A DNA stretch of 64,000 nt, taken from the NCBI GenBank assembly GCA_903831575.1, contig CAIKYB010000040.1, positions 1-64,000 of the forward strand, in the 5' to 3' direction. Positions within the stretch are counted from its first letter, which is position 1, and the number at the start of each line of letters is the position of its first letter. Positions 1-64,000 of the stretch are shown piece by piece. The notes beneath the pieces are model-generated. The model was given only the letters and a program-made list of their open reading frames with translations. It was not told the origin of the DNA and did no database searches. Made by a program: the position numbers and the translations under genes. This stretch comes from an uncultured Bacteroidota bacterium (GTDB lineage Bacteria; Bacteroidota; Bacteroidia; Chitinophagales; Chitinophagaceae).

Positions 1-1564
1 CTGTGTAAGTAGTACCATGCCACTCAAAACTAACGCATGATATTTCACTATTGGAATTGTACGTTCCTGTGTTGACAGTAAGGTTCAATGTTACAGTTGA
101 ATCACAACCAGCAGCATTGTTAGTGTGGTAAGTGTAAACTCCTGATGAATTGTAATCCATAGTATGCCATATGTATGGTAAACTTGATGCACATACTGAA
201 GCACTTTCCGTACTTGTAGTACTTGCATTGATGGTTAAATGCATCGTATCTACTGATGAACAACCATTAGTATTAGAGTAACCATAGGTATACACACCAC
301 TCGCTGAGTAAGTAGTACCATGCCACTCAAAACTATCACATGATATTTCACTATTGGAATTATATGTTCCTGTGTTGATGGTAAGGTTCAACGTTACAGT
401 TGAATCACATCCCGCAGCATTTGTGCCATGCCATGTTTTAGCACCACCTGTTGTATATGTTGTGCCATGCCATAAATAACTCACACATGCTGATGCGGAA
501 ACGCTTGATGTTGTTGGTTGCGTAATGGTAACATTTGCTGTTACAGTTGAATCACAACCAGCGGCCGTAGTATACACATGCTGATTAGAACCAGATGAAG
601 TAACACTTCCTCCCCACGGTAAAGAATAAGAAATACAATTAGTAGCATTAAATGATGAGGCTAATCCTGAAGAAGGACCGGCTATATTAAAGCTTCCAGT
701 TGATGAAGAGCATGTTCCTGATGAAACAGAAATAGAATGAGATCCTGCTGTAAAACCACTAACAGTAAATGGATTTGTACTGTATGATACTGATGAACCA
801 CCATCAACAGTATAAGTACCACTTGAAACAGTGCCTGCACCAGACAAAGTAATTGTTGCTGTTCCATTTGAACCACCAAAACACGTAGTAGATGTAGTAG
901 ATGTTACCGACGAAATAACATTACATGATTGATTAAATACTATGTTTTGATCACAAGTTCCACTTGTATTATAATTCATGAACGTACCAGTAAGGGTTGT
1001 ATTAACAGTCCCTATATATCCAAAAATCGCAGTATTGGTTCTACCCGATGCTCCAGATGTACTGAATAAATGTCGTGCAGTAGAATCGGCAGTAAAGTCA
1101 ACCGTATTGGTTAACCGATAAGTACCAATTTTTGTACCAGGAGAACTGCAAGAGGCCTTAGTAGTACTTACTGTATAAGCATTTAAAGAACCAGGGCCAG
1201 TGGCTCCTGCTTGATTCAAATACTTATATGTAATACCATTAATGGTTTGTGAAGAAGCCCCAACAGCTGTTGTTGTTAAATAACCAGGCACAGCCGACGA
1301 ATTGCTTTGCAACGTAAAAGTTAATGTGCCACCATTTATCAATGCAGTATTAAAACCTAACCCAAACTGAACCTGAGCAAGCTTTAAAGGTACAGCACTG
1401 TTGTTTAAAAGATAGACGTCAAATTGATACGTTTTGGAATCAATCAAGGATTGATTGGTTACGTACAATTCGTAGGTTGGATTCTGAGCTTTCGAAGAGA
1501 AAGTCAATAAAACCCAAAGACTCATTATTAGAAGTCTTACGAGTGTGGTGGCATTTTTTTTCAT
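1..1564 (-). CDS. Giant secreted repeat protein, 3' end beyond the window (partial)
   Basis: The frame is open from an ATG at 1564 to the left edge, so only the N-terminal 521 codons are visible. It starts with a clear signal peptide (MKKNATTLVRLL... ending in SSKAQ). A domain of about 200 residues follows with the pattern YELYVTNQSL...FDVYLLNNS...LAQVQFGLGFN, which resembles a cohesin-like beta-sandwich (inference). Next comes an SprB-like repeat (TCFGGSNGTATITLSG). The visible end holds at least four copies of a roughly 48-residue repeat (SYLWHGTTYTTGG...NAAGCDSTVTLNLTI), closely related to the C-terminal repeats of the gene just upstream. Only 54 bases separate the two genes and both read leftward, so co-transcription is likely. 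The role is probably an exported surface or adhesive protein. The C-terminal sorting signal, if any, cannot be seen. Confidence 0.85.
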   Translation of the reverse strand, partial: MKKNATTLVRLLIMSLWVLLTFSSKAQNPTYELYVTNQSLIDSKTYQFDVYLLNNSAVPLKLAQVQFGLGFNTALINGGTLTFTLQSNSSAVPGYLTTTAVGASSQTINGITYKYLNQAGATGPGSLNAYTVSTTKASCSSPGTKIGTYRLTNTVDFTADSTARHLFSTSGASGRTNTAIFGYIGTVNTTLTGTFMNYNTSGTCDQNIVFNQSCNVISSVTSTTSTTCFGGSNGTATITLSGAGTVSSGTYTVDGGSSVSYSTNPFTVSGFTAGSHSISVSSGTCSSSTGSFNIAGPSSGLASSFNATNCISYSLPWGGSVTSSGSNQHVYTTAAGCDSTVTANVTITQPTTSSVSASACVSYLWHGTTYTTGGAKTWHGTNAAGCDSTVTLNLTINTGTYNSNSEISCDSFEWHGTTYSASGVYTYGYSNTNGCSSVDTMHLTINASTTSTESASVCASSLPYIWHTMDYNSSGVYTYHTNNAAGCDSTVTLNLTVNTGTYNSNSEISCVSFEWHGTTYT

Positions 1565-1618
1565 CGTCGTTTATTTTAATTTTTACTGCTTTTAAATTTA
1601 TGTTTTTATAAGTTTGGA

Positions 1619-4600
1619 TTAATACGGCCTTGCTGAACCAATGAATAGAGATCCGTTATTTTCTATGATTTGTGAATCAAAGTTGTCTATAATGCCATCT
1701 CCGTTACAATCAGTAGATATATATCCTTCCGCAAACGCACTTCCATCATTTTCTGTTGATTGAGAATCAAAGTTATCGATTATGCCATCTTGGTTCACAT
1801 CTCCTCCATAAATTGCATAAACGCCACTTCCCATATTCTGCATCGGCGCATATACTCCGTCATTATATGCCTTATTTGATCCTGTAGAGAAATCATAGCT
1901 TGTTGTTGATGCTATAGTTACTGCAGAAGCACTCCATGTTTCCACACTATTTCTGTGCTTAATCGCAACATAGTAGCTGTTACCCAATGTAGCTCCAGGG
2001 AATACCGCAGTCGCAGTACCATTTGTATGTAGCATTACTTTCGCACTGAAATCAGCTGAGGCATTGTTCAAGCTTCCTGCACTCCACAAATTAACTTCAA
2101 CACTATCCGTAGCCGTTACGTCGGTACTCATTCCTAAGTCAGACAACGTAGCTGCCATTGTTCCATTACCTCTGTAGAAACCTTCTAAGAAAGCTTTTAC
2201 ATTTAAGGTTGTGAAGCAACTATTAACTGAAAGGTTCAAGGTTGCTGTTGAGTCACATCCAGCTGCATTAGTAAAGTGTTCTACATGTGTGCCACTTGTT
2301 GAATACGAACCTCCATTCCACAAGTATGGAACTTCAGTTGTACAGATGGTTACATCCGCAACTGATGAAGTACTCTGTTTAATACTTAAGTACAAAGTCG
2401 CTGTTGAATCGCAACCTACTGCATTCGTAAAGTGTGCAACTTTAGCACCTGAAGTAGTATACGTTACGCCATTCCATAAGTAGCTATCACAATTGGTAAT
2501 AATTCTTGTTGATGAACTATTGTATTTAATTGTTAAGTACAACGTCGCTGTCGAATCGCAACCTGCTGCATTAGTGAAGTGTGCAACTTTTGTACCAGAG
2601 GTATTATATGTTACGCCATTCCACTCATAGCTGCCACAATTGGTAATAGTTGTTGATGATGAGCTGCTATTTGTAATCGTTAAGTTCAACGTCGCTGTTG
2701 AATCACAACCTGCTGCATTAGTGAAGTGTGCAACTTTAGCTCCTGAAGTAGTATACGTTACGCCATTCCACAAGTAACTATCACAATTGGTAATTGTTGT
2801 TGCTTCTGATGAACTACTATTTGTAATCGTTAAGTTCAAGGTCGCTGTTGAATCGCAACCTACTGCATTAGTAAAGTGTGCAACTTTATCACCTGAAGTA
2901 GTATACGTAACACCATTCCACAAGTAGCTATCACAATTGGTAATAGTAGTTGTTGATGTACTACTGTTTGTAATCGTTAAGTTCAAATTCGCTGTTGAAT
3001 CGCAACCTGCTGCATTGGTGAATTGTGCAACTTTAGTACCAGAGGTATTGTACGTTACGCCATTCCACAAGTAACTATCACAATTGGTAACAGTTGTTGT
3101 TGATGAAGTACGGTTTGTAATAGTAAGAATCAACGTTGCTGTTGAATCACAACCTGCTGCATTTGTAAAATGTGCAACTTTTGTACCAGATGTGCTGTAT
3201 GTAACTCCATTCCAATCATATCTATCACAATTGGTAATTGTTGTTGCTTCTGATGAACTACTATTTGTAATCGTTAAGTTCAACGTCGCTGTTGAGTCAC
3301 AACCTAATGCATTAGTTAAGTGTACGACTTGGGTACCAGATGTATTATACGTTACACCATTCCACAAGTAGCTATCACAATTGGTAATAGTAGTGTACGA
3401 TTCTGTAGGTAGATTAACGGTTACCACTGCACTTCCAGTTCTGTCGCCAGCTATTGAAGTACAATATTCATCAGATAATGTTGCTATTGTATAGGTTGTT
3501 GTTGTAGTTGATGAAACATTCACAATGATTGGGCTCTCGCTTCCGCTAAAGCTATCTCCATTGCTTAATGTACCACTCCATGGTCCTGTACCGGTTAATG
3601 CAATACTTAAGTTTGCAGCTCCTTCATTACAGAAGGCAGTTGATCCAGAAATTACACCAGTTGGACGAGCACGAACAGTTACTGAAGCACTTCCGCTAAG
3701 ATCTCCAGCTATAGAAGCACAATTAGCATCATTTAATGAAGCTATAGTGATTGTAGTTGAAGAGGCAGGAGAAACACTCACACTGATTGGGCTAGTACTT
3801 CCACTGAATGTAGTTCCATTACTTAATGTACCACTCCATGGACCTGTACCTGTTACATCAATACTTACGTTAGCACTTGCACCATTACAAATTGTAGCCG
3901 CACCACTGATAGATCCTGTTGGACGATCAAGAAGAGAAACGGTTACGGTTTGTGTACTTGTACAATTGTAAATACTTGTTGCAACTACAGTATAAGTAGT
4001 TTGGGTTGCTGGGGTTGCGGTTACTGTTGCACCAGTTGATGAACTAAGTGTTTCAGAAGGAGACCAAGTGTAAGTAGTAGGAACCTCTACTTTACCGGTA
4101 ACTCTAACATTATCTAATAACCACCATAAACCATAAGCACTTACATAATTGAAACGTATGCGCAGATTAGTTTGATTCAAATATGACGCCATACTAATCG
4201 TGTCATTTCTAGTTGACTGACTATTATTAACTGTGCTATTTGCAAAACTACCGGTATAAGTTTTAATAGTTGTCCATGTTGAGCCTCCATTAGTAGACAC
4301 CTCCACCTTGGCTTCATTTGCTGCACTGGATTTATAAGCGTGCTCAAATACAAGGTTAGCCAAGGTATAATTAGTAGTATTAAATACTGGTGATGTTATG
4401 ACAGTGTTTGTAGTTGTGCCAGGTCCGCCAGCATCTGGTACTGCAAGAAGGAATTTACCTCCATTTGGAGTAGAGAAGTTTGTAAATGATGCGCCACCAT
4501 TTGGTGATGCATAAGTAAGCGGTGCTGCTCTGAATGACCAGTTTGCAACCGAAGGCGATGATCCACTATTCGTAATGGTCCATGTTGGAGCATTATTATC

Positions 4601-7600
4601 GAAGTTCTCAGAAAGAGTTGTTACTCCAAGATTAACAATATTCCCTCCAGTTATAGCTAAAGGCGTTGAAGAACCAATACAGATAGCTGGTGCTGATGGC
4701 GTAATTGTTATCGGAGTTGGTTGCTGGTTAATAGTCAATAACACCCCTGATGATACGGCACTATTACAGCCCGTAGCATTATCTTTAACGGAAACAGTGT
4801 ATGTGCCATATACAGAAGCTGTATAGCTACTGCTAACCTGGCTTGGAATTACAACACCATTCAATGACCATTCATAAACAGGATCAGAAGCATTTGTAGC
4901 TGCAGTCAATACCAACGTATTTGGAGCACAAATTGCAACTGAAGACGTTTCATTGATACTTGCTGTTGGTAACGCATTTACATTCACCGTAACAGAATCT
5001 GTTGCTGGATTGTTACATGCATCTCTTACCGTAACTGTATAGGTTGTTGTTGTTGCTGGACTAACTGCTAATGTAGCAGAAGTGCCAACAACAGTTGAGC
5101 CATTACTCCAAGAGTAAGTAAATGGACCGACACCTGAAGGTGTTGAAGACAAGTTTACACTTGTTCCAGTACAAACTGCAGTACTTGGTGTTGAACTTGC
5201 TGTAACTGAAACCGCTACAACATCTATTGTTAACGATGCAGTACTCAATGCCGCACAACCAGTAGCTGTATTAATCACAGAAGCAGTATACGTTGAAGTT
5301 GAAGCCGGATTAACTGTAGTTGCACCTGTACTATTTGAAATGTTACCAGGATTCCAGGTAAACGTCAAACCAGGGTTTACTGAAACGCGTGTTTCAATAT
5401 TTACAGCATATTCCTCTACTTCTCCCCAAGTAATCGCATCAGATGGAGATGTTATTAAAGAAGATTCTTTACAAACAACTCTCATTTTAGTTTTACCAGG
5501 AGTTGCAGATGTTGGCACGGTGAAATTACCTGTTTCTGTATGAGCTCCGGATGTCAATGCGCCAGCGATATATACCGTTTCATCAGCATCATTAAAATCT
5601 CCATCTCTGTTGTAATCAATAAAGATGGCCATAGAATTGCTGAATGCACTTGTTGACTGTAAAGAACTTAAGGAGAACTGGTAGGTATTCCCTCCCTTCA
5701 TTGTGTAAGGACCAAATGCAGTGAAATCAGAAAAACCTCCATCTATACCAGTTGCAGTACCAATAGTACCCACTAGGCTATTTCTAACAGAAGAATTATC
5801 TAAAATTGTTGTTGCTCCTTTGGTAATAGTAACATTACCCAAATCTTCATCTGTTAGAGGAGTTGATACTGCCGTAGCAGCTGTATAAGAAGCAAATGTC
5901 TGTGGACCTACAGCAAGGTATCCAGAATAAGCATTTAATGATACTGGAGCGCCTCCACATATTGAAGTTGCACTTGATCTTACACTATCAATAACAGGTC
6001 TGCCATTTACAACCACACTTACTGTAGAAGTTGTTGCCAGACAAGTTAATGCACCGGTAGCATCTGTACCATTTAATGCAAATACATAGGTTCCTGCAGT
6101 TGTTGGTGTTACAGTTATCGTAGATGGACTACCGAAAGAACCGGTTCCACCTGAAGTAGATCCTGTAATACCAGAACCCGTTGTAGAAGACCATGTGAAT
6201 GTATAATTATTACTGTTACCTCCACCGATAGTTGTAGCAGTCAGGTTCAAGTCAGTTCCAATACAAATGGGTCCGCTTGAAGAAGCCTGTATGGTATCAG
6301 GGACGTTAACTGTTGCAGTAACTTGAGTTCTAGGACCATCGCAACCTGCAGCAGATTTTTCTGCTACAAAGAACGATTTAGTTTTATTTATAGCACTTGT
6401 ATACACAGCACCTGTTGCTACTATTGTAGTTGAGGTTGCGCTATCATACCAGTTAAACAGTGGAGCAACAGTTGCATCTGCTGATGCTACTGAAATCGAA
6501 GGAACACCATTTCCACATTGAATACTATTCGTACCAATAGGAGCAGATGGTAATTGATTTACAGTGATAGCCAAAGCACTTGAAGCCGCAGAAGAACACC
6601 CTGTTAGAGGGTTTGAAATAGTACAAGTATAGTCGGTAGACGTACTTGGAGCAACAGATACTGTTGATCCTGTAACAGACCCAGGATTCCAGGTATAGGT
6701 TAAGTTTGGATTAACAGCAATTGTTTGTGACAAATCACCTGCGATGTAAACTGAATAATCTTCCGTTTCACCATAGGTATATGTACCACAAGCAGTAGGT
6801 GTTGCATTGTATTCCGCAGTTACAACTCTCATTTTAGTTCTACCTGGACTGGCAGAAGTAGGAATGGTAATAGTAGCTGAATTTGTATGAGGGTTTGTTT
6901 CATAAGCTGATGTTACATAAACACGCTCTCCTGCATCATCAAACACACCATTTCTGTTGTAATCTATAAATACTGAAGTACCACTTGAATAGTTAGCACC
7001 ATCGCACTCATTAACTGTTACAGATAATGCATATGCAGATCCTCTTACAACAGTTGGCGCAGCGATAGTTCCAGAGTAATCCGTATAGTTTGAAGCGCAA
7101 TTTTCTGCTTGAGCATTCGTCATTGAAGCGAAAGACACCGCAAAAATCTGTTCATCAGCAAAATTGGTGCCACCACCACCAGCACAATATCCTGTTGGAA
7201 GTGTGGTTGGTGCAGGAGCCATAGTAGTCAATGAAGAATATGCCTTCAATGATACATTGCCTCCATTACATATTGCAGACGCAGTAGCCCTTACACTGTC
7301 TATTGCAGGTAAAGAATTTACTATAATTGTATCTCTTGCTACTGTAGAGCAACCAAAAGTATTATCTATACCTGTAAGCAAGTATACATAGGTTCCGGGA
7401 GCTGTTGGAGTAATCGTTATTGGAGCTGTTGCAAATCCAAGATCTGTCAGTGGCGTAGATTCAGATAATCCGCTACCAGTAGTTGGGAATCCTATGATGC
7501 TATATGCATCATACAGATTATTTACAACGGAATAGCTAGAGCTGATATCAACAGATTGACCCAAACATATTCTTGATGCAGAATGGGTAATTTGTAATTG

Positions 7601-10600
7601 ATCAGGCTGAGCTACTGTTGCAGTAACAATTGTTCTTGGTCCTTCACATCCAGAAGCACTCAACTCTGCAACGTAAAACACTTTCGTTGAATCTATTATT
7701 TTGTTGTATGTAGTTGATGTGCTCATTTGTAATGAGTCACCACCTTGAGCAGCGTAATACCATACAAACATTGGAGACGCAGCGCCTGAGTTAGAACTAA
7801 CCGATGCGGTTGGAATTCCATATCCACATTGTTCAGAAGTTCCACCTGTTGGTGCTGGTGGCAATTGATTAACATTAATATCTACTGTTTTGTTAGTATA
7901 ACAACCTGTTACAGGGTTTGTAACTGTTGCAGTATATGTAGTACTTACAATAGGAGTTACCTTGATGGTATCGCGGTCACTTGATCCCGGATTCCAGCTA
8001 TAGGTATAGTTCTTTCCAGTGAAAGAAGAACTATCAATAATATTGATAGCATAATCTTCCGTTTCACCATAAGAATATGTACCAGTAGGTGCTATTGTAG
8101 AAGATTCTGTAAGAACAACTCTCATCATTGTTTTACCAACAGAAGCCGTTGTAGGTACTTTTATTTTTCCTGTGTAATAAGAGCCAGCTAAAGCAGCAGT
8201 ACCATAAGATTTTCCAATCGCAGCTTCTCCTGCATCAACAAAATCACCATCACGGTTCCAGTCAAAATACATAACCGCTGTATTGGACCATACTGACGCA
8301 CCACAATACCCTACAGTAAATCCTACTGCCACACTATCTCCTCTTTTTACGATTGGAGCTGCTACAGTAGCTGTGTAGTCTGAATATTGTTGTGTTATAG
8401 ACCCCGTTCCTCCTGTTGTTGAACAGGTAGAAGAATTGTCTAAAGTGCCAAATTTAACTCTCAGAATTTCCTCATCAGATGTTGAAGTTGCATTAGATGG
8501 TAAATATCCTGTAGGTAATGTTTGAGGGCCATTTGGAATAGGAGGATTAACTGTCAATGTTGTACTTCCGCCAACGCAGAAGCTTGAAGAAGTAGCCGTA
8601 ACTAAACCTACAAGAGGGTTAGCGTTTACTGTTAATGTAACCTGATTCACAGCAACACAAGCTGCAACTGTATCTGTTGCTGTTACAGTATACACATAAG
8701 TTCCTGAAATAGTTGGAGTAACATTCACACTGCTTCCGCTAACTGATGTTGAAATACCACTTGCTGAAACAGGAGATGCTGTCCAAACATAATCATAAAC
8801 TTGTGATGTACCATTTTGAGTAACCGACAAGGTAACAGCACCATTTTCACAAGTGCTTGCACTGCTAACTTGAGCTACAACCTGATCAGGCTGGCTAACC
8901 GAAGCAGTAACTGCTGTACGGATACTTTCGCAAGTACCATTTGATATGGCTACATAGAAAATAGTTGTAGCGCTTATATTATAATTTCTTAGTGAACTGC
9001 TTTGTTCTCCAGCAAGTGCTGTACCGCCACTTTGTGTAAGATACCAGCGATATCCACCATCAGACGCTCCTGTTGCATAGCAACTTGGAACAGCAAATCC
9101 ACACTGAACACTGTTATATGTTTCTGGTGATTCTGGCAATTGATTAACGGTTACTACTACTGAGTCAGTCGCTAATGCCGCACAACCGGTTTTGGTATTC
9201 ACTGCTGAAACAGTATAGGTAGAAGTAATACTTGGAGTCACTACCAGTGAATTTCCTGTTGCAGCACCTGGATTCCAAGTGAACAAAATATCAGGGTTAA
9301 TTACCGTCTGACTGTAAATATTTACAGCATAATCTTCCGTTTCACCCCATGTATAAGTACCTGTAGCCGCTGGAGCAGATGAAGATTCTATTGCCACAAT
9401 TCTCATTCTGGTAAGACCAGGTGATGCTGAAGTAGGAATAGTAAAGTTGAACCCTCTTACTGTACCAGTAACTGCATTACTTGTAGAAGCAGCAGCGTTA
9501 AACATCGTTTCATTAGATTCAAAAGTTCCGCTTCTGTTGAAATCTATAAATACAGCGTAACCTGTAGTATACGCAGTAGTCAAACACTGACCGATAGTAA
9601 GACTACCTGTATATGGAGAACCTGCGTAAAGTACTGGAGCAGGAACACTTGTAGTGTAATTCGCATATGCTGCAGTCAAACTTCCTGCACCTGGTGCAAG
9701 AGTAGCACAAGTAGAAGAATTATTTAGTGTAGTACCCACAATCGTTACATTGAAGATCTCATCATCTGAAGTACTTGTTGCATTAGAAGCTAGGTATCCT
9801 GTAGGCAATACCTGTGGTCCTGAACCAATACCAGCAGCATAGGCATTTAATGTTGCCGAAACACCATTACATACTGCACTGGAACTGCTTCTCACACTAT
9901 CAATAACTGGAGCTGGATTCACGTTAACAGCGAAAGGTATTGTTAAAGCACATCCCGATCCACCAGATTGGCTTACCACAAAGGTATAAGTAGCTGAAGA
10001 TTGGGTGTTGAATGCCCAACCGTTTTGTACATCCCCTGTGATATTAGTTGCAGGTGTCCATGTAAAGTTATCGTATGAGCTCACTCCAGAAGTTATAGTA
10101 ACTAATGAAGAAGAACCACCATAACAATACCCAACAGCATTTGCACTCAAGGTTAACACTGGAGGTTGAACAAATGTAACCGTAACTGGAATACGTGTAC
10201 TGAAACAACTTGCATCTCCTACAGTTGTAGCTTGTACATAGAATGTTGTTGTTGAAGATAATACTGGGGTTGTATACGTTGGTCCTGTAGCCAATACCAC
10301 ATTATCAGTCGCCCTGTTACTTGCATACCAGCTCAGTACAGAAGTTGATGTGGTTGTTGCTGACACTGTTGCAGTCTTCGCTCCACATATTGTACTTCCG
10401 GTTGTACTTAGTACGGCTGGGGTATTAACCACCAATGTATAGGTAGGGGTAACAAAGCAGTTCACTCCATCGCCATTTTTAACCGAGGCACGATAGTAAC
10501 GGTTAGCTGTCTGAAGCGGCGTTACATATGACGTAGCTACCGCACCTGGACTAGCTGTCCATGTTGAGTTGTCTAATGAACGTTCCCACTGAATAGATCC

Positions 10601-13600
10601 AACGCCATAAGGAGTTGAAGGAGTCAACGATAGCGTAGATATTCCATTATTACAAAGTGTAGCTGGAGTACCCGATACCGATGCAGATAATAACTGAACA
10701 CTGAATGAAGTTGTTGAAATATTAGAACAACCTCTGGATGTACTATTTGAAGAAATCGTATAATTAGTTGTTGCTGGTGTTGTTGATTTTGCATACAATG
10801 TTGTAGCACTATTATTAAGTACATATGGTGTTTGACAAGCCGAATCCGTATAAAGATAGGTAGCAGGTGACCATAAGTATGTATCATAATCAGCTACTGT
10901 AGATTCTACAGTATAAGTAGTACGTACATTATTACAAACTGTTTTTGGTGCTGTAATCGTAAGCGCAGGAGGATCATTAACATCAGCTGTATCTTGAAGT
11001 CTTACACTTTCACAACCATTAATGGTAGCCGACACATAATAAATCGAACGGCCTCCTATTGATGGGGTGATGTAAGTTGAATCTGTTGCAGCAGTCAATG
11101 CTGTACCACCAGATGCTAAAAGATTCCATTTAACTGTAGCTCCAGCAGATGCAAACGCTTTTAAGCTAACGGTACCAAAACCACAACGTGAAATTTGTGT
11201 ATATGGTAAAGTAACGGTAGGATTATTATACACCAATGTAAATGAATCTGTTTTGAAACAAGTAGCTCCTGCTCCATCTTTTACAACAACATTATAGTAT
11301 TGTGTTGAGGTATTTGTTGCAGCATATGAGGTATTTGTTGCGTTGGTGATATTAGCATAAACACCATTTAGTGTGGAAGCCGATGTCCATTGAATCGTAT
11401 TTGTTGCATATCCTGAACCTGGTTGCAAATTCAAGGTTGAAGAAGCAGATTCTGAAGCACAAATAGCTGAACCTGAAATAGTAGCAGATGCTGGTTGAAC
11501 ACTTATAAATACGGTGTCCTGATTAGAACAACCAGCTACGTTGGTTGCTGTACAAAATATTTTGGTAGCTCCTGTTGTTGTTCTCTTTAGATACACCGTT
11601 GTTGCAGATGTTCCAGGAACATAAGCAATTAATCCAGCTGCATCTGAATACAAATTAGCAGTTGGAGTCCAAATATAAGAATCAAAATTGGATAGCAAAG
11701 AAGTTACATTAAGCTGAGTAATGGCTGAGTTACAAACAGTTTTAGATCTGCCTACTCCAGCTTGTGGAGCTACAGAAATAACTGGCGCAGGGTTGATTGT
11801 TGCAACAACCTGAGATCTAGTTCCCTCACAAGTTCCAACTTTAACTCCTACCCAATAGGTAGTTGTAGTCGACAAAGATGGTGTAGTAAAGGTTGTACCT
11901 AATCCTTGGTTGGTAGGGTCTGTACTAGTTAAATACCAACTGATTGTTCCACTAGTTGCTGTAGCATTTAAATTTACAGTTCCGAATCCACAACGTGAAG
12001 AATCGGTAACACTTGTTGGCACAGGATTGCTCACCACCACCCGATTGGCATTAGTAGTAAAACATACGCCCGTTGAGCTACTCACTACAAAATTATAGTA
12101 TGCGCTTGATGATATTGATGCTAATGTTCCAGTAGTGTAAGTAGCAGAAGTAGCTCCTGTACCACCTGTTACATTAGAATAAGAAGTACCATTCAAAGAT
12201 GACTGCCATTGTATGGCACCGCCTGCAGTTGAAGCATATCCTGAAGCAGGAGTAACAGACATGGTAGCCGTTCCTGTTTTACAAATAGCAGCTCCTGATG
12301 AAATTGATGCAGTAGCAGAAGCTGGTTGCACATTAACCGTATCAGTTGCAGTAGTGAAAGAACAAGAATTTACTGAATTGTTTGCAGCAAGTTTAATTGC
12401 TGTACTTCCTGCTGTAGTTGATTTGAAATAAACTGTAGTCGTCATAGCCGGACTTGTGCTACGAACATATGGAATTGTTCCAGCTGCATCTGTAAATAAT
12501 TTACTACTATCTGCAGCAGGTGTAGTTGACCATGTATAAGAATCATAATCACTTAATGTTGAAGTGACATTGATTGTTGCTGCAGTATTATTACAAACAG
12601 TTTGAGATGCTGAAACAGTTGAAGTAGGTGCATCTGCAATTGTCGCAGAAACAGGCGTTCTTGGCGTGCTTTCACATGTGCCAATTTTAGCTGTTACATA
12701 ATAATTTTGAGTTATAGAAATAGAAGGTGTATTAAATGTACTTGAAGTTGATAGAGCCGTGTTTGAAGTATTTGTTCCATACCAACTGAGCGATGCTCCT
12801 GAGGATGCTGCTGCTGTTAATACAACAGAACCTGCTCCACAACGACTACCTGTGGTAGTTGAAACAATCGTAGGATTAACAACGGCCTGTGTATAAGTAA
12901 CGAAGAAGCAAATATCACCAAGACTATTTAAAACATTCACTTTGTAATAAGATGTGGTAGCCACATTACTTATAGCATAAGTGGTAGCGTTAGCTCCCGA
13001 AATATTAGTGTAGGTATTGCCATCAGCAGAACTCTGCCATTGTATAGTAGCTCCTGAAGGTATAGGTGTTGATGTATTCAGTGTCAAAGTAGCACTTCCT
13101 GTACGACAGAAAGTTGCTGTACCACTAGATGTTATTGTACCTGAAGCAGGCATTACTGTAATTTGAACAGTATCTGTTCCAACACAGCTTAAATCGGTAT
13201 TAGAGCCATAAACAACATAAGAAGACGTACCTACTGTAGCCGATTTGAAATAAACTGTTGAGATATTATCTACAGCATTATCATATGGAACAGTTGCTGC
13301 GGCATCTGAGTAAAGATTAGCAACAGGAGTCCATTTATAGGTATTGTAGTTTTCTAAGGTTGATGTTACCGTAAGTTGCATTGGTACATTGTTACATGCT
13401 GTACCTGATTTTGGTGTAGCCGTAATAGCGTTGTTAGCAGTTACGATGATGGTATCATATTTGATACTTGAACAGGATGAGCTGTTGTTAGCAGATACCG
13501 TGTAGATATATAAACCTGCAGTATCTGATTTAGCGTAAACTGATATAGCACTCGTTCCTGCAACATAAGCAATAGTTGCAGATGCATCAGTATAAAGATT

Positions 13601-16600
13601 TTTAGCTGGTGTCCAAACGTAAGTATCGTAATCTAATGTGTCAGATGATATACTCATGGCAACAATAGGACTACTGCAATTCACTGTTTGTGATGTAGAC
13701 GCCAGCGTCATTACTGGAGATGCATTAATAGTAACTGGTACTGCAGTTCTGGTAGTACCCTCGCAACCATTAAGTGTGATTGTTACATAATAATTACCAG
13801 TAGCAAGTACCGTAGGCGTGTAGCTTAAACCAGTAGCTACAGAATTTGTACTCACTGATGTTTTATACCATTTTACTGTACCAACAGTGCTATTTACAGA
13901 AATAGGAATCGGTCCAGAACCGCAACGCTCCCCTCCTGTTACGTCATTCACACTAATTGCAGGACTAGCATAGTTAATAGTAATCGGCGCAATAGCACAA
14001 ATTGCTCCTGCCTGATCCTTGATTACAGTATTGTAATACGTAGTAGCAGTAATTGTAGGAGTTGTATAAGATGTTGCTGTAGCTGATGCAATAGTATTAT
14101 AAGTAATACCATCACTACTGCTTTGCCATACTCTGCTACCATCACCAAAACCAGTAGATGGAGTAATACTTATAACAGTTGTACCTGTATTACAAATGGT
14201 TGTTTTTGTAGCAGAAGCTGTGTAAGCTGCTTCTAATACCGTAATTTCTACAGTATTTGAAGTAGCACATAATGACGTTGTGTTTGTTGCATTTACAGTA
14301 TAAGAAGTCGTACCTGCAGTGGTAGTTTTTGCATATACGGTTAAAGCGCTTGAACCGGCAACGTATGCATCGGTGCAAGCTAAATTTGTATATAGATTGG
14401 CTGAAGGTGTCCAAACGTAGTTGGTGTAATTACCTGGAGTAGAAGTTACACTCATCGTAGCCACTGCATTATTACATACAGTTTGACCAGCTGATAAGGT
14501 AATTGCAGCAGGTGTAGAAACAAGAGCGGTAACCTGAACTCTTGTACCCTCGCAACCATCAACAGTCAACCCTACATAGTATGATGTAGTGGTACTAATT
14601 GAAGTAGTTGGCGTATAAGTTGCCAAACTTGATAATGATGTACCTCCTGTTTGATTAGCCCCTGAATACCAGTTAATTGTTCCACTGGCAGCAGTAGCTG
14701 ATAGTGTAGGTTTACCTGAATTAGCGCAGAATCCAAGCGCAGTAGGATTTGTTACCTGAGGATCAATTACTTGAAGGTAATAAGCTGATGAAGTAAAGCA
14801 AGGATTGCCATCAAAACCTTTAATAACCACTCTGAAATATCTGTTGGTTGGGAAATTAGGCGCAGTATAGTTTGCAGTTGTGGCTCCGGCAATATCACTG
14901 AAACTTGAAGGTGAATTAGTAGTTGTAGAAACCTGCCACTGTATTGTACCTGGATAAGGTGTAGTAGCTGTATTGAACGTAAGATCTGATGTACCGCTTA
15001 CACAAACAAAAGTAGGCGAAGCAGCTATAGTAGCTGCTATTGGCTGAAGATTTATTTCTGATGAATCTTTAATTGCACATAAAGTTGAGAAATTACTTGC
15101 AGCGCAAATATATTTTTTATAGCCAGGTAATAATGATCCAGCATACACTGTTCCGATACTTCTTCCAGCATATGGAATGGTCAAAGCAGCATCTTCGAAT
15201 AAATCTGCAATTGGGGACCAAGTATAAGTATCATACAAACTTTGATCTGTAGTTACATTTAATTGTGTAGATGTTACATCTCCACAAAGCACGGGCTTGT
15301 TTACAGCAAATGACGGAGGAGTTGTGATAGTAACTGTTACAGCTGTACGAGGACTTGAACAAGGGTTCAATATTCTATTAGTAACCTCCTCTACATAATA
15401 AGTAGTTGTTTGAGTAATTACAGGTGTTACAAACAAGGTTCCTGTATTTAGCAACAAGCCTCCAACTTCAGCACTGTACCATTTGATACTGTTACCTGCT
15501 GCAGGATAATTAGACGTTAATGCCGTAAAACCAGATCCACAAACCGATTTTACACCAGAAATAACTGGTGCACTAGGTGTAGCATTTACCGTAAATGGTA
15601 CGGGAATATTGCTTACACAACCTGTTGTTGGGTTGGTAACTTTAAGATTTACACTCTTATATCCTGAAGATGGAACAGTATAGATTGCAGAACTTCCATT
15701 TGTGGCATCAAGACCCGTTGAAGGGGACCATAAGTAAGAATAATTTGTTGGAGGGGAGAATCTCCACGCTTCTGGTGTAGAAATTACATCTATAAAAGCC
15801 TGTCTTCCAGGCGCAGCGGCACCTACAGAAGCATCTGCATTCTGAAGCCCTATTGTTCTTGGGTAGCCTGCAGCATAGCCAGAACTTTTAACATGAATCT
15901 CAACTATACCTGTAGTTTCATATAAAATTGCAGACATAGCATGATAAACTGTACTGCCTCTATAATCTGGCATATAATATTTTACAATAAATCTTCTGGT
16001 TGGAGCTACTCCTTCAGTCCAGTATTGAATGGTATCTGGTCTTGCAGCCGCGAAATTACCATCAACCAACATAAGCCCGATTACATTACCAGGATTGTTT
16101 GGGTTAGGGAAAATTAAACCGTTTGTAACATTAAAATCCCATTGTCCAAGATATCCTGGGCTAGCAGAATAACCAGGAACTGTTCCAAACATCAACAAAC
16201 CATTAGTACCACAAGCAATTTTATTAAATGACTGACCAAAGAAATTAAAGTTAAATCCAATAGGAACATCTGGAATACCACCATCATCTAGAGAACCTCC
16301 CAGAACATAGTTTGAATTAGTAATACCTGTTTGAAGTAATGTTGTTGCATTCGCGGGTGGTACCAGATTAATATAAGTTGCAGGAGATACCGAAAAGTTC
16401 CCGGCACTTAGATTAGAATTAAGCGTTACTGTTTGACCCGCATTGAAACAAGAATATGCTGGAGAAGCAGTAGGGACAATGGCTGCACCATTAATAACAC
16501 CCACAGGGAATGATTTGGTTACTGTACAACCTGAAGCAGCGTATACTGCAGTCACAGTATATACTTTGGAAGAATCAGGACTGGCTATTACATCTCTTCC

Positions 16601-19600
16601 TTCAGAGACATCTAGCCCTGTAGTAGGAGACCATGTATAGGAGTCGGCATTAATATCATTGATAGATATATATACCTTATCTGTTTTAAGACATTTCAAG
16701 CCATTTGATGGCGTTACTGTTGGACTAAATGTACCTACATTAGCAACAGTATAGGTAGAAGCAGAGGTGCCTGTTACACCATTGGCAGTAATCGTTAAAT
16801 ATCCTGCAGAAATTCCTGCAGGTGTAATTGCAGTTATTGAAGTAGTTGAGTTTACTGTAAATGATGTCGCGTCAATACCATTAAATTTAACAGCAGTAAC
16901 ACCAACAAAGTTAGTACCTGTAATCGTTATGGATTGTCCTCCTACTGAACAGAATTGACCTGTAGGTGCAAGAGCAGTAATTGTTGGTAAAGGGAAACTA
17001 TCCACAAAAGCAAAATAGTTTTTGCCGGTTGGCGATAGGAAAGGCCCATTAATCGTAGTAGCTGTTGTTCTTGACAAAGAGGTGCCGACTGTAAGAAGCG
17101 CAGTACTTCCTGTAGGGTTACTTCTTTTCACCCAGGTTCCATTTAAGGAATCAGATTGGCCTATAAAAAGATATTGTTGTTGCAAAGTTGTAGGCAGAGA
17201 ATCCAACGCATTATAGGACAATTGAACTGTTGGATTAGTACCATAAATTGGAGATATTCCTGAGCCAGGCAAAGAATCTAATTTTACATAATACGCCTTT
17301 TTACCAATAGGCGTTATTGATGATGGATTAGAAGCAGTTGGATTAAAATAATCCGTAACTGTAATTTTCGTCATCGTTGCTCCTGTGTTTGTCGTAGCAG
17401 TTGTCCAACCTCCGGTATTAACTAAAAAAGGTGCATTAAATGGGAAAGTACGAGCAACTGAATTACCAGAACTACTACCCGGCAAAGCCAAACTCATTGA
17501 ACCATTTTTTAAGTGACCATACCCTAACTGAGTAATAGCAGCTGCAGTACCAAACCCGCCAAATAGCGGATTTGAGCAGTTTAAAGTATCTTTATTCAAA
17601 TCTAAATAAGCTCCTACATTACCTGAGGTAGCAAATACTAACGCTCCACTACCAGCATAAAGTTCAAGACTTCCTCCAGATAATTTCACTCTAGTACGAG
17701 CTCCTATATTAAGCACATTGATTCTTCTAGTAGGTGGAATCTCCACAGAAGTATTCGCTTGTGTTGGTGTAGTTGTTGGATCTAATATCTGATAATAAAG
17801 ATTATATAAACCTACACGAGTTGCAGGTGCTGTTGCAGCCGTAAACAAGGTTTGACCAACAGTATTACCTGTTGAATCAAGTGAGGCGGTAGGAGCAGCC
17901 GAGTAACCATAACCACTATCTACAACATTAAATCTAACAATGGTACCATCGGAAACTACAGCAGTTGCTGTTGCCAATGCTTTTGCCGGGAATTTAGCAA
18001 CGGCTGAATCCGGTACACCAGTCATACCAATTTTTATTGAATCAGGTTGTGTAAGCCATCCAGTTCCACCTCCTGTACAAATTACTGAAATCACTTTACC
18101 TTGAGCCACTACATAAGTAAATGTAGGATTTGTAGTCGTAGCTTGTTTAGTACCTCCAATTATCCTAACTCCCGTTGGCTGTGTGGTAAAACCAGAGCCA
18201 GCATAAGTAACAAGATTATTAAAGTTGGTTGGAAGCGGGAAACCTACACGAGGCGTTCCTTTATAATTAACTCCACCATTAGCTGTAGAAATACCTACTA
18301 CTCTTTGCTGGCTTGATATATTTAATCCACCGCTGATAGTAGCGGTTGGTACTTTATTAACGGAGCTAAAAACAGTTCCTATTATTTGTTGGAGTAGTGT
18401 GGCCGAACCAACTGCTGTAGTAGTTACTGCAGGAGTTGCAACCATACTTAAAATTGCAAATGTAGGGGCAGTAGCCAAATAGGCACTTCCAGAATCCGTT
18501 AAATTAAGACTTCTCACAGTACCTGGACCAGTACCCGCAGTCTCCAAATTTATAGTGGCTTTTGCTGGTGTACCCATGTATATTAGCGTATCGCCATTGA
18601 TACCCGCAGTATTACCAATTGTTGATACAGCGTTCATCAGAACAGCCAAGGCAGATGCTTGTGAAGCTGACAAAGCGTTTGTTCCCTTTATATTAGTAAA
18701 TAACTTGTTTCCATAAAAATATTGAGATCCAACGGCAGGACCTGTACTTACATTCGGAAATGGAGTTCCTAAAGTTCCTGTATTACCAACCCATAATAAA
18801 GAATCGGTACCGATACCATCAATAAAATGCGATGTTGAAGTCGATGTTGGGGGTGTTGAACCAGAAGTACCCGCTTTAGTTACAACATATACATTAGTAC
18901 CCCACACTTTAATTGTACCTGCGGTAAAAGGAGTAGTAGCCGCCCAAAGAGTAGCACCTGTTGGAGCAATGGCAGGAGCTGTTGACGTGCTGTAACCCGC
19001 TCCTATTGTTGTAATATTAACCGCAGAAACCTTGCGATTAATATTACGTCCATATACTTGAGGGGCATTATTTATGGTAAGTTTACCATTGGTATTTAAT
19101 GCTCCCGCGGTATGATATAAAGTATATGCAACCAAATTTTGAGTGGTAGATATTGTTGAACTACCAGTAGTTTGGAACCTAAGATCACGAAGAATACCTC
19201 TAAGCGTTCTATTACCTGTACCAGAAGTATCTCCCTCAAACACACCTGTTCCACCCAGCACCTGTGCGTTACTTCCTCCTCCTATCTGGCTGCCGTTCAT
19301 GTTTAATATAGTTCCCGAAACGGCTAAATTGGTATACCCATTATTGGTAAAATTTCCTCCAACTTTAACTTCATAACCTGTAGTACCTGCAGTATTAAAA
19401 GGTAGAAATTTACCATTTGAAGCAATAGTAATATTTCCTGAAACATTTAGTGCTGCAGCAACTTGAAGTATTGCATTACCTGAAGAGGCTTGCCCAATGA
19501 TTAGATTTCTAATTAAATTGGGAGTAGCAGACGCATACACAGTAGCTCCGTCTGCAATCACAACGCTATCATTTGTGAGAGGAACGACTCCTCCAACCCA

Positions 19601-21649
19601 TGTATTTGCATCTGACCATACACCCCCTTTTGTAGTAGAGGTAACTTTTGAAGGCGTGTATGTAGTAAAGGAATAGACCGAACAACCAGAAGCACCACCC
19701 ACATAATTGGTGGGGACTACGACCCAATAATATGTTGTTGAAGGACTTAATAAAATAGTTGAAAAAGAGGGTGTAAATGTTACAAGAGGGGTATTGCTGA
19801 TTATTTTCGAAGATAATTGCAATCCCTGAACAGCAGAATAGGAAGTGCTCATATATATATCATAGCCGGTAGGGCTAGGGGCTCCTAGTGAAGCACCCCA
19901 TGTAATAGCTGCAGCAGGCGATATACCCGTTGCACCATTACTAGGCGTTATCGTTCCCGTATAACATAACGGTACAGCAGGACCTGCAGTGGTGAAGCTA
20001 TTTACACAGCCTATGGCAGTATCAGTACCAACTACGGCAAGTACACTCCAGTAATAAGTACTTGAATAATCCAATGTACCTGGCTGGTATTTCAATACAT
20101 TACCAAGATCGGTTCTTACTGTAGAAGATTTAGTTTCTACCAAGGATTGTGTTTTACTAAAATATAAAAGATATTTTGTAACAGCGGGTACAGCAGTTAC
20201 TGCAGACCATCTTAATGTATCTACAGGAGAAAAACCATTATAATTATTTGCAGGGGTAACTGTAGTCGCACAAGTCGGCAATACCTTTACATTGGTAGTA
20301 GCAGTTCCTGTGAGAGCTGATGGTGTCGTCAGATAATCATTAACAGGTGTAGTTGAACAATTTGTTGCTGAGGAGGAATACACCCAGAAATAATACGTTC
20401 TTCCTTGAGATAATCCTGTAGCAGTAAATGAAGTAGATGGTGAGTTTGAAACCACCAAGGCGGATAGAGGGCCGAAAGAACTACCTACAACATAATTGGT
20501 CCCATCTACAGGAGATGGATCAGTATTTTCAGTTGTTGCCAATACCAGGTATGAATTTGAGGCAGGAGAAGATGCAGTAAAAGTACCTGTGATTTGATCA
20601 AATGTACCTGCTGTAGCAGCAACTGATAAACCTGTAGGTTGAGCAGTTGGCGATACGCAAGGTTGTGGAGGAAAAAAAGTATAAATTCTTCTACTTCCAT
20701 TAGCCGCAGAATTTAGATTTGCTATATCTCCAAGTAAAGCTGCATTTGTATTAAAGGTAGCCGCAGTACTAACTGTGTTAGTTGCATATGTTATAGAGGC
20801 TAATTTATTTATAGAAGTACCTACAGAGAAACCGGCATAAAGTGGGCCATAAGTGGTAACAGTACAGTTCATTTTACCATATACAAATTCAAGGGCTCCT
20901 GTTTCATATAGCCTAACCTGCCAATTGCTATTTGCATTTGCGGCTGTAGTACCATAAGTAATTGCCATATTTGTCCATTCCACCACAAGACATCGAGATG
21001 GGGCAGAACCAACAACTTTATATCTTATTTTTCCACCTACACCTAAATAAAAATCTCCACCACAAGCAGAAATTTGAGGTGTAGTAGTTGTACCACCAGA
21101 AGCAACTGTTCCTGAAACAGCGGTACCTCCCAAACCTAACAAACCGTCTGCACTAGCACTAAACTGAGTATAGCTATTGCCCATAAAAGTATAAGTAAAC
21201 CCTATATTAGTTACTGACGAGACACCGGCATCACTTGTACCAGTCAATAGAGTATTCATACTTACACTTGTGTCTATCGCATTTCCGATACGATCAAGCG
21301 CCAAGGAGCCATTCGTTGCGGTAGCGAAGGCGTAATTAGCTGAATTTTGTGCTTTTGCGCCATTTGGTAAAAACGACAACATCACGGTTAGTGTCAAGAG
21401 TAAGAAACTTAAAACTTTTTTTACACTTGATGAAAATGTGTTTACTGAGTTGTTGATTACTGAATGTTGCATAGACTGCTGGTTTTTTGTTATAGTACTA
21501 GTATTATTCTGATTGTATACGAAGATTGGAGAAGGAATAAAATCGCTTTGTCGCCCTCGTTTTCGGTTAGGCGAAACTGATAGTAGCGATTGCATGAAAC
21601 CCTTTACACTGTTGTAGAAGCGGCTGTTTGATAAATTCATTTCCTTCAT
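1619..21649 (-). CDS. 6676-residue exported multi-Ig/GEVED adhesin-like protein
   Basis: One uninterrupted frame of 6676 codons. Residues 1-75 are a long polar, basic lead-in. A hydrophobic signal segment (about 77-100, ending NGAKAQ) follows, with probable cleavage near residue 100. Then come a beta-sandwich region, fibronectin III-like repeats, a WSDANTWVGG module near 670, an IPT/TIG domain near 1555-1640, and six cycles of a three-module Ig-like array (about 2115-3825). Next are four cycles carrying GEVED domains (about 3900-5480, each with a GETEDYA-type signature), a MAM-like or jelly-roll region near 5680-5855, and eight 48-residue CDSYLWNGVTY repeats (about 6080-6480). The end domain has two Asp-rich calcium-loop motifs (DVNQDGIIDNFD and DCNGDGIIDNFD). 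No type IX sorting domain is visible at the end. The family suggests a surface adhesin or matrix protein; no catalytic domain was recognised. An internal Met at residue 60 could also be the start. Confidence 0.93.
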   Translation of the reverse strand: MKEMNLSNSRFYNSVKGFMQSLLSVSPNRKRGRQSDFIPSPIFVYNQNNTSTITKNQQSMQHSVINNSVNTFSSSVKKVLSFLLLTLTVMLSFLPNGAKAQNSANYAFATATNGSLALDRIGNAIDTSVSMNTLLTGTSDAGVSSVTNIGFTYTFMGNSYTQFSASADGLLGLGGTAVSGTVASGGTTTTPQISACGGDFYLGVGGKIRYKVVGSAPSRCLVVEWTNMAITYGTTAANANSNWQVRLYETGALEFVYGKMNCTVTTYGPLYAGFSVGTSINKLASITYATNTVSTAATFNTNAALLGDIANLNSAANGSRRIYTFFPPQPCVSPTAQPTGLSVAATAGTFDQITGTFTASSPASNSYLVLATTENTDPSPVDGTNYVVGSSFGPLSALVVSNSPSTSFTATGLSQGRTYYFWVYSSSATNCSTTPVNDYLTTPSALTGTATTNVKVLPTCATTVTPANNYNGFSPVDTLRWSAVTAVPAVTKYLLYFSKTQSLVETKSSTVRTDLGNVLKYQPGTLDYSSTYYWSVLAVVGTDTAIGCVNSFTTAGPAVPLCYTGTITPSNGATGISPAAAITWGASLGAPSPTGYDIYMSTSYSAVQGLQLSSKIISNTPLVTFTPSFSTILLSPSTTYYWVVVPTNYVGGASGCSVYSFTTYTPSKVTSTTKGGVWSDANTWVGGVVPLTNDSVVIADGATVYASATPNLIRNLIIGQASSGNAILQVAAALNVSGNITIASNGKFLPFNTAGTTGYEVKVGGNFTNNGYTNLAVSGTILNMNGSQIGGGSNAQVLGGTGVFEGDTSGTGNRTLRGILRDLRFQTTGSSTISTTQNLVAYTLYHTAGALNTNGKLTINNAPQVYGRNINRKVSAVNITTIGAGYSTSTAPAIAPTGATLWAATTPFTAGTIKVWGTNVYVVTKAGTSGSTPPTSTSTSHFIDGIGTDSLLWVGNTGTLGTPFPNVSTGPAVGSQYFYGNKLFTNIKGTNALSASQASALAVLMNAVSTIGNTAGINGDTLIYMGTPAKATINLETAGTGPGTVRSLNLTDSGSAYLATAPTFAILSMVATPAVTTTAVGSATLLQQIIGTVFSSVNKVPTATISGGLNISSQQRVVGISTANGGVNYKGTPRVGFPLPTNFNNLVTYAGSGFTTQPTGVRIIGGTKQATTTNPTFTYVVAQGKVISVICTGGGTGWLTQPDSIKIGMTGVPDSAVAKFPAKALATATAVVSDGTIVRFNVVDSGYGYSAAPTASLDSTGNTVGQTLFTAATAPATRVGLYNLYYQILDPTTTPTQANTSVEIPPTRRINVLNIGARTRVKLSGGSLELYAGSGALVFATSGNVGAYLDLNKDTLNCSNPLFGGFGTAAAITQLGYGHLKNGSMSLALPGSSSGNSVARTFPFNAPFLVNTGGWTTATTNTGATMTKITVTDYFNPTASNPSSITPIGKKAYYVKLDSLPGSGISPIYGTNPTVQLSYNALDSLPTTLQQQYLFIGQSDSLNGTWVKRSNPTGSTALLTVGTSLSRTTATTINGPFLSPTGKNYFAFVDSFPLPTITALAPTGQFCSVGGQSITITGTNFVGVTAVKFNGIDATSFTVNSTTSITAITPAGISAGYLTITANGVTGTSASTYTVANVGTFSPTVTPSNGLKCLKTDKVYISINDINADSYTWSPTTGLDVSEGRDVIASPDSSKVYTVTAVYAASGCTVTKSFPVGVINGAAIVPTASPAYSCFNAGQTVTLNSNLSAGNFSVSPATYINLVPPANATTLLQTGITNSNYVLGGSLDDGGIPDVPIGFNFNFFGQSFNKIACGTNGLLMFGTVPGYSASPGYLGQWDFNVTNGLIFPNPNNPGNVIGLMLVDGNFAAARPDTIQYWTEGVAPTRRFIVKYYMPDYRGSTVYHAMSAILYETTGIVEIHVKSSGYAAGYPRTIGLQNADASVGAAAPGRQAFIDVISTPEAWRFSPPTNYSYLWSPSTGLDATNGSSAIYTVPSSGYKSVNLKVTNPTTGCVSNIPVPFTVNATPSAPVISGVKSVCGSGFTALTSNYPAAGNSIKWYSAEVGGLLLNTGTLFVTPVITQTTTYYVEEVTNRILNPCSSPRTAVTVTITTPPSFAVNKPVLCGDVTSTQLNVTTDQSLYDTYTWSPIADLFEDAALTIPYAGRSIGTVYAGSLLPGYKKYICAASNFSTLCAIKDSSEINLQPIAATIAASPTFVCVSGTSDLTFNTATTPYPGTIQWQVSTTTNSPSSFSDIAGATTANYTAPNFPTNRYFRVVIKGFDGNPCFTSSAYYLQVIDPQVTNPTALGFCANSGKPTLSATAASGTINWYSGANQTGGTSLSSLATYTPTTSISTTTSYYVGLTVDGCEGTRVQVTALVSTPAAITLSAGQTVCNNAVATMSVTSTPGNYTNYVWTPSANLYTNLACTDAYVAGSSALTVYAKTTTAGTTSYTVNATNTTSLCATSNTVEITVLEAAYTASATKTTICNTGTTVISITPSTGFGDGSRVWQSSSDGITYNTIASATATSYTTPTITATTYYNTVIKDQAGAICAIAPITINYASPAISVNDVTGGERCGSGPIPISVNSTVGTVKWYKTSVSTNSVATGLSYTPTVLATGNYYVTITLNGCEGTTRTAVPVTINASPVMTLASTSQTVNCSSPIVAMSISSDTLDYDTYVWTPAKNLYTDASATIAYVAGTSAISVYAKSDTAGLYIYTVSANNSSSCSSIKYDTIIVTANNAITATPKSGTACNNVPMQLTVTSTLENYNTYKWTPVANLYSDAAATVPYDNAVDNISTVYFKSATVGTSSYVVYGSNTDLSCVGTDTVQITVMPASGTITSSGTATFCRTGSATLTLNTSTPIPSGATIQWQSSADGNTYTNISGANATTYAISNVATTSYYKVNVLNSLGDICFFVTYTQAVVNPTIVSTTTGSRCGAGSVVLTAAASSGASLSWYGTNTSNTALSTSSTFNTPSISITQNYYVTAKIGTCESTPRTPVSATIADAPTSTVSASQTVCNNTAATINVTSTLSDYDSYTWSTTPAADSSKLFTDAAGTIPYVRSTSPAMTTTVYFKSTTAGSTAIKLAANNSVNSCSFTTATDTVNVQPASATASISSGAAICKTGTATMSVTPASGYASTAGGAIQWQSSLNGTSYSNVTGGTGATSATYTTGTLASISSSAYYNFVVSSSTGVCFTTNANRVVVSNPVPTSVTDSSRCGFGTVNLNATATSGTISWYLTSTDPTNQGLGTTFTTPSLSTTTTYWVGVKVGTCEGTRSQVVATINPAPVISVAPQAGVGRSKTVCNSAITQLNVTSLLSNFDSYIWTPTANLYSDAAGLIAYVPGTSATTVYLKRTTTGATKIFCTATNVAGCSNQDTVFISVQPASATISGSAICASESASSTLNLQPGSGYATNTIQWTSASTLNGVYANITNATNTSYAATNTSTQYYNVVVKDGAGATCFKTDSFTLVYNNPTVTLPYTQISRCGFGTVSLKAFASAGATVKWNLLASGGTALTAATDSTYITPSIGGRSIYYVSATINGCESVRLQDTADVNDPPALTITAPKTVCNNVRTTYTVESTVADYDTYLWSPATYLYTDSACQTPYVLNNSATTLYAKSTTPATTNYTISSNSTSRGCSNISTTSFSVQLLSASVSGTPATLCNNGISTLSLTPSTPYGVGSIQWERSLDNSTWTASPGAVATSYVTPLQTANRYYRASVKNGDGVNCFVTPTYTLVVNTPAVLSTTGSTICGAKTATVSATTTSTSVLSWYASNRATDNVVLATGPTYTTPVLSSTTTFYVQATTVGDASCFSTRIPVTVTFVQPPVLTLSANAVGYCYGGSSSLVTITSGVSSYDNFTWTPATNITGDVQNGWAFNTQSSATYTFVVSQSGGSGCALTIPFAVNVNPAPVIDSVRSSSSAVCNGVSATLNAYAAGIGSGPQVLPTGYLASNATSTSDDEIFNVTIVGTTLNNSSTCATLAPGAGSLTAAYANYTTSVPAPVLYAGSPYTGSLTIGQCLTTAYTTGYAVFIDFNRSGTFESNETMFNAAASTSNAVTGTVRGFNFTIPTSASPGLTRMRIVAIESSSAPAATGTYTWGETEDYAVNIYSQTVINPDILFTWNPGAATGNSLVVTPSITSTYTVSAVNTKTGCAALATDSVVVTVNQLPESPETYNSVQCGFAVPSCYATGASDGGYRWYLTQSGGTALAGEQSSSLRNYNISATTIFYVAISNGTCESIRTAVTASVSQPDQVVAQVSSASTCENGAVTLSVTQNGTSQVYDYVWTASPVSASGISTSVSGSSVNVTPTISGTYVYTVTATDTVAACVAVNQVTLTVNANPLVGLVTATSSSFCVGGSTTLTVNPPIPNGPQTLPTGYLPSNATSTSDEEILRVKFGTLDNSSTCSTTGGTGSITQQYSDYTATVAAPIVKRGDSVAVGFTVGYCGASVWSNTAVMYFDWNRDGDFVDAGEAAIGKSYGTAALAGSYYTGKIKVPTTASVGKTMMRVVLTESSTIAPTGTYSYGETEDYAINIIDSSSFTGKNYTYSWNPGSSDRDTIKVTPIVSTTYTATVTNPVTGCYTNKTVDINVNQLPPAPTGGTSEQCGYGIPTASVSSNSGAASPMFVWYYAAQGGDSLQMSTSTTYNKIIDSTKVFYVAELSASGCEGPRTIVTATVAQPDQLQITHSASRICLGQSVDISSSYSVVNNLYDAYSIIGFPTTGSGLSESTPLTDLGFATAPITITPTAPGTYVYLLTGIDNTFGCSTVARDTIIVNSLPAIDSVRATASAICNGGNVSLKAYSSLTTMAPAPTTLPTGYCAGGGGTNFADEQIFAVSFASMTNAQAENCASNYTDYSGTIAAPTVVRGSAYALSVTVNECDGANYSSGTSVFIDYNRNGVFDDAGERVYVTSAYETNPHTNSATITIPTSASPGRTKMRVVTAEYNATPTACGTYTYGETEDYSVYIAGDLSQTIAVNPNLTYTWNPGSVTGSTVSVAPSTSTDYTCTISNPLTGCSSAASSALAITVNQLPSAPIGTNSIQCGNGVPSISVASADATVAPLFNWYDSATSTTIVATGAVYTSAINKTKSFFVAEKSAAGCDGPRTQVTATVNVPDTIQASSSGPICIGTDLNLTATTIGGGNSNNYTFTWSSTTGSGITGSTSGGTGSFGSPSTITVTPTTAGTYVFALNGTDATGALTCLATTSTVSVVVNGRPVIDSVRSSATSICGGAPVSLNAYSGYLAVGPQTFASYTAATAVSTPLTDEDLGNVTITKGATTILDNSSVRNSLVGTIGTATGIDGGFSDFTAFGPYTMKGGNTYQFSLSSLQSTSAFSNSMAIFIDYNRDGDFNDADETVYIAGALTSGAHTETGNFTVPTSATPGKTKMRVVCKESSLITSPSDAITWGEVEEYAVNIETRVSVNPGLTFTWNPGNISNSTGATTVNPASTSTYTASVINTATGCAALSTASLTIDVVAVSVTASSTPSTAVCTGTSVNLSSTPSGVGPFTYSWSNGSTVVGTSATLAVSPATTTTYTVTVRDACNNPATDSVTVNVNALPTASINETSSVAICAPNTLVLTAATNASDPVYEWSLNGVVIPSQVSSSYTASVYGTYTVSVKDNATGCNSAVSSGVLLTINQQPTPITITPSAPAICIGSSTPLAITGGNIVNLGVTTLSENFDNNAPTWTITNSGSSPSVANWSFRAAPLTYASPNGGASFTNFSTPNGGKFLLAVPDAGGPGTTTNTVITSPVFNTTNYTLANLVFEHAYKSSAANEAKVEVSTNGGSTWTTIKTYTGSFANSTVNNSQSTRNDTISMASYLNQTNLRIRFNYVSAYGLWWLLDNVRVTGKVEVPTTYTWSPSETLSSSTGATVTATPATQTTYTVVATSIYNCTSTQTVTVSLLDRPTGSISGAATICNGASANVSIDVTGTGPWSGTLSNGTTFSGSTSPISVSVSPASSTTITIASLNDANCASIAGDLSGSASVTVRARPTGVISGSTAFCNEGAANLSIALTGTGPWSGTLSNGDSFSGSESPIIVNVSSTTTTTYTIATLSDEYCTSIAGDRTGSAVVTVNLPTESYTTITNCDSYLWNGVTYNTSGTQVVHLTNALGCDSTATLNLTITNSSSSEATTITNCDRYDWNGVTYSTSGTKVAHFTNAAGCDSTATLILTITNRTSSTTTVTNCDSYLWNGVTYNTSGTKVAQFTNAAGCDSTANLNLTITNSSTSTTTITNCDSYLWNGVTYTTSGDKVAHFTNAVGCDSTATLNLTITNSSSSEATTITNCDSYLWNGVTYTTSGAKVAHFTNAAGCDSTATLNLTITNSSSSSTTITNCGSYEWNGVTYNTSGTKVAHFTNAAGCDSTATLYLTIKYNSSSTRIITNCDSYLWNGVTYTTSGAKVAHFTNAVGCDSTATLYLSIKQSTSSVADVTICTTEVPYLWNGGSYSTSGTHVEHFTNAAGCDSTATLNLSVNSCFTTLNVKAFLEGFYRGNGTMAATLSDLGMSTDVTATDSVEVNLWSAGSLNNASADFSAKVMLHTNGTATAVFPGATLGNSYYVAIKHRNSVETWSASAVTIASTTSYDFSTGSNKAYNDGVYAPMQNMGSGVYAIYGGDVNQDGIIDNFDSQSTENDGSAFAEGYISTDCNGDGIIDNFDSQIIENNGSLFIGSARPY
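2205..3420 (-). repeat. Eight tandem 144-base repeats inside the giant gene
   Basis: Eight units of about 48 codons encode the pattern TNCDSYLWNGVTY-TSG-KVAHFTNAAGCDSTATLNLTI. The DNA landmark is a repeated 'atcacaattggtaat' on the plus strand about every 145 bases between roughly 2485 and 3385. Neighbouring units are very similar at the base level. The last unit (nearest the stop codon) is the most diverged. Confidence 0.9.
5200..9950 (-). repeat. Four higher-order cycles containing GEVED domains
   Basis: Within the giant gene, a block of about 1.2 kb recurs four times. Each block has an Ig-like module ending PVIDSVR or similar, a GEVED domain (TGY...DE.I...FIDFNR.G.F...GETEDYA), a TWNPG Ig-like module, an NQLP linker, a CG...WY module and a PDQ module. 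The GETEDYA/GEVEEYA signatures fall near 9330, 8060, 6760 and 5410. Confidence 0.85.
10180..15310 (-). repeat. Six higher-order cycles of a three-module Ig-like array
   Basis: A cycle of about 850 bases recurs six times in the giant gene. Module B has TVCNN...YDTYTWTP...LYTDAAGT..YV...TVYAKST. Module C has SIQWQSS.DG..Y.NI.GAT and YY..VVKD..G..CF. Module A has RCG.G...WY......YYV....G.CE..R, resembling the CHU_C-associated Ig-like family. The third cycle carries two B modules in a row. Confidence 0.85.
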
Positions 21650-21901
21650 AAAAAAAAATTAAATAACTTAATAACGTTAAAAGCTATACGCTGTATTTTT
21701 ATTCTCTAATTTGGGATTATATTATCGCTTTATGTTAGGGTTTCGGAAAATTGTTCTGTGAATATAAAGTTAAATAATCATTAAGAAAAGAAAAATTGGC
21801 TTTTTTTTTAAACTTTTTGCTTGCCTTAGTTCGAGCCAATATTGGTTGGTTCTAAGCCGTGGTTCGTACCATAACGATGTAAGGATGGGTGGTTCGATTC
21901 C

Positions 21902-21961
21902 TGTGATTCGTAGCAATAATTTGTGGTTCGTAGCAATAATTTGTGGTTCGTACCATAACAA
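21902..21961. repeat. Three tandem 20-base units with the GGTTCGTA core
   Basis: Units begin at 21902, 21922 and 21942. The first two are TGTG(A/G)TTCGTAGCAATAATT. The third diverges after the core to CCATAACAA. The core is the same motif that builds the palindromic doublets further right. Confidence 0.85.
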
Positions 21962-22036
21962 CTGACAGTTACACTGTTTTTTAATTAAATAGATAAATTG
22001 TTGATAATTAATTGTTTAATTATGCAATTCCAATGC

Positions 22037-22063
22037 CGTGGTTCGTACCTGGTTCGTACCATG
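22037..22063. repeat. REP-like palindromic doublet, copy 1
   Basis: The structure is CGTGGT-TCGT-ACC-T-GGT-TCGT-ACCATG. Outer arms CGTGGT and ACCATG pair with one G-T wobble, and the stem extends two more pairs outward (GC/GC). The inner ACC and GGT also pair. Confidence 0.7.
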
Positions 22064-22129
22064 GCCCTATGGCCTAATTTGTGGTTCGTAACATTAGGAC
22101 GTTTTTTCTCTTAGTATTGGTTCCCTAGT

Positions 22130-22156
22130 ATTGGTTCGTACCTGGTTCGTACCAAT
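22130..22156. repeat. REP-like palindromic doublet, copy 2
   Basis: Same 27-base layout as the other copies, but the outer arms are ATTGGT and ACCAAT, which pair perfectly. The central TCGT-ACC-T-GGT-TCGT is unchanged. The distal bases differ from copies 1 and 3 while pairing is kept. Confidence 0.7.
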
Positions 22157-22296
22157 GTGAAGTAAATATGATTTCTCAATAAATTGATAAGCATACTTGA
22201 GTTATGAAAATAGTGAGAAATTTAGTTGCAACTAATTGAAAATCAATAAATAAATTAACTGAGTCATTAATTACTTTGTGAATTTATATGCAAAGT

Positions 22297-22323
22297 CGTG
22301 GTACTTACCTGGTTCGTACCACG
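22297..22323. repeat. REP-like palindromic doublet, copy 3
   Basis: Outer arms CGTGGT and ACCACG pair perfectly. The first inner block is ACTT instead of TCGT. It lies about 90 bases upstream of the transposase remnant, the usual setting for a RAYT and its target repeats. Confidence 0.7.
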
Positions 22324-22413
22324 GCAAGCGTCGGCAATGAAATTGTTATTTTCACTCCAAAATGGGGTGTTTTTACTTTGAAGCATCAATTAATGCTATG
22401 GAAATTGCATCCT

Positions 22414-22755
22414 ATGTTATTTAAAAGAAAATCATACCAGGCCATAGATAAAATCTATTTCTGGACTGCAACTATACATGAATGGTATCCAATTCTAGAT
22501 GACCCTGATAATAAAAAAATGATTATTGAGTTTTTACAACATTTTAATAACGCCAAGCTTATTACAATTTATGGTTTTGTACTTATGCCAAACCATATAC
22601 ACCTTATTTGGAAACAAAATGAGAGAAATGGACAGGAAATGCCTTTATCAAGTTTTATGAAATATACGGCTAAGAAGTTATTACTCTACTCCAACTAATG
22701 CGGAATATTAAATCTGTTTAAGGTAAATGCATTCAACAAAGTTCATCAAATATGG
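22414..22755 (+). pseudogene. Decayed REP-associated tyrosine transposase (RAYT, Y1/HUH family)
   Basis: The frame from the likely start at 22414 (MLFKRKSYQAIDKIYFW) carries the Y1 transposase signature GFVLMPNHIHLIW, whose His-x-His binds the metal. A possible catalytic Tyr lies in SFMKYTAKKL. The frame is stopped by TAA at 22696, but the same frame continues after it as FKVNAFNKVHQIW, which matches the C-terminal part expected of this family (usually followed by (Q/E)R(D/N)SL). Homology ends at about 22755, within the start of the next gene. An in-frame stop plus loss of the C-terminal third make this a likely dead copy. An upstream ATG at 22288 lies in palindromic repeat DNA and is unlikely to be used. 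Confidence 0.75.
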
Positions 22756-23726
22756 AAAATAAAATTGAAATATACAAAAGTCCAGATGGCCAAACCGAAG
22801 TTCAAGTTCAGTTAATTCAAGATACAATTTGGCTATCACAAAGTCAAATGGCGGATTTATTTGACAAAAATTTACGTACAATTAATGAGCACATTCAAAC
22901 AGTATTTAAAACTGGCGAATTGGATGAAAAAGCAACTATCCGGGAATTCCGGATAGTTCAAACTGAAGGAACGAGAACTGTAACCAGAAATATAGACCAC
23001 TTCAACTTAGATATGATCATTTCTGTTGGGTATAGAGTAAACTCTATAAGAGGAACACAATTTCGTCAATGGGCTACTCAACGATTAAAAGACTACCTCA
23101 TAGAAGGTGTTGCGGTAAATGAAAAACGCTTAGCACGAAAAAATAAAGAAATTCAATTTTTGCAGGATGGTATTAGAATTCTCAGCAGAGCGATTGAAGA
23201 AAAAGCCAATTCAGATGAATTCGAGTGGCTTCATCAATTTAGACTTGGATTAAAATTGTTAGATGATTATGATCATGAGGCCTTGGATAAAACAGGAAAG
23301 CATACAATAAAAGCTAAATATCCTGCATTGAAAGAGTATATGGAAGTAGTTGAAAAAATGAAACCAGATTTTAATTCTGCTATTTTCGGAAAAGAAAAAG
23401 ACGAAGGATTTAAAAGCGCAGTTACCTCAATTGAACAGCAATTTGACGAAAAGGATATTTATTTAAGTATCGAAGATAAAGCAGCAATGCTCCTTTATTT
23501 GATTGTGAAAAATCATTCTTTTGTAGATGGAAATAAAAGAATTGCGGCAGCCTGTTTTATATTATTTTTAGAACGAAATAATTTATTGTATAATGAGCAA
23601 GAACAAACGATAATTAGCAACGATGCTTTAGCCAGTTTGACTTTATTTGTTGCTTCCAGTAAAGCAGAAGAGATGGAAACTGTGAAACAATTACTAGTTA
23701 GTATTTTGAATAGAGCTATGCATTAA
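22752..23726 (+). CDS. RhuM family protein fused to a Fic/Doc domain
   Basis: The 324-residue protein has two parts. Residues 1-130 match the RhuM family (WLSQSQMADLFDKNLRTINEH, then FNLDMIISVGYRVNS and RGTQFRQWA), a KilA-N/DinD-like putative DNA-binding region found on genomic islands. A charged helical linker leads to a C-terminal Fic/Doc domain with the active-site motif HSFVDGNKR at residues 255-263. Fic enzymes transfer AMP or phosphate to proteins. The GNKR ending differs from the AMPylator form HPFxxGNGR and is closer to Doc, so the chemistry is uncertain. No antitoxin gene is evident next to it. Its start overlaps the end of the RAYT remnant, which suggests insertion or recombination here. 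Role inferred: toxin-like or stress-response effector. Confidence 0.88.
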   Translation: MENKIEIYKSPDGQTEVQVQLIQDTIWLSQSQMADLFDKNLRTINEHIQTVFKTGELDEKATIREFRIVQTEGTRTVTRNIDHFNLDMIISVGYRVNSIRGTQFRQWATQRLKDYLIEGVAVNEKRLARKNKEIQFLQDGIRILSRAIEEKANSDEFEWLHQFRLGLKLLDDYDHEALDKTGKHTIKAKYPALKEYMEVVEKMKPDFNSAIFGKEKDEGFKSAVTSIEQQFDEKDIYLSIEDKAAMLLYLIVKNHSFVDGNKRIAAACFILFLERNNLLYNEQEQTIISNDALASLTLFVASSKAEEMETVKQLLVSILNRAMH

Positions 23727-23764
23727 TAGAATAGAAAATCAATATAAACCCAAATAATATAGCA

Positions 23765-24265
23765 TCAACTCCATTCTTTTCTACAAGTAGCATACAATGC
23801 AATAAAAAGAACAGGGAATCCCAAGCCCAAAAGAGAAAACCCCGAAAAGGCTGCTAATCCAATGAAAAGTAGTGTAGCAATTAGAGGCAACAATTCCCCT
23901 ATCAACCAAAGCAAAAAGCCATCTTTTTTTAATTTTCTCATAGCAATAGCACCATACAAGCAAAGAATTGACCCGATTACCCCAACAATCAAAAGAGGAA
24001 TTCTATTTTCTAGTGACTTACGTGCCAGTTCCAACGTGTTTTGATTAATCATTCCCTTTACAAAATTAGGAGCGTTGTCATAATCAGCAGACTTCATGGT
24101 TTTTTCAATCTGTTCGTAATTTTTATCAGCACTAAAGTATCCCCAAATTGAAAAAAGTAAACTCATGGCACTTCCAATGATTGTAAGAATGGTAAGTACA
24201 TTCAATCGAGATGATGGTTTTATTATCATTTCGCTTGGCTCTGTAAATGGATTTTCTATTGACAT
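23765..24265 (-). CDS. Small membrane protein of unknown function
   Basis: 166 residues with about four predicted membrane segments: one near residues 24-45 after a polar N-terminus, one near 90-108, and two close together near 115-160. A charged loop of about 40 residues (SADKNYEQIEKTMKSADYDN...) sits between the first two. No family was recognised with certainty. It converges on the RhuM-Fic gene with 38 bases between stops, and no terminator is visible there. It belongs to the accessory patch by position only. Confidence 0.7.
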   Translation of the reverse strand: MSIENPFTEPSEMIIKPSSRLNVLTILTIIGSAMSLLFSIWGYFSADKNYEQIEKTMKSADYDNAPNFVKGMINQNTLELARKSLENRIPLLIVGVIGSILCLYGAIAMRKLKKDGFLLWLIGELLPLIATLLFIGLAAFSGFSLLGLGFPVLFIALYATCRKEWS

Positions 24266-24371
24266 CGTCTACTTATTTTAATTTTTTGAATACTTTTCTA
24301 TAACAAATAGTGTGCTAAAAGTATAGATTTTTTGTCATAATGAAAAATCCTCGCCGCGATAATTCATACTA

Positions 24372-24382
24372 GTTACGAACCA
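24372..24382 (-). repeat. Isolated inverted copy of the TGGTTCGTAAC motif
   Basis: The minus strand reads TGGTTCGTAAC, an exact 11-base match to the variant at 22082-22092. It lies on the far side of the accessory patch and in the opposite orientation. Confidence 0.5.
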
Positions 24383-24410
24383 ACGCGGAAAACATTAATT
24401 TTGTACCCAA

Positions 24411-25217
24411 ATGAATAAAATAATTTCAATCACTTTTTTTTTGATCTTGTTATCTGTCTACAGTTGCAATAACCAGAAGAAAAATATAATTCAAGTAGAC
24501 CCCAACAGTAATAACATCGAAAACACGCTTCTAGAAAATATCAAACAATTTAAAGACTCCTTTTTATTAAAAGAAAATCTAATCCAGTTTTATAGAGATG
24601 GGGCAAATTATAAAACTGCGATCAGCAACGTTAACGAATATATTAAACATGACAGCATAAATCCCAGACTTTGGAACATGAAAGCTGTACTGCACTTTGA
24701 GAATGGAGATACTATTGAATCAATTCAATCCTTTGAAAAAGAAATGCAATTGATGTCCAATACAACAGATACTATAGCACTCGCTACCCTCTACGCAGAA
24801 ACGAAGAATAAAAAAGCATTGGCCATTGCAGATGCGCTTCTTGAAAATTATAAACAAAACTTTCAAAAGCAAGCATGGTTTATCAAGGGGCTTTACTATT
24901 CTTATGTAGCAAATAAAACTGAAGCAATTGTTTATTTTGATAAATGCATTTCTCTAGATTACACCTTCATGGAAGCTTATCGTGAAAAAGCAATTGCATT
25001 GTATGATAAGAAACAATACAACAATGCAATTTCAGTTTTAAATAAAGCTGTTACTATTCAAAATGGTTTTGACGAAGGCTATTTTTACCTTGGTAAATGC
25101 TATGAAAAAATTGAAGATCATGAAAAAGCAAGAGAAGCATATCAAAAAGCTATCTTGTATAACGCAGATTACGAAGAAGCGAAAAAAGCGTTGAAAAAAT
25201 TGATGATGCAGCAATAA
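24411..25217 (+). CDS. TPR-repeat lipoprotein
   Basis: 268 residues. A lipoprotein signal ends in the lipobox LSVYSC, with the modified Cys at 19. The rest is helical tetratricopeptide-type repeats. The clearest are near the end (AYREKAIALYDKKQYNNAISVLNKAVTI and GYFYLGKCYEKIEDHEKAREAYQKAILYN). TPR domains bind partner proteins; this one would sit on the periplasmic or outer-membrane side. A TAATTTTG box at 24396 resembles a Bacteroidota -7 element only a few bases before the start codon, but no matching TTTG lies at the right distance. rpe follows 72 bases on and may be co-transcribed. Confidence 0.85.
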   Translation: MNKIISITFFLILLSVYSCNNQKKNIIQVDPNSNNIENTLLENIKQFKDSFLLKENLIQFYRDGANYKTAISNVNEYIKHDSINPRLWNMKAVLHFENGDTIESIQSFEKEMQLMSNTTDTIALATLYAETKNKKALAIADALLENYKQNFQKQAWFIKGLYYSYVANKTEAIVYFDKCISLDYTFMEAYREKAIALYDKKQYNNAISVLNKAVTIQNGFDEGYFYLGKCYEKIEDHEKAREAYQKAILYNADYEEAKKALKKLMMQQ

Positions 25218-25301
25218 AATAATTTGACGATGCGGCGAAATAAACGAATCAAACAATAATCAAATCAACTAATACACTAAACAACTAAATTGCATAAAAA
25301 A

Positions 25302-25949
25302 ATGGCCATTATTGCACCTTCCCTACTTTCAGCTGATTTTTTACATTTAGAAAGAGATTGCGACATGCTTAATCAAAGTAAAGCAGATTGGTTTCACCTT
25401 GACGTTATGGATGGACAATTTGTTCCGAATATAAGTTTCGGCCCTATGATTGTAGCGGCTATTTGCAAATCAACCACAAGGTATTGCGATGTTCATCTGA
25501 TGATTGAAGAACCTGAAAAATATACAGAAGCTTTTAAAAATGCAGGGGCAAATAATATTACCGTTCACATAGAAACCTGTAAAGATTTAAAGCACAACAT
25601 ACAGCAAATTAAAAACCTAGGCATGCACGCAGGAGTAGCCATTAATCCAGATACTCCAATTGAATCTTTAAAAAATATTTTGAAAGAAGTGGACCTTATT
25701 TGTTTAATGAGTGTGCATCCTGGTTTCGGTGGACAATCATTTATTCCGAACACAATAAATAAAATAAAAGAGCTGCGAACGTTGATTGATGAGCAAAAAT
25801 TAAATACAAAAATTGAGGTCGATGGCGGAGTGACTTTAGAAAATGCATTATCGATTATCAAAGCAGGTGCAGATATTCTTGTTGCAGGAAACACCATCTT
25901 TAAATCTAAAGATCCAATAGCTACAATTGAAGCATTAAAATCTATTTAG
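25302..25949 (+). CDS. rpe: Ribulose-phosphate 3-epimerase
   Basis: Interconverts ribulose 5-phosphate and xylulose 5-phosphate in the pentose phosphate pathway (cytoplasm). The TIM-barrel family signatures are all present: APSLLSADF at the start, WFHLDVMDGQFVPN, CDVHLMIEEPEKY, VHPGFGGQSF and EVDGGV, carrying the expected metal-binding His and Asp residues. The ATG at 25302 gives the usual family N-terminus MAIIAPSLLSADF; an in-frame ATG four codons upstream (25290) is possible. Length (215 residues) is normal. The TonB receptor gene follows within 16 bases. Confidence 0.95.
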   Translation: MAIIAPSLLSADFLHLERDCDMLNQSKADWFHLDVMDGQFVPNISFGPMIVAAICKSTTRYCDVHLMIEEPEKYTEAFKNAGANNITVHIETCKDLKHNIQQIKNLGMHAGVAINPDTPIESLKNILKEVDLICLMSVHPGFGGQSFIPNTINKIKELRTLIDEQKLNTKIEVDGGVTLENALSIIKAGADILVAGNTIFKSKDPIATIEALKSI

Positions 25950-25964
25950 AATTATTTTCTATTT

Positions 25965-28466
25965 ATGAAAAAAATCTTTTTTTTAGTCCTGCTTTTTTTT
26001 AGTATTTCAACGAATGCTCAAAAAAATTATGCGACTATTAAAGGAATAATCATTGATGAAAATGATATCCCCATCAGTAATGTAAGCGTAGTTATACTAG
26101 GAAAACAAAAAGGGATCACCTCCTCAGAAAACGGAAGTTTTATTATTAAATATCAAGCAGAAAAACATTTTGCACTATCGTTTAGCCATACAGGTTACAA
26201 TGATATTCAAAAGGAATTCTATTTAAGTAAAAATGAAACAACAAGTGTTGCAATCAAACTTACCTCGTCTCTAAAAGCGATGGAATCAATTATCATCAGT
26301 AATGAAAAGGAAAGAAAGGAAAGCAGTCTGATAAAAATAAATCCAAAAGATGCAATATTGTTACCAAGCACAACTGGCGGCATTGAATCACTCATCAAAA
26401 CAATTGTAGGAAGCAACAATGAATTGACTTCCCAGTATAATGTTAGAGGTGGGAACTATGACGAGAATTTGATTTATGTAAATGACTTCGAAATTTTCAG
26501 ACCTTACTTAGTTAGTAATGGGCAACAAGAAGGGCTAAGTTTTATTAATCCGGAAATGGTAAAAAATGTAAATTTTTATACCGGTGGGTTCCAATCGAAA
26601 TACGGAGATAAGATGAGTAGTGTTCTTGATATTCAATACAAAAAACCAACACTATTTAATGGTAGTGCTTATTTTAGTTTTCTAGAACAGGGCTTACAGT
26701 TAGGCGGTAATATAAACAAAGGGAAAACAACATACTTAATTGGAATAAGAAATAAAAACAACCAGAGCCTTCTTCGGAATCAACCAACAATAGGAAATTA
26801 TATTCCATCCTCTTCTGATTTTCAGGGACTAATAACACACAAATTTTCAGAAAAAGTACAATTGGAATTATTGTCAATAATTTCGTCTACTCGTTTTAGT
26901 TACTACCCAGAGTCTGTCAAAAAAACGTCTTCTGTTTTTTCGCCTTTATTCACAGCTAATCTTGGATTAGACATCTATTTTGAAGGTCAAGAAAAAGATG
27001 CTTATCATACCAATCTTATTGGTGTCACTTTAATTCATTCCCCAAATAAAAGATTGAAATTAAAATGGCTATTGAGCAGATTCGACGATAAGGAAAAAGA
27101 AAATTATGACATTTCAGGCGCCTACCTTTTTGGTGACAGAGATTTCGATAATACCAGTAGTACTTTTGGTGAAATTATTAATCCATTGGGTGCGGGACAA
27201 TATCAGCAATATGCCAGAAATCAATTAAACATAGAAATATGGAATTTTGGACACAGAGGTAGCTTCGAAAAAGGGAAACATTTTTTTCAATGGGGAAACA
27301 ATGTTGAACAAGTAAAAATAAATGATATTATCAGGCAATTTGAATATCAGGATTCTGCGGGATACGCGTTACCGTATAGCACAACATCCATTCCATTGAT
27401 TAATGCAATCAATAACAAAACCGATTTAACACTTCAAAAATACAGCGGCTATTTTCAAGACAATATTCATCTTACTAAATCACTAAAGGACATCACTTTA
27501 CAGATTGGGGCACGTTACCATTACAATAGCTTAAATAAAGAGATGCTGATTAGTCCAAGAGCGCAAATAAGCTGGAAGCCAATATGGAAAAAAGATGTTG
27601 TACTGAGATTTGCAGCAGGGATATACAACCAACCTCCATTTTACAGAGAACTCAGAAATTACAATGGAGAAATCAATACCCTCATAAAATCTCAAAAAAG
27701 CATTCAATTCATAGCGGGATTGGATCATCAATTCAACAGCATAAACGAAAAACCATTTAGACTGAGCATAGAAGGATATTATAAATCGATGACCGATGTA
27801 ATACCTTACGATATCGACAATGTTAAAATAAAATATCTTGGTGGAAATAATGCGAAGGCTTATGCAACAGGTATTGAATTCCGTCTATTCGGTGAATTAG
27901 TTAAAGATGCAGAAAGCTGGTTGAGTATTGGATTTATGCGAACAAAAGAAAACCTTAACAATGATTATTATAACACTTATAAAAATGCAGCTGGAGAAAC
28001 AATCACTTCTTCATCCTCTGATCAGGTAGCAACAGATACTATTCAAAATGAAATTGGATATTTAAGAAGGCCAACAGACAGATTAATAACTGTAGGATTA
28101 TTTTTACAGGATTATCTGCCTACCAATAAAAATTTTAAAGTTCATCTGAATATGCTTTATGGCACCAATATGCCTTACAACATCCCTAACAGCACTAAAT
28201 ATAGAAATGGATTAATTGTGGATCCTTACATTAGAATAGATATAGGATTTAGTGCATTATTGTTGAGTGAAAAACAAACCAGAAGAAGCCACAGCCCTTT
28301 TAAAAGCTTTGAAAGTATATGGCTCAGTCTGGAAGTTTTTAATTTGATTAACAAATCCAATACAATCTCCTATCAACTCATCAAAGATTTTGCCAGCAAT
28401 ACTTATGCTATCCCTAACAAACTCACTCCCAGATTACTGAATCTCAAAATCGTTACCAGATTCTAA
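25965..28466 (+). CDS. TonB-dependent receptor with CarboxypepD_reg-like domain
   Basis: 833 residues. A signal peptide (to STNAQ, about residue 19) is followed by a carboxypeptidase-regulatory-like beta domain (about 22-100: ATIKGIIIDENDIPISNVSVVILGK). Then come a plug domain (SQYNVRGGNYDENLIYVNDFEI, SFINPEMVKNVNFYTGGF) and an outer-membrane beta-barrel ending in aromatic Phe (KIVTRF). It imports a ligand across the outer membrane using TonB energy. The substrate cannot be read from sequence, and no SusD partner follows, so a glycan SUS pair is unlikely. It follows rpe by 15 bases, so it may share that transcript. Confidence 0.88.
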   Translation: MKKIFFLVLLFFSISTNAQKNYATIKGIIIDENDIPISNVSVVILGKQKGITSSENGSFIIKYQAEKHFALSFSHTGYNDIQKEFYLSKNETTSVAIKLTSSLKAMESIIISNEKERKESSLIKINPKDAILLPSTTGGIESLIKTIVGSNNELTSQYNVRGGNYDENLIYVNDFEIFRPYLVSNGQQEGLSFINPEMVKNVNFYTGGFQSKYGDKMSSVLDIQYKKPTLFNGSAYFSFLEQGLQLGGNINKGKTTYLIGIRNKNNQSLLRNQPTIGNYIPSSSDFQGLITHKFSEKVQLELLSIISSTRFSYYPESVKKTSSVFSPLFTANLGLDIYFEGQEKDAYHTNLIGVTLIHSPNKRLKLKWLLSRFDDKEKENYDISGAYLFGDRDFDNTSSTFGEIINPLGAGQYQQYARNQLNIEIWNFGHRGSFEKGKHFFQWGNNVEQVKINDIIRQFEYQDSAGYALPYSTTSIPLINAINNKTDLTLQKYSGYFQDNIHLTKSLKDITLQIGARYHYNSLNKEMLISPRAQISWKPIWKKDVVLRFAAGIYNQPPFYRELRNYNGEINTLIKSQKSIQFIAGLDHQFNSINEKPFRLSIEGYYKSMTDVIPYDIDNVKIKYLGGNNAKAYATGIEFRLFGELVKDAESWLSIGFMRTKENLNNDYYNTYKNAAGETITSSSSDQVATDTIQNEIGYLRRPTDRLITVGLFLQDYLPTNKNFKVHLNMLYGTNMPYNIPNSTKYRNGLIVDPYIRIDIGFSALLLSEKQTRRSHSPFKSFESIWLSLEVFNLINKSNTISYQLIKDFASNTYAIPNKLTPRLLNLKIVTRF

Positions 28467-28638
28467 TTTCAAAATTGAATGTTAACACATTTGCAAAGGC
28501 AGAAATTAAGTTGCAATAGTTTTAGCCTTTTCCACTTATTTTACAAATATGTTAATAATTAACTTGGTTCAATTTCGATTCGAATGAATTAAATTTGAAT
28601 ACAGCCATCCGAAACATCCTAAATATCTATTCCTAACC

Positions 28639-28666
28639 GACCTCTTTCTTTAAAAATGAAGAGGTC
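28639..28666 (+). promoter_or_regulatory. Inverted repeat spanning the phoH start codon
   Basis: GACCTCTT (28639-28646) and AAGAGGTC (28659-28666) are perfect 8-base complements separated by 12 bases. The phoH ATG (28656) lies in the loop next to the right arm. In the mRNA this could form a hairpin at the translation start. Function is inferred only. Confidence 0.45.
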
Positions 28667-29666
28667 AATAAAACAGAAAAATTTGACAGAAAATATCATC
28701 AACTTAGCCACCGTAAATCCAATTGAATTCTTTGGTGTAAACAATGGAAAATTAGATATCCTGAAAAGAAAATTTCCCCTTTTAAAAATATTAAGCCGGG
28801 GTACTCAATTAAAACTAAGCGGGGCTCCAGAACAAGTTGAATTAGCTAAAGAAAAAATAATTCTGCTGGTTCAATACATGGAACGAAATGGACACATGAG
28901 TGAAAATTATTTTGAACAAATATTAGGAGGCGATGACGAAAAAACCGTTGATAATTTCATCGAAAGAAATCCTAATGATGTACTTGTATTTGGACCAAAT
29001 GGGAAAACAGTCAGGGCAAGAACTTCAAATCAAAAATTGCTCGTTGAGGCTTGCGACAAAAATGATATTGTATTCGCAATCGGGCCCGCAGGAACAGGGA
29101 AAACCTATACTGCAGTTGCCCTTGCGGTTAGAGCACTTAAAAATAAATTAGTCAAAAAAATTATTCTTACGAGACCAGCAGTAGAAGCCGGCGAAAGCCT
29201 TGGTTTCCTTCCAGGCGATTTGAAAGAAAAAATTGACCCCTACTTAAGGCCGCTTTATGACGCGCTTGACGATATGATTCCTGCTGATAAGCTCGGGTAT
29301 TATATGAGCACAAGAACTATTGAAATAGCTCCACTCGCGTATATGCGTGGACGAACTTTGGATAATGCTTTTATCATCCTTGATGAAGCGCAAAACACAA
29401 ATGACTTACAGATTAAAATGTTCTTAACAAGAATCGGGCCCAATGCAAAAGCAATCATTACAGGAGATCCTACACAAATTGATTTGCCCAAAAATCAACA
29501 GAGCGGGTTATTTAAAGCAACTCGTTTGTTGAAAAATATCGATGGCATTTCTTATGTTGAACTTGACGAAGAAGATGTTGTAAGGCACAGGTTGGTAAAA
29601 GCTATTATTAAAGCTTACAACAAGGATGATGAAAGAATCATGAAAGATCAGGAAAAGAAGTCTTAA
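28656..29666 (+). CDS. phoH: PhoH-like ATPase
   Basis: 336 residues, the usual length for the PhoH/YbeZ group. The N-terminal region has a KH-like segment ([26 protein letters not shown]). The ATPase domain carries Walker A GPAGTGKT at residues 143-150 and Walker B IILDEAQN near 240, followed by a sensor-like [11 protein letters not shown]. The family is linked to RNA metabolism and ribosome quality control together with the endonuclease YbeY, which is not in this window. A -7-like TAAATTTG lies at 28590, but its TTTG partner is poor. Confidence 0.92.
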
Positions 29667-29702
29667 TCATTATCAAACCATTTAAATGATTAATTTTAAT
29701 CT

Positions 29703-30119
29703 ATGATAACAAATAAATTTTTACCTGTTCTCTCTCTATTATCGCTACTTTTCTCCTGCAATCAGCATAAACCAGAGCGGCCATCAACTTCAATTGAAAC
29801 TGGACGAGCTTTTATTAAAGCTAGTTTGATTGGTGATTTTACAACTGCTGAAACACTACTCATAAAGGATTCGGAAAACGTCGCACTATTCAAAGCTTAC
29901 CAACAATTCTATGATAGAATGTCCGCTGATAAAAAACAACATTATAAAGAAGCTTCTTACGAAATCAATAAACTAAATGAAATTAATGACTCTACCATAC
30001 TAATCAATTACGCAAATGATTACATGAATAAGCCCATGGATATTAAAGTTGTAAGAAGTAATAATATTTGGAGTATTGATTTTAAATATACTTATTCAGG
30101 AAATCTTCCAATAGATTAA
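29703..30119 (+). CDS. Small lipoprotein, NTF2/DUF4878-like
   Basis: 138 residues. A lipoprotein signal ends in LLFSC (Cys 19). The body is a single small domain with an N-terminal helix (ETGRAFIKASLIGDFTTAETLL) and C-terminal strands ending in a VRSNNIWSIDF-type motif. This is the general layout of DUF4878/NTF2-like lipoproteins. The assignment to that superfamily is inference from pattern. crcB begins two bases after its stop codon, so the two are very likely co-transcribed. Confidence 0.8.
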   Translation: MITNKFLPVLSLLSLLFSCNQHKPERPSTSIETGRAFIKASLIGDFTTAETLLIKDSENVALFKAYQQFYDRMSADKKQHYKEASYEINKLNEINDSTILINYANDYMNKPMDIKVVRSNNIWSIDFKYTYSGNLPID

Positions 30120-30121
30120 TT

Positions 30122-30484
30122 ATGATAAAAAATATGCTATTGGTAGGACTTGGGGGATTCATTGGAACAATAATCAGATTTTTATCTTATCAAATCACCA
30201 AGCCCAACCACCCTTTTTTGATTACGCTTGCCATAAATATACTAGGCAGTTTGTTGATTGGCATTATATTTGGCCTTAGTTTGAAAAATGTAAACTTTAA
30301 TAATAATTGGAAGGCCTTTCTAGCTACAGGAGTCTGTGGAGGCTTCACAACTTTTTCTGCTTTTAGTATTGAAAACATTCAACTTGTACAAGAAGGGAAA
30401 TTATCTTTATCCTTGTTGTATATAATTGCAAGTTTGACACTAGGTATTGGAGCCGCGTTTATTGGTTTTAAAATTGCAGGCTAA
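30122..30484 (+). CDS. crcB: Fluoride exporter CrcB/Fluc
   Basis: 120 residues with four hydrophobic segments, typical of the small dual-topology fluoride channel that works as a dimer in the inner membrane. The family signatures are present: GGFIGTIIRF near the start, TLAINILGSLLIG, and GVCGGFTTFSAFSIE with the conserved Phe and Thr/Ser residues lining the fluoride path. No fluoride riboswitch was seen upstream; the gene sits directly behind the small lipoprotein gene. Confidence 0.95.
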   Translation: MIKNMLLVGLGGFIGTIIRFLSYQITKPNHPFLITLAINILGSLLIGIIFGLSLKNVNFNNNWKAFLATGVCGGFTTFSAFSIENIQLVQEGKLSLSLLYIIASLTLGIGAAFIGFKIAG

Positions 30485-30562
30485 ACAACTTTACTATTTA
30501 TAAATTAATTAAGATTAATAAAGAACCCATTTCTTAAAATGATTCAACATAAAAAACACAAG

Positions 30563-30991
30563 ATGGATATCAATACAATTGTAATGCTGCTTACGATAGG
30601 ATTTTTTACAGGCATACTTGGAGGGATGGTTGGCGTTGGAGGCGGAATTATCCTTGTGCCAGCTCTTGTATTTATTCTTGGCTATTCTCAACTTGATGCT
30701 CAAGGCATTTCTTTAGCTTTAATCATGTTTCCTGTTGGCATCTTAGGAGTTTTTCAATATTACAAACAAGGGCATGTAGACTTCAATATTGTCCTCATTT
30801 TAGCCATTGGATTTGTGTTGGGAAGTTTTCTAGGCAGCAAGATTTCATTAAGTATTTCTCAGGAAATCGTAAAACGTATTTTTGCCATACTCTTATTAGT
30901 AATCGCGATTAAAATGTTATTCTTTGATAAAAAGAAAACAGTTGTGGAGAGTACGCAAATTGAAAATGTAACAGAGAAATCTCACCAATAG
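30563..30991 (+). CDS. Half-size TSUP (TauE/SafE) family permease
   Basis: About 142 residues from this start; an in-frame ATG eight codons upstream (30539) is also possible. It has four membrane segments and the TSUP signature GILGGMVGVGGGIILVPALV, with a later GFVLGSFLGSKIS. Classical TSUP permeases for sulfite or organosulfonates carry two such halves (about 250 residues); this is a single half that would need to dimerise. Substrate unknown. It follows crcB on the same strand after about 80 bases. Confidence 0.82.
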   Translation: MDINTIVMLLTIGFFTGILGGMVGVGGGIILVPALVFILGYSQLDAQGISLALIMFPVGILGVFQYYKQGHVDFNIVLILAIGFVLGSFLGSKISLSISQEIVKRIFAILLLVIAIKMLFFDKKKTVVESTQIENVTEKSHQ

Positions 30992-31014
30992 AAAAAATAA
31001 CTTTTTGTTCCGGA

Positions 31015-32328
31015 TTATTTTTTTCTAAAAAACAATCTTACCGGAACCCCTTTAAAATCAAAGTTTTCTCTCAATTTGTTTTCCAGATAATTGCGATAAG
31101 GAGCCTTAATATCGTCAGGATAATTACAGAAAAAAGCGAATGTGGGTGTCCGAGTAGGCAACTGCGTTACGTACTTTATTTTAACTGCATTTCCCCTCAC
31201 AACCGGTGGATGATACTGCTCAACTGCCTTAAGCATGATATCATTCAATTTTGAAGTCTGTACTTTTCTATGTTTATTATCAAACACTTCAATGGCAGCT
31301 TCTATACTTTTGAAAATTCTTTGTTTTTCCAATACCGATATAAAAATAATGGGCACGTCATTAAAAGGTGCTAAACGTTGTCTCAAATCTTTTTCATAAT
31401 CTCTTGCGGTGTTCGTTTCCTTCTCCATCAAATCCCACTTATTTACCAATACTACAAGCCCTTTCCCTTTTGTAACTGCCAATGAATAAATAGCCAAATC
31501 CTGTGCTGTAATTCCTTTCCCTGCATCCAACAATAACATGCACACATCTGCTTCATCGATCGCTTTGATTGCACGAATAACAGAATAGAATTCCAGATCT
31601 TCATGGACTTTGGCTTTTCTTCTGATACCTGCCGTGTCAATCAACACAAACTCTTTATTAAATAAGTTATAATGCGTGTGAATAGTATCTCTTGTTGTCC
31701 CTGCAATATCACTTACAATTGTTCTCTCTTGTCCAACAAGTGCATTCAGTAAAGAAGATTTTCCAACATTAGGCTGACCAATAATTGCAAATTTTGGTGT
31801 GTTTTCATCCAACACATTTGCATCGGTCTCATCTTCCTTCATAGTTGCATTAACTGCATCCAAAATCTCTCCGGTGCCACTGCCACTTATAGAAGAAATG
31901 AAAAAGATGTGTTCAAAACCAAGACTATAAAACTCACTGGCTTCCATCAAGCGAGAATGATTATCTACTTTATTTACAGCAAGTAAAACAGGCTTATGGC
32001 TTCTGCGTAATAAATCAGCCATTGCTTCATCTAAATTGGTAATCCCTGTAGATGCATCCACCATAAAAATGATAGCATTTGCTTCATCGATAGCGATATT
32101 GACCTGTTTAGCAATCTCTCTTTCAAATACATCTTCACTTTGTGGAACAAAACCTCCTGTATCAATTAAATTGAAAGATTTACCCGCCCATTCAGCTACT
32201 CCGTATTGGCGATCTCTGGTAACACCGCTTATATCATCAACAATGGCTTTTCTTTGCTCAAGCAAGCGATTGAAAAATGTACTCTTGCCTACGTTAGGCC
32301 TTCCCGTTATTGCTACTGTAAAACTCAT
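31015..32328 (-). CDS. der: Ribosome-assembly GTPase Der (EngA)
   Basis: 437 residues with the diagnostic pair of G domains in tandem. The first has GRPNVGKSTFFNRL at residues 8-21 and a DTGG switch. The second has GQPNVGKSSLLNAL near 182 and DTAGIRRKAK. NKxD motifs (NKVD and NKWD) follow each. A C-terminal KH-like domain ends in RLFFRKK. Der acts in assembly of the large ribosomal subunit and is essential in many bacteria. It lies directly downstream of era, separated only by the minisatellite pair. Confidence 0.97.
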   Translation of the reverse strand: MSFTVAITGRPNVGKSTFFNRLLEQRKAIVDDISGVTRDRQYGVAEWAGKSFNLIDTGGFVPQSEDVFEREIAKQVNIAIDEANAIIFMVDASTGITNLDEAMADLLRRSHKPVLLAVNKVDNHSRLMEASEFYSLGFEHIFFISSISGSGTGEILDAVNATMKEDETDANVLDENTPKFAIIGQPNVGKSSLLNALVGQERTIVSDIAGTTRDTIHTHYNLFNKEFVLIDTAGIRRKAKVHEDLEFYSVIRAIKAIDEADVCMLLLDAGKGITAQDLAIYSLAVTKGKGLVVLVNKWDLMEKETNTARDYEKDLRQRLAPFNDVPIIFISVLEKQRIFKSIEAAIEVFDNKHRKVQTSKLNDIMLKAVEQYHPPVVRGNAVKIKYVTQLPTRTPTFAFFCNYPDDIKAPYRNYLENKLRENFDFKGVPVRLFFRKK

Positions 32329-32358
32329 GACTTATTATATTATGTTTTTTAAAACCGG

Positions 32359-32475
32359 TGTTGGAGATTGTTGAGGATTGTTGAAGGTTGTTGAAGGTTG
32401 TTGAGGATTGTTGAGGATTGTTGAAGGTTGTTGAGGATTGTTGAAGGTTGTTGAGGATTGTTGAAGGTTGTTGAA
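32359..32475. repeat. Minisatellite with 10-base period (left arm)
   Basis: Eleven units of 10 bases from 32366 to 32475 follow the pattern G(A/G)TTGTTGA(A/G)G, switching between GATTGTTGAG/A and GGTTGTTGAA/G. It sits just upstream of the der start codon. Confidence 0.9.
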
Positions 32476-32498
32476 TATGGAATAACCCTTAAACTATC

Positions 32499-32650
32499 TT
32501 TCAACCATCTTTCAACCATCTTTCAACTCTTCTTTCAACCCTTCTTTCAACTCTTCTTTCAACCCTTCTTTCAACCCTTCTTTCAACCCTTCTTTCAACC
32601 ATCTTTCAACCATCTTTCAACTCTTCTTTCAACCCTTCTTTCAACCCTTC
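32499..32650. repeat. Minisatellite with 11- and 12-base units (right arm)
   Basis: Thirteen units begin with TTTCAAC and end in either CATC (11 bases) or YCTTC (12 bases). The array abuts the era stop codon (32651-32653). Read on the minus strand it gives GGTTGAAAG-type units, loosely complementary to the left array. A plus-strand frame through it encodes only low-complexity FFQP. Confidence 0.9.
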
Positions 32651-33520
32651 CTAATACCCATACTCCTTTAAATACGTCTCATTATCTCTCCATTTATCTC
32701 TGACTTTCACAAACAATTCCAAAAAAACTTTACTTCCCAAAAAAGCCTCTATATCAATTCTTGCTAATGTGCCTAACTTTTTAATCATGCTTCCTTTGTC
32801 CCCGATAATAATTCCCTTTTGCGTTTCTCTTTGAACAATAATATCAGCTGTTATTTTTATTAAGGTTGTTTTTTCTTTGTATTCTCTTATTAATACTGCA
32901 CTATGGTAGGGAAGTTCTTCCTGGTATAATTCAAATATTTTTTCTCTGATCAATTCACTCACAAAGAATTTTGTCGGCATATCACTCACATCATCGCCTT
33001 CAAAAAAGGGCATACCTTCTGGAAGATAATATAAAATTCGTTCCAGTAATTTATCTACTCCTGATTTTTTTAGTGCTGAAATTTCAATAACTTCTTTACA
33101 ATAGCTTTTTCCTTCAAACAACGATTTGACAGAAGCTAAATATTGTTCATCTTTTATAGCATCAATCTTATTGATGACAATAATTGCAGGAGCTTTTAAA
33201 TGTAGGGCTTCGAAGATTGCATTAGATTCTTCCGGATTTCCTTTGGCGTCAAAAAGTAACAAAGCCAAATCTGCATCTTCCAAACTACCCTTTACCGCTT
33301 GCATCATTTTTTCGTGCAACTTATATTTGGGCTCAATAATACCTGGTGTGTCAGAAAAAATAATCTGGTAGTCTTTTTCATTAAGGATAGCCTTTATTCT
33401 ATGTCGAGTAGTTTGTACTTTGTGAGATACAATAGCCAGCTTCTCACCCATGATGGCATTGAGTAAGGTGCTTTTTCCCGCATTGGGCTTACCGAAAATA
33501 TTTACAAAACCTGTTTTCAT
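32651..33520 (-). CDS. era: Ribosome-assembly GTPase Era
   Basis: 289 residues. N-terminal G domain with GKPNAGKS (residues 10-17), the effector region KVQTTRHRIKAIL, DTPGI and NKID. The C-terminal KH domain is marked by GIIIGDKGSMIKKLG. Era binds the 3' end of 16S rRNA during small-subunit maturation, at the inner face of the membrane or in the cytoplasm. The stop codon directly touches a minisatellite array. The start lies just downstream of the initiator tRNA and its terminator. Confidence 0.97.
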   Translation of the reverse strand: MKTGFVNIFGKPNAGKSTLLNAIMGEKLAIVSHKVQTTRHRIKAILNEKDYQIIFSDTPGIIEPKYKLHEKMMQAVKGSLEDADLALLLFDAKGNPEESNAIFEALHLKAPAIIVINKIDAIKDEQYLASVKSLFEGKSYCKEVIEISALKKSGVDKLLERILYYLPEGMPFFEGDDVSDMPTKFFVSELIREKIFELYQEELPYHSAVLIREYKEKTTLIKITADIIVQRETQKGIIIGDKGSMIKKLGTLARIDIEAFLGSKVFLELFVKVRDKWRDNETYLKEYGY

Positions 33521-33532
33521 TGAAAAAATTAT

Positions 33533-33568
33533 CCCTAAAAAATTAAAGGCCCGATAACTCGAGCCTTT
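33533..33568 (-). terminator. Intrinsic terminator behind tRNA-fMet
   Basis: On the minus strand, AAAGGC-T-CGA-GTTA-TCG-G-GCCTTT forms a 10-pair stem including one U-G wobble. It is followed at once by AATTTTTTAGG. It lies between the tRNA and era, so it should end the tRNA transcript. Confidence 0.8.
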
Positions 33569-33572
33569 TTCG

Positions 33573-33644
<72 letters not shown>

Positions 33645-33647
33645 AAG

Positions 33648-33679
33648 CAAAAGTAATAGAATAATCCGTTGTCACCAAA
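33648..33679 (-). promoter_or_regulatory. Bacteroidota-type promoter for tRNA-fMet
   Basis: On the minus strand, TTTG (33679-33676), a 20-base spacer and TACTTTTG (33655-33648) match the TTTG/TAnnTTTG consensus. The -7 box ends three bases before the mature tRNA 5' end, so transcription would start at or very near the tRNA itself. Confidence 0.7.
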
Positions 33680-33686
33680 AGATATA

Positions 33687-33717
33687 TTTGCGGGCGGGGT
33701 GATTTCTTTTATATTTG
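33687..33717 (+). promoter_or_regulatory. Bacteroidota-type promoter for the TPP-controlled receptor
   Basis: TTTG at 33687-33690, a 19-base spacer and TATATTTG at 33710-33717 match the -33/-7 consensus. Transcription should begin near 33722, about 30 bases before the riboswitch core. It is back to back with the tRNA promoter, with only seven bases between the outer boxes. Confidence 0.7.
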
Positions 33718-33751
33718 CATCCGAAACGTTCTTACCACTACTGCAAGAATT

Positions 33752-33831
33752 TCCGGGGTGCTTTCTTTAAGAAGGCTGAGATAATACCCGATAACCTGCT
33801 CAGGATAATGCCTGCGAAGGGAGACGCTCCA
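33752..33831 (+). ncRNA. TPP riboswitch (THI element)
   Basis: The conserved thi-box core is plain: CGGGGTGC, then GGCTGAGA followed by TACCCG (pyrimidine-sensor arm), then ACCTG, GGATAATGCC and GCGAAGGGA (pyrophosphate-sensor arm). Thiamine pyrophosphate binding would turn down the downstream receptor gene. The P1 pairing is less obvious than in model examples, so the outer limits are approximate. No U-tailed terminator was seen between the core and the ATG at 33895, so control may be at translation (inference). Confidence 0.92.
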
Positions 33832-33894
33832 ATTTTCGGAGTTAACATTAGGATTATATTTCTATCCGGATGTTCTGCAAAAAACTTTAATCAA

Positions 33895-36057
33895 ATGAAC
33901 CGATTATTACTTTTTAGTGCCTTTTTTTGCTTTTTTGTGAATTGCGCTTGGGCCCAAATAAAAAAAACAACAGACACAACATTACTTCAGTCAATTGAAA
34001 TCAACTCGGTAAGAGCAGCCGATAATAATCCTATTGCAAAGACAACACTGAACAAAAAAGAAATTACTAAAAGAAATATAGGTTATGATCTGCCTTTTAT
34101 TTTAAACCAGACTCCTTCTATTCAAGTTAATTCGGATGCTGGTAACGGTATTGGATATACGGGAATCAGAATCAGAGGAACAGATGCAAGCAGAATTAAT
34201 ATTACACTGAATGGTATACCTTTTAATGATCCTGAAAGCCAAGGAACATTCCTCGTAAATTTGCCCGACTTTGCCTCATCTGCTAATGCTATTCAAATCC
34301 AGAGAGGTATTGGCTCATCAACAAATGGATCCGGCGCATTCGGAGGTTCTATAAATATCAACACAAATGACTTGGATACCAATCAATATATAACAGCTAG
34401 TAATTCAATTGGATCCTACCAGTCAGTAAAGAATACCTTGGTTGCCAATAGCGGTTTATTGAAAAAGCATTTTATCTTCTCAGGCAGATTAAGCAATATC
34501 AGCAGTAATGGTTACATTGATAGATCTAACAGCCGATTACAGTCATTCTTCACAAGTGCATCTTATGTTGATAAAGAACAAACCTTAAGAGTAAATATTT
34601 TCTCTGCGAAAGAAAAAACACATGCCGCGTGGTTTGGCATCAATCAAACTACACTGGATACAAATAGAAGATACAACCCTGCAGGGACAGAAAAGGCCGG
34701 AGACCCTTATGATAATGAAACAGACAATTACAGACAAACACATTACCAGCTATTTTATAACAGAAAAATAAATGATTACGTAAAATTGAATCTTGGAGTG
34801 TTTTTAATAAAAGGGAAAGGATATTTTGAGCAGTATAAAAAAATGCAAGCCTTGGCAGACTACGGTTTACTGGCTTATTCAGATGGAACTGTCTTAGTTG
34901 ATAGCACAGATCTTGTAAGACGTCCATGGCTTGATAACCAATTTTACGGATCTACTTTTTCTGCGGAATACAATAGAAAAAATACCGACTTTATTATTGG
35001 AAGCATCTGGAGTAGTTATGATGGAAAACATTTTGGAGAGATTATCAACTCCGCTGTATCAGCTGCTGTTCCTGAAAATTACAAATGGTATGATGTAGCT
35101 GCTGATAAAAAAGAATTTTCTGTATTCACAAAATGGACGCAGAAATTAAATACTCATTGGCAAACTTATCTTGATGTACAATTCAGAAAAGTAACTTATA
35201 CCATTCATGGATTTGAAAAAAACCCTTCCCTTTTAACAGAAAAAGACTATTCTTTTTTCAATCCAAAAGCCGGCATCACCTATGCAGCTAAAAACTGGAA
35301 AGTCTATTTTTCTTATGCTAAAGCCACAAAGGAGCCAAACAGAGATGATTTCGAAGCCAACACAAACGAGCTGCCCCATCCCGAAACGCTTCATGACTTC
35401 GAAATAGGATTTGAAGGAAAATCCAAAAAATACAATTGGGGCCTAAACTTATATTACATGCTTTATAAAGACCAACTTGTATTAACAGGGAAAGTTAATG
35501 ACGTATACGCATATACGCGAAGCAACATCTCTGACAGCTATCGAGCAGGAATCGAATTGCAAGCAGGGATAAACATAACTAAGTGGCTCAAATTCAATAG
35601 CAATATGACATTCAGTATCAATAAAATAAAAGATTTTACTGAGTATATTGACAACTATGACAATAATGTTCAAGAAATAAAACAATACAGCAGTTCCGAC
35701 ATTTCTTATTCGCCATCCGTTATAGGCGCAGGCGAAATCACCATCACACCAATAAAGCATATTGAATTGAGCATGATGAGTAAGTATATTGGAAAACAGT
35801 TCCTGGATAACACATCAAATGATGAGAGAATCCTTAGAGATTATTTTACAGAAGATTTTAAAATATCCTTTAGTAAGCCAATTAAAAACGAAAAGATCCT
35901 TGACTTATTTATTCAAGTGAACAATATATTCTCGAAAAAGTATGTTTCAAATGGCTGGACCTTCAGCTATATTTCTGGCGGAGACTTTACAACTGAAAAC
36001 TATTATTTTCCTATGGCACTTATCAATTTAATGGCAGGATTTTCAATTACATTGTAA
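33895..36057 (+). CDS. TonB-dependent receptor, likely for thiamine or a precursor
   Basis: 720 residues from ATG 33895. This start gives a proper signal peptide (MNRLLLFSAFFCFF...CAWAQ). Longer readings to the left would translate the riboswitch and are rejected. The plug domain (LNQTPSIQVNSDAGNGIGYTGI, RGTDASRINITLNGIPFNDPE) is followed by a 22-strand-type barrel ending in aromatic/hydrophobic residues (FSITL). Position behind a TPP riboswitch is the main evidence for thiamine-related uptake; the sequence alone does not define the ligand. No CarboxypepD-like N-terminal domain is present, unlike the receptor at 25965. Confidence 0.9.
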   Translation: MNRLLLFSAFFCFFVNCAWAQIKKTTDTTLLQSIEINSVRAADNNPIAKTTLNKKEITKRNIGYDLPFILNQTPSIQVNSDAGNGIGYTGIRIRGTDASRINITLNGIPFNDPESQGTFLVNLPDFASSANAIQIQRGIGSSTNGSGAFGGSININTNDLDTNQYITASNSIGSYQSVKNTLVANSGLLKKHFIFSGRLSNISSNGYIDRSNSRLQSFFTSASYVDKEQTLRVNIFSAKEKTHAAWFGINQTTLDTNRRYNPAGTEKAGDPYDNETDNYRQTHYQLFYNRKINDYVKLNLGVFLIKGKGYFEQYKKMQALADYGLLAYSDGTVLVDSTDLVRRPWLDNQFYGSTFSAEYNRKNTDFIIGSIWSSYDGKHFGEIINSAVSAAVPENYKWYDVAADKKEFSVFTKWTQKLNTHWQTYLDVQFRKVTYTIHGFEKNPSLLTEKDYSFFNPKAGITYAAKNWKVYFSYAKATKEPNRDDFEANTNELPHPETLHDFEIGFEGKSKKYNWGLNLYYMLYKDQLVLTGKVNDVYAYTRSNISDSYRAGIELQAGINITKWLKFNSNMTFSINKIKDFTEYIDNYDNNVQEIKQYSSSDISYSPSVIGAGEITITPIKHIELSMMSKYIGKQFLDNTSNDERILRDYFTEDFKISFSKPIKNEKILDLFIQVNNIFSKKYVSNGWTFSYISGGDFTTENYYFPMALINLMAGFSITL

Positions 36058-36065
36058 AATAGAAA

Positions 36066-36377
36066 CTAGCCCCTTCCAAATTTCGATTCCCAACCTAGCA
36101 TTCCACCTGCCAGGTTTTTTACATTTGTAAATCCCATGGTTTCAAGCACCATCGCTGCTTGCATGCTGCGTTGTCCACTTCTGCAATAACAGATAATTTC
36201 TTCATTTTTCAAATCTTCAATTCCTTCTATTTGCATAGCTAAGATATTTCCCAAAGGAATCAATTGGCCACCAATATTAAAATCAGCATGTTCCTCTGGT
36301 TGTCTGACATCAATTAAATTCAATGTTTCCATTGCTGATAATCTTTCTTTTACTTCTTCAGGCTGTATGATTTGCAT
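36066..36377 (-). CDS. Single-domain rhodanese-like protein
   Basis: 103 residues forming one rhodanese domain: LIDVRQPEEH near residue 21-30, and the active-site loop CRSGQRS with the catalytic Cys at 65, followed by GFTNVKNLAGGMLGW. Such proteins carry persulfide sulfur in the cytoplasm; there is no signal peptide. It is the last gene of a leftward run ddl, PASTA, rhodanese, with eight bases to the PASTA gene. It converges with the TonB receptor gene. Confidence 0.92.
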   Translation of the reverse strand: MQIIQPEEVKERLSAMETLNLIDVRQPEEHADFNIGGQLIPLGNILAMQIEGIEDLKNEEIICYCRSGQRSMQAAMVLETMGFTNVKNLAGGMLGWESKFGRG

Positions 36378-36385
36378 AAAAAAAA

Positions 36386-37186
36386 TTATTGTAAAGTTGT
36401 AGTATCTCTTTGCACTTTTCTTTCAATAGAAATCCATAAATCCATCAGCTGACCGGGCTGGATAAACTCCGGCTCATTTAATTCATTTAATTTTTGTGGA
36501 TTTTGTTTCCATATAAATGCATTTGCAGTATCCGTAACTCCAGGATCTGCAAGGAGCGCCCCCAATGTGATGCCATTTTGTTGAAGAATCATACTCGCTT
36601 CTGAATAAGTCAACCCTAGTAAATCAGGGACAAGGATTGGCTCTAAATTCAAACCATTGCCGACAACTAAATCAATAGCACTACCCCAAGGTATTTTTGT
36701 TCCGGAAGTTATTTTCCCTCTCTTATATTGTTGTTCAATTATAGAACCCCGCATAAAGTCTGGCCTAAAAATAGTATCCCCCAATTTAAGGTGGCTTCTT
36801 TTTAAAATATCCAAAGCAAAATTCAAAGACTTCCCCTCTAATGCAGGCATATCAATTAAAGGAAGGGTTAGTCTGTTTACCGTTAATAAAATAGTGCGGT
36901 TAACTTTTACTGTACTATTGGGGTCTGGAATTTGTCTTAATACAATACCCATCTTTGCTGTATCTGTATAAATAGAATCCTGTATTTCAACATCAAAACC
37001 TTTGCTCTCCAACAACTTTATTGCCTCTGTTGTATTTTTGCCTGTTACAGATGGGACGGTTAAATATTTCCCATGGTTTGTAATTGATCCCAGCAATTGC
37101 AAGATGCCAAAAACGATTAGCATAAAGATGATAACTGCTGCCAGAAGATTGACCCAAAATGGCTTGTTGGTAATAAACTTGAACAC
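36386..37186 (-). CDS. PASTA-domain membrane protein
   Basis: 266 residues. A short cytoplasmic N-terminus, one membrane helix (about 12-34, FWVNLLAAVIIFMLIVFGIL) and about three PASTA repeats outside (VPSVTGKNTTEAIKLLESKGFDVEI; PALEGKSLNFALDILKRSHLKLG; VPDLLGLTYSEASMILQQNGITLG). PASTA domains are associated with peptidoglycan or beta-lactam binding, but here no kinase or transpeptidase domain is attached. Its place directly downstream of ddl supports a cell-wall role. Confidence 0.9.
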   Translation of the reverse strand: MFKFITNKPFWVNLLAAVIIFMLIVFGILQLLGSITNHGKYLTVPSVTGKNTTEAIKLLESKGFDVEIQDSIYTDTAKMGIVLRQIPDPNSTVKVNRTILLTVNRLTLPLIDMPALEGKSLNFALDILKRSHLKLGDTIFRPDFMRGSIIEQQYKRGKITSGTKIPWGSAIDLVVGNGLNLEPILVPDLLGLTYSEASMILQQNGITLGALLADPGVTDTANAFIWKQNPQKLNELNEPEFIQPGQLMDLWISIERKVQRDTTTLQ

Positions 37187-37257
37187 TAATTAAAAATATT
37201 ATTCAATTTGAAGTAAATGAAATGTCAGAAAACTGCTCAAACATACAAATTAAAAGA

Positions 37258-38235
37258 TTAAAAACATTCTTCTATGAGTGCAGTATAAAATTCTTTTAAA
37301 CTCCATCCCATTGCTATTACTTGTTGAGGCACAATACTGGCTGCACTTTGACCTGGAACAGTATTGATTTCTAGTAAAAAAGGCTTTTTCAATTCCTCAT
37401 TGTAAATGAAGTCAATTCTAATTACTCCATTGCAGTTAAATACAGCATATGCCTTTTTTGCTTCATGTCTAATTTTATCGGCAATGTCTTCACTTGCTTG
37501 AGCAGGTGTAACTTCCTCACTGGCTCCTTCATATTTTGCCTGAAAATCAAAGAATTCATTTTTAGAAATTATCTCTGTCATAGGCAAGGTAATAATATTC
37601 CCCTTTGACTTAAATACACCAATTGTAAATTCTCTGCCGCTGATAAATTCTTCCACTAATACTTGTTCGTCTTCCTTAAAAGCTTTTTCTAATGCCTGGG
37701 CTAATTGTGAGGGTTCATTTACTTTACTCATTCCCAAACTACTTCCGCCATTATTTGGTTTTACAAATACTGGCAATTGCAACTCCTTTAAAATATTAGT
37801 TGTTGAGATGGGATTGTGTTTAAAAAGATGCAATGATCTGGCAACAGAAATTCCCGCAAAAGCAGCAACAGCAACAGTATATCTCTTGTTGAAAGTTAAA
37901 GCAGAACTTGCTGCATCACAAGAAGTATAAGGAATTTTCAAACAATCAAAATAGCCCTGTAGTTTTCCGTCTTCGCCAGGTGTTCCATGCAATCCAATTA
38001 ATACCGCATCAAAAATAATTTTTGTTCCGCCCTCAACAATAGAAAAATCATTTTTATCTACAGTTGTTTTTTCGTTTTTTTTGTTGGTATAAAACCACCC
38101 ATCAGGATTGATATCAATCAAAAAACAATTCCACTTTTCTGTATCAATATTTTCAAAAATAGCAGCGGCACTTTTATAAGAAATCACAGATTCGCCAGAA
38201 AATCCTCCGGTAACAAGCGCTATATTTTTTGTCAT
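37258..38235 (-). CDS. ddl: D-alanine--D-alanine ligase
   Basis: 325 residues, ATP-grasp family. Joins two D-Ala for peptidoglycan precursor synthesis in the cytoplasm. Visible signatures: GGFSGESVISYKSA at the start, LHGTPGEDGKLQGYFD, the ATP-grasp segment LPVFVKPNNGGSSLGMSKV, EEFISGREFTIGVF and the C-terminal IRIDFIYNEE...LLEINTVPGQSAASIVPQQ. It heads the run with PASTA and rhodanese. Confidence 0.96.
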   Translation of the reverse strand: MTKNIALVTGGFSGESVISYKSAAAIFENIDTEKWNCFLIDINPDGWFYTNKKNEKTTVDKNDFSIVEGGTKIIFDAVLIGLHGTPGEDGKLQGYFDCLKIPYTSCDAASSALTFNKRYTVAVAAFAGISVARSLHLFKHNPISTTNILKELQLPVFVKPNNGGSSLGMSKVNEPSQLAQALEKAFKEDEQVLVEEFISGREFTIGVFKSKGNIITLPMTEIISKNEFFDFQAKYEGASEEVTPAQASEDIADKIRHEAKKAYAVFNCNGVIRIDFIYNEELKKPFLLEINTVPGQSAASIVPQQVIAMGWSLKEFYTALIEECF

Positions 38236-38264
38236 TTTTATTTAATTTAAAGAGCTAAAAATAG

Positions 38265-38732
38265 TTACTTTCCCACTCCCTGATTTTCAGCATTCAGCAT
38301 AAGTTTCCATTTCCCATCAATATGCTTCTTCCAAATATTAGTATAAGTACCATAGTAAATAGTGTCTACCAATTTTGGACGCAGCATATAAATACCATAA
38401 GTAAAGCCCATTTCTCCAGATTCTGCAACTTCTGCATGCCTCGGATCCCATCCCAGCGTATAGCCGGCATCGTCTTGTTGAACCAGAAAATCAATAGCAT
38501 CACCAGCATTGATTGGCATTTGATTAGGCCGGAGCATAGTGCCATTACTATCTAAATACTCAATAAAAGCTGCTTTCATCCCTTTCTCTTGGCTCATTGT
38601 AGAAAAAGCTCTATCCGCCGCCATCAAGTCTAAGTTTTTAGAAACTTTATCCTCAATTGGAGAGACTAGTTTCTTATTCTTGCAGGAAATAAAAAAAAGA
38701 AAAAAGAAAAAAATTAATACATTAACCTTCAT
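38265..38732 (-). CDS. Lipoprotein with NTF2/DUF4440-like domain
   Basis: 155 residues. A Phe-rich lipoprotein signal ends at FFISC (Cys 17). The mature part reads as an NTF2-like fold: LMAADRAFSTMSQEKGMKAAFIEYLDSNGTMLRP, then YGTYTNIWKKHIDGKWKLMLN, a pattern typical of DUF4440/SnoaL-like proteins. Substrate or partner unknown. The ddl start lies 29 bases downstream, so co-transcription is possible. Confidence 0.85.
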   Translation of the reverse strand: MKVNVLIFFFFLFFISCKNKKLVSPIEDKVSKNLDLMAADRAFSTMSQEKGMKAAFIEYLDSNGTMLRPNQMPINAGDAIDFLVQQDDAGYTLGWDPRHAEVAESGEMGFTYGIYMLRPKLVDTIYYGTYTNIWKKHIDGKWKLMLNAENQGVGK

Positions 38733-38784
38733 AAATATTTTTTTACGGAAATATTAATTTTACTTCTAAGGAAAACAGGGTCGC

Positions 38785-39132
38785 CTAAAGATGTAATTTT
38801 TCTTTCTTTGCCATCAACTCTTCAACGGTTTCGCGATACGCTTCATCTGGCACACAGCAATCAACGGGACAAACTGCCGCGCATTGAGGTTCCTCATGAA
38901 AACCTTGACACTCCGTACATTTGTTGGGTGTGATATAATAAATATCGTTACTTACTGGAGCATTTCTTGAGTCAGCATCAACAAGGACGCCATCCATCAA
39001 ATTATATGACCCTTTAACTGAGGTCCCATCAGCAATTGCCCACTCTACGCCACCTTCATATATAGCGTTATTTGGACATTCGGGCTCGCAAGCTCCGCAA
39101 TTAATACATTCATCTGTAATCTTTATAGCCAT
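38785..39132 (-). CDS. Two-cluster 4Fe-4S ferredoxin
   Basis: 115 residues. The first cluster motif [12 protein letters not shown] has Cys at 9, 12, 15 and 19. The second is spread as [22 protein letters not shown], the insertion-bearing form seen in YfhL/Fdx-type dicluster ferredoxins. It carries low-potential electrons in the cytoplasm; the partner is unknown. It is transcribed divergently from the acyl-CoA reductase gene, with 35 bases between start codons. Confidence 0.93.
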
Positions 39133-39167
39133 CTGTCGTAATTTTGATGTAAAGTAATAATATCAGC

Positions 39168-40163
39168 ATGAATTTACAAAATCGAATTGATCTAATGGTT
39201 TTATTGGGTGAGTATCTTAAAAAAAATACCCCAGAATGGCAGGCTGTAAAATCAGAAGCTACAGCAAAAAATCCCTGGTTTACGGAAAAATTCATTAACC
39301 AGGCTACTGATGTAGTTGTTACCCAGTTTTTAAATAGAGCATTGCTAGAACAATGGACGGCTCATTATCATTTAGACAATTTGATTGCTGATAAAAATGT
39401 AGGAATTGTAATGGCTGGAAATATCCCTATGGTTGGCTTTCATGATTTCCTTTGTGTTTTTATCAGTGGCCATCGACAAACCATCAAGCTATCTTCCAAG
39501 GATGATGCATTATTGGCGCATTTGATCAACGAATTATACAAATGGAATGATGAGGTGAAGAATTATATCACATTTGCAGAGCAACTTAAAGGATGCGATG
39601 CGTATATCGCAACCGGTGGAAATCAATCTGCTCCCTATTTTGAACAATACTTTTCAAAATACCCAAACATCATTCGCAAGAACAGGACTTCCGTTGCTAT
39701 ACTTACCGGAAACGAAACCTATGATGAACTCCTGGAACTTTCTCGTGATATTCATTTGTATTTTGGATTGGGCTGTAGAAATGTTACCAAAATATTTATT
39801 TCGAAAAATTATGATTTCATTCCTTTACTGAAATCATTTGAAGCATTTAAAGACTTCAGAGACCATCATAAATACAGCAACAACTACGATTATCAATTAT
39901 CTATTTTATTGCTGAACAATGTAAAATACATGACCAACGAAAGCACTTTATTAATCGAGGATAAACGTATCTTTTCAGCAATAAGTATTTTGCATTATGA
40001 ATATTATGAAAATAGGGATACTTTAGAAGCAGAATTGAAGAAAGACGAACAAATTCAGTGCATCATTAGTAAAGCTGATATTCCTTTTGGAAAAGCCCAG
40101 CAACCTGATTTGTTTTCTTACGCAGATGGTAAAGACACTATCCAATTTTTATTAACCCTATGA
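39168..40163 (+). CDS. Acyl-CoA reductase, LuxC-like
   Basis: 331 residues, matching the acyl-CoA reductase (LuxC) family of the aldehyde dehydrogenase superfamily. Signatures include NVGIVMAGNIPMVGFHDFLCVFISGH, IKLSSKDD, ATGGNQSAPYFEQYF, RKNRTSVAILTGNET and LYFGLGCRNVTKIFI with the probable catalytic Cys in GLGCRN. These enzymes reduce acyl-CoA or related thioesters to aldehydes with NAD(P)H. There is no luciferase neighbour, so the physiological substrate is open. The divergent ferredoxin may be regulated with it. Confidence 0.85.
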   Translation: MNLQNRIDLMVLLGEYLKKNTPEWQAVKSEATAKNPWFTEKFINQATDVVVTQFLNRALLEQWTAHYHLDNLIADKNVGIVMAGNIPMVGFHDFLCVFISGHRQTIKLSSKDDALLAHLINELYKWNDEVKNYITFAEQLKGCDAYIATGGNQSAPYFEQYFSKYPNIIRKNRTSVAILTGNETYDELLELSRDIHLYFGLGCRNVTKIFISKNYDFIPLLKSFEAFKDFRDHHKYSNNYDYQLSILLLNNVKYMTNESTLLIEDKRIFSAISILHYEYYENRDTLEAELKKDEQIQCIISKADIPFGKAQQPDLFSYADGKDTIQFLLTL

Positions 40164-40305
40164 CAAAAATAATTTCCTTACTAATTAATTGTTAAAGATG
40201 GCAGCTGCATTATATCATTTTGTCAGTCTGTGATTATTTTGCAAACCGGGCACGAGAATTGAAAAAAGTATACTCAAATAATATTAAAAAAATAAACCCA
40301 TTCAA

Positions 40306-41835
40306 ATGAAACTAAAACAAGTACTGGTAACCGTAGCAATTAGCGCCCTTACCGCATTATCTGTGGTTTGGGGTTATAGTAATTATTTAAAGCATAGCAG
40401 TAGTTATGGGGGGCAGCTCTCTGGAAGTTTACCCAGCAACTACACCCTAACAGGGATGCGGGATAATGGCACCCCTCCTGGAGCCATAGATTTCACACAG
40501 CCTGCAGCAATTGCATTACCAGCGGTAGTTCACATTAAAACCAAGACGAACGCTAAGCAAGTAACAAACAGTTTGCCGAAAATGAAACAAAATCCATTCA
40601 GTGATCTATTTAACGATGATATGTTTGATCAATTTTTTGGCGGTGGCAGAATGAATATTATTCCAGAACAAAAAGCATCTGGATCGGGGGTAATTATCAG
40701 TGATGATGGATTTATTGTTACGAATAATCATGTTGTTGAAAATGCTGATGAGATTACCGTTACTTTAAACAACAAAAAAACATACACCGCAAAAGTAGTT
40801 GGAGCTGACCCTGCATATGATCTTGCGGTAATAAAAATAGATGCTTCAGCGCTTCCTTATTTAATTTATGGAAATTCTGATGAAGTTAAAATCGGTCAAT
40901 GGGTATTAGCAATTGGTTACCCTTTGAATCTCGAAACAACTGTTACAGCGGGTATTGTAAGTGCGAAAGCAAGAAGTCTGGGATTGAATAAAGACAAGTC
41001 TGGTAATGCCGGAGGAGCGGTAGAATCCTTTATCCAAACTGATGCCGCGGTGAATATGGGTAATAGCGGTGGCGCATTAATAAACACCGATGGAAAGCTG
41101 ATAGGTATTAACTCTGCTATTGCTTCTCCAACAGGATATTACTCTGGATATTCTTATGCAATCCCTGTAAATATTGCTAAAAAAGTAGTTGATGATATCA
41201 TTAAATTTGGAACAGTCCAAAGAGGTTACTTAGGTATTCAATTTAGTGCGGTAGCGGATATGACAGAAGACCAAAAAAAGAAAGTTGGAATTGCCGAATC
41301 GATTTATGATGGCATCTTTGTTACGGATGTTCCTACAGACGGAGGAGCTTATGCAGCAGGTATCCGTAAAGGTGATAGAATTCAAAAGGTTAATGGTATA
41401 GAAATAGTTAGTGGTGGTGAACTACAAGAGCAAATTAGCAAATTTAAGCCAGGAGATAAAGTATCAGTCACTGTTTTGCGTGGGGAGAAGCCTATAACGC
41501 TAATCGTTACACTAAGAAACAAAGCTGGAAATTTTGATATTGTAAAAAATGACACTCAATTGGAATTGCTGGGTGGCGACTTTGTAAATCTTGATGCCAA
41601 AAAAGCTAAAGAATATGGGGTTCCAGGAGGTATTATTGTTAAGAAAATAAATCCCGGCGCCTTGTACGATCAAACCAGAATGAAAGATGGGTTTGTGATT
41701 TTAAAAGTGAATGACAAAGAAGTGAAGTCTGTGGAAGAGATGAAAAAAATAATTGGCACAGATAAGTCATTAACGATAAGTGGCTTTTATCCAGGATACG
41801 ATGGCCTTTACGAATACCCCATTACATTAGAATAA
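40306..41835 (+). CDS. htrA: Periplasmic serine protease, Do/HtrA family
   Basis: 509 residues. An N-terminal hydrophobic segment serves as signal or anchor (about 5-24). The trypsin-like domain has the full triad: His 142 in TNNHVVENA, Asp 172 in YDLAVIKID and Ser 254 in GNSGGALI. Two PDZ domains follow (about 300-400 with GYLGIQFSAVAD and GIRKGDRIQKVNG; the second from about 415 to the end). This family degrades or refolds damaged envelope proteins. The gene is followed by a strong bidirectional terminator. Confidence 0.95.
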   Translation: MKLKQVLVTVAISALTALSVVWGYSNYLKHSSSYGGQLSGSLPSNYTLTGMRDNGTPPGAIDFTQPAAIALPAVVHIKTKTNAKQVTNSLPKMKQNPFSDLFNDDMFDQFFGGGRMNIIPEQKASGSGVIISDDGFIVTNNHVVENADEITVTLNNKKTYTAKVVGADPAYDLAVIKIDASALPYLIYGNSDEVKIGQWVLAIGYPLNLETTVTAGIVSAKARSLGLNKDKSGNAGGAVESFIQTDAAVNMGNSGGALINTDGKLIGINSAIASPTGYYSGYSYAIPVNIAKKVVDDIIKFGTVQRGYLGIQFSAVADMTEDQKKKVGIAESIYDGIFVTDVPTDGGAYAAGIRKGDRIQKVNGIEIVSGGELQEQISKFKPGDKVSVTVLRGEKPITLIVTLRNKAGNFDIVKNDTQLELLGGDFVNLDAKKAKEYGVPGGIIVKKINPGALYDQTRMKDGFVILKVNDKEVKSVEEMKKIIGTDKSLTISGFYPGYDGLYEYPITLE

Positions 41836-41859
41836 AAAACAAGATTAACTATTAATAAT

Positions 41860-41894
41860 AAAAATAGCCTGGATTAATCATTCAGGCTATTTTT
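41860..41894. terminator. Bidirectional terminator between htrA and the GH13 gene
   Basis: AAAAATAGCCTG (41860-41871) and CAGGCTATTTTT (41883-41894) are perfect 12-base complements around an 11-base loop, with U runs in both directions. The last codons and stop (41874) of the leftward GH13 gene lie inside it. Confidence 0.88.
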
Positions 41895-43184
41895 ATTTAT
41901 TTTCTCTAAAAGCAAAAACTCTCCTGGCAATAATTTTACAACTAATGCTTGTTGAATAAATTGAACTACACCTGTGAAAGCATTAAAATAATATCCCGAA
42001 TTCTCTATATCTAGAGCATAATCTATATGAATATCATGTTGATCTAAATTTAAAAACAAAAAGAGATGTTCCTTATCATTTCCTCGCTTAAATGCCAAAA
42101 CTTTTTCATGAGTATCCATAAAATGAAGCGTATGATCGGCCTTGCCATACTTCCTTTGATGAGCTAACTTTTGATAAAAGGAAAATAATTCCATCTCATC
42201 CTTCCATTCAATTTCATCTTTATCAAAAAACAATAACCGCTTAGGATTAGGTAATTCCTGACCGCCATAAATTAAAGGAACAGCAAAAGGAAGTAAAAAG
42301 CTTAACACGGCAAATGCTTTTGAATAAACCCCATACTTTTCATACTCTGTTCCATTCCAGCTGTTTTCATCGTGATTAGAAGTGAAAAATAATTCCAACG
42401 AATTTGACGGCAAAGATTGTTGGTTTTGTTTTATAAAATCAATCAATACTGAAATAGAAGAATGCTGTTGCACAAATGCTGCGGATTTGTGCATCCATTT
42501 CCATCCATAAATAATATCGAAGGCTTCAAAATAATGACGGTCTTCTGTTTCGCCCAGCCAGATTAAATTGGATTTAATCTGGTCTAACTGCTCCCGGCAT
42601 TTGACCCAAAAATACAAAGGAGTTAAATGGGCCATATCGGCTCTAAATCCATCTATATCAAACTCCCTAACCCAATACAACATGGCATTTCTCATTGCAT
42701 CATGAGCTTCTATATTACTATGGTCTATTTGAATAACATCAGTCCAATCATAAGGAGAAAGAAAATTACCTTCTGTATCTTTTTCAAAATATTCAGGATT
42801 GGTTTCAGTCCATTTATTATCCCATGAGGCATGATTAGCAACCCAATCAATAATAATTTTCATGCCTAATGCATGTATATTATCCACTAATTTTTTAAAA
42901 TCATTTTTTGTCCCAAAATCTGCATTTAAATCAAAAAAATCCATACAAGAATACGGACTTCCTACCTCTCCTTTTCTATTTTTAATTCCAATAGGATGTA
43001 TAGGCATCAACCATATAATATCAACCCCCATAGACTTCAGTCTTGGCAAATGATACTGAAATGATTTGATATCACCATTACGAGAGTACTGCCTGAGGTT
43101 TACTTCATAAATAGTTGCCTTATTTAAATAATCAAAAACAATTTTACGATTACTCATGGTCTGATTTCTTTTCAATCTATACAA
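41874..43184 (-). CDS. Alpha-amylase family glycoside hydrolase (GH13)
   Basis: 436 residues. A (beta/alpha)8 GH13 domain with the conserved regions visible: DWVANH (region I), GFRADMAH with nucleophile Asp (region II), WLGETE with the acid Glu (region III) and FTSNHDEN with the transition-state Asp (region IV). A small beta domain ends the protein. No signal peptide is seen, so it likely acts on alpha-glucans such as glycogen or maltodextrin inside the cell. An in-frame ATG nine codons in (43157) is an equally good start. No other glycogen genes are adjacent. Confidence 0.92.
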   Translation of the reverse strand: MYRLKRNQTMSNRKIVFDYLNKATIYEVNLRQYSRNGDIKSFQYHLPRLKSMGVDIIWLMPIHPIGIKNRKGEVGSPYSCMDFFDLNADFGTKNDFKKLVDNIHALGMKIIIDWVANHASWDNKWTETNPEYFEKDTEGNFLSPYDWTDVIQIDHSNIEAHDAMRNAMLYWVREFDIDGFRADMAHLTPLYFWVKCREQLDQIKSNLIWLGETEDRHYFEAFDIIYGWKWMHKSAAFVQQHSSISVLIDFIKQNQQSLPSNSLELFFTSNHDENSWNGTEYEKYGVYSKAFAVLSFLLPFAVPLIYGGQELPNPKRLLFFDKDEIEWKDEMELFSFYQKLAHQRKYGKADHTLHFMDTHEKVLAFKRGNDKEHLFLFLNLDQHDIHIDYALDIENSGYYFNAFTGVVQFIQQALVVKLLPGEFLLLEKINKNSLND

Positions 43185-43246
43185 TATAGCTTATTCGTTT
43201 TTACAATACAAGATTGTATCTTACCTTTGACATGATTTAAATCAAA

Positions 43247-44485
43247 ATGAAGCAATTTACTATTCCATTTACATATAGAAGTTCCTTAATAAACGCCATT
43301 AAAGAGAAGCGAAGAAAAGAGGATAAGATGAAGAAAGACTTCACGCCTACACTACTTAATTTTGGCTCTTTGCAAATAATACTTGCGAGGCATTTTGGAT
43401 TTTGTTATGGCGTAGAAAATGCTATAGAAATTGCATTTAAAACTATTGATGAAAATCCTGATAAACGTATTTTTTTGCTTAGCGAAATGATTCATAACCC
43501 TGCTGTAAATAAAGATTTACAAAACAGAGGCATAGCATTTTTACAAGACACTTCAGGAAAAACCATTGTACCTTTTGAAACATTAAATAAAAATGATGTT
43601 GTCATTATTCCTGCATTTGGAACAACAATTGAAATTGAAACCAAATTACGAAACATTGGGATTGCCATTGAAAAATACAATACCACCTGCCCTTTTGTAG
43701 AAAAAGTATGGAATCGAAGTGAACAGATTGCTAAAAAGGGATACAGTGTTATTTTGCATGGAAAACCTACTCATGAAGAAACAAGGGCCACTTTTTCTCA
43801 TGCTGCATCAACTACACCAACACTTATCATTAATGATATGAAAGATGCTATCATATTGGCTTCATTCATTACTGGAGAATCTAATCTAGCTGATTTTTAT
43901 AGCACTTTTGAAGGCAAGCATTCTATTGGTTTTAACGTAGAAAAAGATTTAAATAGAATTGGAGTTGTCAATCAAACTACAATGTTGGCAAGTGATACAC
44001 AAGCCATTAGTGATTTTCTTAAAAAAGTGATAATTGAAAAATACCAGCTTTCAGAGCAAGAGACTCATGAGAGATTTGCAGACACTCGAGACACGCTTTG
44101 TTATGCAACAAATGACAACCAATCTGCTGTATATGGTTTGTTAGAGGAAGAAGCAGATATCGCTTTGGTCGTTGGAGGTTATAACAGCAGTAATACATCT
44201 CATTTGGTAGAATTATGCGAACAGAAATTACCTACCTATTTTATAGACAATGAAGCAAGAATTATTTCAAAAGAAGAAATAGATCATTTTGATTTTCACC
44301 ATAAAACTGAAATTAAAACAAGTTCATTTATTCCTAATAAAAATCCAGTTAAGATTTTAATGACAAGTGGGGCGAGTTGCCCTGATGCAATAGTTGAAAA
44401 TGTGATTAAAAAACTCACTTCCTACTTCATTACTACAGAAGAATATCAAAGAGTTGTCTCAACCATTATTAAAGAAGGCTTATAG
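43247..44485 (+). CDS. ispH: 4-Hydroxy-3-methylbut-2-enyl diphosphate reductase
   Basis: Last enzyme of the MEP isoprenoid pathway, using a 4Fe-4S cluster to make IPP and DMAPP. The three cluster Cys are at 53 (HFGFCYGVENAI), 148 (TTCPFVEKVWNR) and 378 (TSGASCPDAIVE), with the HGKPTHEET and NQTTM motifs between. At 412 residues it is the long form, as in cyanobacteria and plants, rather than the roughly 310-residue E. coli type. The extra length includes a basic N-terminal tail and an insertion before the last Cys. A second in-frame ATG lies at 43328. It converges with cmk and overlaps its stop by six bases. Confidence 0.95.
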   Translation: MKQFTIPFTYRSSLINAIKEKRRKEDKMKKDFTPTLLNFGSLQIILARHFGFCYGVENAIEIAFKTIDENPDKRIFLLSEMIHNPAVNKDLQNRGIAFLQDTSGKTIVPFETLNKNDVVIIPAFGTTIEIETKLRNIGIAIEKYNTTCPFVEKVWNRSEQIAKKGYSVILHGKPTHEETRATFSHAASTTPTLIINDMKDAIILASFITGESNLADFYSTFEGKHSIGFNVEKDLNRIGVVNQTTMLASDTQAISDFLKKVIIEKYQLSEQETHERFADTRDTLCYATNDNQSAVYGLLEEEADIALVVGGYNSSNTSHLVELCEQKLPTYFIDNEARIISKEEIDHFDFHHKTEIKTSSFIPNKNPVKILMTSGASCPDAIVENVIKKLTSYFITTEEYQRVVSTIIKEGL

Positions 44486-45154
44486 TTTTTTAGCCACCAA
44501 CTTCAATGCAAAATCTAATTGTTCTTCCATTGAAAGATTGGTGTTATCCAATAAAATAGCATCCTGAGCTTTGCGAAGTGGACTAACTTCTCTGTTAGAA
44601 TCAATATAATCTCTCATTTCAAGATTAGTTTTTACTTCTTCAACTGTTATGTTAGGATTTTTTTCATACATCTCTTTAAATCTCCTCTCAACTCTTACCA
44701 AGATATCTGCAGTCATAAATATTTTCAATTCAGCATCAGGAAAAACTGTTGTGCCAATATCTCTACCATCCATTACAATTCCTTTCTCAATACCCATGTT
44801 TTGTTGTTGCTCAACGGCAAATGCCCTTACAGCAGCAATCGTCGCTACTTCGCTAACTTTTTCAGCTACAACCAAATCTCTGATAAAATACTCTACATTC
44901 TCTTCATTCAAATGCATTTCAGATTGTAAAGACTTTGGATTATAAAAAAATTGAAGATTGATATGTCTCAATGCTTGTACTACATGATCCACATCTGTCC
45001 AATCTACATGATTTCTTAAAAAATACAAGGTTATTGCTCTGTACATTGCCCCACTATCTATATAGACATAGCCCAAGCATTTAGCTAACTGCTTAGCAAC
45101 AGTGCTTTTGCCACAAGAAGACCACCCATCAATGGTAATAATTATTTTTTTCAT
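44480..45154 (-). CDS. cmk: Cytidylate kinase
   Basis: 224 residues. Phosphorylates CMP/dCMP using ATP. The P-loop GWSSCGKS is at residues 10-17. YIDSGAMYRAITLYFL, the GIVMDGRDIGTTVFPDAELKIFMTA nucleotide-binding stretch and RDYIDSNREVSPLRKAQDAILLDNTNLS all match the family. Full length and intact. Confidence 0.96.
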   Translation of the reverse strand: MKKIIITIDGWSSCGKSTVAKQLAKCLGYVYIDSGAMYRAITLYFLRNHVDWTDVDHVVQALRHINLQFFYNPKSLQSEMHLNEENVEYFIRDLVVAEKVSEVATIAAVRAFAVEQQQNMGIEKGIVMDGRDIGTTVFPDAELKIFMTADILVRVERRFKEMYEKNPNITVEEVKTNLEMRDYIDSNREVSPLRKAQDAILLDNTNLSMEEQLDFALKLVAKKL

Positions 45155-45240
45155 ACTGAAGGATATACCAATTCGAGACGTAAAATAAATTAAAACTCGT
45201 TAACGGCATCATTTTTTTGAAGCAAAAAGGAAAGATATAA

Positions 45241-45269
45241 AAAACGCCCCGATTTTTTCGGAGCGTTTC
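45241..45269 (-). terminator. Intrinsic terminator of clpC
   Basis: On the minus strand, AAACGCTCCGA pairs with TCGGGGCGTTT (one G-U type pairing) around an A-rich loop, followed by TTTTATA. It lies just past the clpC stop codon. Confidence 0.85.
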
Positions 45270-45274
45270 TATTA

Positions 45275-47818
45275 TTACGATGTTGATTTCTTTTCCTTTT
45301 TCTTGGGTTCTCCCTTGATTTTAAAAACAATTCTACCGGCTTCTTTGTCTAATTCTGCAACCATAGTATCTCCCGCCTTTATAGTCATATTTAAAATCTC
45401 TTCCGCTAGTGGATCTTCAAGATATTTTTGAATCGCACGATGCAATGGACGAGCGCCAAATTGACTATCATAGCCCTTATCAGCAATAAAATCCTTGGCA
45501 TCTGCACCCAATTCCAATGAAAAGCCAAGGTTGATTAATCTTTTCATCACTCCTTTCATGAGGATATCGATGATATTGAAGATGTTTTCTTTAGTAAGCG
45601 AATTAAATATGACTACATCATCAATTCTATTTAAGAACTCGGGACTAAAAGTGCGTTTTAATGCTTTTTCAATGATTGCTTTATTGTTTTCATCCTGATT
45701 TTCTTGTCTTGATTGAGTAGCGAATCCAACGCCATCACCAAAATCTTTAAGTTGACGAACTCCGATGTTGGACGTCATGATAATCATGGTATTTTTAAAA
45801 TCAACTTTTCTGCCCAAGCCATCTGTAAGTTGTCCATCATCCAATACCTGTAGCAAAATATTATAAATATCAGGATGTGCTTTTTCTATTTCATCAAGTA
45901 GAATGACACTATATGGTTTTCTTCTAACCCTTTCAGTTAGTTGGCCACCTTCTTCATAACCTACATATCCCGGAGGAGCACCAATCAATCTGCTGACTGT
46001 AAATTTCTCCATATATTCAGTCATATCAATTCTAATAAGAGCGTCCTCGCTATCAAACATATGTTTAGCCAGTGAGCGAGCCAATTCTGTCTTACCAACA
46101 CCTGTTGGACCAAGGAAAATGAAAGTGCCTATAGGTTTTTTAGGATCTTTTAACCCGATTCTATTTCGTTGTATCGATTTTACCACTTTAGCAATAGCTT
46201 CTTCCTGACCAATTACGGCACCTTTCAGATCTTCAGCCATACGACGAAGCTTATCCGTTTCTGCTTGCACCATTCTTTTTACAGGAATACCAGTCATCAT
46301 AGAAACGACTTCAGCAATATCTTCTTCTTCAATCGGAAAGCGCTTATGTTTACTTTCTTCTTCCCATGCCTGCTTTGCTGTTTCCAAATCTTCCTGTAGT
46401 CTCTTTTCTGTATCTCTCAAAGAAGCTGCTTCTTCGAACTTCTGACTTTTTACCACTTTGTTTTTCTCCAGTTTGATATCTTCAATCTTACGTTCTAGTT
46501 CTAAAATATTTTCAGGAACATTTATATTCTTAATATGCTTTCTTGCTCCTACTTCATCTAAAACATCAATCGCTTTATCAGGAAGTAATTTATCTGTCAT
46601 GTAACGATCACTCATTTTCACACAAGCTTCAATAGCATCTTTACTATAGGTTACATTATGAAAATCTTCATACTTATTTTTAATGTTGGTTAAAATTTCT
46701 ATCGCTTCTTCTACAGAAGGTTGTTCAATAAGCACTTTTTGAAATCTTCTGTCCAATGCTCCATCTTTTTCAATATGCATTCTGTATTCATCAAGTGTTG
46801 AAGCGCCGATACATTGCAATTCGCCTCTAGCCAAGGCTGGCTTGAATATATTGGAAGCATCTAAAGAGCCGCTTGCTCCACCTGCTCCGACGATAGTATG
46901 AATTTCATCAATGAATAAAATCACATCTCTGTTTTTTTCCAATTCGTTCATGATAGCTTTCATTCGCTCTTCAAACTGACCACGATATTTTGTGCCAGCA
47001 ACTAATGCAGCCAAATCAAGACTTACTACTCTTTTATCAAATAAAACTCTAGATACTTTTCGCTGAATAATTCTAAGCGCAAGCCCTTCTACAATAGCTG
47101 TTTTACCCACACCTGGCTCACCAATTAAAATAGGATTATTTTTTTTACGTCTAGACAAAATTTGAGACACCCGTTCAATTTCATTTTCTCTTCCTACGAT
47201 TGGATCAAGAGAGCCATTCTCTGCTAAACGTGTAATATCTCTACCAAAATTATCCAGAACAGGTGTTTTACTTTTGGCGGTAGTACCTGCAGCACCTTTA
47301 GGAGATTTAGGTTGCTGTCCATATTGTTTTCTTTCCTCATCAAAATCATCTTCATCATTGTATTCCGCTTTGGGTGGATTACTGGCTACGAAACCTAATT
47401 CACTTTTAAAATTATCGTAATCAACATCAAATTGATTTAAAATTTGAGTAGCAATATTTTCTTTATTCTTAAGAATAGATAACATTAAATGCTCGCTTTC
47501 CACTTGAGGACATTTTAATGATTTTGCTTCTAAAACAGTAATCCTTATTACTTTTTCAGCTTGTTTCGTTAAGGGCAAAGAATTAATATTTGCGATATTC
47601 TTGCCACTCTTGTCTTTAACTGCTATCTCAATTTCCTTTCTGAGTTCATACAAATCAATATTCAGGATTTTAAGAATTTTAACTGCAGTATTCTCTTCGT
47701 CACGAATCAACCCCAAAACGAGATGCTCTGTGCCAATAAAATCGTTACCAAGCCTTAAAGCTTCCTCACGACTGTATGATATTATTTCTTTTACTTGGGT
47801 AGAGAAATTGTTGTCCAT
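45275..47818 (-). CDS. clpC: ATP-dependent Clp protease ATP-binding subunit ClpC
   Basis: 847 residues. N-terminal double Clp repeat domain ([23 protein letters not shown]; then [16 protein letters not shown]). First AAA+ module with GEPGVGKT near 232 and [13 protein letters not shown]-type coiled segment ([19 protein letters not shown]) separates it from the second AAA+ module with GPTGVGKT near 566 and [10 protein letters not shown]. The UVR segment and the short middle domain indicate ClpC rather than ClpB. It unfolds substrates for ClpP. The P-binding loop and C-terminal D2 small domain ([22 protein letters not shown]) are intact. Confidence 0.95.
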
Positions 47819-48054
47819 GGCCTTGAATTTAAATTGTTACAATGATAACGATTATTTGTATCGTTTTAGTTTACGGAATAGGTAAATGTTGATATGTTGA
47901 AAAGTTACGATTTTTTGAAAGGAGTTAGCTAATGAAAATCATTTAAAGAAAATTAAAAACTGACTAGAGTTATTTTTTAATTAAATAATCTCATTTCACT
48001 CGTATTCATTTAAAATTTATTTATTTTACAACATTATCAAATTAGATTTACAAG

Positions 48055-48447
48055 ATGAATGTCAAAATCGATACCAAAGAAAAATTTACTGTAATTACGC
48101 CAAGTGATAAGGAAATCTCTGCTAATATGTCAGAAGATTTGGAAGTCCTAATGGATTCATACCTCAAAAAAGAGATCCCACATATCATATTAAATCTCGG
48201 ATTTGTAGCTATCATTGAGCAAAGTGTTTTAGCTATGATTGTTGAAATGCAACAAAAGTTTTACAATGACAACTATTCCTTTGTTATTTGTGGATTGAAT
48301 AAAGTCATTTTAAATGCCTTAGAAGAAACAGATTTAATTGATGCTATGAATATAACACCAACTGAAAGTGAAGCCTGGGACATTCTTCAAATGGAAGAAA
48401 TAGAAAGAGAACTATTTAATAATTTTGATACCAACTCATCACAATAA
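48055..48447 (+). CDS. STAS-domain protein (anti-sigma antagonist-like)
   Basis: 130 residues: a STAS fold (KFTVITPSDKEIS..., HIILNLGFVAIIEQSVLAMIVEMQQKFY, FVICGLNKVILNALEETDLIDAM, then an acidic tail). Such proteins bind and release anti-sigma factors or other partners, controlled by phosphorylation of a Ser in the centre; the Ser in IEQSVL is the candidate here. It ends 12 bases before rnz and is probably co-transcribed. No anti-sigma kinase lies nearby. Confidence 0.85.
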   Translation: MNVKIDTKEKFTVITPSDKEISANMSEDLEVLMDSYLKKEIPHIILNLGFVAIIEQSVLAMIVEMQQKFYNDNYSFVICGLNKVILNALEETDLIDAMNITPTESEAWDILQMEEIERELFNNFDTNSSQ

Positions 48448-48459
48448 AATTACGAAGTC

Positions 48460-49362
48460 TTGATTGCGATCACCATACTTGGAAACAATTCAGCTATCCC
48501 TGCCTTTGGAAGAAATCCGACTTCTCAATATCTTCAAACAACAGAAAGTAGTTTTTTAATTGATTGTGGAGAAGGTACACAAATACAATTATCCAAATAC
48601 AAATTAAAACCGAGTAAAATTTCGCATATCTTAATTTCACATCTTCATGGTGATCATTATTTTGGGCTCATTGGATTATTAACCAGCATGAGTTTACTCA
48701 ACAGAAAGCAGGATCTACACCTTTATGGGCCATCAGCATTAAAAGATATTATTGACTTACAATTAAAAGTAGCAGATACGACATTGAATTACACACTTCA
48801 TTTTCATTCTTTAAAAGAAGAAGGAGTAATTGCCCAAACAAAAAAAATAGAAATCTCCTGTTTTAAAGTACAGCACAGAATTGAGTGCTGGGGTTTTTTA
48901 TTTAAAGAAATAAAGAACCCAAGAAGTATAGATATTGAATTAGCGAAATCATTTGAAATCCCAGCTTCCTATTTTGAACAATTGCAAAAAGGAGAAGATT
49001 ATCATACAAAAAAAGGGACAATTATTTCAAATGAAGCCGTTACTATTGCTGCAAACACCCCCAAGACCTATGCTTATTGTGCGGATACCATCTTTGATAT
49101 TTCACTGATTGAAAAATTAAAAGGAGTGGATTTGCTTTATCATGAAAGTACCTATCTAAAAGATCTTGAAGAAAGGGCGGCCGCCAGATATCACAGTACC
49201 ACCCATCAAGCTGCGACTATCGCTAAAATGGCAGGAGTAAAAAAATTAATGATTGGGCATTTTTCTTCGAAATACGAATCAATTGACCCCTTTTTAAATG
49301 AAGCGAAAGAAGTTTTCAATGAGACCGTATTGGCCATAGAAGGAACCTGTTATAAAATTTAA
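48460..49362 (+). CDS. rnz: Ribonuclease Z (tRNA 3' endonuclease)
   Basis: 300 residues, metallo-beta-lactamase fold. Processes the 3' end of pre-tRNAs. The zinc motif HLHGDH is at residues 61-66, with CADT, YHESTY, YHSTTHQAA and GHFSSKY downstream as expected. The start is a TTG at 48460; it gives MIAITILGNNSAIPAFGRNPT, which is the standard family beginning, and no ATG fits. This is relevant here because the nearby fMet tRNA lacks an encoded CCA, the type of substrate RNase Z cuts. Confidence 0.95.
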   Translation: MIAITILGNNSAIPAFGRNPTSQYLQTTESSFLIDCGEGTQIQLSKYKLKPSKISHILISHLHGDHYFGLIGLLTSMSLLNRKQDLHLYGPSALKDIIDLQLKVADTTLNYTLHFHSLKEEGVIAQTKKIEISCFKVQHRIECWGFLFKEIKNPRSIDIELAKSFEIPASYFEQLQKGEDYHTKKGTIISNEAVTIAANTPKTYAYCADTIFDISLIEKLKGVDLLYHESTYLKDLEERAAARYHSTTHQAATIAKMAGVKKLMIGHFSSKYESIDPFLNEAKEVFNETVLAIEGTCYKI

Positions 49363-49378
49363 TAGTGTACAACTGACT

Positions 49379-50254
49379 TTAAAGCGCAAGGTATTTTTTT
49401 ACTTTATCATGAAGTCCTGCGCTTAATGTTACCAATGGCAACCTTAATTCATTTTCTATAAATTTCATTTCAGCTAAAAAAGCTTTCACTCCTGCAGGAT
49501 TATTTTCTTCAAACATCAGCTGAAACGCAGGGATTAATTTGTCATTTAAGATTTTTGCATTTTTGAAATCATGCTGAAGACAATAATGCACCATTGAAGA
49601 AAAATCTTTCGGGAAGGCATTTGCAGCTACACTTATAACACCATCCATTCCGCAAGCGATTTGAGGAAGCGCCAATGAATCATCTCCACTAACCACCCAG
49701 AAGTCTTTCGGTTTATTTTTTAAAATTTCCATGCATTGTGCCATATCGCCACTTGCTTCTTTGATTCCAATTATATTAGCTACATCTTCCGCTAATCTTA
49801 TGGTTGTAGCTGCTGAAATATTTCTTCCAGTTCTACCCGGAACATTATATAATATTATAGGCTTGGGGGAATGTTGAGCAATCGCTTTATAATGCTCATA
49901 AATTCCTTCTTGTGATGGTTTATTATATGAAGGACTTGCACTTAAAATAGCTAATGCTCCCTCTAATGGAAAAGTTTTAATGTCTTCGATTACACCTGAA
50001 GTATCATTTCCTCCTATACCAACAATTATGGGTACACGACTATTTACCTTTTCATAAGTAAAATGAATAATGGCTACTTTTTCTTCTCTTGTTAATACGG
50101 GTGTTTCTCCGGTTGTGCCAAGCGTAACAATATACTTAACGCCACCATCAATAATAAAATCTATAAGTTTCCCTAACGCAGGGAAATCTACATCTTTATT
50201 TTTATTGAATGGAGTGATAATTGCAACTCCTGCACCTTTCAATTCAATCATCAA
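49379..50254 (-). CDS. dapA: 4-Hydroxy-tetrahydrodipicolinate synthase
   Basis: 291 residues, TIM-barrel aldolase class I. Condenses aspartate semialdehyde with pyruvate, the first step to lysine and meso-diaminopimelate. Signatures: GAGVAIITPFN, LGTTGETPVL, ILYNVPGRTGRN with the catalytic Tyr, and IIGIKEASGD with the Schiff-base Lys. It shares aspartate semialdehyde with the thr operon a little to the right. Two ATG codons begin the frame; either may be used. It converges with rnz. Confidence 0.96.
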   Translation of the reverse strand: MMIELKGAGVAIITPFNKNKDVDFPALGKLIDFIIDGGVKYIVTLGTTGETPVLTREEKVAIIHFTYEKVNSRVPIIVGIGGNDTSGVIEDIKTFPLEGALAILSASPSYNKPSQEGIYEHYKAIAQHSPKPIILYNVPGRTGRNISAATTIRLAEDVANIIGIKEASGDMAQCMEILKNKPKDFWVVSGDDSLALPQIACGMDGVISVAANAFPKDFSSMVHYCLQHDFKNAKILNDKLIPAFQLMFEENNPAGVKAFLAEMKFIENELRLPLVTLSAGLHDKVKKYLAL

Positions 50255-50315
50255 TTTTTTTTTGTGAAGTTAAATCAAAAGAATTATAATTTAAATAACA
50301 AATAAAAAGAAGGCC

Positions 50316-51062
50316 TTAAAAAGAAGCTGAATATTTGTCGGGGAAAGAGGTTTTAGCAAAATAGTTTTTGTCTTTGGCAAAGATGAACAATAACGTCCCG
50401 TTTTTAATCTTATCAATTATAGGTTTTGTTAATTCACTAGGCAGAGCTGGACAACCCCAACTCCTTCCCAAGTATCCTGCAGTTTTGACAAAATGATTTG
50501 ACACATAACTTGCTCCATGGATAACGATTGATCTTTCAAAAGCATTATCATTGATCCCTTTTTCTAACCCATATAATTGAAGAGAATATCCATTTTTACC
50601 GTTATAAGTTTTCCCTGTTTGAAAAAAACCCAAGCTGCTTTGTAAACTTGATGGAGTATTTGAAAAATTATTTGCGAAAAGGAGTCCAGAGTTTCGGCCA
50701 TGTGCGACATAGGTGTGAAACAATAACTTTCCAGTTTCTACATCCAATATATACAGGCGTTTTTGAGAAGATAACTTTGTAAAATCTATGATCGACAAAA
50801 TAGAAGTATTCGTTGTTGATTTTAAATGAACAATTTGTTCGTAGCCATTTATGGCTTGATCGAAAGCTTCCTTAGATAGGCCAAGGCTATCTAATTTTAA
50901 AAGTAGGTAAAAAGAGTTTATGGAGCTCTTGGGTAAAATTACGGTTGACTTATTTGGGGTCATGTAAAAATGAGTTTTACCGAAACCAAAAGGCAGATAA
51001 AGCAAAAAGATGAGAAAAAAAACAAGCGCTGGCAGTTTCTTTTTAAGGAATAGATTTTTCAT
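50316..51062 (-). CDS. L,D-transpeptidase-like murein enzyme
   Basis: 248 residues. An N-terminal signal or anchor segment (about 7-29) is followed by a catalytic domain of the YkuD-related L,D-transpeptidase type. Visible: YVAHGRNSGLLFAN, SSLGFFQTGKTY, IVIHGASYVS and GRSWGCPALP with the catalytic Cys near 202. It would cross-link or modify peptidoglycan outside the inner membrane. It sits between dapA and thrC on the same strand but is separated from both by gaps (about 60 and 175 bases), so joint transcription is uncertain. Confidence 0.88.
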   Translation of the reverse strand: MKNLFLKKKLPALVFFLIFLLYLPFGFGKTHFYMTPNKSTVILPKSSINSFYLLLKLDSLGLSKEAFDQAINGYEQIVHLKSTTNTSILSIIDFTKLSSQKRLYILDVETGKLLFHTYVAHGRNSGLLFANNFSNTPSSLQSSLGFFQTGKTYNGKNGYSLQLYGLEKGINDNAFERSIVIHGASYVSNHFVKTAGYLGRSWGCPALPSELTKPIIDKIKNGTLLFIFAKDKNYFAKTSFPDKYSASF

Positions 51063-51237
51063 AGTTGATATTGGATTAATGCTGCGACGAAATTAAAAAC
51101 AAAAATCTCCTTATCAGCGTTAGTTCTGTTAATATTTATCAAATGAATTTGTAAAATTATGGCAACACAGCTATAAGATTTGACTCTTACTAGCCGAGCA
51201 CGAAACTTTAGGCCAAAAATCTAACTATACCTAGAGC

Positions 51238-52536
51238 TTAAAGACTCAACAGGTAATCTTTCAATTGTGCAAAATCCGCATCCATTGATGTGGCAATTTT
51301 TGGTTTGTTTACTATATCGGCTACTACTGGCGGCAAGGGGATTTCTTTTTTTATTATAGGTTCCACCACATCATAGAACTTAACAGGGTGAGCAGTTTCA
51401 GCAAAAAAACCCTGAAGATGCTGATACTTTTGCAAATATTGATTCAACGCGATATAACCTACAGCGCCATGAGGATCCATGAGATAATCGTGATTTTTTT
51501 CTACCGTTTCAATTGCATTTCTGGTGGAGTCATCATCAATACTTACAGCAGTTAAGACTTCTCTTAATTTATAAATATCATGATCAAACATTTCTACTAT
51601 TCTGATGAAATTACTAGGGTCCCCAACATCCATAGCATTTGAAATCGTAGCCACTGATTGTTGAGCATGGTATTGATTAGACTTCATGAATTTTGGAACC
51701 ACATCATTGGCATTACATGCAGCAATAAAATGGCGAATAGGCAACCCCGTTTTCATCGCTAATAAGCCTGCGCAAATATTTCCAAAGTTTCCACTTGGTA
51801 CGCTGATTACCGGAGGATTTTTTTTATCATGCCATTGTTTATAGGCTAAGAAATAATAGAATTGCTGTGGCAACCACCTTGCAACATTTATTGAATTAGC
51901 AGAAGTTAAAAAAAGTGAAGAGCAAAGTTGTTCATCGGCGAATGCTTGTTTGACCATTTTTTGACAATCATCAAATGTTCCATTGACTTCAATCGCATTG
52001 ATATTTTTACCAAGTGTAGTCAATTGTTTTTCCTGAACGCTACTTACTTTTCCTGATGGATATAATATAACTACCTGCACGCCTTCTACTCCATAAAATC
52101 CATCTGCTACAGCACCGCCTGTATCACCGGATGTGGCAACTAAGACGGTTACTTTTTTGTTGTTATCTTTTACAAAATAGCCCAAACATCTGCTCATAAA
52201 TCTAGCGCCAATATCTTTAAAGGCAAGTGTATTTCCATGAAACATTTCTAATGCATAAACATTAGGACTAACCGAAACAAGTGGAATATTAAAATTTATA
52301 GTTTGAGAAACAATATCAAAAAGTATCTGTTCAGGAATAGCCTCTCCTACATAAGGCCTGATTACTTGGAAAGCAATCTCTTCATTGGAAATGCTTTCAA
52401 TATTATCAATCAAAGATTTGTCTAATAGGGGCAAACGCTCAGGAAAGTACAATCCCTTATCAGGCGCCTGGCCTTTAATAGTGGCTTGTTTGAAATCTAC
52501 ATGAGGAGCTTTTTTATTTAGGCTATAATAGTTCAT
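51238..52536 (-). CDS. thrC: Threonine synthase
   Basis: 432 residues, PLP-dependent. Converts phosphohomoserine to threonine. The PLP Lys lies in GNTLAFKDIGARF near residue 105. SGDTGGAVADGF, TSANSINVARWLPQ and PSGNFGNICAGL (phosphate-binding) match the family. N-terminus YYSLNKKAPHVDFKQATIKGQAPDKGLYFPE is typical. Last gene of thrABC. Confidence 0.96.
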   Translation of the reverse strand: MNYYSLNKKAPHVDFKQATIKGQAPDKGLYFPERLPLLDKSLIDNIESISNEEIAFQVIRPYVGEAIPEQILFDIVSQTINFNIPLVSVSPNVYALEMFHGNTLAFKDIGARFMSRCLGYFVKDNNKKVTVLVATSGDTGGAVADGFYGVEGVQVVILYPSGKVSSVQEKQLTTLGKNINAIEVNGTFDDCQKMVKQAFADEQLCSSLFLTSANSINVARWLPQQFYYFLAYKQWHDKKNPPVISVPSGNFGNICAGLLAMKTGLPIRHFIAACNANDVVPKFMKSNQYHAQQSVATISNAMDVGDPSNFIRIVEMFDHDIYKLREVLTAVSIDDDSTRNAIETVEKNHDYLMDPHGAVGYIALNQYLQKYQHLQGFFAETAHPVKFYDVVEPIIKKEIPLPPVVADIVNKPKIATSMDADFAQLKDYLLSL

Positions 52537-52627
52537 CTGTATTTTTTATGTTGCGTTTTTCCTGTAAGTTGCTGCATTTTATTCCTGTTCGAAATGAGAT
52601 GGCACTTACAGAAATTTTATTACTAAT

Positions 52628-53548
52628 TTAAATTACAACCTCTACACCATGCTGGGCAACTGTCGAGATATAAGTCTTGTAATCAATTCCTAATTTATCA
52701 TAAACTGCTTTCATTTCATTTTCAACAAGTATGGCTGTTGATTCGTTTTCACTCAACATAAACAGCGAAGGACCACTGCCGGAAATTCCACCACCGAGAG
52801 CGCCAGCATTCATACAATTATGCTTCACCTCATTAAAGCCAGGAATTAACTTACTTCTCACTGGTTCAACAATAACATCCTGCAATGATCTGCTTATTAA
52901 TTTATAGTCGGCATGTAAAAAACCAGCAACTAATCCCGCAACGTTGGCCCATTGAATAACTGCGCTTTTTAAGAGAATTTCTTTTGGGAGAATTTCTCTG
53001 GCGTAAGAAGTTTTAATTTCTATTTGAGGATGCACGATGGTGATAAATAGCGGAGGCGTTTTCAATTCAATGATATCCAAGGTAGGAGTATCTCTGATTA
53101 ATACTAAACCGCCATAAATACAAGGTGCTAAATTATCTGCGTGTCGGGATCCACTTGCCAAGACTTCCCCTTCCATGGCAAAAGAAATTAATTGTTGTTT
53201 ATTAAAAGGCTTCCCCAATAATTCATTTGCTGCAACTACAATACCAGCAGCACTTGCAGCACTAGACCCTATTCCGCTTCCTGGCTTGATTTTCTTTTCA
53301 ATAATAAGATCAAATCCTTGTTTATAATCTAATGCAGTCATCATCGCCTGAAGTGCGACACCTGCAATATTTTGTTGAGGATCAAGAGGTAAATTATACG
53401 CATCCAAATGTTGAATCCGAATCCCTGTTTCTTCTTTTTTAATCAATTCAATAATATCATAAGGCTCGTTCAAAGCCATTCCTAATATATCAAAACCACA
53501 ACAAAGATTAGACAGCGTTGCAGGAGATTTTACTTTTATAGATTGCAT
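52628..53548 (-). CDS. thrB: Homoserine kinase
   Basis: 306 residues, GHMP kinase family. Phosphorylates homoserine. N-terminal SPATLSNLCCGFDILGMAL, the ATP-binding GSGIGSSAASAAG near 92-104, and C-terminal GALGGGISGSGPSLFML are diagnostic. It starts three bases after the thrA stop codon, so translational coupling is likely. Confidence 0.96.
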   Translation of the reverse strand: MQSIKVKSPATLSNLCCGFDILGMALNEPYDIIELIKKEETGIRIQHLDAYNLPLDPQQNIAGVALQAMMTALDYKQGFDLIIEKKIKPGSGIGSSAASAAGIVVAANELLGKPFNKQQLISFAMEGEVLASGSRHADNLAPCIYGGLVLIRDTPTLDIIELKTPPLFITIVHPQIEIKTSYAREILPKEILLKSAVIQWANVAGLVAGFLHADYKLISRSLQDVIVEPVRSKLIPGFNEVKHNCMNAGALGGGISGSGPSLFMLSENESTAILVENEMKAVYDKLGIDYKTYISTVAQHGVEVVI

Positions 53549-53551
53549 GTA

Positions 53552-56017
53552 TTAAAATTTAGACGCTCTTATAATATCGGCAAAAACGCCACTAGCAGTA
53601 ACTTCTGCTCCTGCACCGGCACCTTTAATTACAAGGGGCTGGTCTTTGTAACGATCTGTGTAAAACAACACTACATTGTCTTTTCCATACAAGTGGTACA
53701 AATCATTTTGCGGATTGATATGCTGCAAACCAACTGCGGCTTTACCATTTTCAAAGCTTGCAACAAATTTCAGAATATTTCCTTTCGCTTGGGCTTCTTC
53801 AAATAGTTTTTTAAAATGGTCTTCATGAAGCAACATCGCAGCATAAAAATCTTCGACTGTTCCTTGCATGCAGGCTTCTGGCATAAAGCTATTGTTAACA
53901 ATACTATCCATTTCGATTTTTTCCCCCGACTCTCTTGCTAAAATCATAATTTTTCTCATCACATCAGTTCCGCCAAGATCGAGTCGTGGATCAGGTTCTG
54001 TGTAACCTTCGTCCTGTGCTTGCTTTACCACTTCAGCAAATTTCTTTTTGCCATCATAATGGTTAAAAACAAAATTCAACGTACCACTCAATACTGCTTC
54101 TATTTTATGAATGCGATCTCCACTATGCATCAAATCATTAATCGTACCAATAATAGGAAGGCCTGCGCCCACATTAGTTTCAAACAAGAAATGTGCATTA
54201 AACTCACGAGATAAATCTTTTAGTTTTTTATAACTGGCATAATTAGACGAGGCGGCAACTTTATTACAAGCAACGACAGCGATACTTTTTTGTAACAATT
54301 TATCGTATACAGCGGCAACGGTATCATTTGCAGTAATATCTACAAATACAGCATTGCGAAGATTGAGGGTATGAATGTTCTCTATAAACTGATGCAAATC
54401 TGCTCTGGCGCCATCATTCAATAAATTTTTCCAGTTATTGATATCGATTCCGGATTCATCAATCAACATTCTGGTGCTGTTGATGACACCTGTCAATCGA
54501 ATATTCAAATGAAGTTTTTCCTGCAAGAAATGGGATTGCTGCTGGAGCTGTGCCAATAATTTTCCGCCCACATTTCCAACACCGGCTAAAAATACATTCA
54601 CTTGTTTGTAGGTTGTTTCAAAAAACTCTTCATGCAAGACATTAATGGTCTTTCTTACATCACTAGTTTGTATAACTGCTGAGATATTTTTTTCGGAAGA
54701 GCCCTGTGCGATTGCTCTGATATTGATACCATTTCTACCCATGGCGCTAAACATTCTTCCGCTCACTCCTGTATGATTGCGCATGTTTTCCCCAACAAGC
54801 GCTACAATAGAAAGTGCTTTTTCGATTTTAAGGGGCTCCACTTTTTGAAGGGCAATTTCATTAGCAAACGCTGCATCTACAGCTTGTGTGGCTTTTTGAG
54901 ATAAATTATCATCAATAGCTACAGTAATAGAATGTTCAGAAGAACTTTGTGTAATTAAAATGACATTTATTTTTTCATTGCTCAAAGATTCAAATAATCT
55001 TTTTGAAAAACCCGGAATGCCTATCATACCACTACCCTCAAGCGTTAGCAGACAGATATTGTTGATACTGGAAATACCCCTTACGATATTTTGGGATTCG
55101 GTTTTAGCATGTGGGAATGATTGCAAATCGTTTGAAATCACTGTGCCATTATCTTCTGGAGCAAAAGTGTTTTTGATCCAAACAGGAATATTCTTACTCA
55201 TTACTGGCTGAATAGTAGGCGGATAAATAACTTTGGCGCCAAAATGGGAAAGTTCCATCGCCTCCTGGTAAGAAATCTGTGGGATAATTTTGGCATTATT
55301 GCTCAATCTTGGATCGGCCGTCATCATTCCACTTACATCTGTCCATATTTCTAAATTGTTTGCATTTATAGCAGCTGCAATAATGGCTGCAGTGTAATCT
55401 GACCCGCCTCTACCAAGGGTTGTAGTAATACCATTTTTATCAGCAGCAATAAACCCAGGAAATAAATAAAGTTCCTTTCTGGTGGATTTTATATACTCTT
55501 TAATTTTTTCATTCGTAGTTGAAAAATCAACTGCAGCAGATCCGAAGGAAGAATTGGTAACAATAACGTCTCTTGAATCTTTCCAGGTGGCTTCAATTCC
55601 TTTATCAAGAAAGGCCGCTGCGATAATTTGAGAAGATAATTTTTCGCCATAGCTGGCTATTTTATCTTTTGATCTTAATGTCAATTCTCCGAGCATAAAC
55701 AATCCATCACAAAGATTGCTCATCTCCGTTGACGCCTTGTCTAACATTTGTAAAAGTTTCAATTGATTAGCTTCTTTTATCAGATTTGTGATACAGTCTT
55801 TATGTCGCTTTTCAATTAAATTTAATTTTTCGATATAAGATTCATTGCCTTCGGCAGCCAATGTCGCTGCATCTAACAATAAATCTGTAACCCCACCCAA
55901 GGCAGATACGACTACAATTGCGGGTTCTTTTTTGATGGCATTTGCAATAATATCGATTACTTTTTTGATGTTCTCTGCGTTTGCTACCGATGTGCCACCG
56001 AATTTTAATACTTGCAT
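53552..56017 (-). CDS. thrA: Bifunctional aspartokinase / homoserine dehydrogenase
   Basis: 821 residues from ATG 56017, which gives the standard start MQVLKFGGTSVANAENIKK. A longer reading to 56104 adds 29 residues unlike the family and is rejected. The aspartokinase part covers about 1-290 (GRGGSDYTAAIIAAAI, WTDVSGMMTADPR). ACT regulatory domains cover about 300-460. The homoserine dehydrogenase part runs from about 465 to the end (FLAGVGNVGGKLL; VACNKVAAS; FETNVGAGLPIIGTINDL; EGYTEPDPRLDLGGTDVMRK). It catalyses the first and third steps toward threonine. It leads the operon thrABC behind a threonine-rich leader frame. Confidence 0.96.
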   Translation of the reverse strand: MQVLKFGGTSVANAENIKKVIDIIANAIKKEPAIVVVSALGGVTDLLLDAATLAAEGNESYIEKLNLIEKRHKDCITNLIKEANQLKLLQMLDKASTEMSNLCDGLFMLGELTLRSKDKIASYGEKLSSQIIAAAFLDKGIEATWKDSRDVIVTNSSFGSAAVDFSTTNEKIKEYIKSTRKELYLFPGFIAADKNGITTTLGRGGSDYTAAIIAAAINANNLEIWTDVSGMMTADPRLSNNAKIIPQISYQEAMELSHFGAKVIYPPTIQPVMSKNIPVWIKNTFAPEDNGTVISNDLQSFPHAKTESQNIVRGISSINNICLLTLEGSGMIGIPGFSKRLFESLSNEKINVILITQSSSEHSITVAIDDNLSQKATQAVDAAFANEIALQKVEPLKIEKALSIVALVGENMRNHTGVSGRMFSAMGRNGINIRAIAQGSSEKNISAVIQTSDVRKTINVLHEEFFETTYKQVNVFLAGVGNVGGKLLAQLQQQSHFLQEKLHLNIRLTGVINSTRMLIDESGIDINNWKNLLNDGARADLHQFIENIHTLNLRNAVFVDITANDTVAAVYDKLLQKSIAVVACNKVAASSNYASYKKLKDLSREFNAHFLFETNVGAGLPIIGTINDLMHSGDRIHKIEAVLSGTLNFVFNHYDGKKKFAEVVKQAQDEGYTEPDPRLDLGGTDVMRKIMILARESGEKIEMDSIVNNSFMPEACMQGTVEDFYAAMLLHEDHFKKLFEEAQAKGNILKFVASFENGKAAVGLQHINPQNDLYHLYGKDNVVLFYTDRYKDQPLVIKGAGAGAEVTASGVFADIIRASKF

Positions 56018-56099
56018 AAATCTTACTTTATAAACTGGAAATAATTGGAATGTCTTTGATTTTTCTTCAGCGTGATGCCCTTTGGATAATATGGTAATG

Positions 56100-56119
56100 T
56101 ACAACCCTAGCGGGTTGTA
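56100..56119 (-). promoter_or_regulatory. Hairpin at the end of the putative thr leader peptide
   Basis: On the minus strand, TACAACCC and GGGTTGTA form a perfect 8-pair stem around loop GCTA. The left arm contains the last Thr codons of the leader frame, and its TAG stop starts in the loop. A ribosome halted on those Thr codons would melt it. There is no U run behind it, so the mode of control is unclear. Confidence 0.6.
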
Positions 56120-56184
56120 GTAACTGTTGTAACTACCGTATTGGTTACATTATAGCAGATGATATTACGGAGATTCTTATTCAT
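56107..56184 (-). CDS. Putative thr operon leader peptide (25 residues)
   Basis: An ATG at 56184 opens a 25-codon frame, MNKNLRNIICYNVTN followed by TVVTTVTTTR and a TAG stop. Seven of 25 residues are Thr, six of them in the last ten; there are also two Ile in a row and four Val. It ends 89 bases before thrA, and the stop overlaps a perfect hairpin. This is the layout of amino-acid attenuator leaders such as E. coli thrL, whose sequence is likewise rich in Thr and Ile. A weak ATTG/TATCTTTA promoter-like pair lies just before its ATG. Expression and function are inferred. Confidence 0.65.
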   Translation of the reverse strand: MNKNLRNIICYNVTNTVVTTVTTTR

Positions 56185-56503
56185 TTGGATTTTAAAGATA
56201 GACGTAATCTTTTAAAAATCCAATATTTGACGTTGAATTATTAAAAACAAACTCTCTATAAACATAAATGTCAATTTATTGATCTAGAAAAAGATAACTC
56301 AAATAACTATGGTCAATTCTGAATTATTATTTAATTTCAAGAGGCAAAACAGCATATCACTACTTTTCAATAGTAAAAAACGATTTTTATACCTAGGTTT
56401 ACTGATCAATCTTTTAAGGTATTAGTCAAAGCTGAAGTGCCTATTCAAACGCTTAAAAGTTCGGCAAACGATAATAAAGTTTTAAAAGTAATATGGAGCG
56501 ATA
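56185..56503. other. Divergent regulatory gap between thr leader and kinase operon
   Basis: About 320 AT-rich bases with no convincing gene. It must hold promoters for both directions. Only a weak -7-like TATCTTTA (minus strand, about 56199-56192) was noted; nothing clear was seen for the kinase gene. Confidence 0.5.
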
Positions 56504-58513
56504 ATGAAGAATAATAATAAGGGGCACTTTACATTCAATGTAGCTGAATTCAATAAGATTTTTCCGTTTTTTATTCTTATCGACGAAAGTCTGAATATAA
56601 TTGATAGTGGGATTTCTTTGAAACAAGTCCTTCCTGATCCTATAGGAAAAGCATTTCATTCTTTTTTTACATGCCATCCCCGACAACCTGACAACATTGA
56701 CTTTGCTAGCCTTCGTCTACTTTGTTCGGAAATGTTAATTCTTGAGACATTGCATCACAAAAAAATGAAATTCAGAGGCCAACTTGAATTGGTCAATGAC
56801 AATACAAACTTGCTTTTTTTAGGAGCTCCATGGTTTGATTCAACTAAAGAATTTAATGCGTCCGGCCTTAAATCAAAAGATTATGCCCCTTATAATCCGC
56901 ATCTAGAATTATTACATATTCTTGATACAAAAGAAAATGTAAATGAAGAATTAAAGGCTCTTCTTCAAACCTTAACGAATCAAAAAACAGAATTACTGAA
57001 CGCGAATAATCAAATTCAGGACATAAAAACAGCTCTTGAAGAGAGTAATCAACGGTATGAATTTGTGAACAAAGCTACTTCTGAAGCAATAATAGACTGG
57101 AATATACAAACCGGAGAAGTACATTTCGGAGATGCCTTTCAAAAGTTATTTGGATATGAGATAACATCAAACAAGGATCATATCAGCTCTTTTGAACAAA
57201 AAATTCACCCTGATGATTTGAAAAGAATTTCAAATAGTATCATAGAGATAATTGACTCAACAAGAACACATTGGTCACAGGAATATAGGTACTTAAAATC
57301 GGACGGCACTTACGCATATGTTTCAGGCAATGCATTTATTCTGAGGGATGATGAGGGAAAAGCAATGAGAATCGTTGGAGCCATCAGAGATACTACCGAG
57401 AAGAAACTGGCGGAACAAGAAATGGCAAATCAAAAGAAATTCAATGAAGATATTTTGAATAATATCCCGACTGATATAGCCGTATTTGCCCCAAACCATA
57501 ATTATCTTTTTGTTAATCCACATGGAATTAAAAATGATGAAATCAGAGAATGGATTATTAACAAAAATGATTTTGATTATACAAAAATGAGAGGAATTGA
57601 TGATAGTACAGCAAAAAAAAGATGGGAACTTTTTGAAGAAGCAGTTGAAAAAAAAGAAAAGGTAGTGTGGATGGATGAGCATCCTACAAAAGAAGGAAAT
57701 GTAAATTATATTTTGAGACATTTCTATCCTTATTTCGAAAAAAATAAACTCAAATTTGTCATTGGGTATGGCTTAGACATTACAGAAAGAAAGAAAATAG
57801 AACTCAAATTAAATGATGCTTTAGATTCAGTAAAAAAAACAAATGATGAATTAGAGCAGTTTGCTTATGTAGCATCTCATGATTTACAAGAGCCCTTGAG
57901 AATGGTAACAGGCTTTCTCACGCAATTAGAAAAAAAATATGGAGATGCACTAGATGAGAAAGCTAAAGAATATATTTATTATGCCGTTGATGGTGCAAAG
58001 CGAATGCGCCAAATTATTTTAGATCTTCTTGAGTATTCAAGAGTAGGCAAAACTGACGAGAACGTAAAAGATATTAATCTAAATGACCTTGTCAAAGAAA
58101 TTGAAGTTTTACATAGCAAGCAGATTAAGGAATTACACGCAGAGATTCTTTATCAAAATTTGCCTATCATAACTGCTCACAAAACTCCAATAAGACAAGT
58201 CTTTCAAAATCTAATTAGCAATAGTTTGAAATACAACAAAGTTGGGGTACCGCCACACATAGAAATTCATGCTAATGAAAAAGGGGATTTCTGGGAATTT
58301 AGTATCTCTGATAATGGAATTGGAATCAATCAGGAATTTTTTGAGAAAATATTCATTATCTTTCAACGTTTACACAACAGAGATAAGTTCAATGGAACAG
58401 GCATTGGACTCGCTTTAACAAAAAAAATATTAGAAAATATAGGGGGCGAAATTAGGGTAACATCAAAAGAAAATGAAGGGAGTACTTTTCATTTCACCAT
58501 TCCAAAAAAATAA
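56504..58513 (+). CDS. Soluble hybrid-free histidine kinase with HNOBA-like and PAS sensor domains
   Basis: 669 residues, no signal peptide or membrane helix. Residues about 8-140 resemble the HNOBA domain that accompanies haem-NO-binding proteins (FNKIFPFFILIDESLNIIDSGISL, GKAFHSFFTCHPRQP, KFRGQLELV, LLFLGAPWFDSTKEFNASGLKSKDY). A coiled signalling helix (about 145-185) leads to a PAS_3-type domain (about 190-300) and a second PAS (about 310-435). The HisKA domain has phospho-acceptor His 459 in ASHDLQEPLR. HATPase_c follows with DNGIGI and GTGIGLALTKKI. It heads a three-gene set with two receiver-containing proteins, so it probably phosphorylates the next gene product. No H-NOX gene is visible in the window. 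Confidence 0.9.
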   Translation: MKNNNKGHFTFNVAEFNKIFPFFILIDESLNIIDSGISLKQVLPDPIGKAFHSFFTCHPRQPDNIDFASLRLLCSEMLILETLHHKKMKFRGQLELVNDNTNLLFLGAPWFDSTKEFNASGLKSKDYAPYNPHLELLHILDTKENVNEELKALLQTLTNQKTELLNANNQIQDIKTALEESNQRYEFVNKATSEAIIDWNIQTGEVHFGDAFQKLFGYEITSNKDHISSFEQKIHPDDLKRISNSIIEIIDSTRTHWSQEYRYLKSDGTYAYVSGNAFILRDDEGKAMRIVGAIRDTTEKKLAEQEMANQKKFNEDILNNIPTDIAVFAPNHNYLFVNPHGIKNDEIREWIINKNDFDYTKMRGIDDSTAKKRWELFEEAVEKKEKVVWMDEHPTKEGNVNYILRHFYPYFEKNKLKFVIGYGLDITERKKIELKLNDALDSVKKTNDELEQFAYVASHDLQEPLRMVTGFLTQLEKKYGDALDEKAKEYIYYAVDGAKRMRQIILDLLEYSRVGKTDENVKDINLNDLVKEIEVLHSKQIKELHAEILYQNLPIITAHKTPIRQVFQNLISNSLKYNKVGVPPHIEIHANEKGDFWEFSISDNGIGINQEFFEKIFIIFQRLHNRDKFNGTGIGLALTKKILENIGGEIRVTSKENEGSTFHFTIPKK

Positions 58514-58545
58514 AATCTGATATTAAAGAGTTTAAAATTACAATT

Positions 58546-58974
58546 ATGAAATCTATAAAATTATTACTGATAGAGGACAATGAAGGAGATATTATTCTAA
58601 CAAAAGAAGCATTTGAAGAAAGTAAATTTATTATTCAGATTGATGTAGCGAGAGATGGGATGGCTGCGATAGATTATTTCGATTCAATTTTGCAAAGTAA
58701 CCCTAAAGATTTGCCAGATATGGTCTTATTAGATATTAATCTACCCAAGAAAAATGGTCAGGAAGTTTTACAGTATATAAAATCACATGATTCATTAAAG
58801 CAGATTGCTGTAATCATGCTTACCACTTCCTCATCCGAAACAGATATTTTGAATTCCTATAAGAACTATGCAAATTGCTTTATCACGAAACCTGTTGATA
58901 TCAATAGCTTTATGCATGTAGTTATCAAAATTGAAGAATTCTGGTTTACTACTGCAAGGTTGGCAAGACATTAA
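58546..58974 (+). CDS. Single-domain response regulator (Rcp1/CheY-like)
   Basis: 142 residues, one receiver domain: LLLIEDNEGDIILTKEAFEE, phospho-acceptor Asp 63 in VLLDINLPKKNG, the TTSSSETDI Thr/Ser position and CFITKPVD with the conserved Lys. The extra residues in the first loop are typical of Rcp1-type regulators paired with phytochrome- or PAS-kinases. There is no DNA-binding output. It follows the kinase gene by 32 bases and precedes the next by 9. Confidence 0.93.
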   Translation: MKSIKLLLIEDNEGDIILTKEAFEESKFIIQIDVARDGMAAIDYFDSILQSNPKDLPDMVLLDINLPKKNGQEVLQYIKSHDSLKQIAVIMLTTSSSETDILNSYKNYANCFITKPVDINSFMHVVIKIEEFWFTTARLARH

Positions 58975-58983
58975 ATATAGCTG

Positions 58984-60396
58984 ATGAAATCCATAGAAAA
59001 TTTAAGTCTCCTCATCATTGAAGATAATTTAGGAGATTTCATTTTAATCAAAAATTACTTAGAAGAGCAGATTGAAAATATTGAGCTTCATCATGCCAAA
59101 AATTATGCAGATGCTTTAACAATACTTAACAACAAAGATATTCTGTTGGATGTGGTATTGTTGGACTTAACCTTACCCGATAAAAGAGGCGAGAGTTTGA
59201 TTAAAGATATTGTTTCTAATTGTCCTGACCTACCGGTTATTATCCTAACTGGCTTTACCGATATTGAATTTAGCATCAAATCACTTACATTAAAAGTTAC
59301 GGATTACCTCCTAAAAGATGATATTACGCCTACTTCATTGTATAAAAGTATTAAGTATAATATTGAGCGCAAGAAATCCAGCCGAGAACTAGAAGAATCA
59401 GAGAAAAGATATAGTACCCTTTTTCAGTTAAGTCCTCAACCGATGTGGATTATCAATTTAAAAACGTTGCATTTTTTACAGGTAAATGCCGCAGCTATTT
59501 TACAATACAAGTATACTGAAGAAGAATTTCTGCAAATGAAACTTACCGATATTTTTTTAGACAATTCGGTTGTTGATGACGAACCAATATTACAAAAGCA
59601 AATTGAAGAAAATAGGAATATTTACAAAGGGCGCCACAAACATTATACAAAGTCAGGTGAAATCATTGAAGTAGATATTTATAGTAGTCCTATTAACATT
59701 AACAATATAGAATGTGAATCTAATATTGCAATTGACGTAACAGAAAAAGTAAGATTAGAACATAAAATCACCAAAGCCATTATAAAAACACAAGAGGATG
59801 AACGTTATGAAATAGGAACTGAGCTTCATGATAATGTTTGTCAAATATTGGCAAGCAGTCAATTAAGTTTAGAGATGCTCAAAGATAGTGTGTCGAATGA
59901 AAACATACAATGGTTAAATAAATCGAAGGAGTTCATTAATCTCGCGCTTGAAGAAATAAGAAGTATTTCTCATCGACTTGCTCCTTCTTTTTTTGACTAT
60001 ACTACAATTGAAGAAACCTTCAACGAATTGCTCAATACTTTTAATCTGGAAAATAAATACACTATTGATGTTTGTATTGATTTCATTAAATTAAAAGATC
60101 AGAAAAATAGTGACATCCAATTAAACATGTACAGAATACTTCAGGAGCAATTAAGAAATATCAGTAAGCATGCAAATGCAAAACACATCAAACTAGACAT
60201 CATCTCAGAAGAGAATAATTGTATCATGAAAATTATTGATGATGGAATTGGCTTCGATTACAACACTTTAAAAATGGGAATCGGATTAGCTAATATCAGG
60301 AGAAGAACAGAATTGTTTTCCGGAAAAATGCAAATCATAAGCTCCCCTGGAAATGGATGTCAGTTAATAGTTTTTTTGCCGATTAGCCCCATGTAA
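58984..60396 (+). CDS. Receiver-PAS-histidine kinase (HisKA_3 type)
   Basis: 470 residues. Receiver domain at 1-120 with Asp 61 in VVLLDLTLPDKRG and DYLLKDD. PAS domain at about 138-258 (RYSTLFQLSPQPMWIINLKTLHFLQVN). A NarX-like dimerisation domain follows with His 282 in TELHDNVCQILASSQLSLEM. The C-terminal HATPase_c has KHANAKHIKLDI, IDDGIGFD and GIGLANIRRRTELFSGKM. The usual target of such a kinase is a LuxR-type regulator, which is not next to it. It likely receives phosphate from the first kinase and passes it on (inference). Confidence 0.92.
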   Translation: MKSIENLSLLIIEDNLGDFILIKNYLEEQIENIELHHAKNYADALTILNNKDILLDVVLLDLTLPDKRGESLIKDIVSNCPDLPVIILTGFTDIEFSIKSLTLKVTDYLLKDDITPTSLYKSIKYNIERKKSSRELEESEKRYSTLFQLSPQPMWIINLKTLHFLQVNAAAILQYKYTEEEFLQMKLTDIFLDNSVVDDEPILQKQIEENRNIYKGRHKHYTKSGEIIEVDIYSSPININNIECESNIAIDVTEKVRLEHKITKAIIKTQEDERYEIGTELHDNVCQILASSQLSLEMLKDSVSNENIQWLNKSKEFINLALEEIRSISHRLAPSFFDYTTIEETFNELLNTFNLENKYTIDVCIDFIKLKDQKNSDIQLNMYRILQEQLRNISKHANAKHIKLDIISEENNCIMKIIDDGIGFDYNTLKMGIGLANIRRRTELFSGKMQIISSPGNGCQLIVFLPISPM

Positions 60397-60465
60397 ACTA
60401 CTGTACTACTTTTCCAGACAGGACTGCCATTTTTTGTATTTGGTAAACATTATGGCACATCAGTA

Positions 60466-61137
60466 CTATTTAAAATCAAGTACTGTATTATATGAATACC
60501 TTTTATGCTGTTCAATAGCCACGCCTATACTTTTATACTCAGTAGATAAGCATATTTCACGATGCCCAAGGGAGGGAACATCATAATCTAATAATAAAGC
60601 AAGAACAATACTTAGTGCATCTTCAAACCCATATTGACAACACTCACCCAAAAAATCTTCCTTGCATGCTGAATGAATTCTTTTGTGTCCAACATATCCT
60701 TTTAGCCCAGAATAATAAGCATGGCATTGAGCACTTAAGTATGCATCATGATTAGGTGCCAAAATTATTGGATTCGATGTTAAGGTCTTTAGTTTTTTTA
60801 TTAAGGACCAATCGTAGTTATTTCGTTTCTTTTCCTCTTTATAAAAATCACAAGTGGGATTCAGTATCACACTATTGAGAAATAATTGAGGACCCCTTCT
60901 TGCCATATTGAGAATCCAAATTATTTTCTTTTCTTCAACAGATAAATAATCCTCTTTTACAGCTGTATTGCAATCCTTGAAATTGGGTTTATTCCAATCT
61001 GCAGAAAATTTCGAAAGCGGATTTGAAGAGCTGTCAATTAGCAGGGTTGAACTAGAGAGCTGATCTAAAGCTTTCAATTTAAAAATACTGATAATCGAAA
61101 GCAATAAAAAAAACAAAAGTATTTTAAACTTTAACAT
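60466..61137 (-). CDS. Exported CAP/SCP-domain protein
   Basis: 223 residues with an N-terminal signal segment (about 4-24). The core matches the CAP (SCP/PR-1) superfamily: ILNMARRGPQLFLNSVI, NHDAYLSAQCHAYYSGLKGYVGHKR and DVPSLGHREICLSTEYKSIGVAIEQ, including the His residues that form the CAP cavity (CHAYYSG, GHR). Several Cys suggest disulfides. Bacterial CAP proteins are secreted, with mostly unknown roles. No T9SS sorting domain follows. Confidence 0.82.
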   Translation of the reverse strand: MLKFKILLFFLLLSIISIFKLKALDQLSSSTLLIDSSSNPLSKFSADWNKPNFKDCNTAVKEDYLSVEEKKIIWILNMARRGPQLFLNSVILNPTCDFYKEEKKRNNYDWSLIKKLKTLTSNPIILAPNHDAYLSAQCHAYYSGLKGYVGHKRIHSACKEDFLGECCQYGFEDALSIVLALLLDYDVPSLGHREICLSTEYKSIGVAIEQHKRYSYNTVLDFK

Positions 61138-61259
61138 GAGGTGTCTTTTTATTTTACGAATGAGGTACGTGAAAATAAATTCAATTACTTGAATTTCATG
61201 TTAATTGAAAGATAATAATAAAAATATCTTTTGTAAAAAATCGCACATGATCGTGAAAA

Positions 61260-62459
61260 TTATTTTACAAAAGTTCCTGTCATTGAAGTTTGATTAGAAA
61301 TGATTTTTAATAAATACTTCCCATGGGCCAATTTAGCAACATTAAGTGTGTATTTATTATATCCAGAAAGTACGCTGATATGCTCTGATTGTAATAATTT
61401 CCCGGCAATATCCATGACTAATAACTTTGATTGGCCATTGCTACTACTGTTCCATTCTATATTTAGTTGATTACTTGCAGGGGTTGGATAAATATTGGTA
61501 ATCTTGAATTCATCAGTTGAAAGATAAACCTTCACAATTTTCGAAAAACTAAACTGGGCATTTAAATCAACAGATTTGATTCGATAAAAAGTTGGTCTAA
61601 ATTGAAACACAGGGTCTTTAAATAGATAGGATTGAATAGTATTACTTTGACCAGCTGCAGATACTGCTCCTACTTTAATAAATTCATTTCCATCATAAGA
61701 TCTTTCAACATCAAAATAAGCTGTATTTATTTCCTGGCTTGTCTTCCAATTAATTATATTGTTTTCGTTTACATGCGCTGCATTAATGTATAAGAAAGTT
61801 ATCGGCAATACAATTGAAGTACAGCCATTATTACCATAAACGGCATTAGTGCCATTCCAGGAAACAAAATTACCATTTGTATTTGCAGTCCAATTTCCTG
61901 TAGCTGTATATGATTTTATAGGAGCGTTTGAAGTATCGCAACTACTATTGTTTTTTTCACTGATTTGAAAATAGCGTGGTGTTGACGCGGAATTTGCAAA
62001 AGTTCCTCCTGTTGTCCAATTGCTATTTGTTCCTCCTGCAGTATTAGTCTTAATGTAAACAACATAAATAGAATTTGATCCATTACAAAGTCCGGAAAGA
62101 TCATATTGTTGATCATAAGAAGCAGGAATAAATATGACCCTTGCTCCTGCGGGAATAACTGTTGCGCCTGAAGTTACTTCTACAACAGCGCATGTTGGTG
62201 CTCCTGACACTGTTCCTGTCCCTGTTTTTGTAGTAGCGTCAGAACCCGCTAAATGATTCGTATTAGGAGGAATAGCAGTCCCATAATTTAAAGTATAGTT
62301 TTTTGCGGAATCGCTTACTGCGGTAGTAAAAACCACAAACTCATTATTCCCTTCGCTGACTCCACATGAATTTATCATAGCATGAAGGACGTCTGGGCAT
62401 TGCGCGAATGAAAGTTGTATAAAAAAAATAGCTGTAAAAGTAAGTATTGATTTTTTCAT
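61260..62459 (-). CDS. T9SS-exported protein with type A sorting domain
   Basis: 399 residues. Signal peptide MKKSILTFTAIFF...SFAQ. A lamin-tail-like beta domain may cover about 21-215 (MINSCGVSEGNNEFVVFTTAV). A short fibronectin-like segment follows (INWKTSQEINTAYFDVERSYDGNEFIKVGAV). The C-terminal domain is a type A sorting signal (NIYPTPASNQLNIEW...VMDIAGKLLQSEHIS...YLLKIISNQTSMTGTFVK). The sorting domain directs passage through the type IX secretion system and surface anchoring or release. Function of the body unknown. Confidence 0.9.
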   Translation of the reverse strand: MKKSILTFTAIFFIQLSFAQCPDVLHAMINSCGVSEGNNEFVVFTTAVSDSAKNYTLNYGTAIPPNTNHLAGSDATTKTGTGTVSGAPTCAVVEVTSGATVIPAGARVIFIPASYDQQYDLSGLCNGSNSIYVVYIKTNTAGGTNSNWTTGGTFANSASTPRYFQISEKNNSSCDTSNAPIKSYTATGNWTANTNGNFVSWNGTNAVYGNNGCTSIVLPITFLYINAAHVNENNIINWKTSQEINTAYFDVERSYDGNEFIKVGAVSAAGQSNTIQSYLFKDPVFQFRPTFYRIKSVDLNAQFSFSKIVKVYLSTDEFKITNIYPTPASNQLNIEWNSSSNGQSKLLVMDIAGKLLQSEHISVLSGYNKYTLNVAKLAHGKYLLKIISNQTSMTGTFVK

Positions 62460-62827
62460 AAAAGATTATATAAATATAGATGTGCAAGTTATATAAAATA
62501 AAGCCTGCTTTCAAATGATTAATTCTTTATTAAATATAAGCAGGAAAACATTTAATTAAAGTAAGTGGTAGAAAAGCAGCAATTGCAATAAATACCAAAT
62601 ACCCTTTACAAAAGTTAATTCGCCTTAGCTTATCGAATTTAGAGCTTTGTGGGGAAATACATTAACGCTATTTTGAAGCAGGAATAAATCATCAAAGTAT
62701 AAAAATGCCGACTAAGCAAGTCGGCATTTAATTGTTATTTTCTATATGCTTTTTTATTCTATAAAATCATTATAAACTTCGATATCTACTATCTTATTTT
62801 AAAGATATTTTGATAAAAAAAGATAAG
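62460..62827. other. AT-rich gap with a single terminator
   Basis: Apart from the terminator at 62703-62729, I see no gene, repeat or clear promoter box in these 368 bases. Confidence 0.6.
62703..62729 (-). terminator. Intrinsic terminator behind the RCC1-like gene
   Basis: AAATGCCGAC and GTCGGCATTT are perfect 10-base complements around a 7-base loop. On the minus strand TT and an A/T run follow. It lies about 100 bases past the stop of the gene to its right. Confidence 0.85.
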
Positions 62828-64000
62828 CTATTCTATAATTATTTTTTCTGTTCTTGTGCCCACCCTCATCAGATAAATACCTTTTGGTAGATTATTTACA
62901 TTAATGGTATGACGTCCGATAGAAAACGCTTGTTTTATAACCAATGCGCCTGCGTTGTTATAGATATTTACTATAGCTGCTTCATCAAGGTTCAGATTCA
63001 AAATACCATTGGCAATCTGGTTTGGATTAATGACAGGCTGATTACTCTTACTGTTGAAAAAAACTTTCGCTGTATTACTATAACTGAAATGGCCATCCAA
63101 ATCCCTTTGCATTAGACGATAATAATTCACACCATTTGCAGGATTAATATGAGTAAAATTATAGTATTCGATTGCAGTACTGTTACCTGCAGATGGAACG
63201 GTACCGATAGTATTCCATGTAATCAAATCTGTGCTTTGTTGGATCAGAAATTCCGTGGTGTTTTCTTCAGTAGCTGTGCTCCAGTTAATTAAAACTGAAG
63301 AAAATTGCTTTTGTACATTAAAACTAAGCCAGGTCAAAGGTAAAGTTGTGGTCGAATTAGAGCAATCGAAAGTGATACCACCGCTTGAATTCAAACTAGC
63401 CGGAGATGCTGCAAGGATAAAAGTTGTGCTATTCGTTGGATCTCCAATCGATCCACCTGTATTATGACCAAGATACCAATACTGATCAGTAGATCCGGAA
63501 CTGTAAAAAGCAAGAATAAAATGCCCCCCCACACTGATATCAGTAAAGTTCAGGCCAGGGTTTGGTGAAAATAGTTGTTTCGTTAAAGGCACAGAAAATG
63601 AACCTGTAGATCCATTTTCACCTAGCATGCCTGCAGCGCTGTCACCCCAGCCAAACACCTGTCCAGTAGTAGTTATAGCTGCCATACAAAAAAGATCTCC
63701 TTCTGTATCACCGTCTATTTTAATTATATCTTGGAGATCAGTTAAACCATCAGTGCCCTTTACGGTTACAAATGTAGGTTGGTTAAAAGTTGTAGTGGAA
63801 TTATTGATACCTAGACAACCATTGGTATTCGTTCCACAACCATATACTTTTTTGTCATCGCAAAGTAGAAATAATGTACTCTGACTTGGTGTTTTATTAC
63901 CGAGGCAAACAACATCCTTCACTACTTTACCCGCCGGTATTGTTGCGCTCATATCATAAGCGTAATTATAACTAGTAGCTGTATTTACTACACCTGCAAC
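62828..64000 (-). CDS. RCC1-repeat T9SS cargo protein, 5' end beyond the window (partial)
   Basis: The frame stays open to the right edge (390 visible codons), so the ATG at 63952 is not the real start. It has RCC1-like repeats (KKVYGCGTNTNGCLGI and GQVFGWGDSAAGMLGENG), which usually build a seven-bladed propeller, so several blades and the signal peptide must lie outside. A fibronectin-like segment (LTWLSFNVQKQFSSVLINWSTATEENTTEFLIQQS) follows. The end is a type A T9SS sorting domain (IYNNAGALVIKQAFSIGRHTINVNNLPKGIYLMRV). Exported surface protein; binding partner unknown. Confidence 0.88.
   Translation of the reverse strand, partial: VAGVVNTATSYNYAYDMSATIPAGKVVKDVVCLGNKTPSQSTLFLLCDDKKVYGCGTNTNGCLGINNSTTTFNQPTFVTVKGTDGLTDLQDIIKIDGDTEGDLFCMAAITTTGQVFGWGDSAAGMLGENGSTGSFSVPLTKQLFSPNPGLNFTDISVGGHFILAFYSSGSTDQYWYLGHNTGGSIGDPTNSTTFILAASPASLNSSGGITFDCSNSTTTLPLTWLSFNVQKQFSSVLINWSTATEENTTEFLIQQSTDLITWNTIGTVPSAGNSTAIEYYNFTHINPANGVNYYRLMQRDLDGHFSYSNTAKVFFNSKSNQPVINPNQIANGILNLNLDEAAIVNIYNNAGALVIKQAFSIGRHTINVNNLPKGIYLMRVGTRTEKIIIE

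Follow-up and report, generated by a model that had tools for sequence, protein, structure and literature searches.

A candidate ribosome-mediated threonine attenuator ahead of thrABC in Bacteroidota

Described attenuators and the locus ahead of thrABC

Attenuation of the thr operon is well known in gamma-proteobacteria. In E. coli, a leader peptide rich in Thr and Ile precedes thrA, and a 1:2 hairpin starts in the control codons and holds the stop codon in its loop. The leader further contains a 2:3 antiterminator and a U-tailed terminator, and read-through rises when charged tRNA-Thr falls. Rfam represents this attenuator as Thr_leader (RF00506).

Bacteroidota possess an amino-acid leader attenuator of their own, Bacteroid-trp (RF01692). 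Lopatovskaya 2010 and Lyubetsky 2007, attenuation surveys cited in PMC4833913, could contain a prediction of a thr attenuator for this phylum. In the literature searched, including PMC4833913, PMC9723704, PMC2864571 and PMC7366714, we found none described. The transcriptome study of Flavobacterium psychrophilum, which belongs to the same phylum and proposes the same kind of control, makes a general remark on leader-peptide clues before amino-acid operons and names pheA and hisG; neither threonine nor thrA is mentioned in its main text (PMC9723704). A first-pass annotation of this DNA knew of no described case in this group; attenuation leaders as such, however, have precedents in Bacteroidota.

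We analyzed a window of 64,000 nucleotides from an uncultured bacterium of the Chitinophagaceae (family f1 below), which carries thrA, thrB and thrC in this order (Table 1); the identity of thrC is our assumption from its sequence. A minus-strand frame starting with ATG at 56184 and ending with TAG at 56109-56107 would encode MNKNLRNIICYNVTNTVVTTVTTTR, which contains seven Thr, Ile-Ile and four Val, with Thr at six of the ten final codons. The ATG of thrA at 56017 lies 89 nt beyond the end of this stop. The ThrA frame stays open farther upstream, to a TTG at 56104, and the residue aligned with 56017 is ATG in 93 of 98 relatives. Dinucleotide shuffling of the upstream region, repeated 2000 times, yielded no ORF with at least seven Thr in its last 14 codons; among 71 leader loci, only 14 exceed the window's seven, and its sister locus L032 has eight. 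The arms TACAACCC (56119-56112) and GGGTTGTA (56107-56100) form eight perfect pairs around the loop GCTA (hairpin P1). The last three Thr codons supply the left arm, and the leader TAG begins in the loop. The frame, its composition, the hairpin and the distance to thrA were all as the first-pass annotation had described them. P1 is present in both the MFE and the centroid fold of the 242-nt leader, which as a whole folded only slightly better than shuffled sequence: z was -1.3, and 24 of 200 shuffles did at least as well.

Table 1. Features of the thrABC locus, with positions in the window
Feature	Position	Strand	Basis
thrA, bifunctional aspartokinase/homoserine dehydrogenase	53552..56017	-	Pfam: aspartokinase, ACT and homoserine dehydrogenase domains
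thrB, homoserine kinase (GHMP)	52628..53548	-	Pfam GHMP domains; name from domains and context
thrC, presumed threonine synthase	51238..52536	-	ORF
Thr-rich leader ORF, 25 codons and TAG	56107..56184	-	sequence and comparison
P1 hairpin, TACAACCC-GCTA-GGGTTGTA	56100..56119	-	sequence, folding, covariation
CATATTATCC, conserved T-rich CATATYA block, 6 nt 3' of P1	56084..56093	-	alignment
GGGCatcacGCTG, conserved GG(G), possible hairpin P2 of 3-4 pairs	56068..56080	-	conservation
AATATCA, first copy of the ATATYA motif, within the leader frame	56160..56166	-	motif count
TATCTTTA, candidate -7 box of TAnnTTTG type	56193..56200	-	sequence
TTG, candidate -33 element, 20 nt before the -7 box	56221..56223	-	inferred from sequence

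Transcription from the candidate -7 box TATCTTTA would start just 5' of the leader ATG. A start there would lie ahead of the leader, not downstream of 56107 as in the second refuting outcome named by the first-pass annotation. The consensus TTTG/TAnnTTTG is given in PMC7366714. Of 87 leader loci from f1, f15, f16 and Chryseobacterium, 79 have a TAnnTTWG or TATCTT box between -190 and -50 relative to the leader stop, compared with 449 of 1740 mononucleotide shuffles.

The window resembles the E. coli thr attenuator in its Thr/Ile-rich leader before thrA and in a hairpin that starts from the last control codons and holds the stop. It differs in that the window has no U-tailed terminator (its family has few), no covarying 2:3 antiterminator was found, and the family possesses the conserved CATATYA block. 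Rfam, including Thr_leader, returned nothing at the gathering cut-off for the window and eight relatives; all matches at or near the leader were sub-threshold. Further, five leader peptides had no match in NCBIfam, and the RF01692 covariance model had no match in the window, its own genome or the seven other f1 genomes listed. We consider it likely, from sequence and its comparison, that the element is a cis-acting ribosome-mediated attenuator of thrABC that senses charged tRNA-Thr, and probably also tRNA-Ile.

The leader and hairpin P1 across Bacteroidota

The first-pass annotation had proposed aligning the regions upstream of thrA. In relatives, the Thr run was kept, the N-terminal flanks varied and the hairpin showed compensatory changes. 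The alternative raised there, that relatives lack a Thr-rich frame or hairpin before thrA, did not materialize: a Thr-rich frame ends shortly 5' of thrA in 110 of 181 dereplicated Bacteroidota loci, compared with 29 of 905 shuffled ones. From the 111 initial loci, 13 that were partial or encoded aspartokinase only had been dropped, and the 60 stretches compared were our selection among the matches listed. In the 14 codons before the last, Ile accounted for 14.1% in the 110 leaders and 1.9% in frame +1; Thr accounted for 44.6% and 1.0%, respectively, in these loci selected for Thr. Each of the four Thr codons occurs (239/228/159/61), indicating that the Thr run is not a simple repeat. Leader substitutions at codon positions 1, 2 and 3 numbered 47, 55 and 95 in 44 related, non-independent pairs.

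A stem of at least five pairs with at least three G-C pairs surrounds the stop in 84 of 110 leaders, compared with 702 of 2200 shuffles. In 57 loci, the arms of P1 paired better with their own partners than with swapped ones (z -6.6, 0 of 1000). Double-sided changes filled eight cells (2.4 expected; 0 of 500 shuffles), and the covariation score was reached in 3 of 500 shuffles. Two of five covariation measures did not rise above shuffles, double-sided pairs being as high in 311 of 500 and pair types in 462 of 500. Controls slid by -1 and -2 exceeded the double-sided cells of P1, with 11 and 13, and their cells were pairing in only 54% and 37%, compared with 88% for P1. The leader stop is displaced from the loop in five close relatives (L034, L035, L037, L038 and L052), and in some relatives it stands behind P1.

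A covariance model of the element, R1, had a single match in the window's own genome, adjoining thrA, with a limit of E<=10 and 150 of 1191 candidates scored. It matched in 20 of 392 Bacteroidota genomes, and 19 of the 20 matches adjoin thrA. R1 recovered 76 of the 80 loci that bear the element (49 were training rows), and missed L111, L139, L140 and L163. Of 29 distinct loci from 32 sources, almost all of them with a Thr run under the threshold, R1 matched one strongly: L059, whose Thr run is borderline. Two others, L003 (= L033) and L044, hold degraded copies of the element, in which P1 is retained and the Thr run lost. The Thr run falls below threshold in 21 of 86 f1 loci, including close relatives of the window, of which some still have P1. 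On the ThrA tree, the leader state changed 16 times, 14 of these forced by well-supported branches, and many changes fall in the window's own clade.

The R1 search detected no locus other than thrA in the own genome, in which hisG was also not found. In the Sediminibacterium-like L069, L080, L086 and L093, no leader or element was found within 3 kb upstream of the gene preceding thrA, which we take to be ilvA-like. A 23-base pattern with three mismatches gave 61 matches in 20 relatives, compared with 24 for the reversed pattern. Because nine of ten checked non-thr matches lie inside open frames of 221-640 codons, we took the excess to be mostly coding sequence.

Comparison shows a translated-looking Thr/Ile run, P1 and CATATYA at a near-fixed distance, directly before thrA, with the leader stop in P1 or just behind it. 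Conservation of the Thr/Ile run, covariation of P1 and linkage to thrA support well the ribosome-mediated attenuation by Thr, and probably also Ile, suggested by the first-pass annotation.

Sequence between P1 and thrA

A scan of 55500-56700 detected no terminator-like site, and AAGAAAA follows P2 in the window. The claimed absence of a U-tailed terminator holds for the window, and also for most of its family: in a scan performed across families without a shuffled control, 52 of 65 f1 leader loci lacked even a weak terminator and 13 had some terminator-like structure at dG <= -3, whereas every leader locus from Hymenobacter (seven), f20 (one) and f14 (three) had a strong terminator. In L016, L075 and L102, P1 itself precedes T-rich sequence and is terminator-like. 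The Hymenobacter and f14 leaders are Thr-rich and end shortly before thrA like that of the window, but their U-tailed terminators are strong (dG -16 to -28) and no CATATYA block was seen by eye; an antiterminator is visible by eye in the Hymenobacter leaders. Family f19, with a leader in five of five loci, fits neither the terminator-type nor the CATATYA-type architecture. Unlike the window, Bacteroid-trp has a WWW leader, and its terminator combines a GC-rich hairpin with at least four consecutive T (12 of 12 loci inspected among 20 matches). Ten of 12 inspected f16 genomes with a trp leader also have P1 and CATAT before thrA, the exceptions being L157 and L143 (doubtful).

The ATA of the CATATYA block is invariant in all 49 rows of the MAFFT alignment A1, which omits L104 and L111; L135 deviates at the block, with CATGATATTA. 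The spacer between P1 and the block is 6-11 nt in 60 of 62 f1 loci carrying both. A covariation scan of family loci found no pairing partner for the block. The block was not part of the first-pass description. Of 50 family loci, 26 have a [CA]ATATYA copy located 30-125 nt ahead of the leader stop, compared with 218 of 2500 shuffles, and in 22 of the 26 it lies in the leader frame. In 50 loci anchored on CATAT, the two G of the GG(G) motif are conserved at 94% and 96%. P2 was found in 32 of 48 loci, compared with 1072 of 2400 shuffles, with no double-sided changes, and is weakly supported as a real hairpin.

Across 50 family loci, 580 tests (best z 3.3) revealed no covarying alternative helix, and the right arm of P1 had no covarying partner, although an invariant helix would escape such a scan. 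The segment-by-segment duplex test and the 580-window scan singled out P1 alone; weaker signals (z -2 to -3.3, e.g., U1-U3, U0-P2 and U0-U1) were set aside because shared base composition can produce them. Three pairings considered by eye were not established across the family: a 5' AGTGGTA with TACCACT in the Thr codons, the P1 loop with the right arm of P2, and the f15/f16 P1 right arm with the stretch preceding the T run.

Possible read-outs and rival readings

In the proposed mechanism, a ribosome stalled at the Thr codons and one reaching the stop would leave P1 in different states, and the state of P1 would decide how RNA polymerase proceeds into thrA. Hymenobacter and one further family would read this state out through a classic terminator switch. 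For the window's family, we favor control of elongation, most likely with P1 and the T-rich CATATYA acting as a hairpin-assisted pause; factor-dependent termination, for example by Rho, might follow when threonine is plentiful, which is a guess. Because the window has no terminator and the family no covarying alternative helix, the on/off step there stays a proposal. Class I pauses occur about 11 nt after a hairpin. The last T of CATAT is 11 nt beyond P1 in the window but about 14-15 nt in f16 (spacer mostly 9-10), and by this analogy CATAT might, speculatively, be a class I-like pause. A rho gene is present. In f1, loci with a leader have a stronger C-over-G bias in the 50 nt ahead of thrA than loci lacking one (p 0.045). 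We did not count it as evidence for Rho, since it is equal with or without a leader in f15/16/35 (p 0.86) and equal to that of terminator-bearing loci (p 0.91).

The near lack of terminators and the mere 89 nt between leader stop and thrA would also suit translational attenuation, in which P1 or its melting governs ribosome access to the thrA start. Folding did not support this suggestion of the first-pass annotation: the thrA start had a predicted mean unpaired probability of 0.595 when P1 was free and of 0.596 when a ribosome occupied the stop, none of 50 loci shifted by more than 0.1, and the 45 nt 5' of thrA hold no conserved motif besides an A-rich spot near -11. We consider such control very unlikely. 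An ordinary intrinsic-terminator attenuator, with P1 or the small GGGC...GCTG hairpin and a U-tail as terminator, has slightly more in its favor and is still improbable. The 13 f1 loci with terminator-like structures (in three of them P1 itself) point to it, as do T-rich sequence (at least four T of six) after P2 in 16 of 47 relatives and, for 17 of 20 f15/f16/Chryseobacterium loci, a T5 run no farther than 45 nt from CATAT, in some of them behind weak AU-rich hairpins. However, this run occurs in just 10 of 62 f1 and 0 of 6 f35 loci, P2 is barely above chance, the window offers AAGAAAA after P2 and no terminator-like site, and no covarying antiterminator was found in the family.

P1 and CATATYA could instead serve as an RNA signal for a protein or small RNA, with the Thr run as one input or incidental. 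L003/L033 and L044, which keep P1 although their Thr run is gone, would fit such a signal, as would a block that is conserved with no pairing partner found and recurs inside the leader; the element and the Thr run nearly always co-occur, however, and the leader shows codon-position constraint, and we give this reading little credence. That the window copy is a decaying relic of an ancestral control, no longer exerted in this lineage, is similarly doubtful. The repeated changes of leader state, many in the window's own clade, favor it, but P1 retains its eight perfect pairs, CATATTATCC and GGGC are intact, the Thr content of the leader is rarely surpassed, and the R1 score of 61.6 bits lies within the family's range (the window being a training row). 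Returning to ribosome-mediated attenuation with control of elongation, one possible though tentative form is a terminator-less device, in which ribosome position at the Thr codons sets the state of a single hairpin that acts on RNA polymerase via the T-rich CATATYA at a near-fixed distance, as a pause or factor-loading site. The second motif copy near the leader start would serve ribosome loading, and the device would be ancient in several Bacteroidota families and distinct from the f16 trp terminator switch.

The element would extend thr-operon attenuation to several families of Bacteroidota, where a covariance model describes it and its phylogenetic pattern is clear. Further, two architectures stand side by side, a terminator type (Hymenobacter and f14, and trp in f16) and a CATATYA type without a strong terminator. 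The latter raises the question of how a ribosome signals to RNA polymerase in a phylum where both promoters and the initiation of translation are unusual.

The threonine leader ahead of thrABC in the window

The first-pass annotation had described a threonine-rich leader peptide and hairpin ahead of thrABC as a candidate attenuator. On checking the sequence, every number given for the leader frame, the Thr codons, the hairpin, the TAG in its loop and the distance to thrA was right (see the table). The left arm of P1, the 8-pair hairpin at the leader stop, comes from the final three leader Thr codons, and its loop contains the start of the TAG. When the upstream region was shuffled 2000 times with dinucleotides preserved, no ORF with 7 Thr in its final 14 codons arose. 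Further, a scan of the leader-to-thrA interval found no terminator-like site, as the annotation had it for U-tailed terminators, and an Rfam search returned no match to the element in the window. A TTG lies 20 nt upstream of the TATCTTTA box. A passage of PMC7366714 quotes the Bacteroidota promoter consensus as TTTG/TAnnTTTG; box and TTG would match it, with the predicted transcript start just upstream of the leader. Elsewhere in this genome (G000, 99% complete), hisG had no match, and histidine auxotrophy is possible.

Features of the window
Feature	Position	Strand	Remark
thrA-thrB-thrC	56017 down to 51238	minus	
Thr-rich leader ORF, peptide MNKNLRNIICYNVTNTVVTTVTTTR then stop	56184-56107	minus	89 nt upstream of thrA ATG
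P1 hairpin, TACAACCC-GCTA-GGGTTGTA	56119-56100	minus	
Candidate promoter box TATCTTTA	56200-56193	minus	predicted
TPP riboswitch (RF00059)	33744-33839	plus	58 bits
tRNA	33573-33644	minus	

Occurrence and coding character of the leaders

The thrA loci compared here came from two sources, named contigs (the best 80 of 141) and whole genomes (60 stretches hand-picked among the matches listed). In 98 of the 111 loci of the first set we could assign the ThrA start, and 71 of these 98 possessed a leader, defined as an ORF ending 40-200 nt before thrA with at least four Thr in its final 14 codons. The comparison of regions upstream of thrA orthologues, which the annotation had proposed as a check, came out in its favor: in the dereplicated full set the Thr run was present in 110 of 181 loci versus 29 of 905 shuffled upstream regions, and P1 persisted through compensatory substitutions, ACAACCC/GGGTTGT becoming ACAATCC/GGATTGT for example.

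Leaders were found in 65 of 86 loci of f1, the family of the window, whose named members are Chitinophagaceae. Counts for the other families (f-numbers are our labels) were 19/23 in f16, 7/7 in Hymenobacter, 5/5 in f19, 3/4 in f14, 2/2 in f15, 1/1 in Chryseobacterium, 1/2 each in f20 and f22, and 6/13 in f35 (6/18 with five leaderless f35 loci listed apart). There was no leader in the 36 loci elsewhere, namely these five, 27 from f13, f21, f24, f26-f29, f33, f40, f46 and f54 together, three further loci from the order and a single divergent genome of f1. A ThrA tree (FastTree, 121 rows) needed 16 changes of leader state, 14 of them forced by well-supported branches and several close to the window; repeated losses would give such a pattern. 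Locus L037, recorded as a Streptomyces griseus MAG, is Chitinophagaceae by ThrA (76% identical, and by the tree) and thus mislabelled. In four Sediminibacterium-like loci (L069, L080, L086, L093), thrA lies directly downstream of another gene, and the 3 kb upstream contained no leader. The C-terminus of that gene resembles threonine dehydratase.

In the 14 codons before the final one, Thr and Ile made up 44.6% and 14.1%, versus 1.0% and 1.9% in frame +1; Thr served as a selection criterion, whereas Ile did not. All four Thr codons were in use, and substitutions between related leaders numbered 47, 55 and 95 at codon positions 1, 2 and 3 (44 non-independent pairs). Judged from these sequences, the leader peptide looks translated. 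Its N-terminal part varies across loci. R, L or P is usually its final residue, apparently as a consequence of the hairpin sequence.

The P1 hairpin and the CATATYA block

Stems with 5 or more pairs surrounded the leader stop in 84 of 110 leaders, versus 702 of 2200 shuffles. The P1 arms of 57 loci paired better with their own partners than when partners were exchanged (z -6.6; 0/1000 permutations). In A1, a MAFFT alignment of 49 rows, 88% of P1 cells pair, versus at most 54% in slid versions. Double-sided changes occurred in 8 cells, versus 2.4 by shuffling (0/500), but in 11 and 13 cells of the versions slid by -1 and -2; neither the pairs with change on both sides nor the pair types of P1 in A1 were more numerous than in shuffles.

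A T-rich stretch with CATATYAYC follows P1 by 6-11 nt in 60 of 62 f1 loci, and its ATA is invariant in A1 (49/49 rows). In a 50-locus profile anchored on CATATYA, which itself therefore cannot be counted as conserved, conservation fell to background about 20 nt past the motif and stayed there until thrA, except for an A-rich spot. Conservation reached 94% and 96% at two G (+13 and +14); a small hairpin that could begin there barely exceeded chance (32/48 versus 1072/2400 shuffles). Of 50 loci, 26 had a second ATATYA copy within the leader (218/2500 shuffles), in frame in 22 of the 26. Families f15, f16 and f35 share the arrangement in which a Thr run is followed by P1 and then CATAT, the stop lying within the P1 loop or immediately past it.

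A covariance model of the P1-CATATYA element, R1, gave a single match in the window's own genome at E <= 10, at the leader, with 150 of 1191 candidates scored. A search of 392 Bacteroidota genomes, run with filters at the expense of weak matches, gave one match in each of 20; 19 matches lay directly upstream of thrA (at least three being training sequences: the window and two taken as L050 and L064), the exception being L131 (E 0.07). R1 found 76 of 80 element-bearing sources at E <= 1, missing L111, L139, L140 and L163. Among 32 contrast sources (29 distinct loci, below the Thr threshold except L143), only L059, with a borderline Thr run, matched strongly; L003/L033 (one locus twice) and L044 gave degraded copies, and L105 a chance-level match (E 0.99).

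By eye, a P1-like hairpin without a Thr run is present in L003/L033, L004/L036, L044 and L045, of which L004/L036 and L045 had no R1 match. The sensor may have been lost earlier than the hairpin, or P1 may serve a second function. In five close relatives (L034, L035, L037, L038, L052), the stop in the P1 loop is replaced by the sense codon CAG, so that the leader reads on into the right arm or beyond it; the hairpin itself is retained.

Read-out of the signal and relation to known attenuators

Strong U-tailed terminators (dG -16 to -28) lay between leader and thrA in all leader loci of Hymenobacter (7/7), f20 (1/1) and f14 (3/3), and in Hymenobacter an antiterminator partner complementary to the P1 right arm was visible by eye. 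This arrangement is textbook attenuation, which supports a sensing role in the remaining leaders. Hymenobacter L098 also matches Rfam AaHKsRNA41 below cut-off on both strands (295-496; 72 and 64 bits), unrelated to the thr leader.

The terminator and antiterminator parts of E. coli-type attenuation are, in contrast, mostly absent from f1. In a scan run without shuffled control, 52 of 65 f1 leader loci showed no terminator-like structure at dG <= -3; the lack of a terminator that the annotation noted in the window extends to these loci, and in some of the other 13 the structure is P1 itself. A T5 run occurred in 10 of 62 f1 loci, and no alternative helix covaried in f1 (580 tests, best z 3.3). 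Control through translation of thrA, also suggested by the annotation, was disfavored by folding, which predicts practically the same unpaired probability of the thrA start with P1 free and with a ribosome on the stop (0.595 versus 0.596, 50 loci). That the window copy is a decaying relic is very improbable: its Thr run is not sparse, with more Thr in just 14 of 71 leader loci. We infer that P1 and the CATATYA block would control elongation in the window, perhaps together with Rho. The own genome encodes rho; base composition, tested as a sign of Rho sites, had no discriminating power.

In f15, f16 and Chryseobacterium, a weak intrinsic terminator is possible, because a T5 run follows CATAT in 17 of 20 loci, mostly with weak AU-rich hairpins at best; f35 had none (0/6). 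In f16 (L140-L152), a T run lies downstream of CATATAATCC, often after AU-rich inverted repeats (L147 and L152, for instance, have ATATAAT..ATTATAT-TTTTTT); this might be a weak terminator in which the CATAT block forms the left arm. The f19 leaders (L188-L191, L220) end in ..TTTTG or ..TITG, with no strong terminator and mostly no obvious CATAT block; they may form a third architecture outside this classification.

Parts of two papers bear on precedent: PMC2864571 lists Bacteroid-trp, which is present in Rfam, and PMC9723704 gives leader-peptide clues upstream of amino-acid operons in Bacteroidota. In the literature searched, we found no description of a Bacteroidota thr leader. We read 12 of 20 Bacteroid-trp (RF01692) matches, all in f16 genomes (L253-L264); each of these combined a WWW leader with a GC-rich hairpin and T run. 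In 10 of the 12 genomes, P1 and CATAT also precede thrA. In contrast to trp, the thr element of the same genomes has no GC-rich terminator, the lack of which is therefore not a general genome trait. Leader-peptide attenuation, including its use for thr, is already known, and we rate the thr leader element as a new variant of it.
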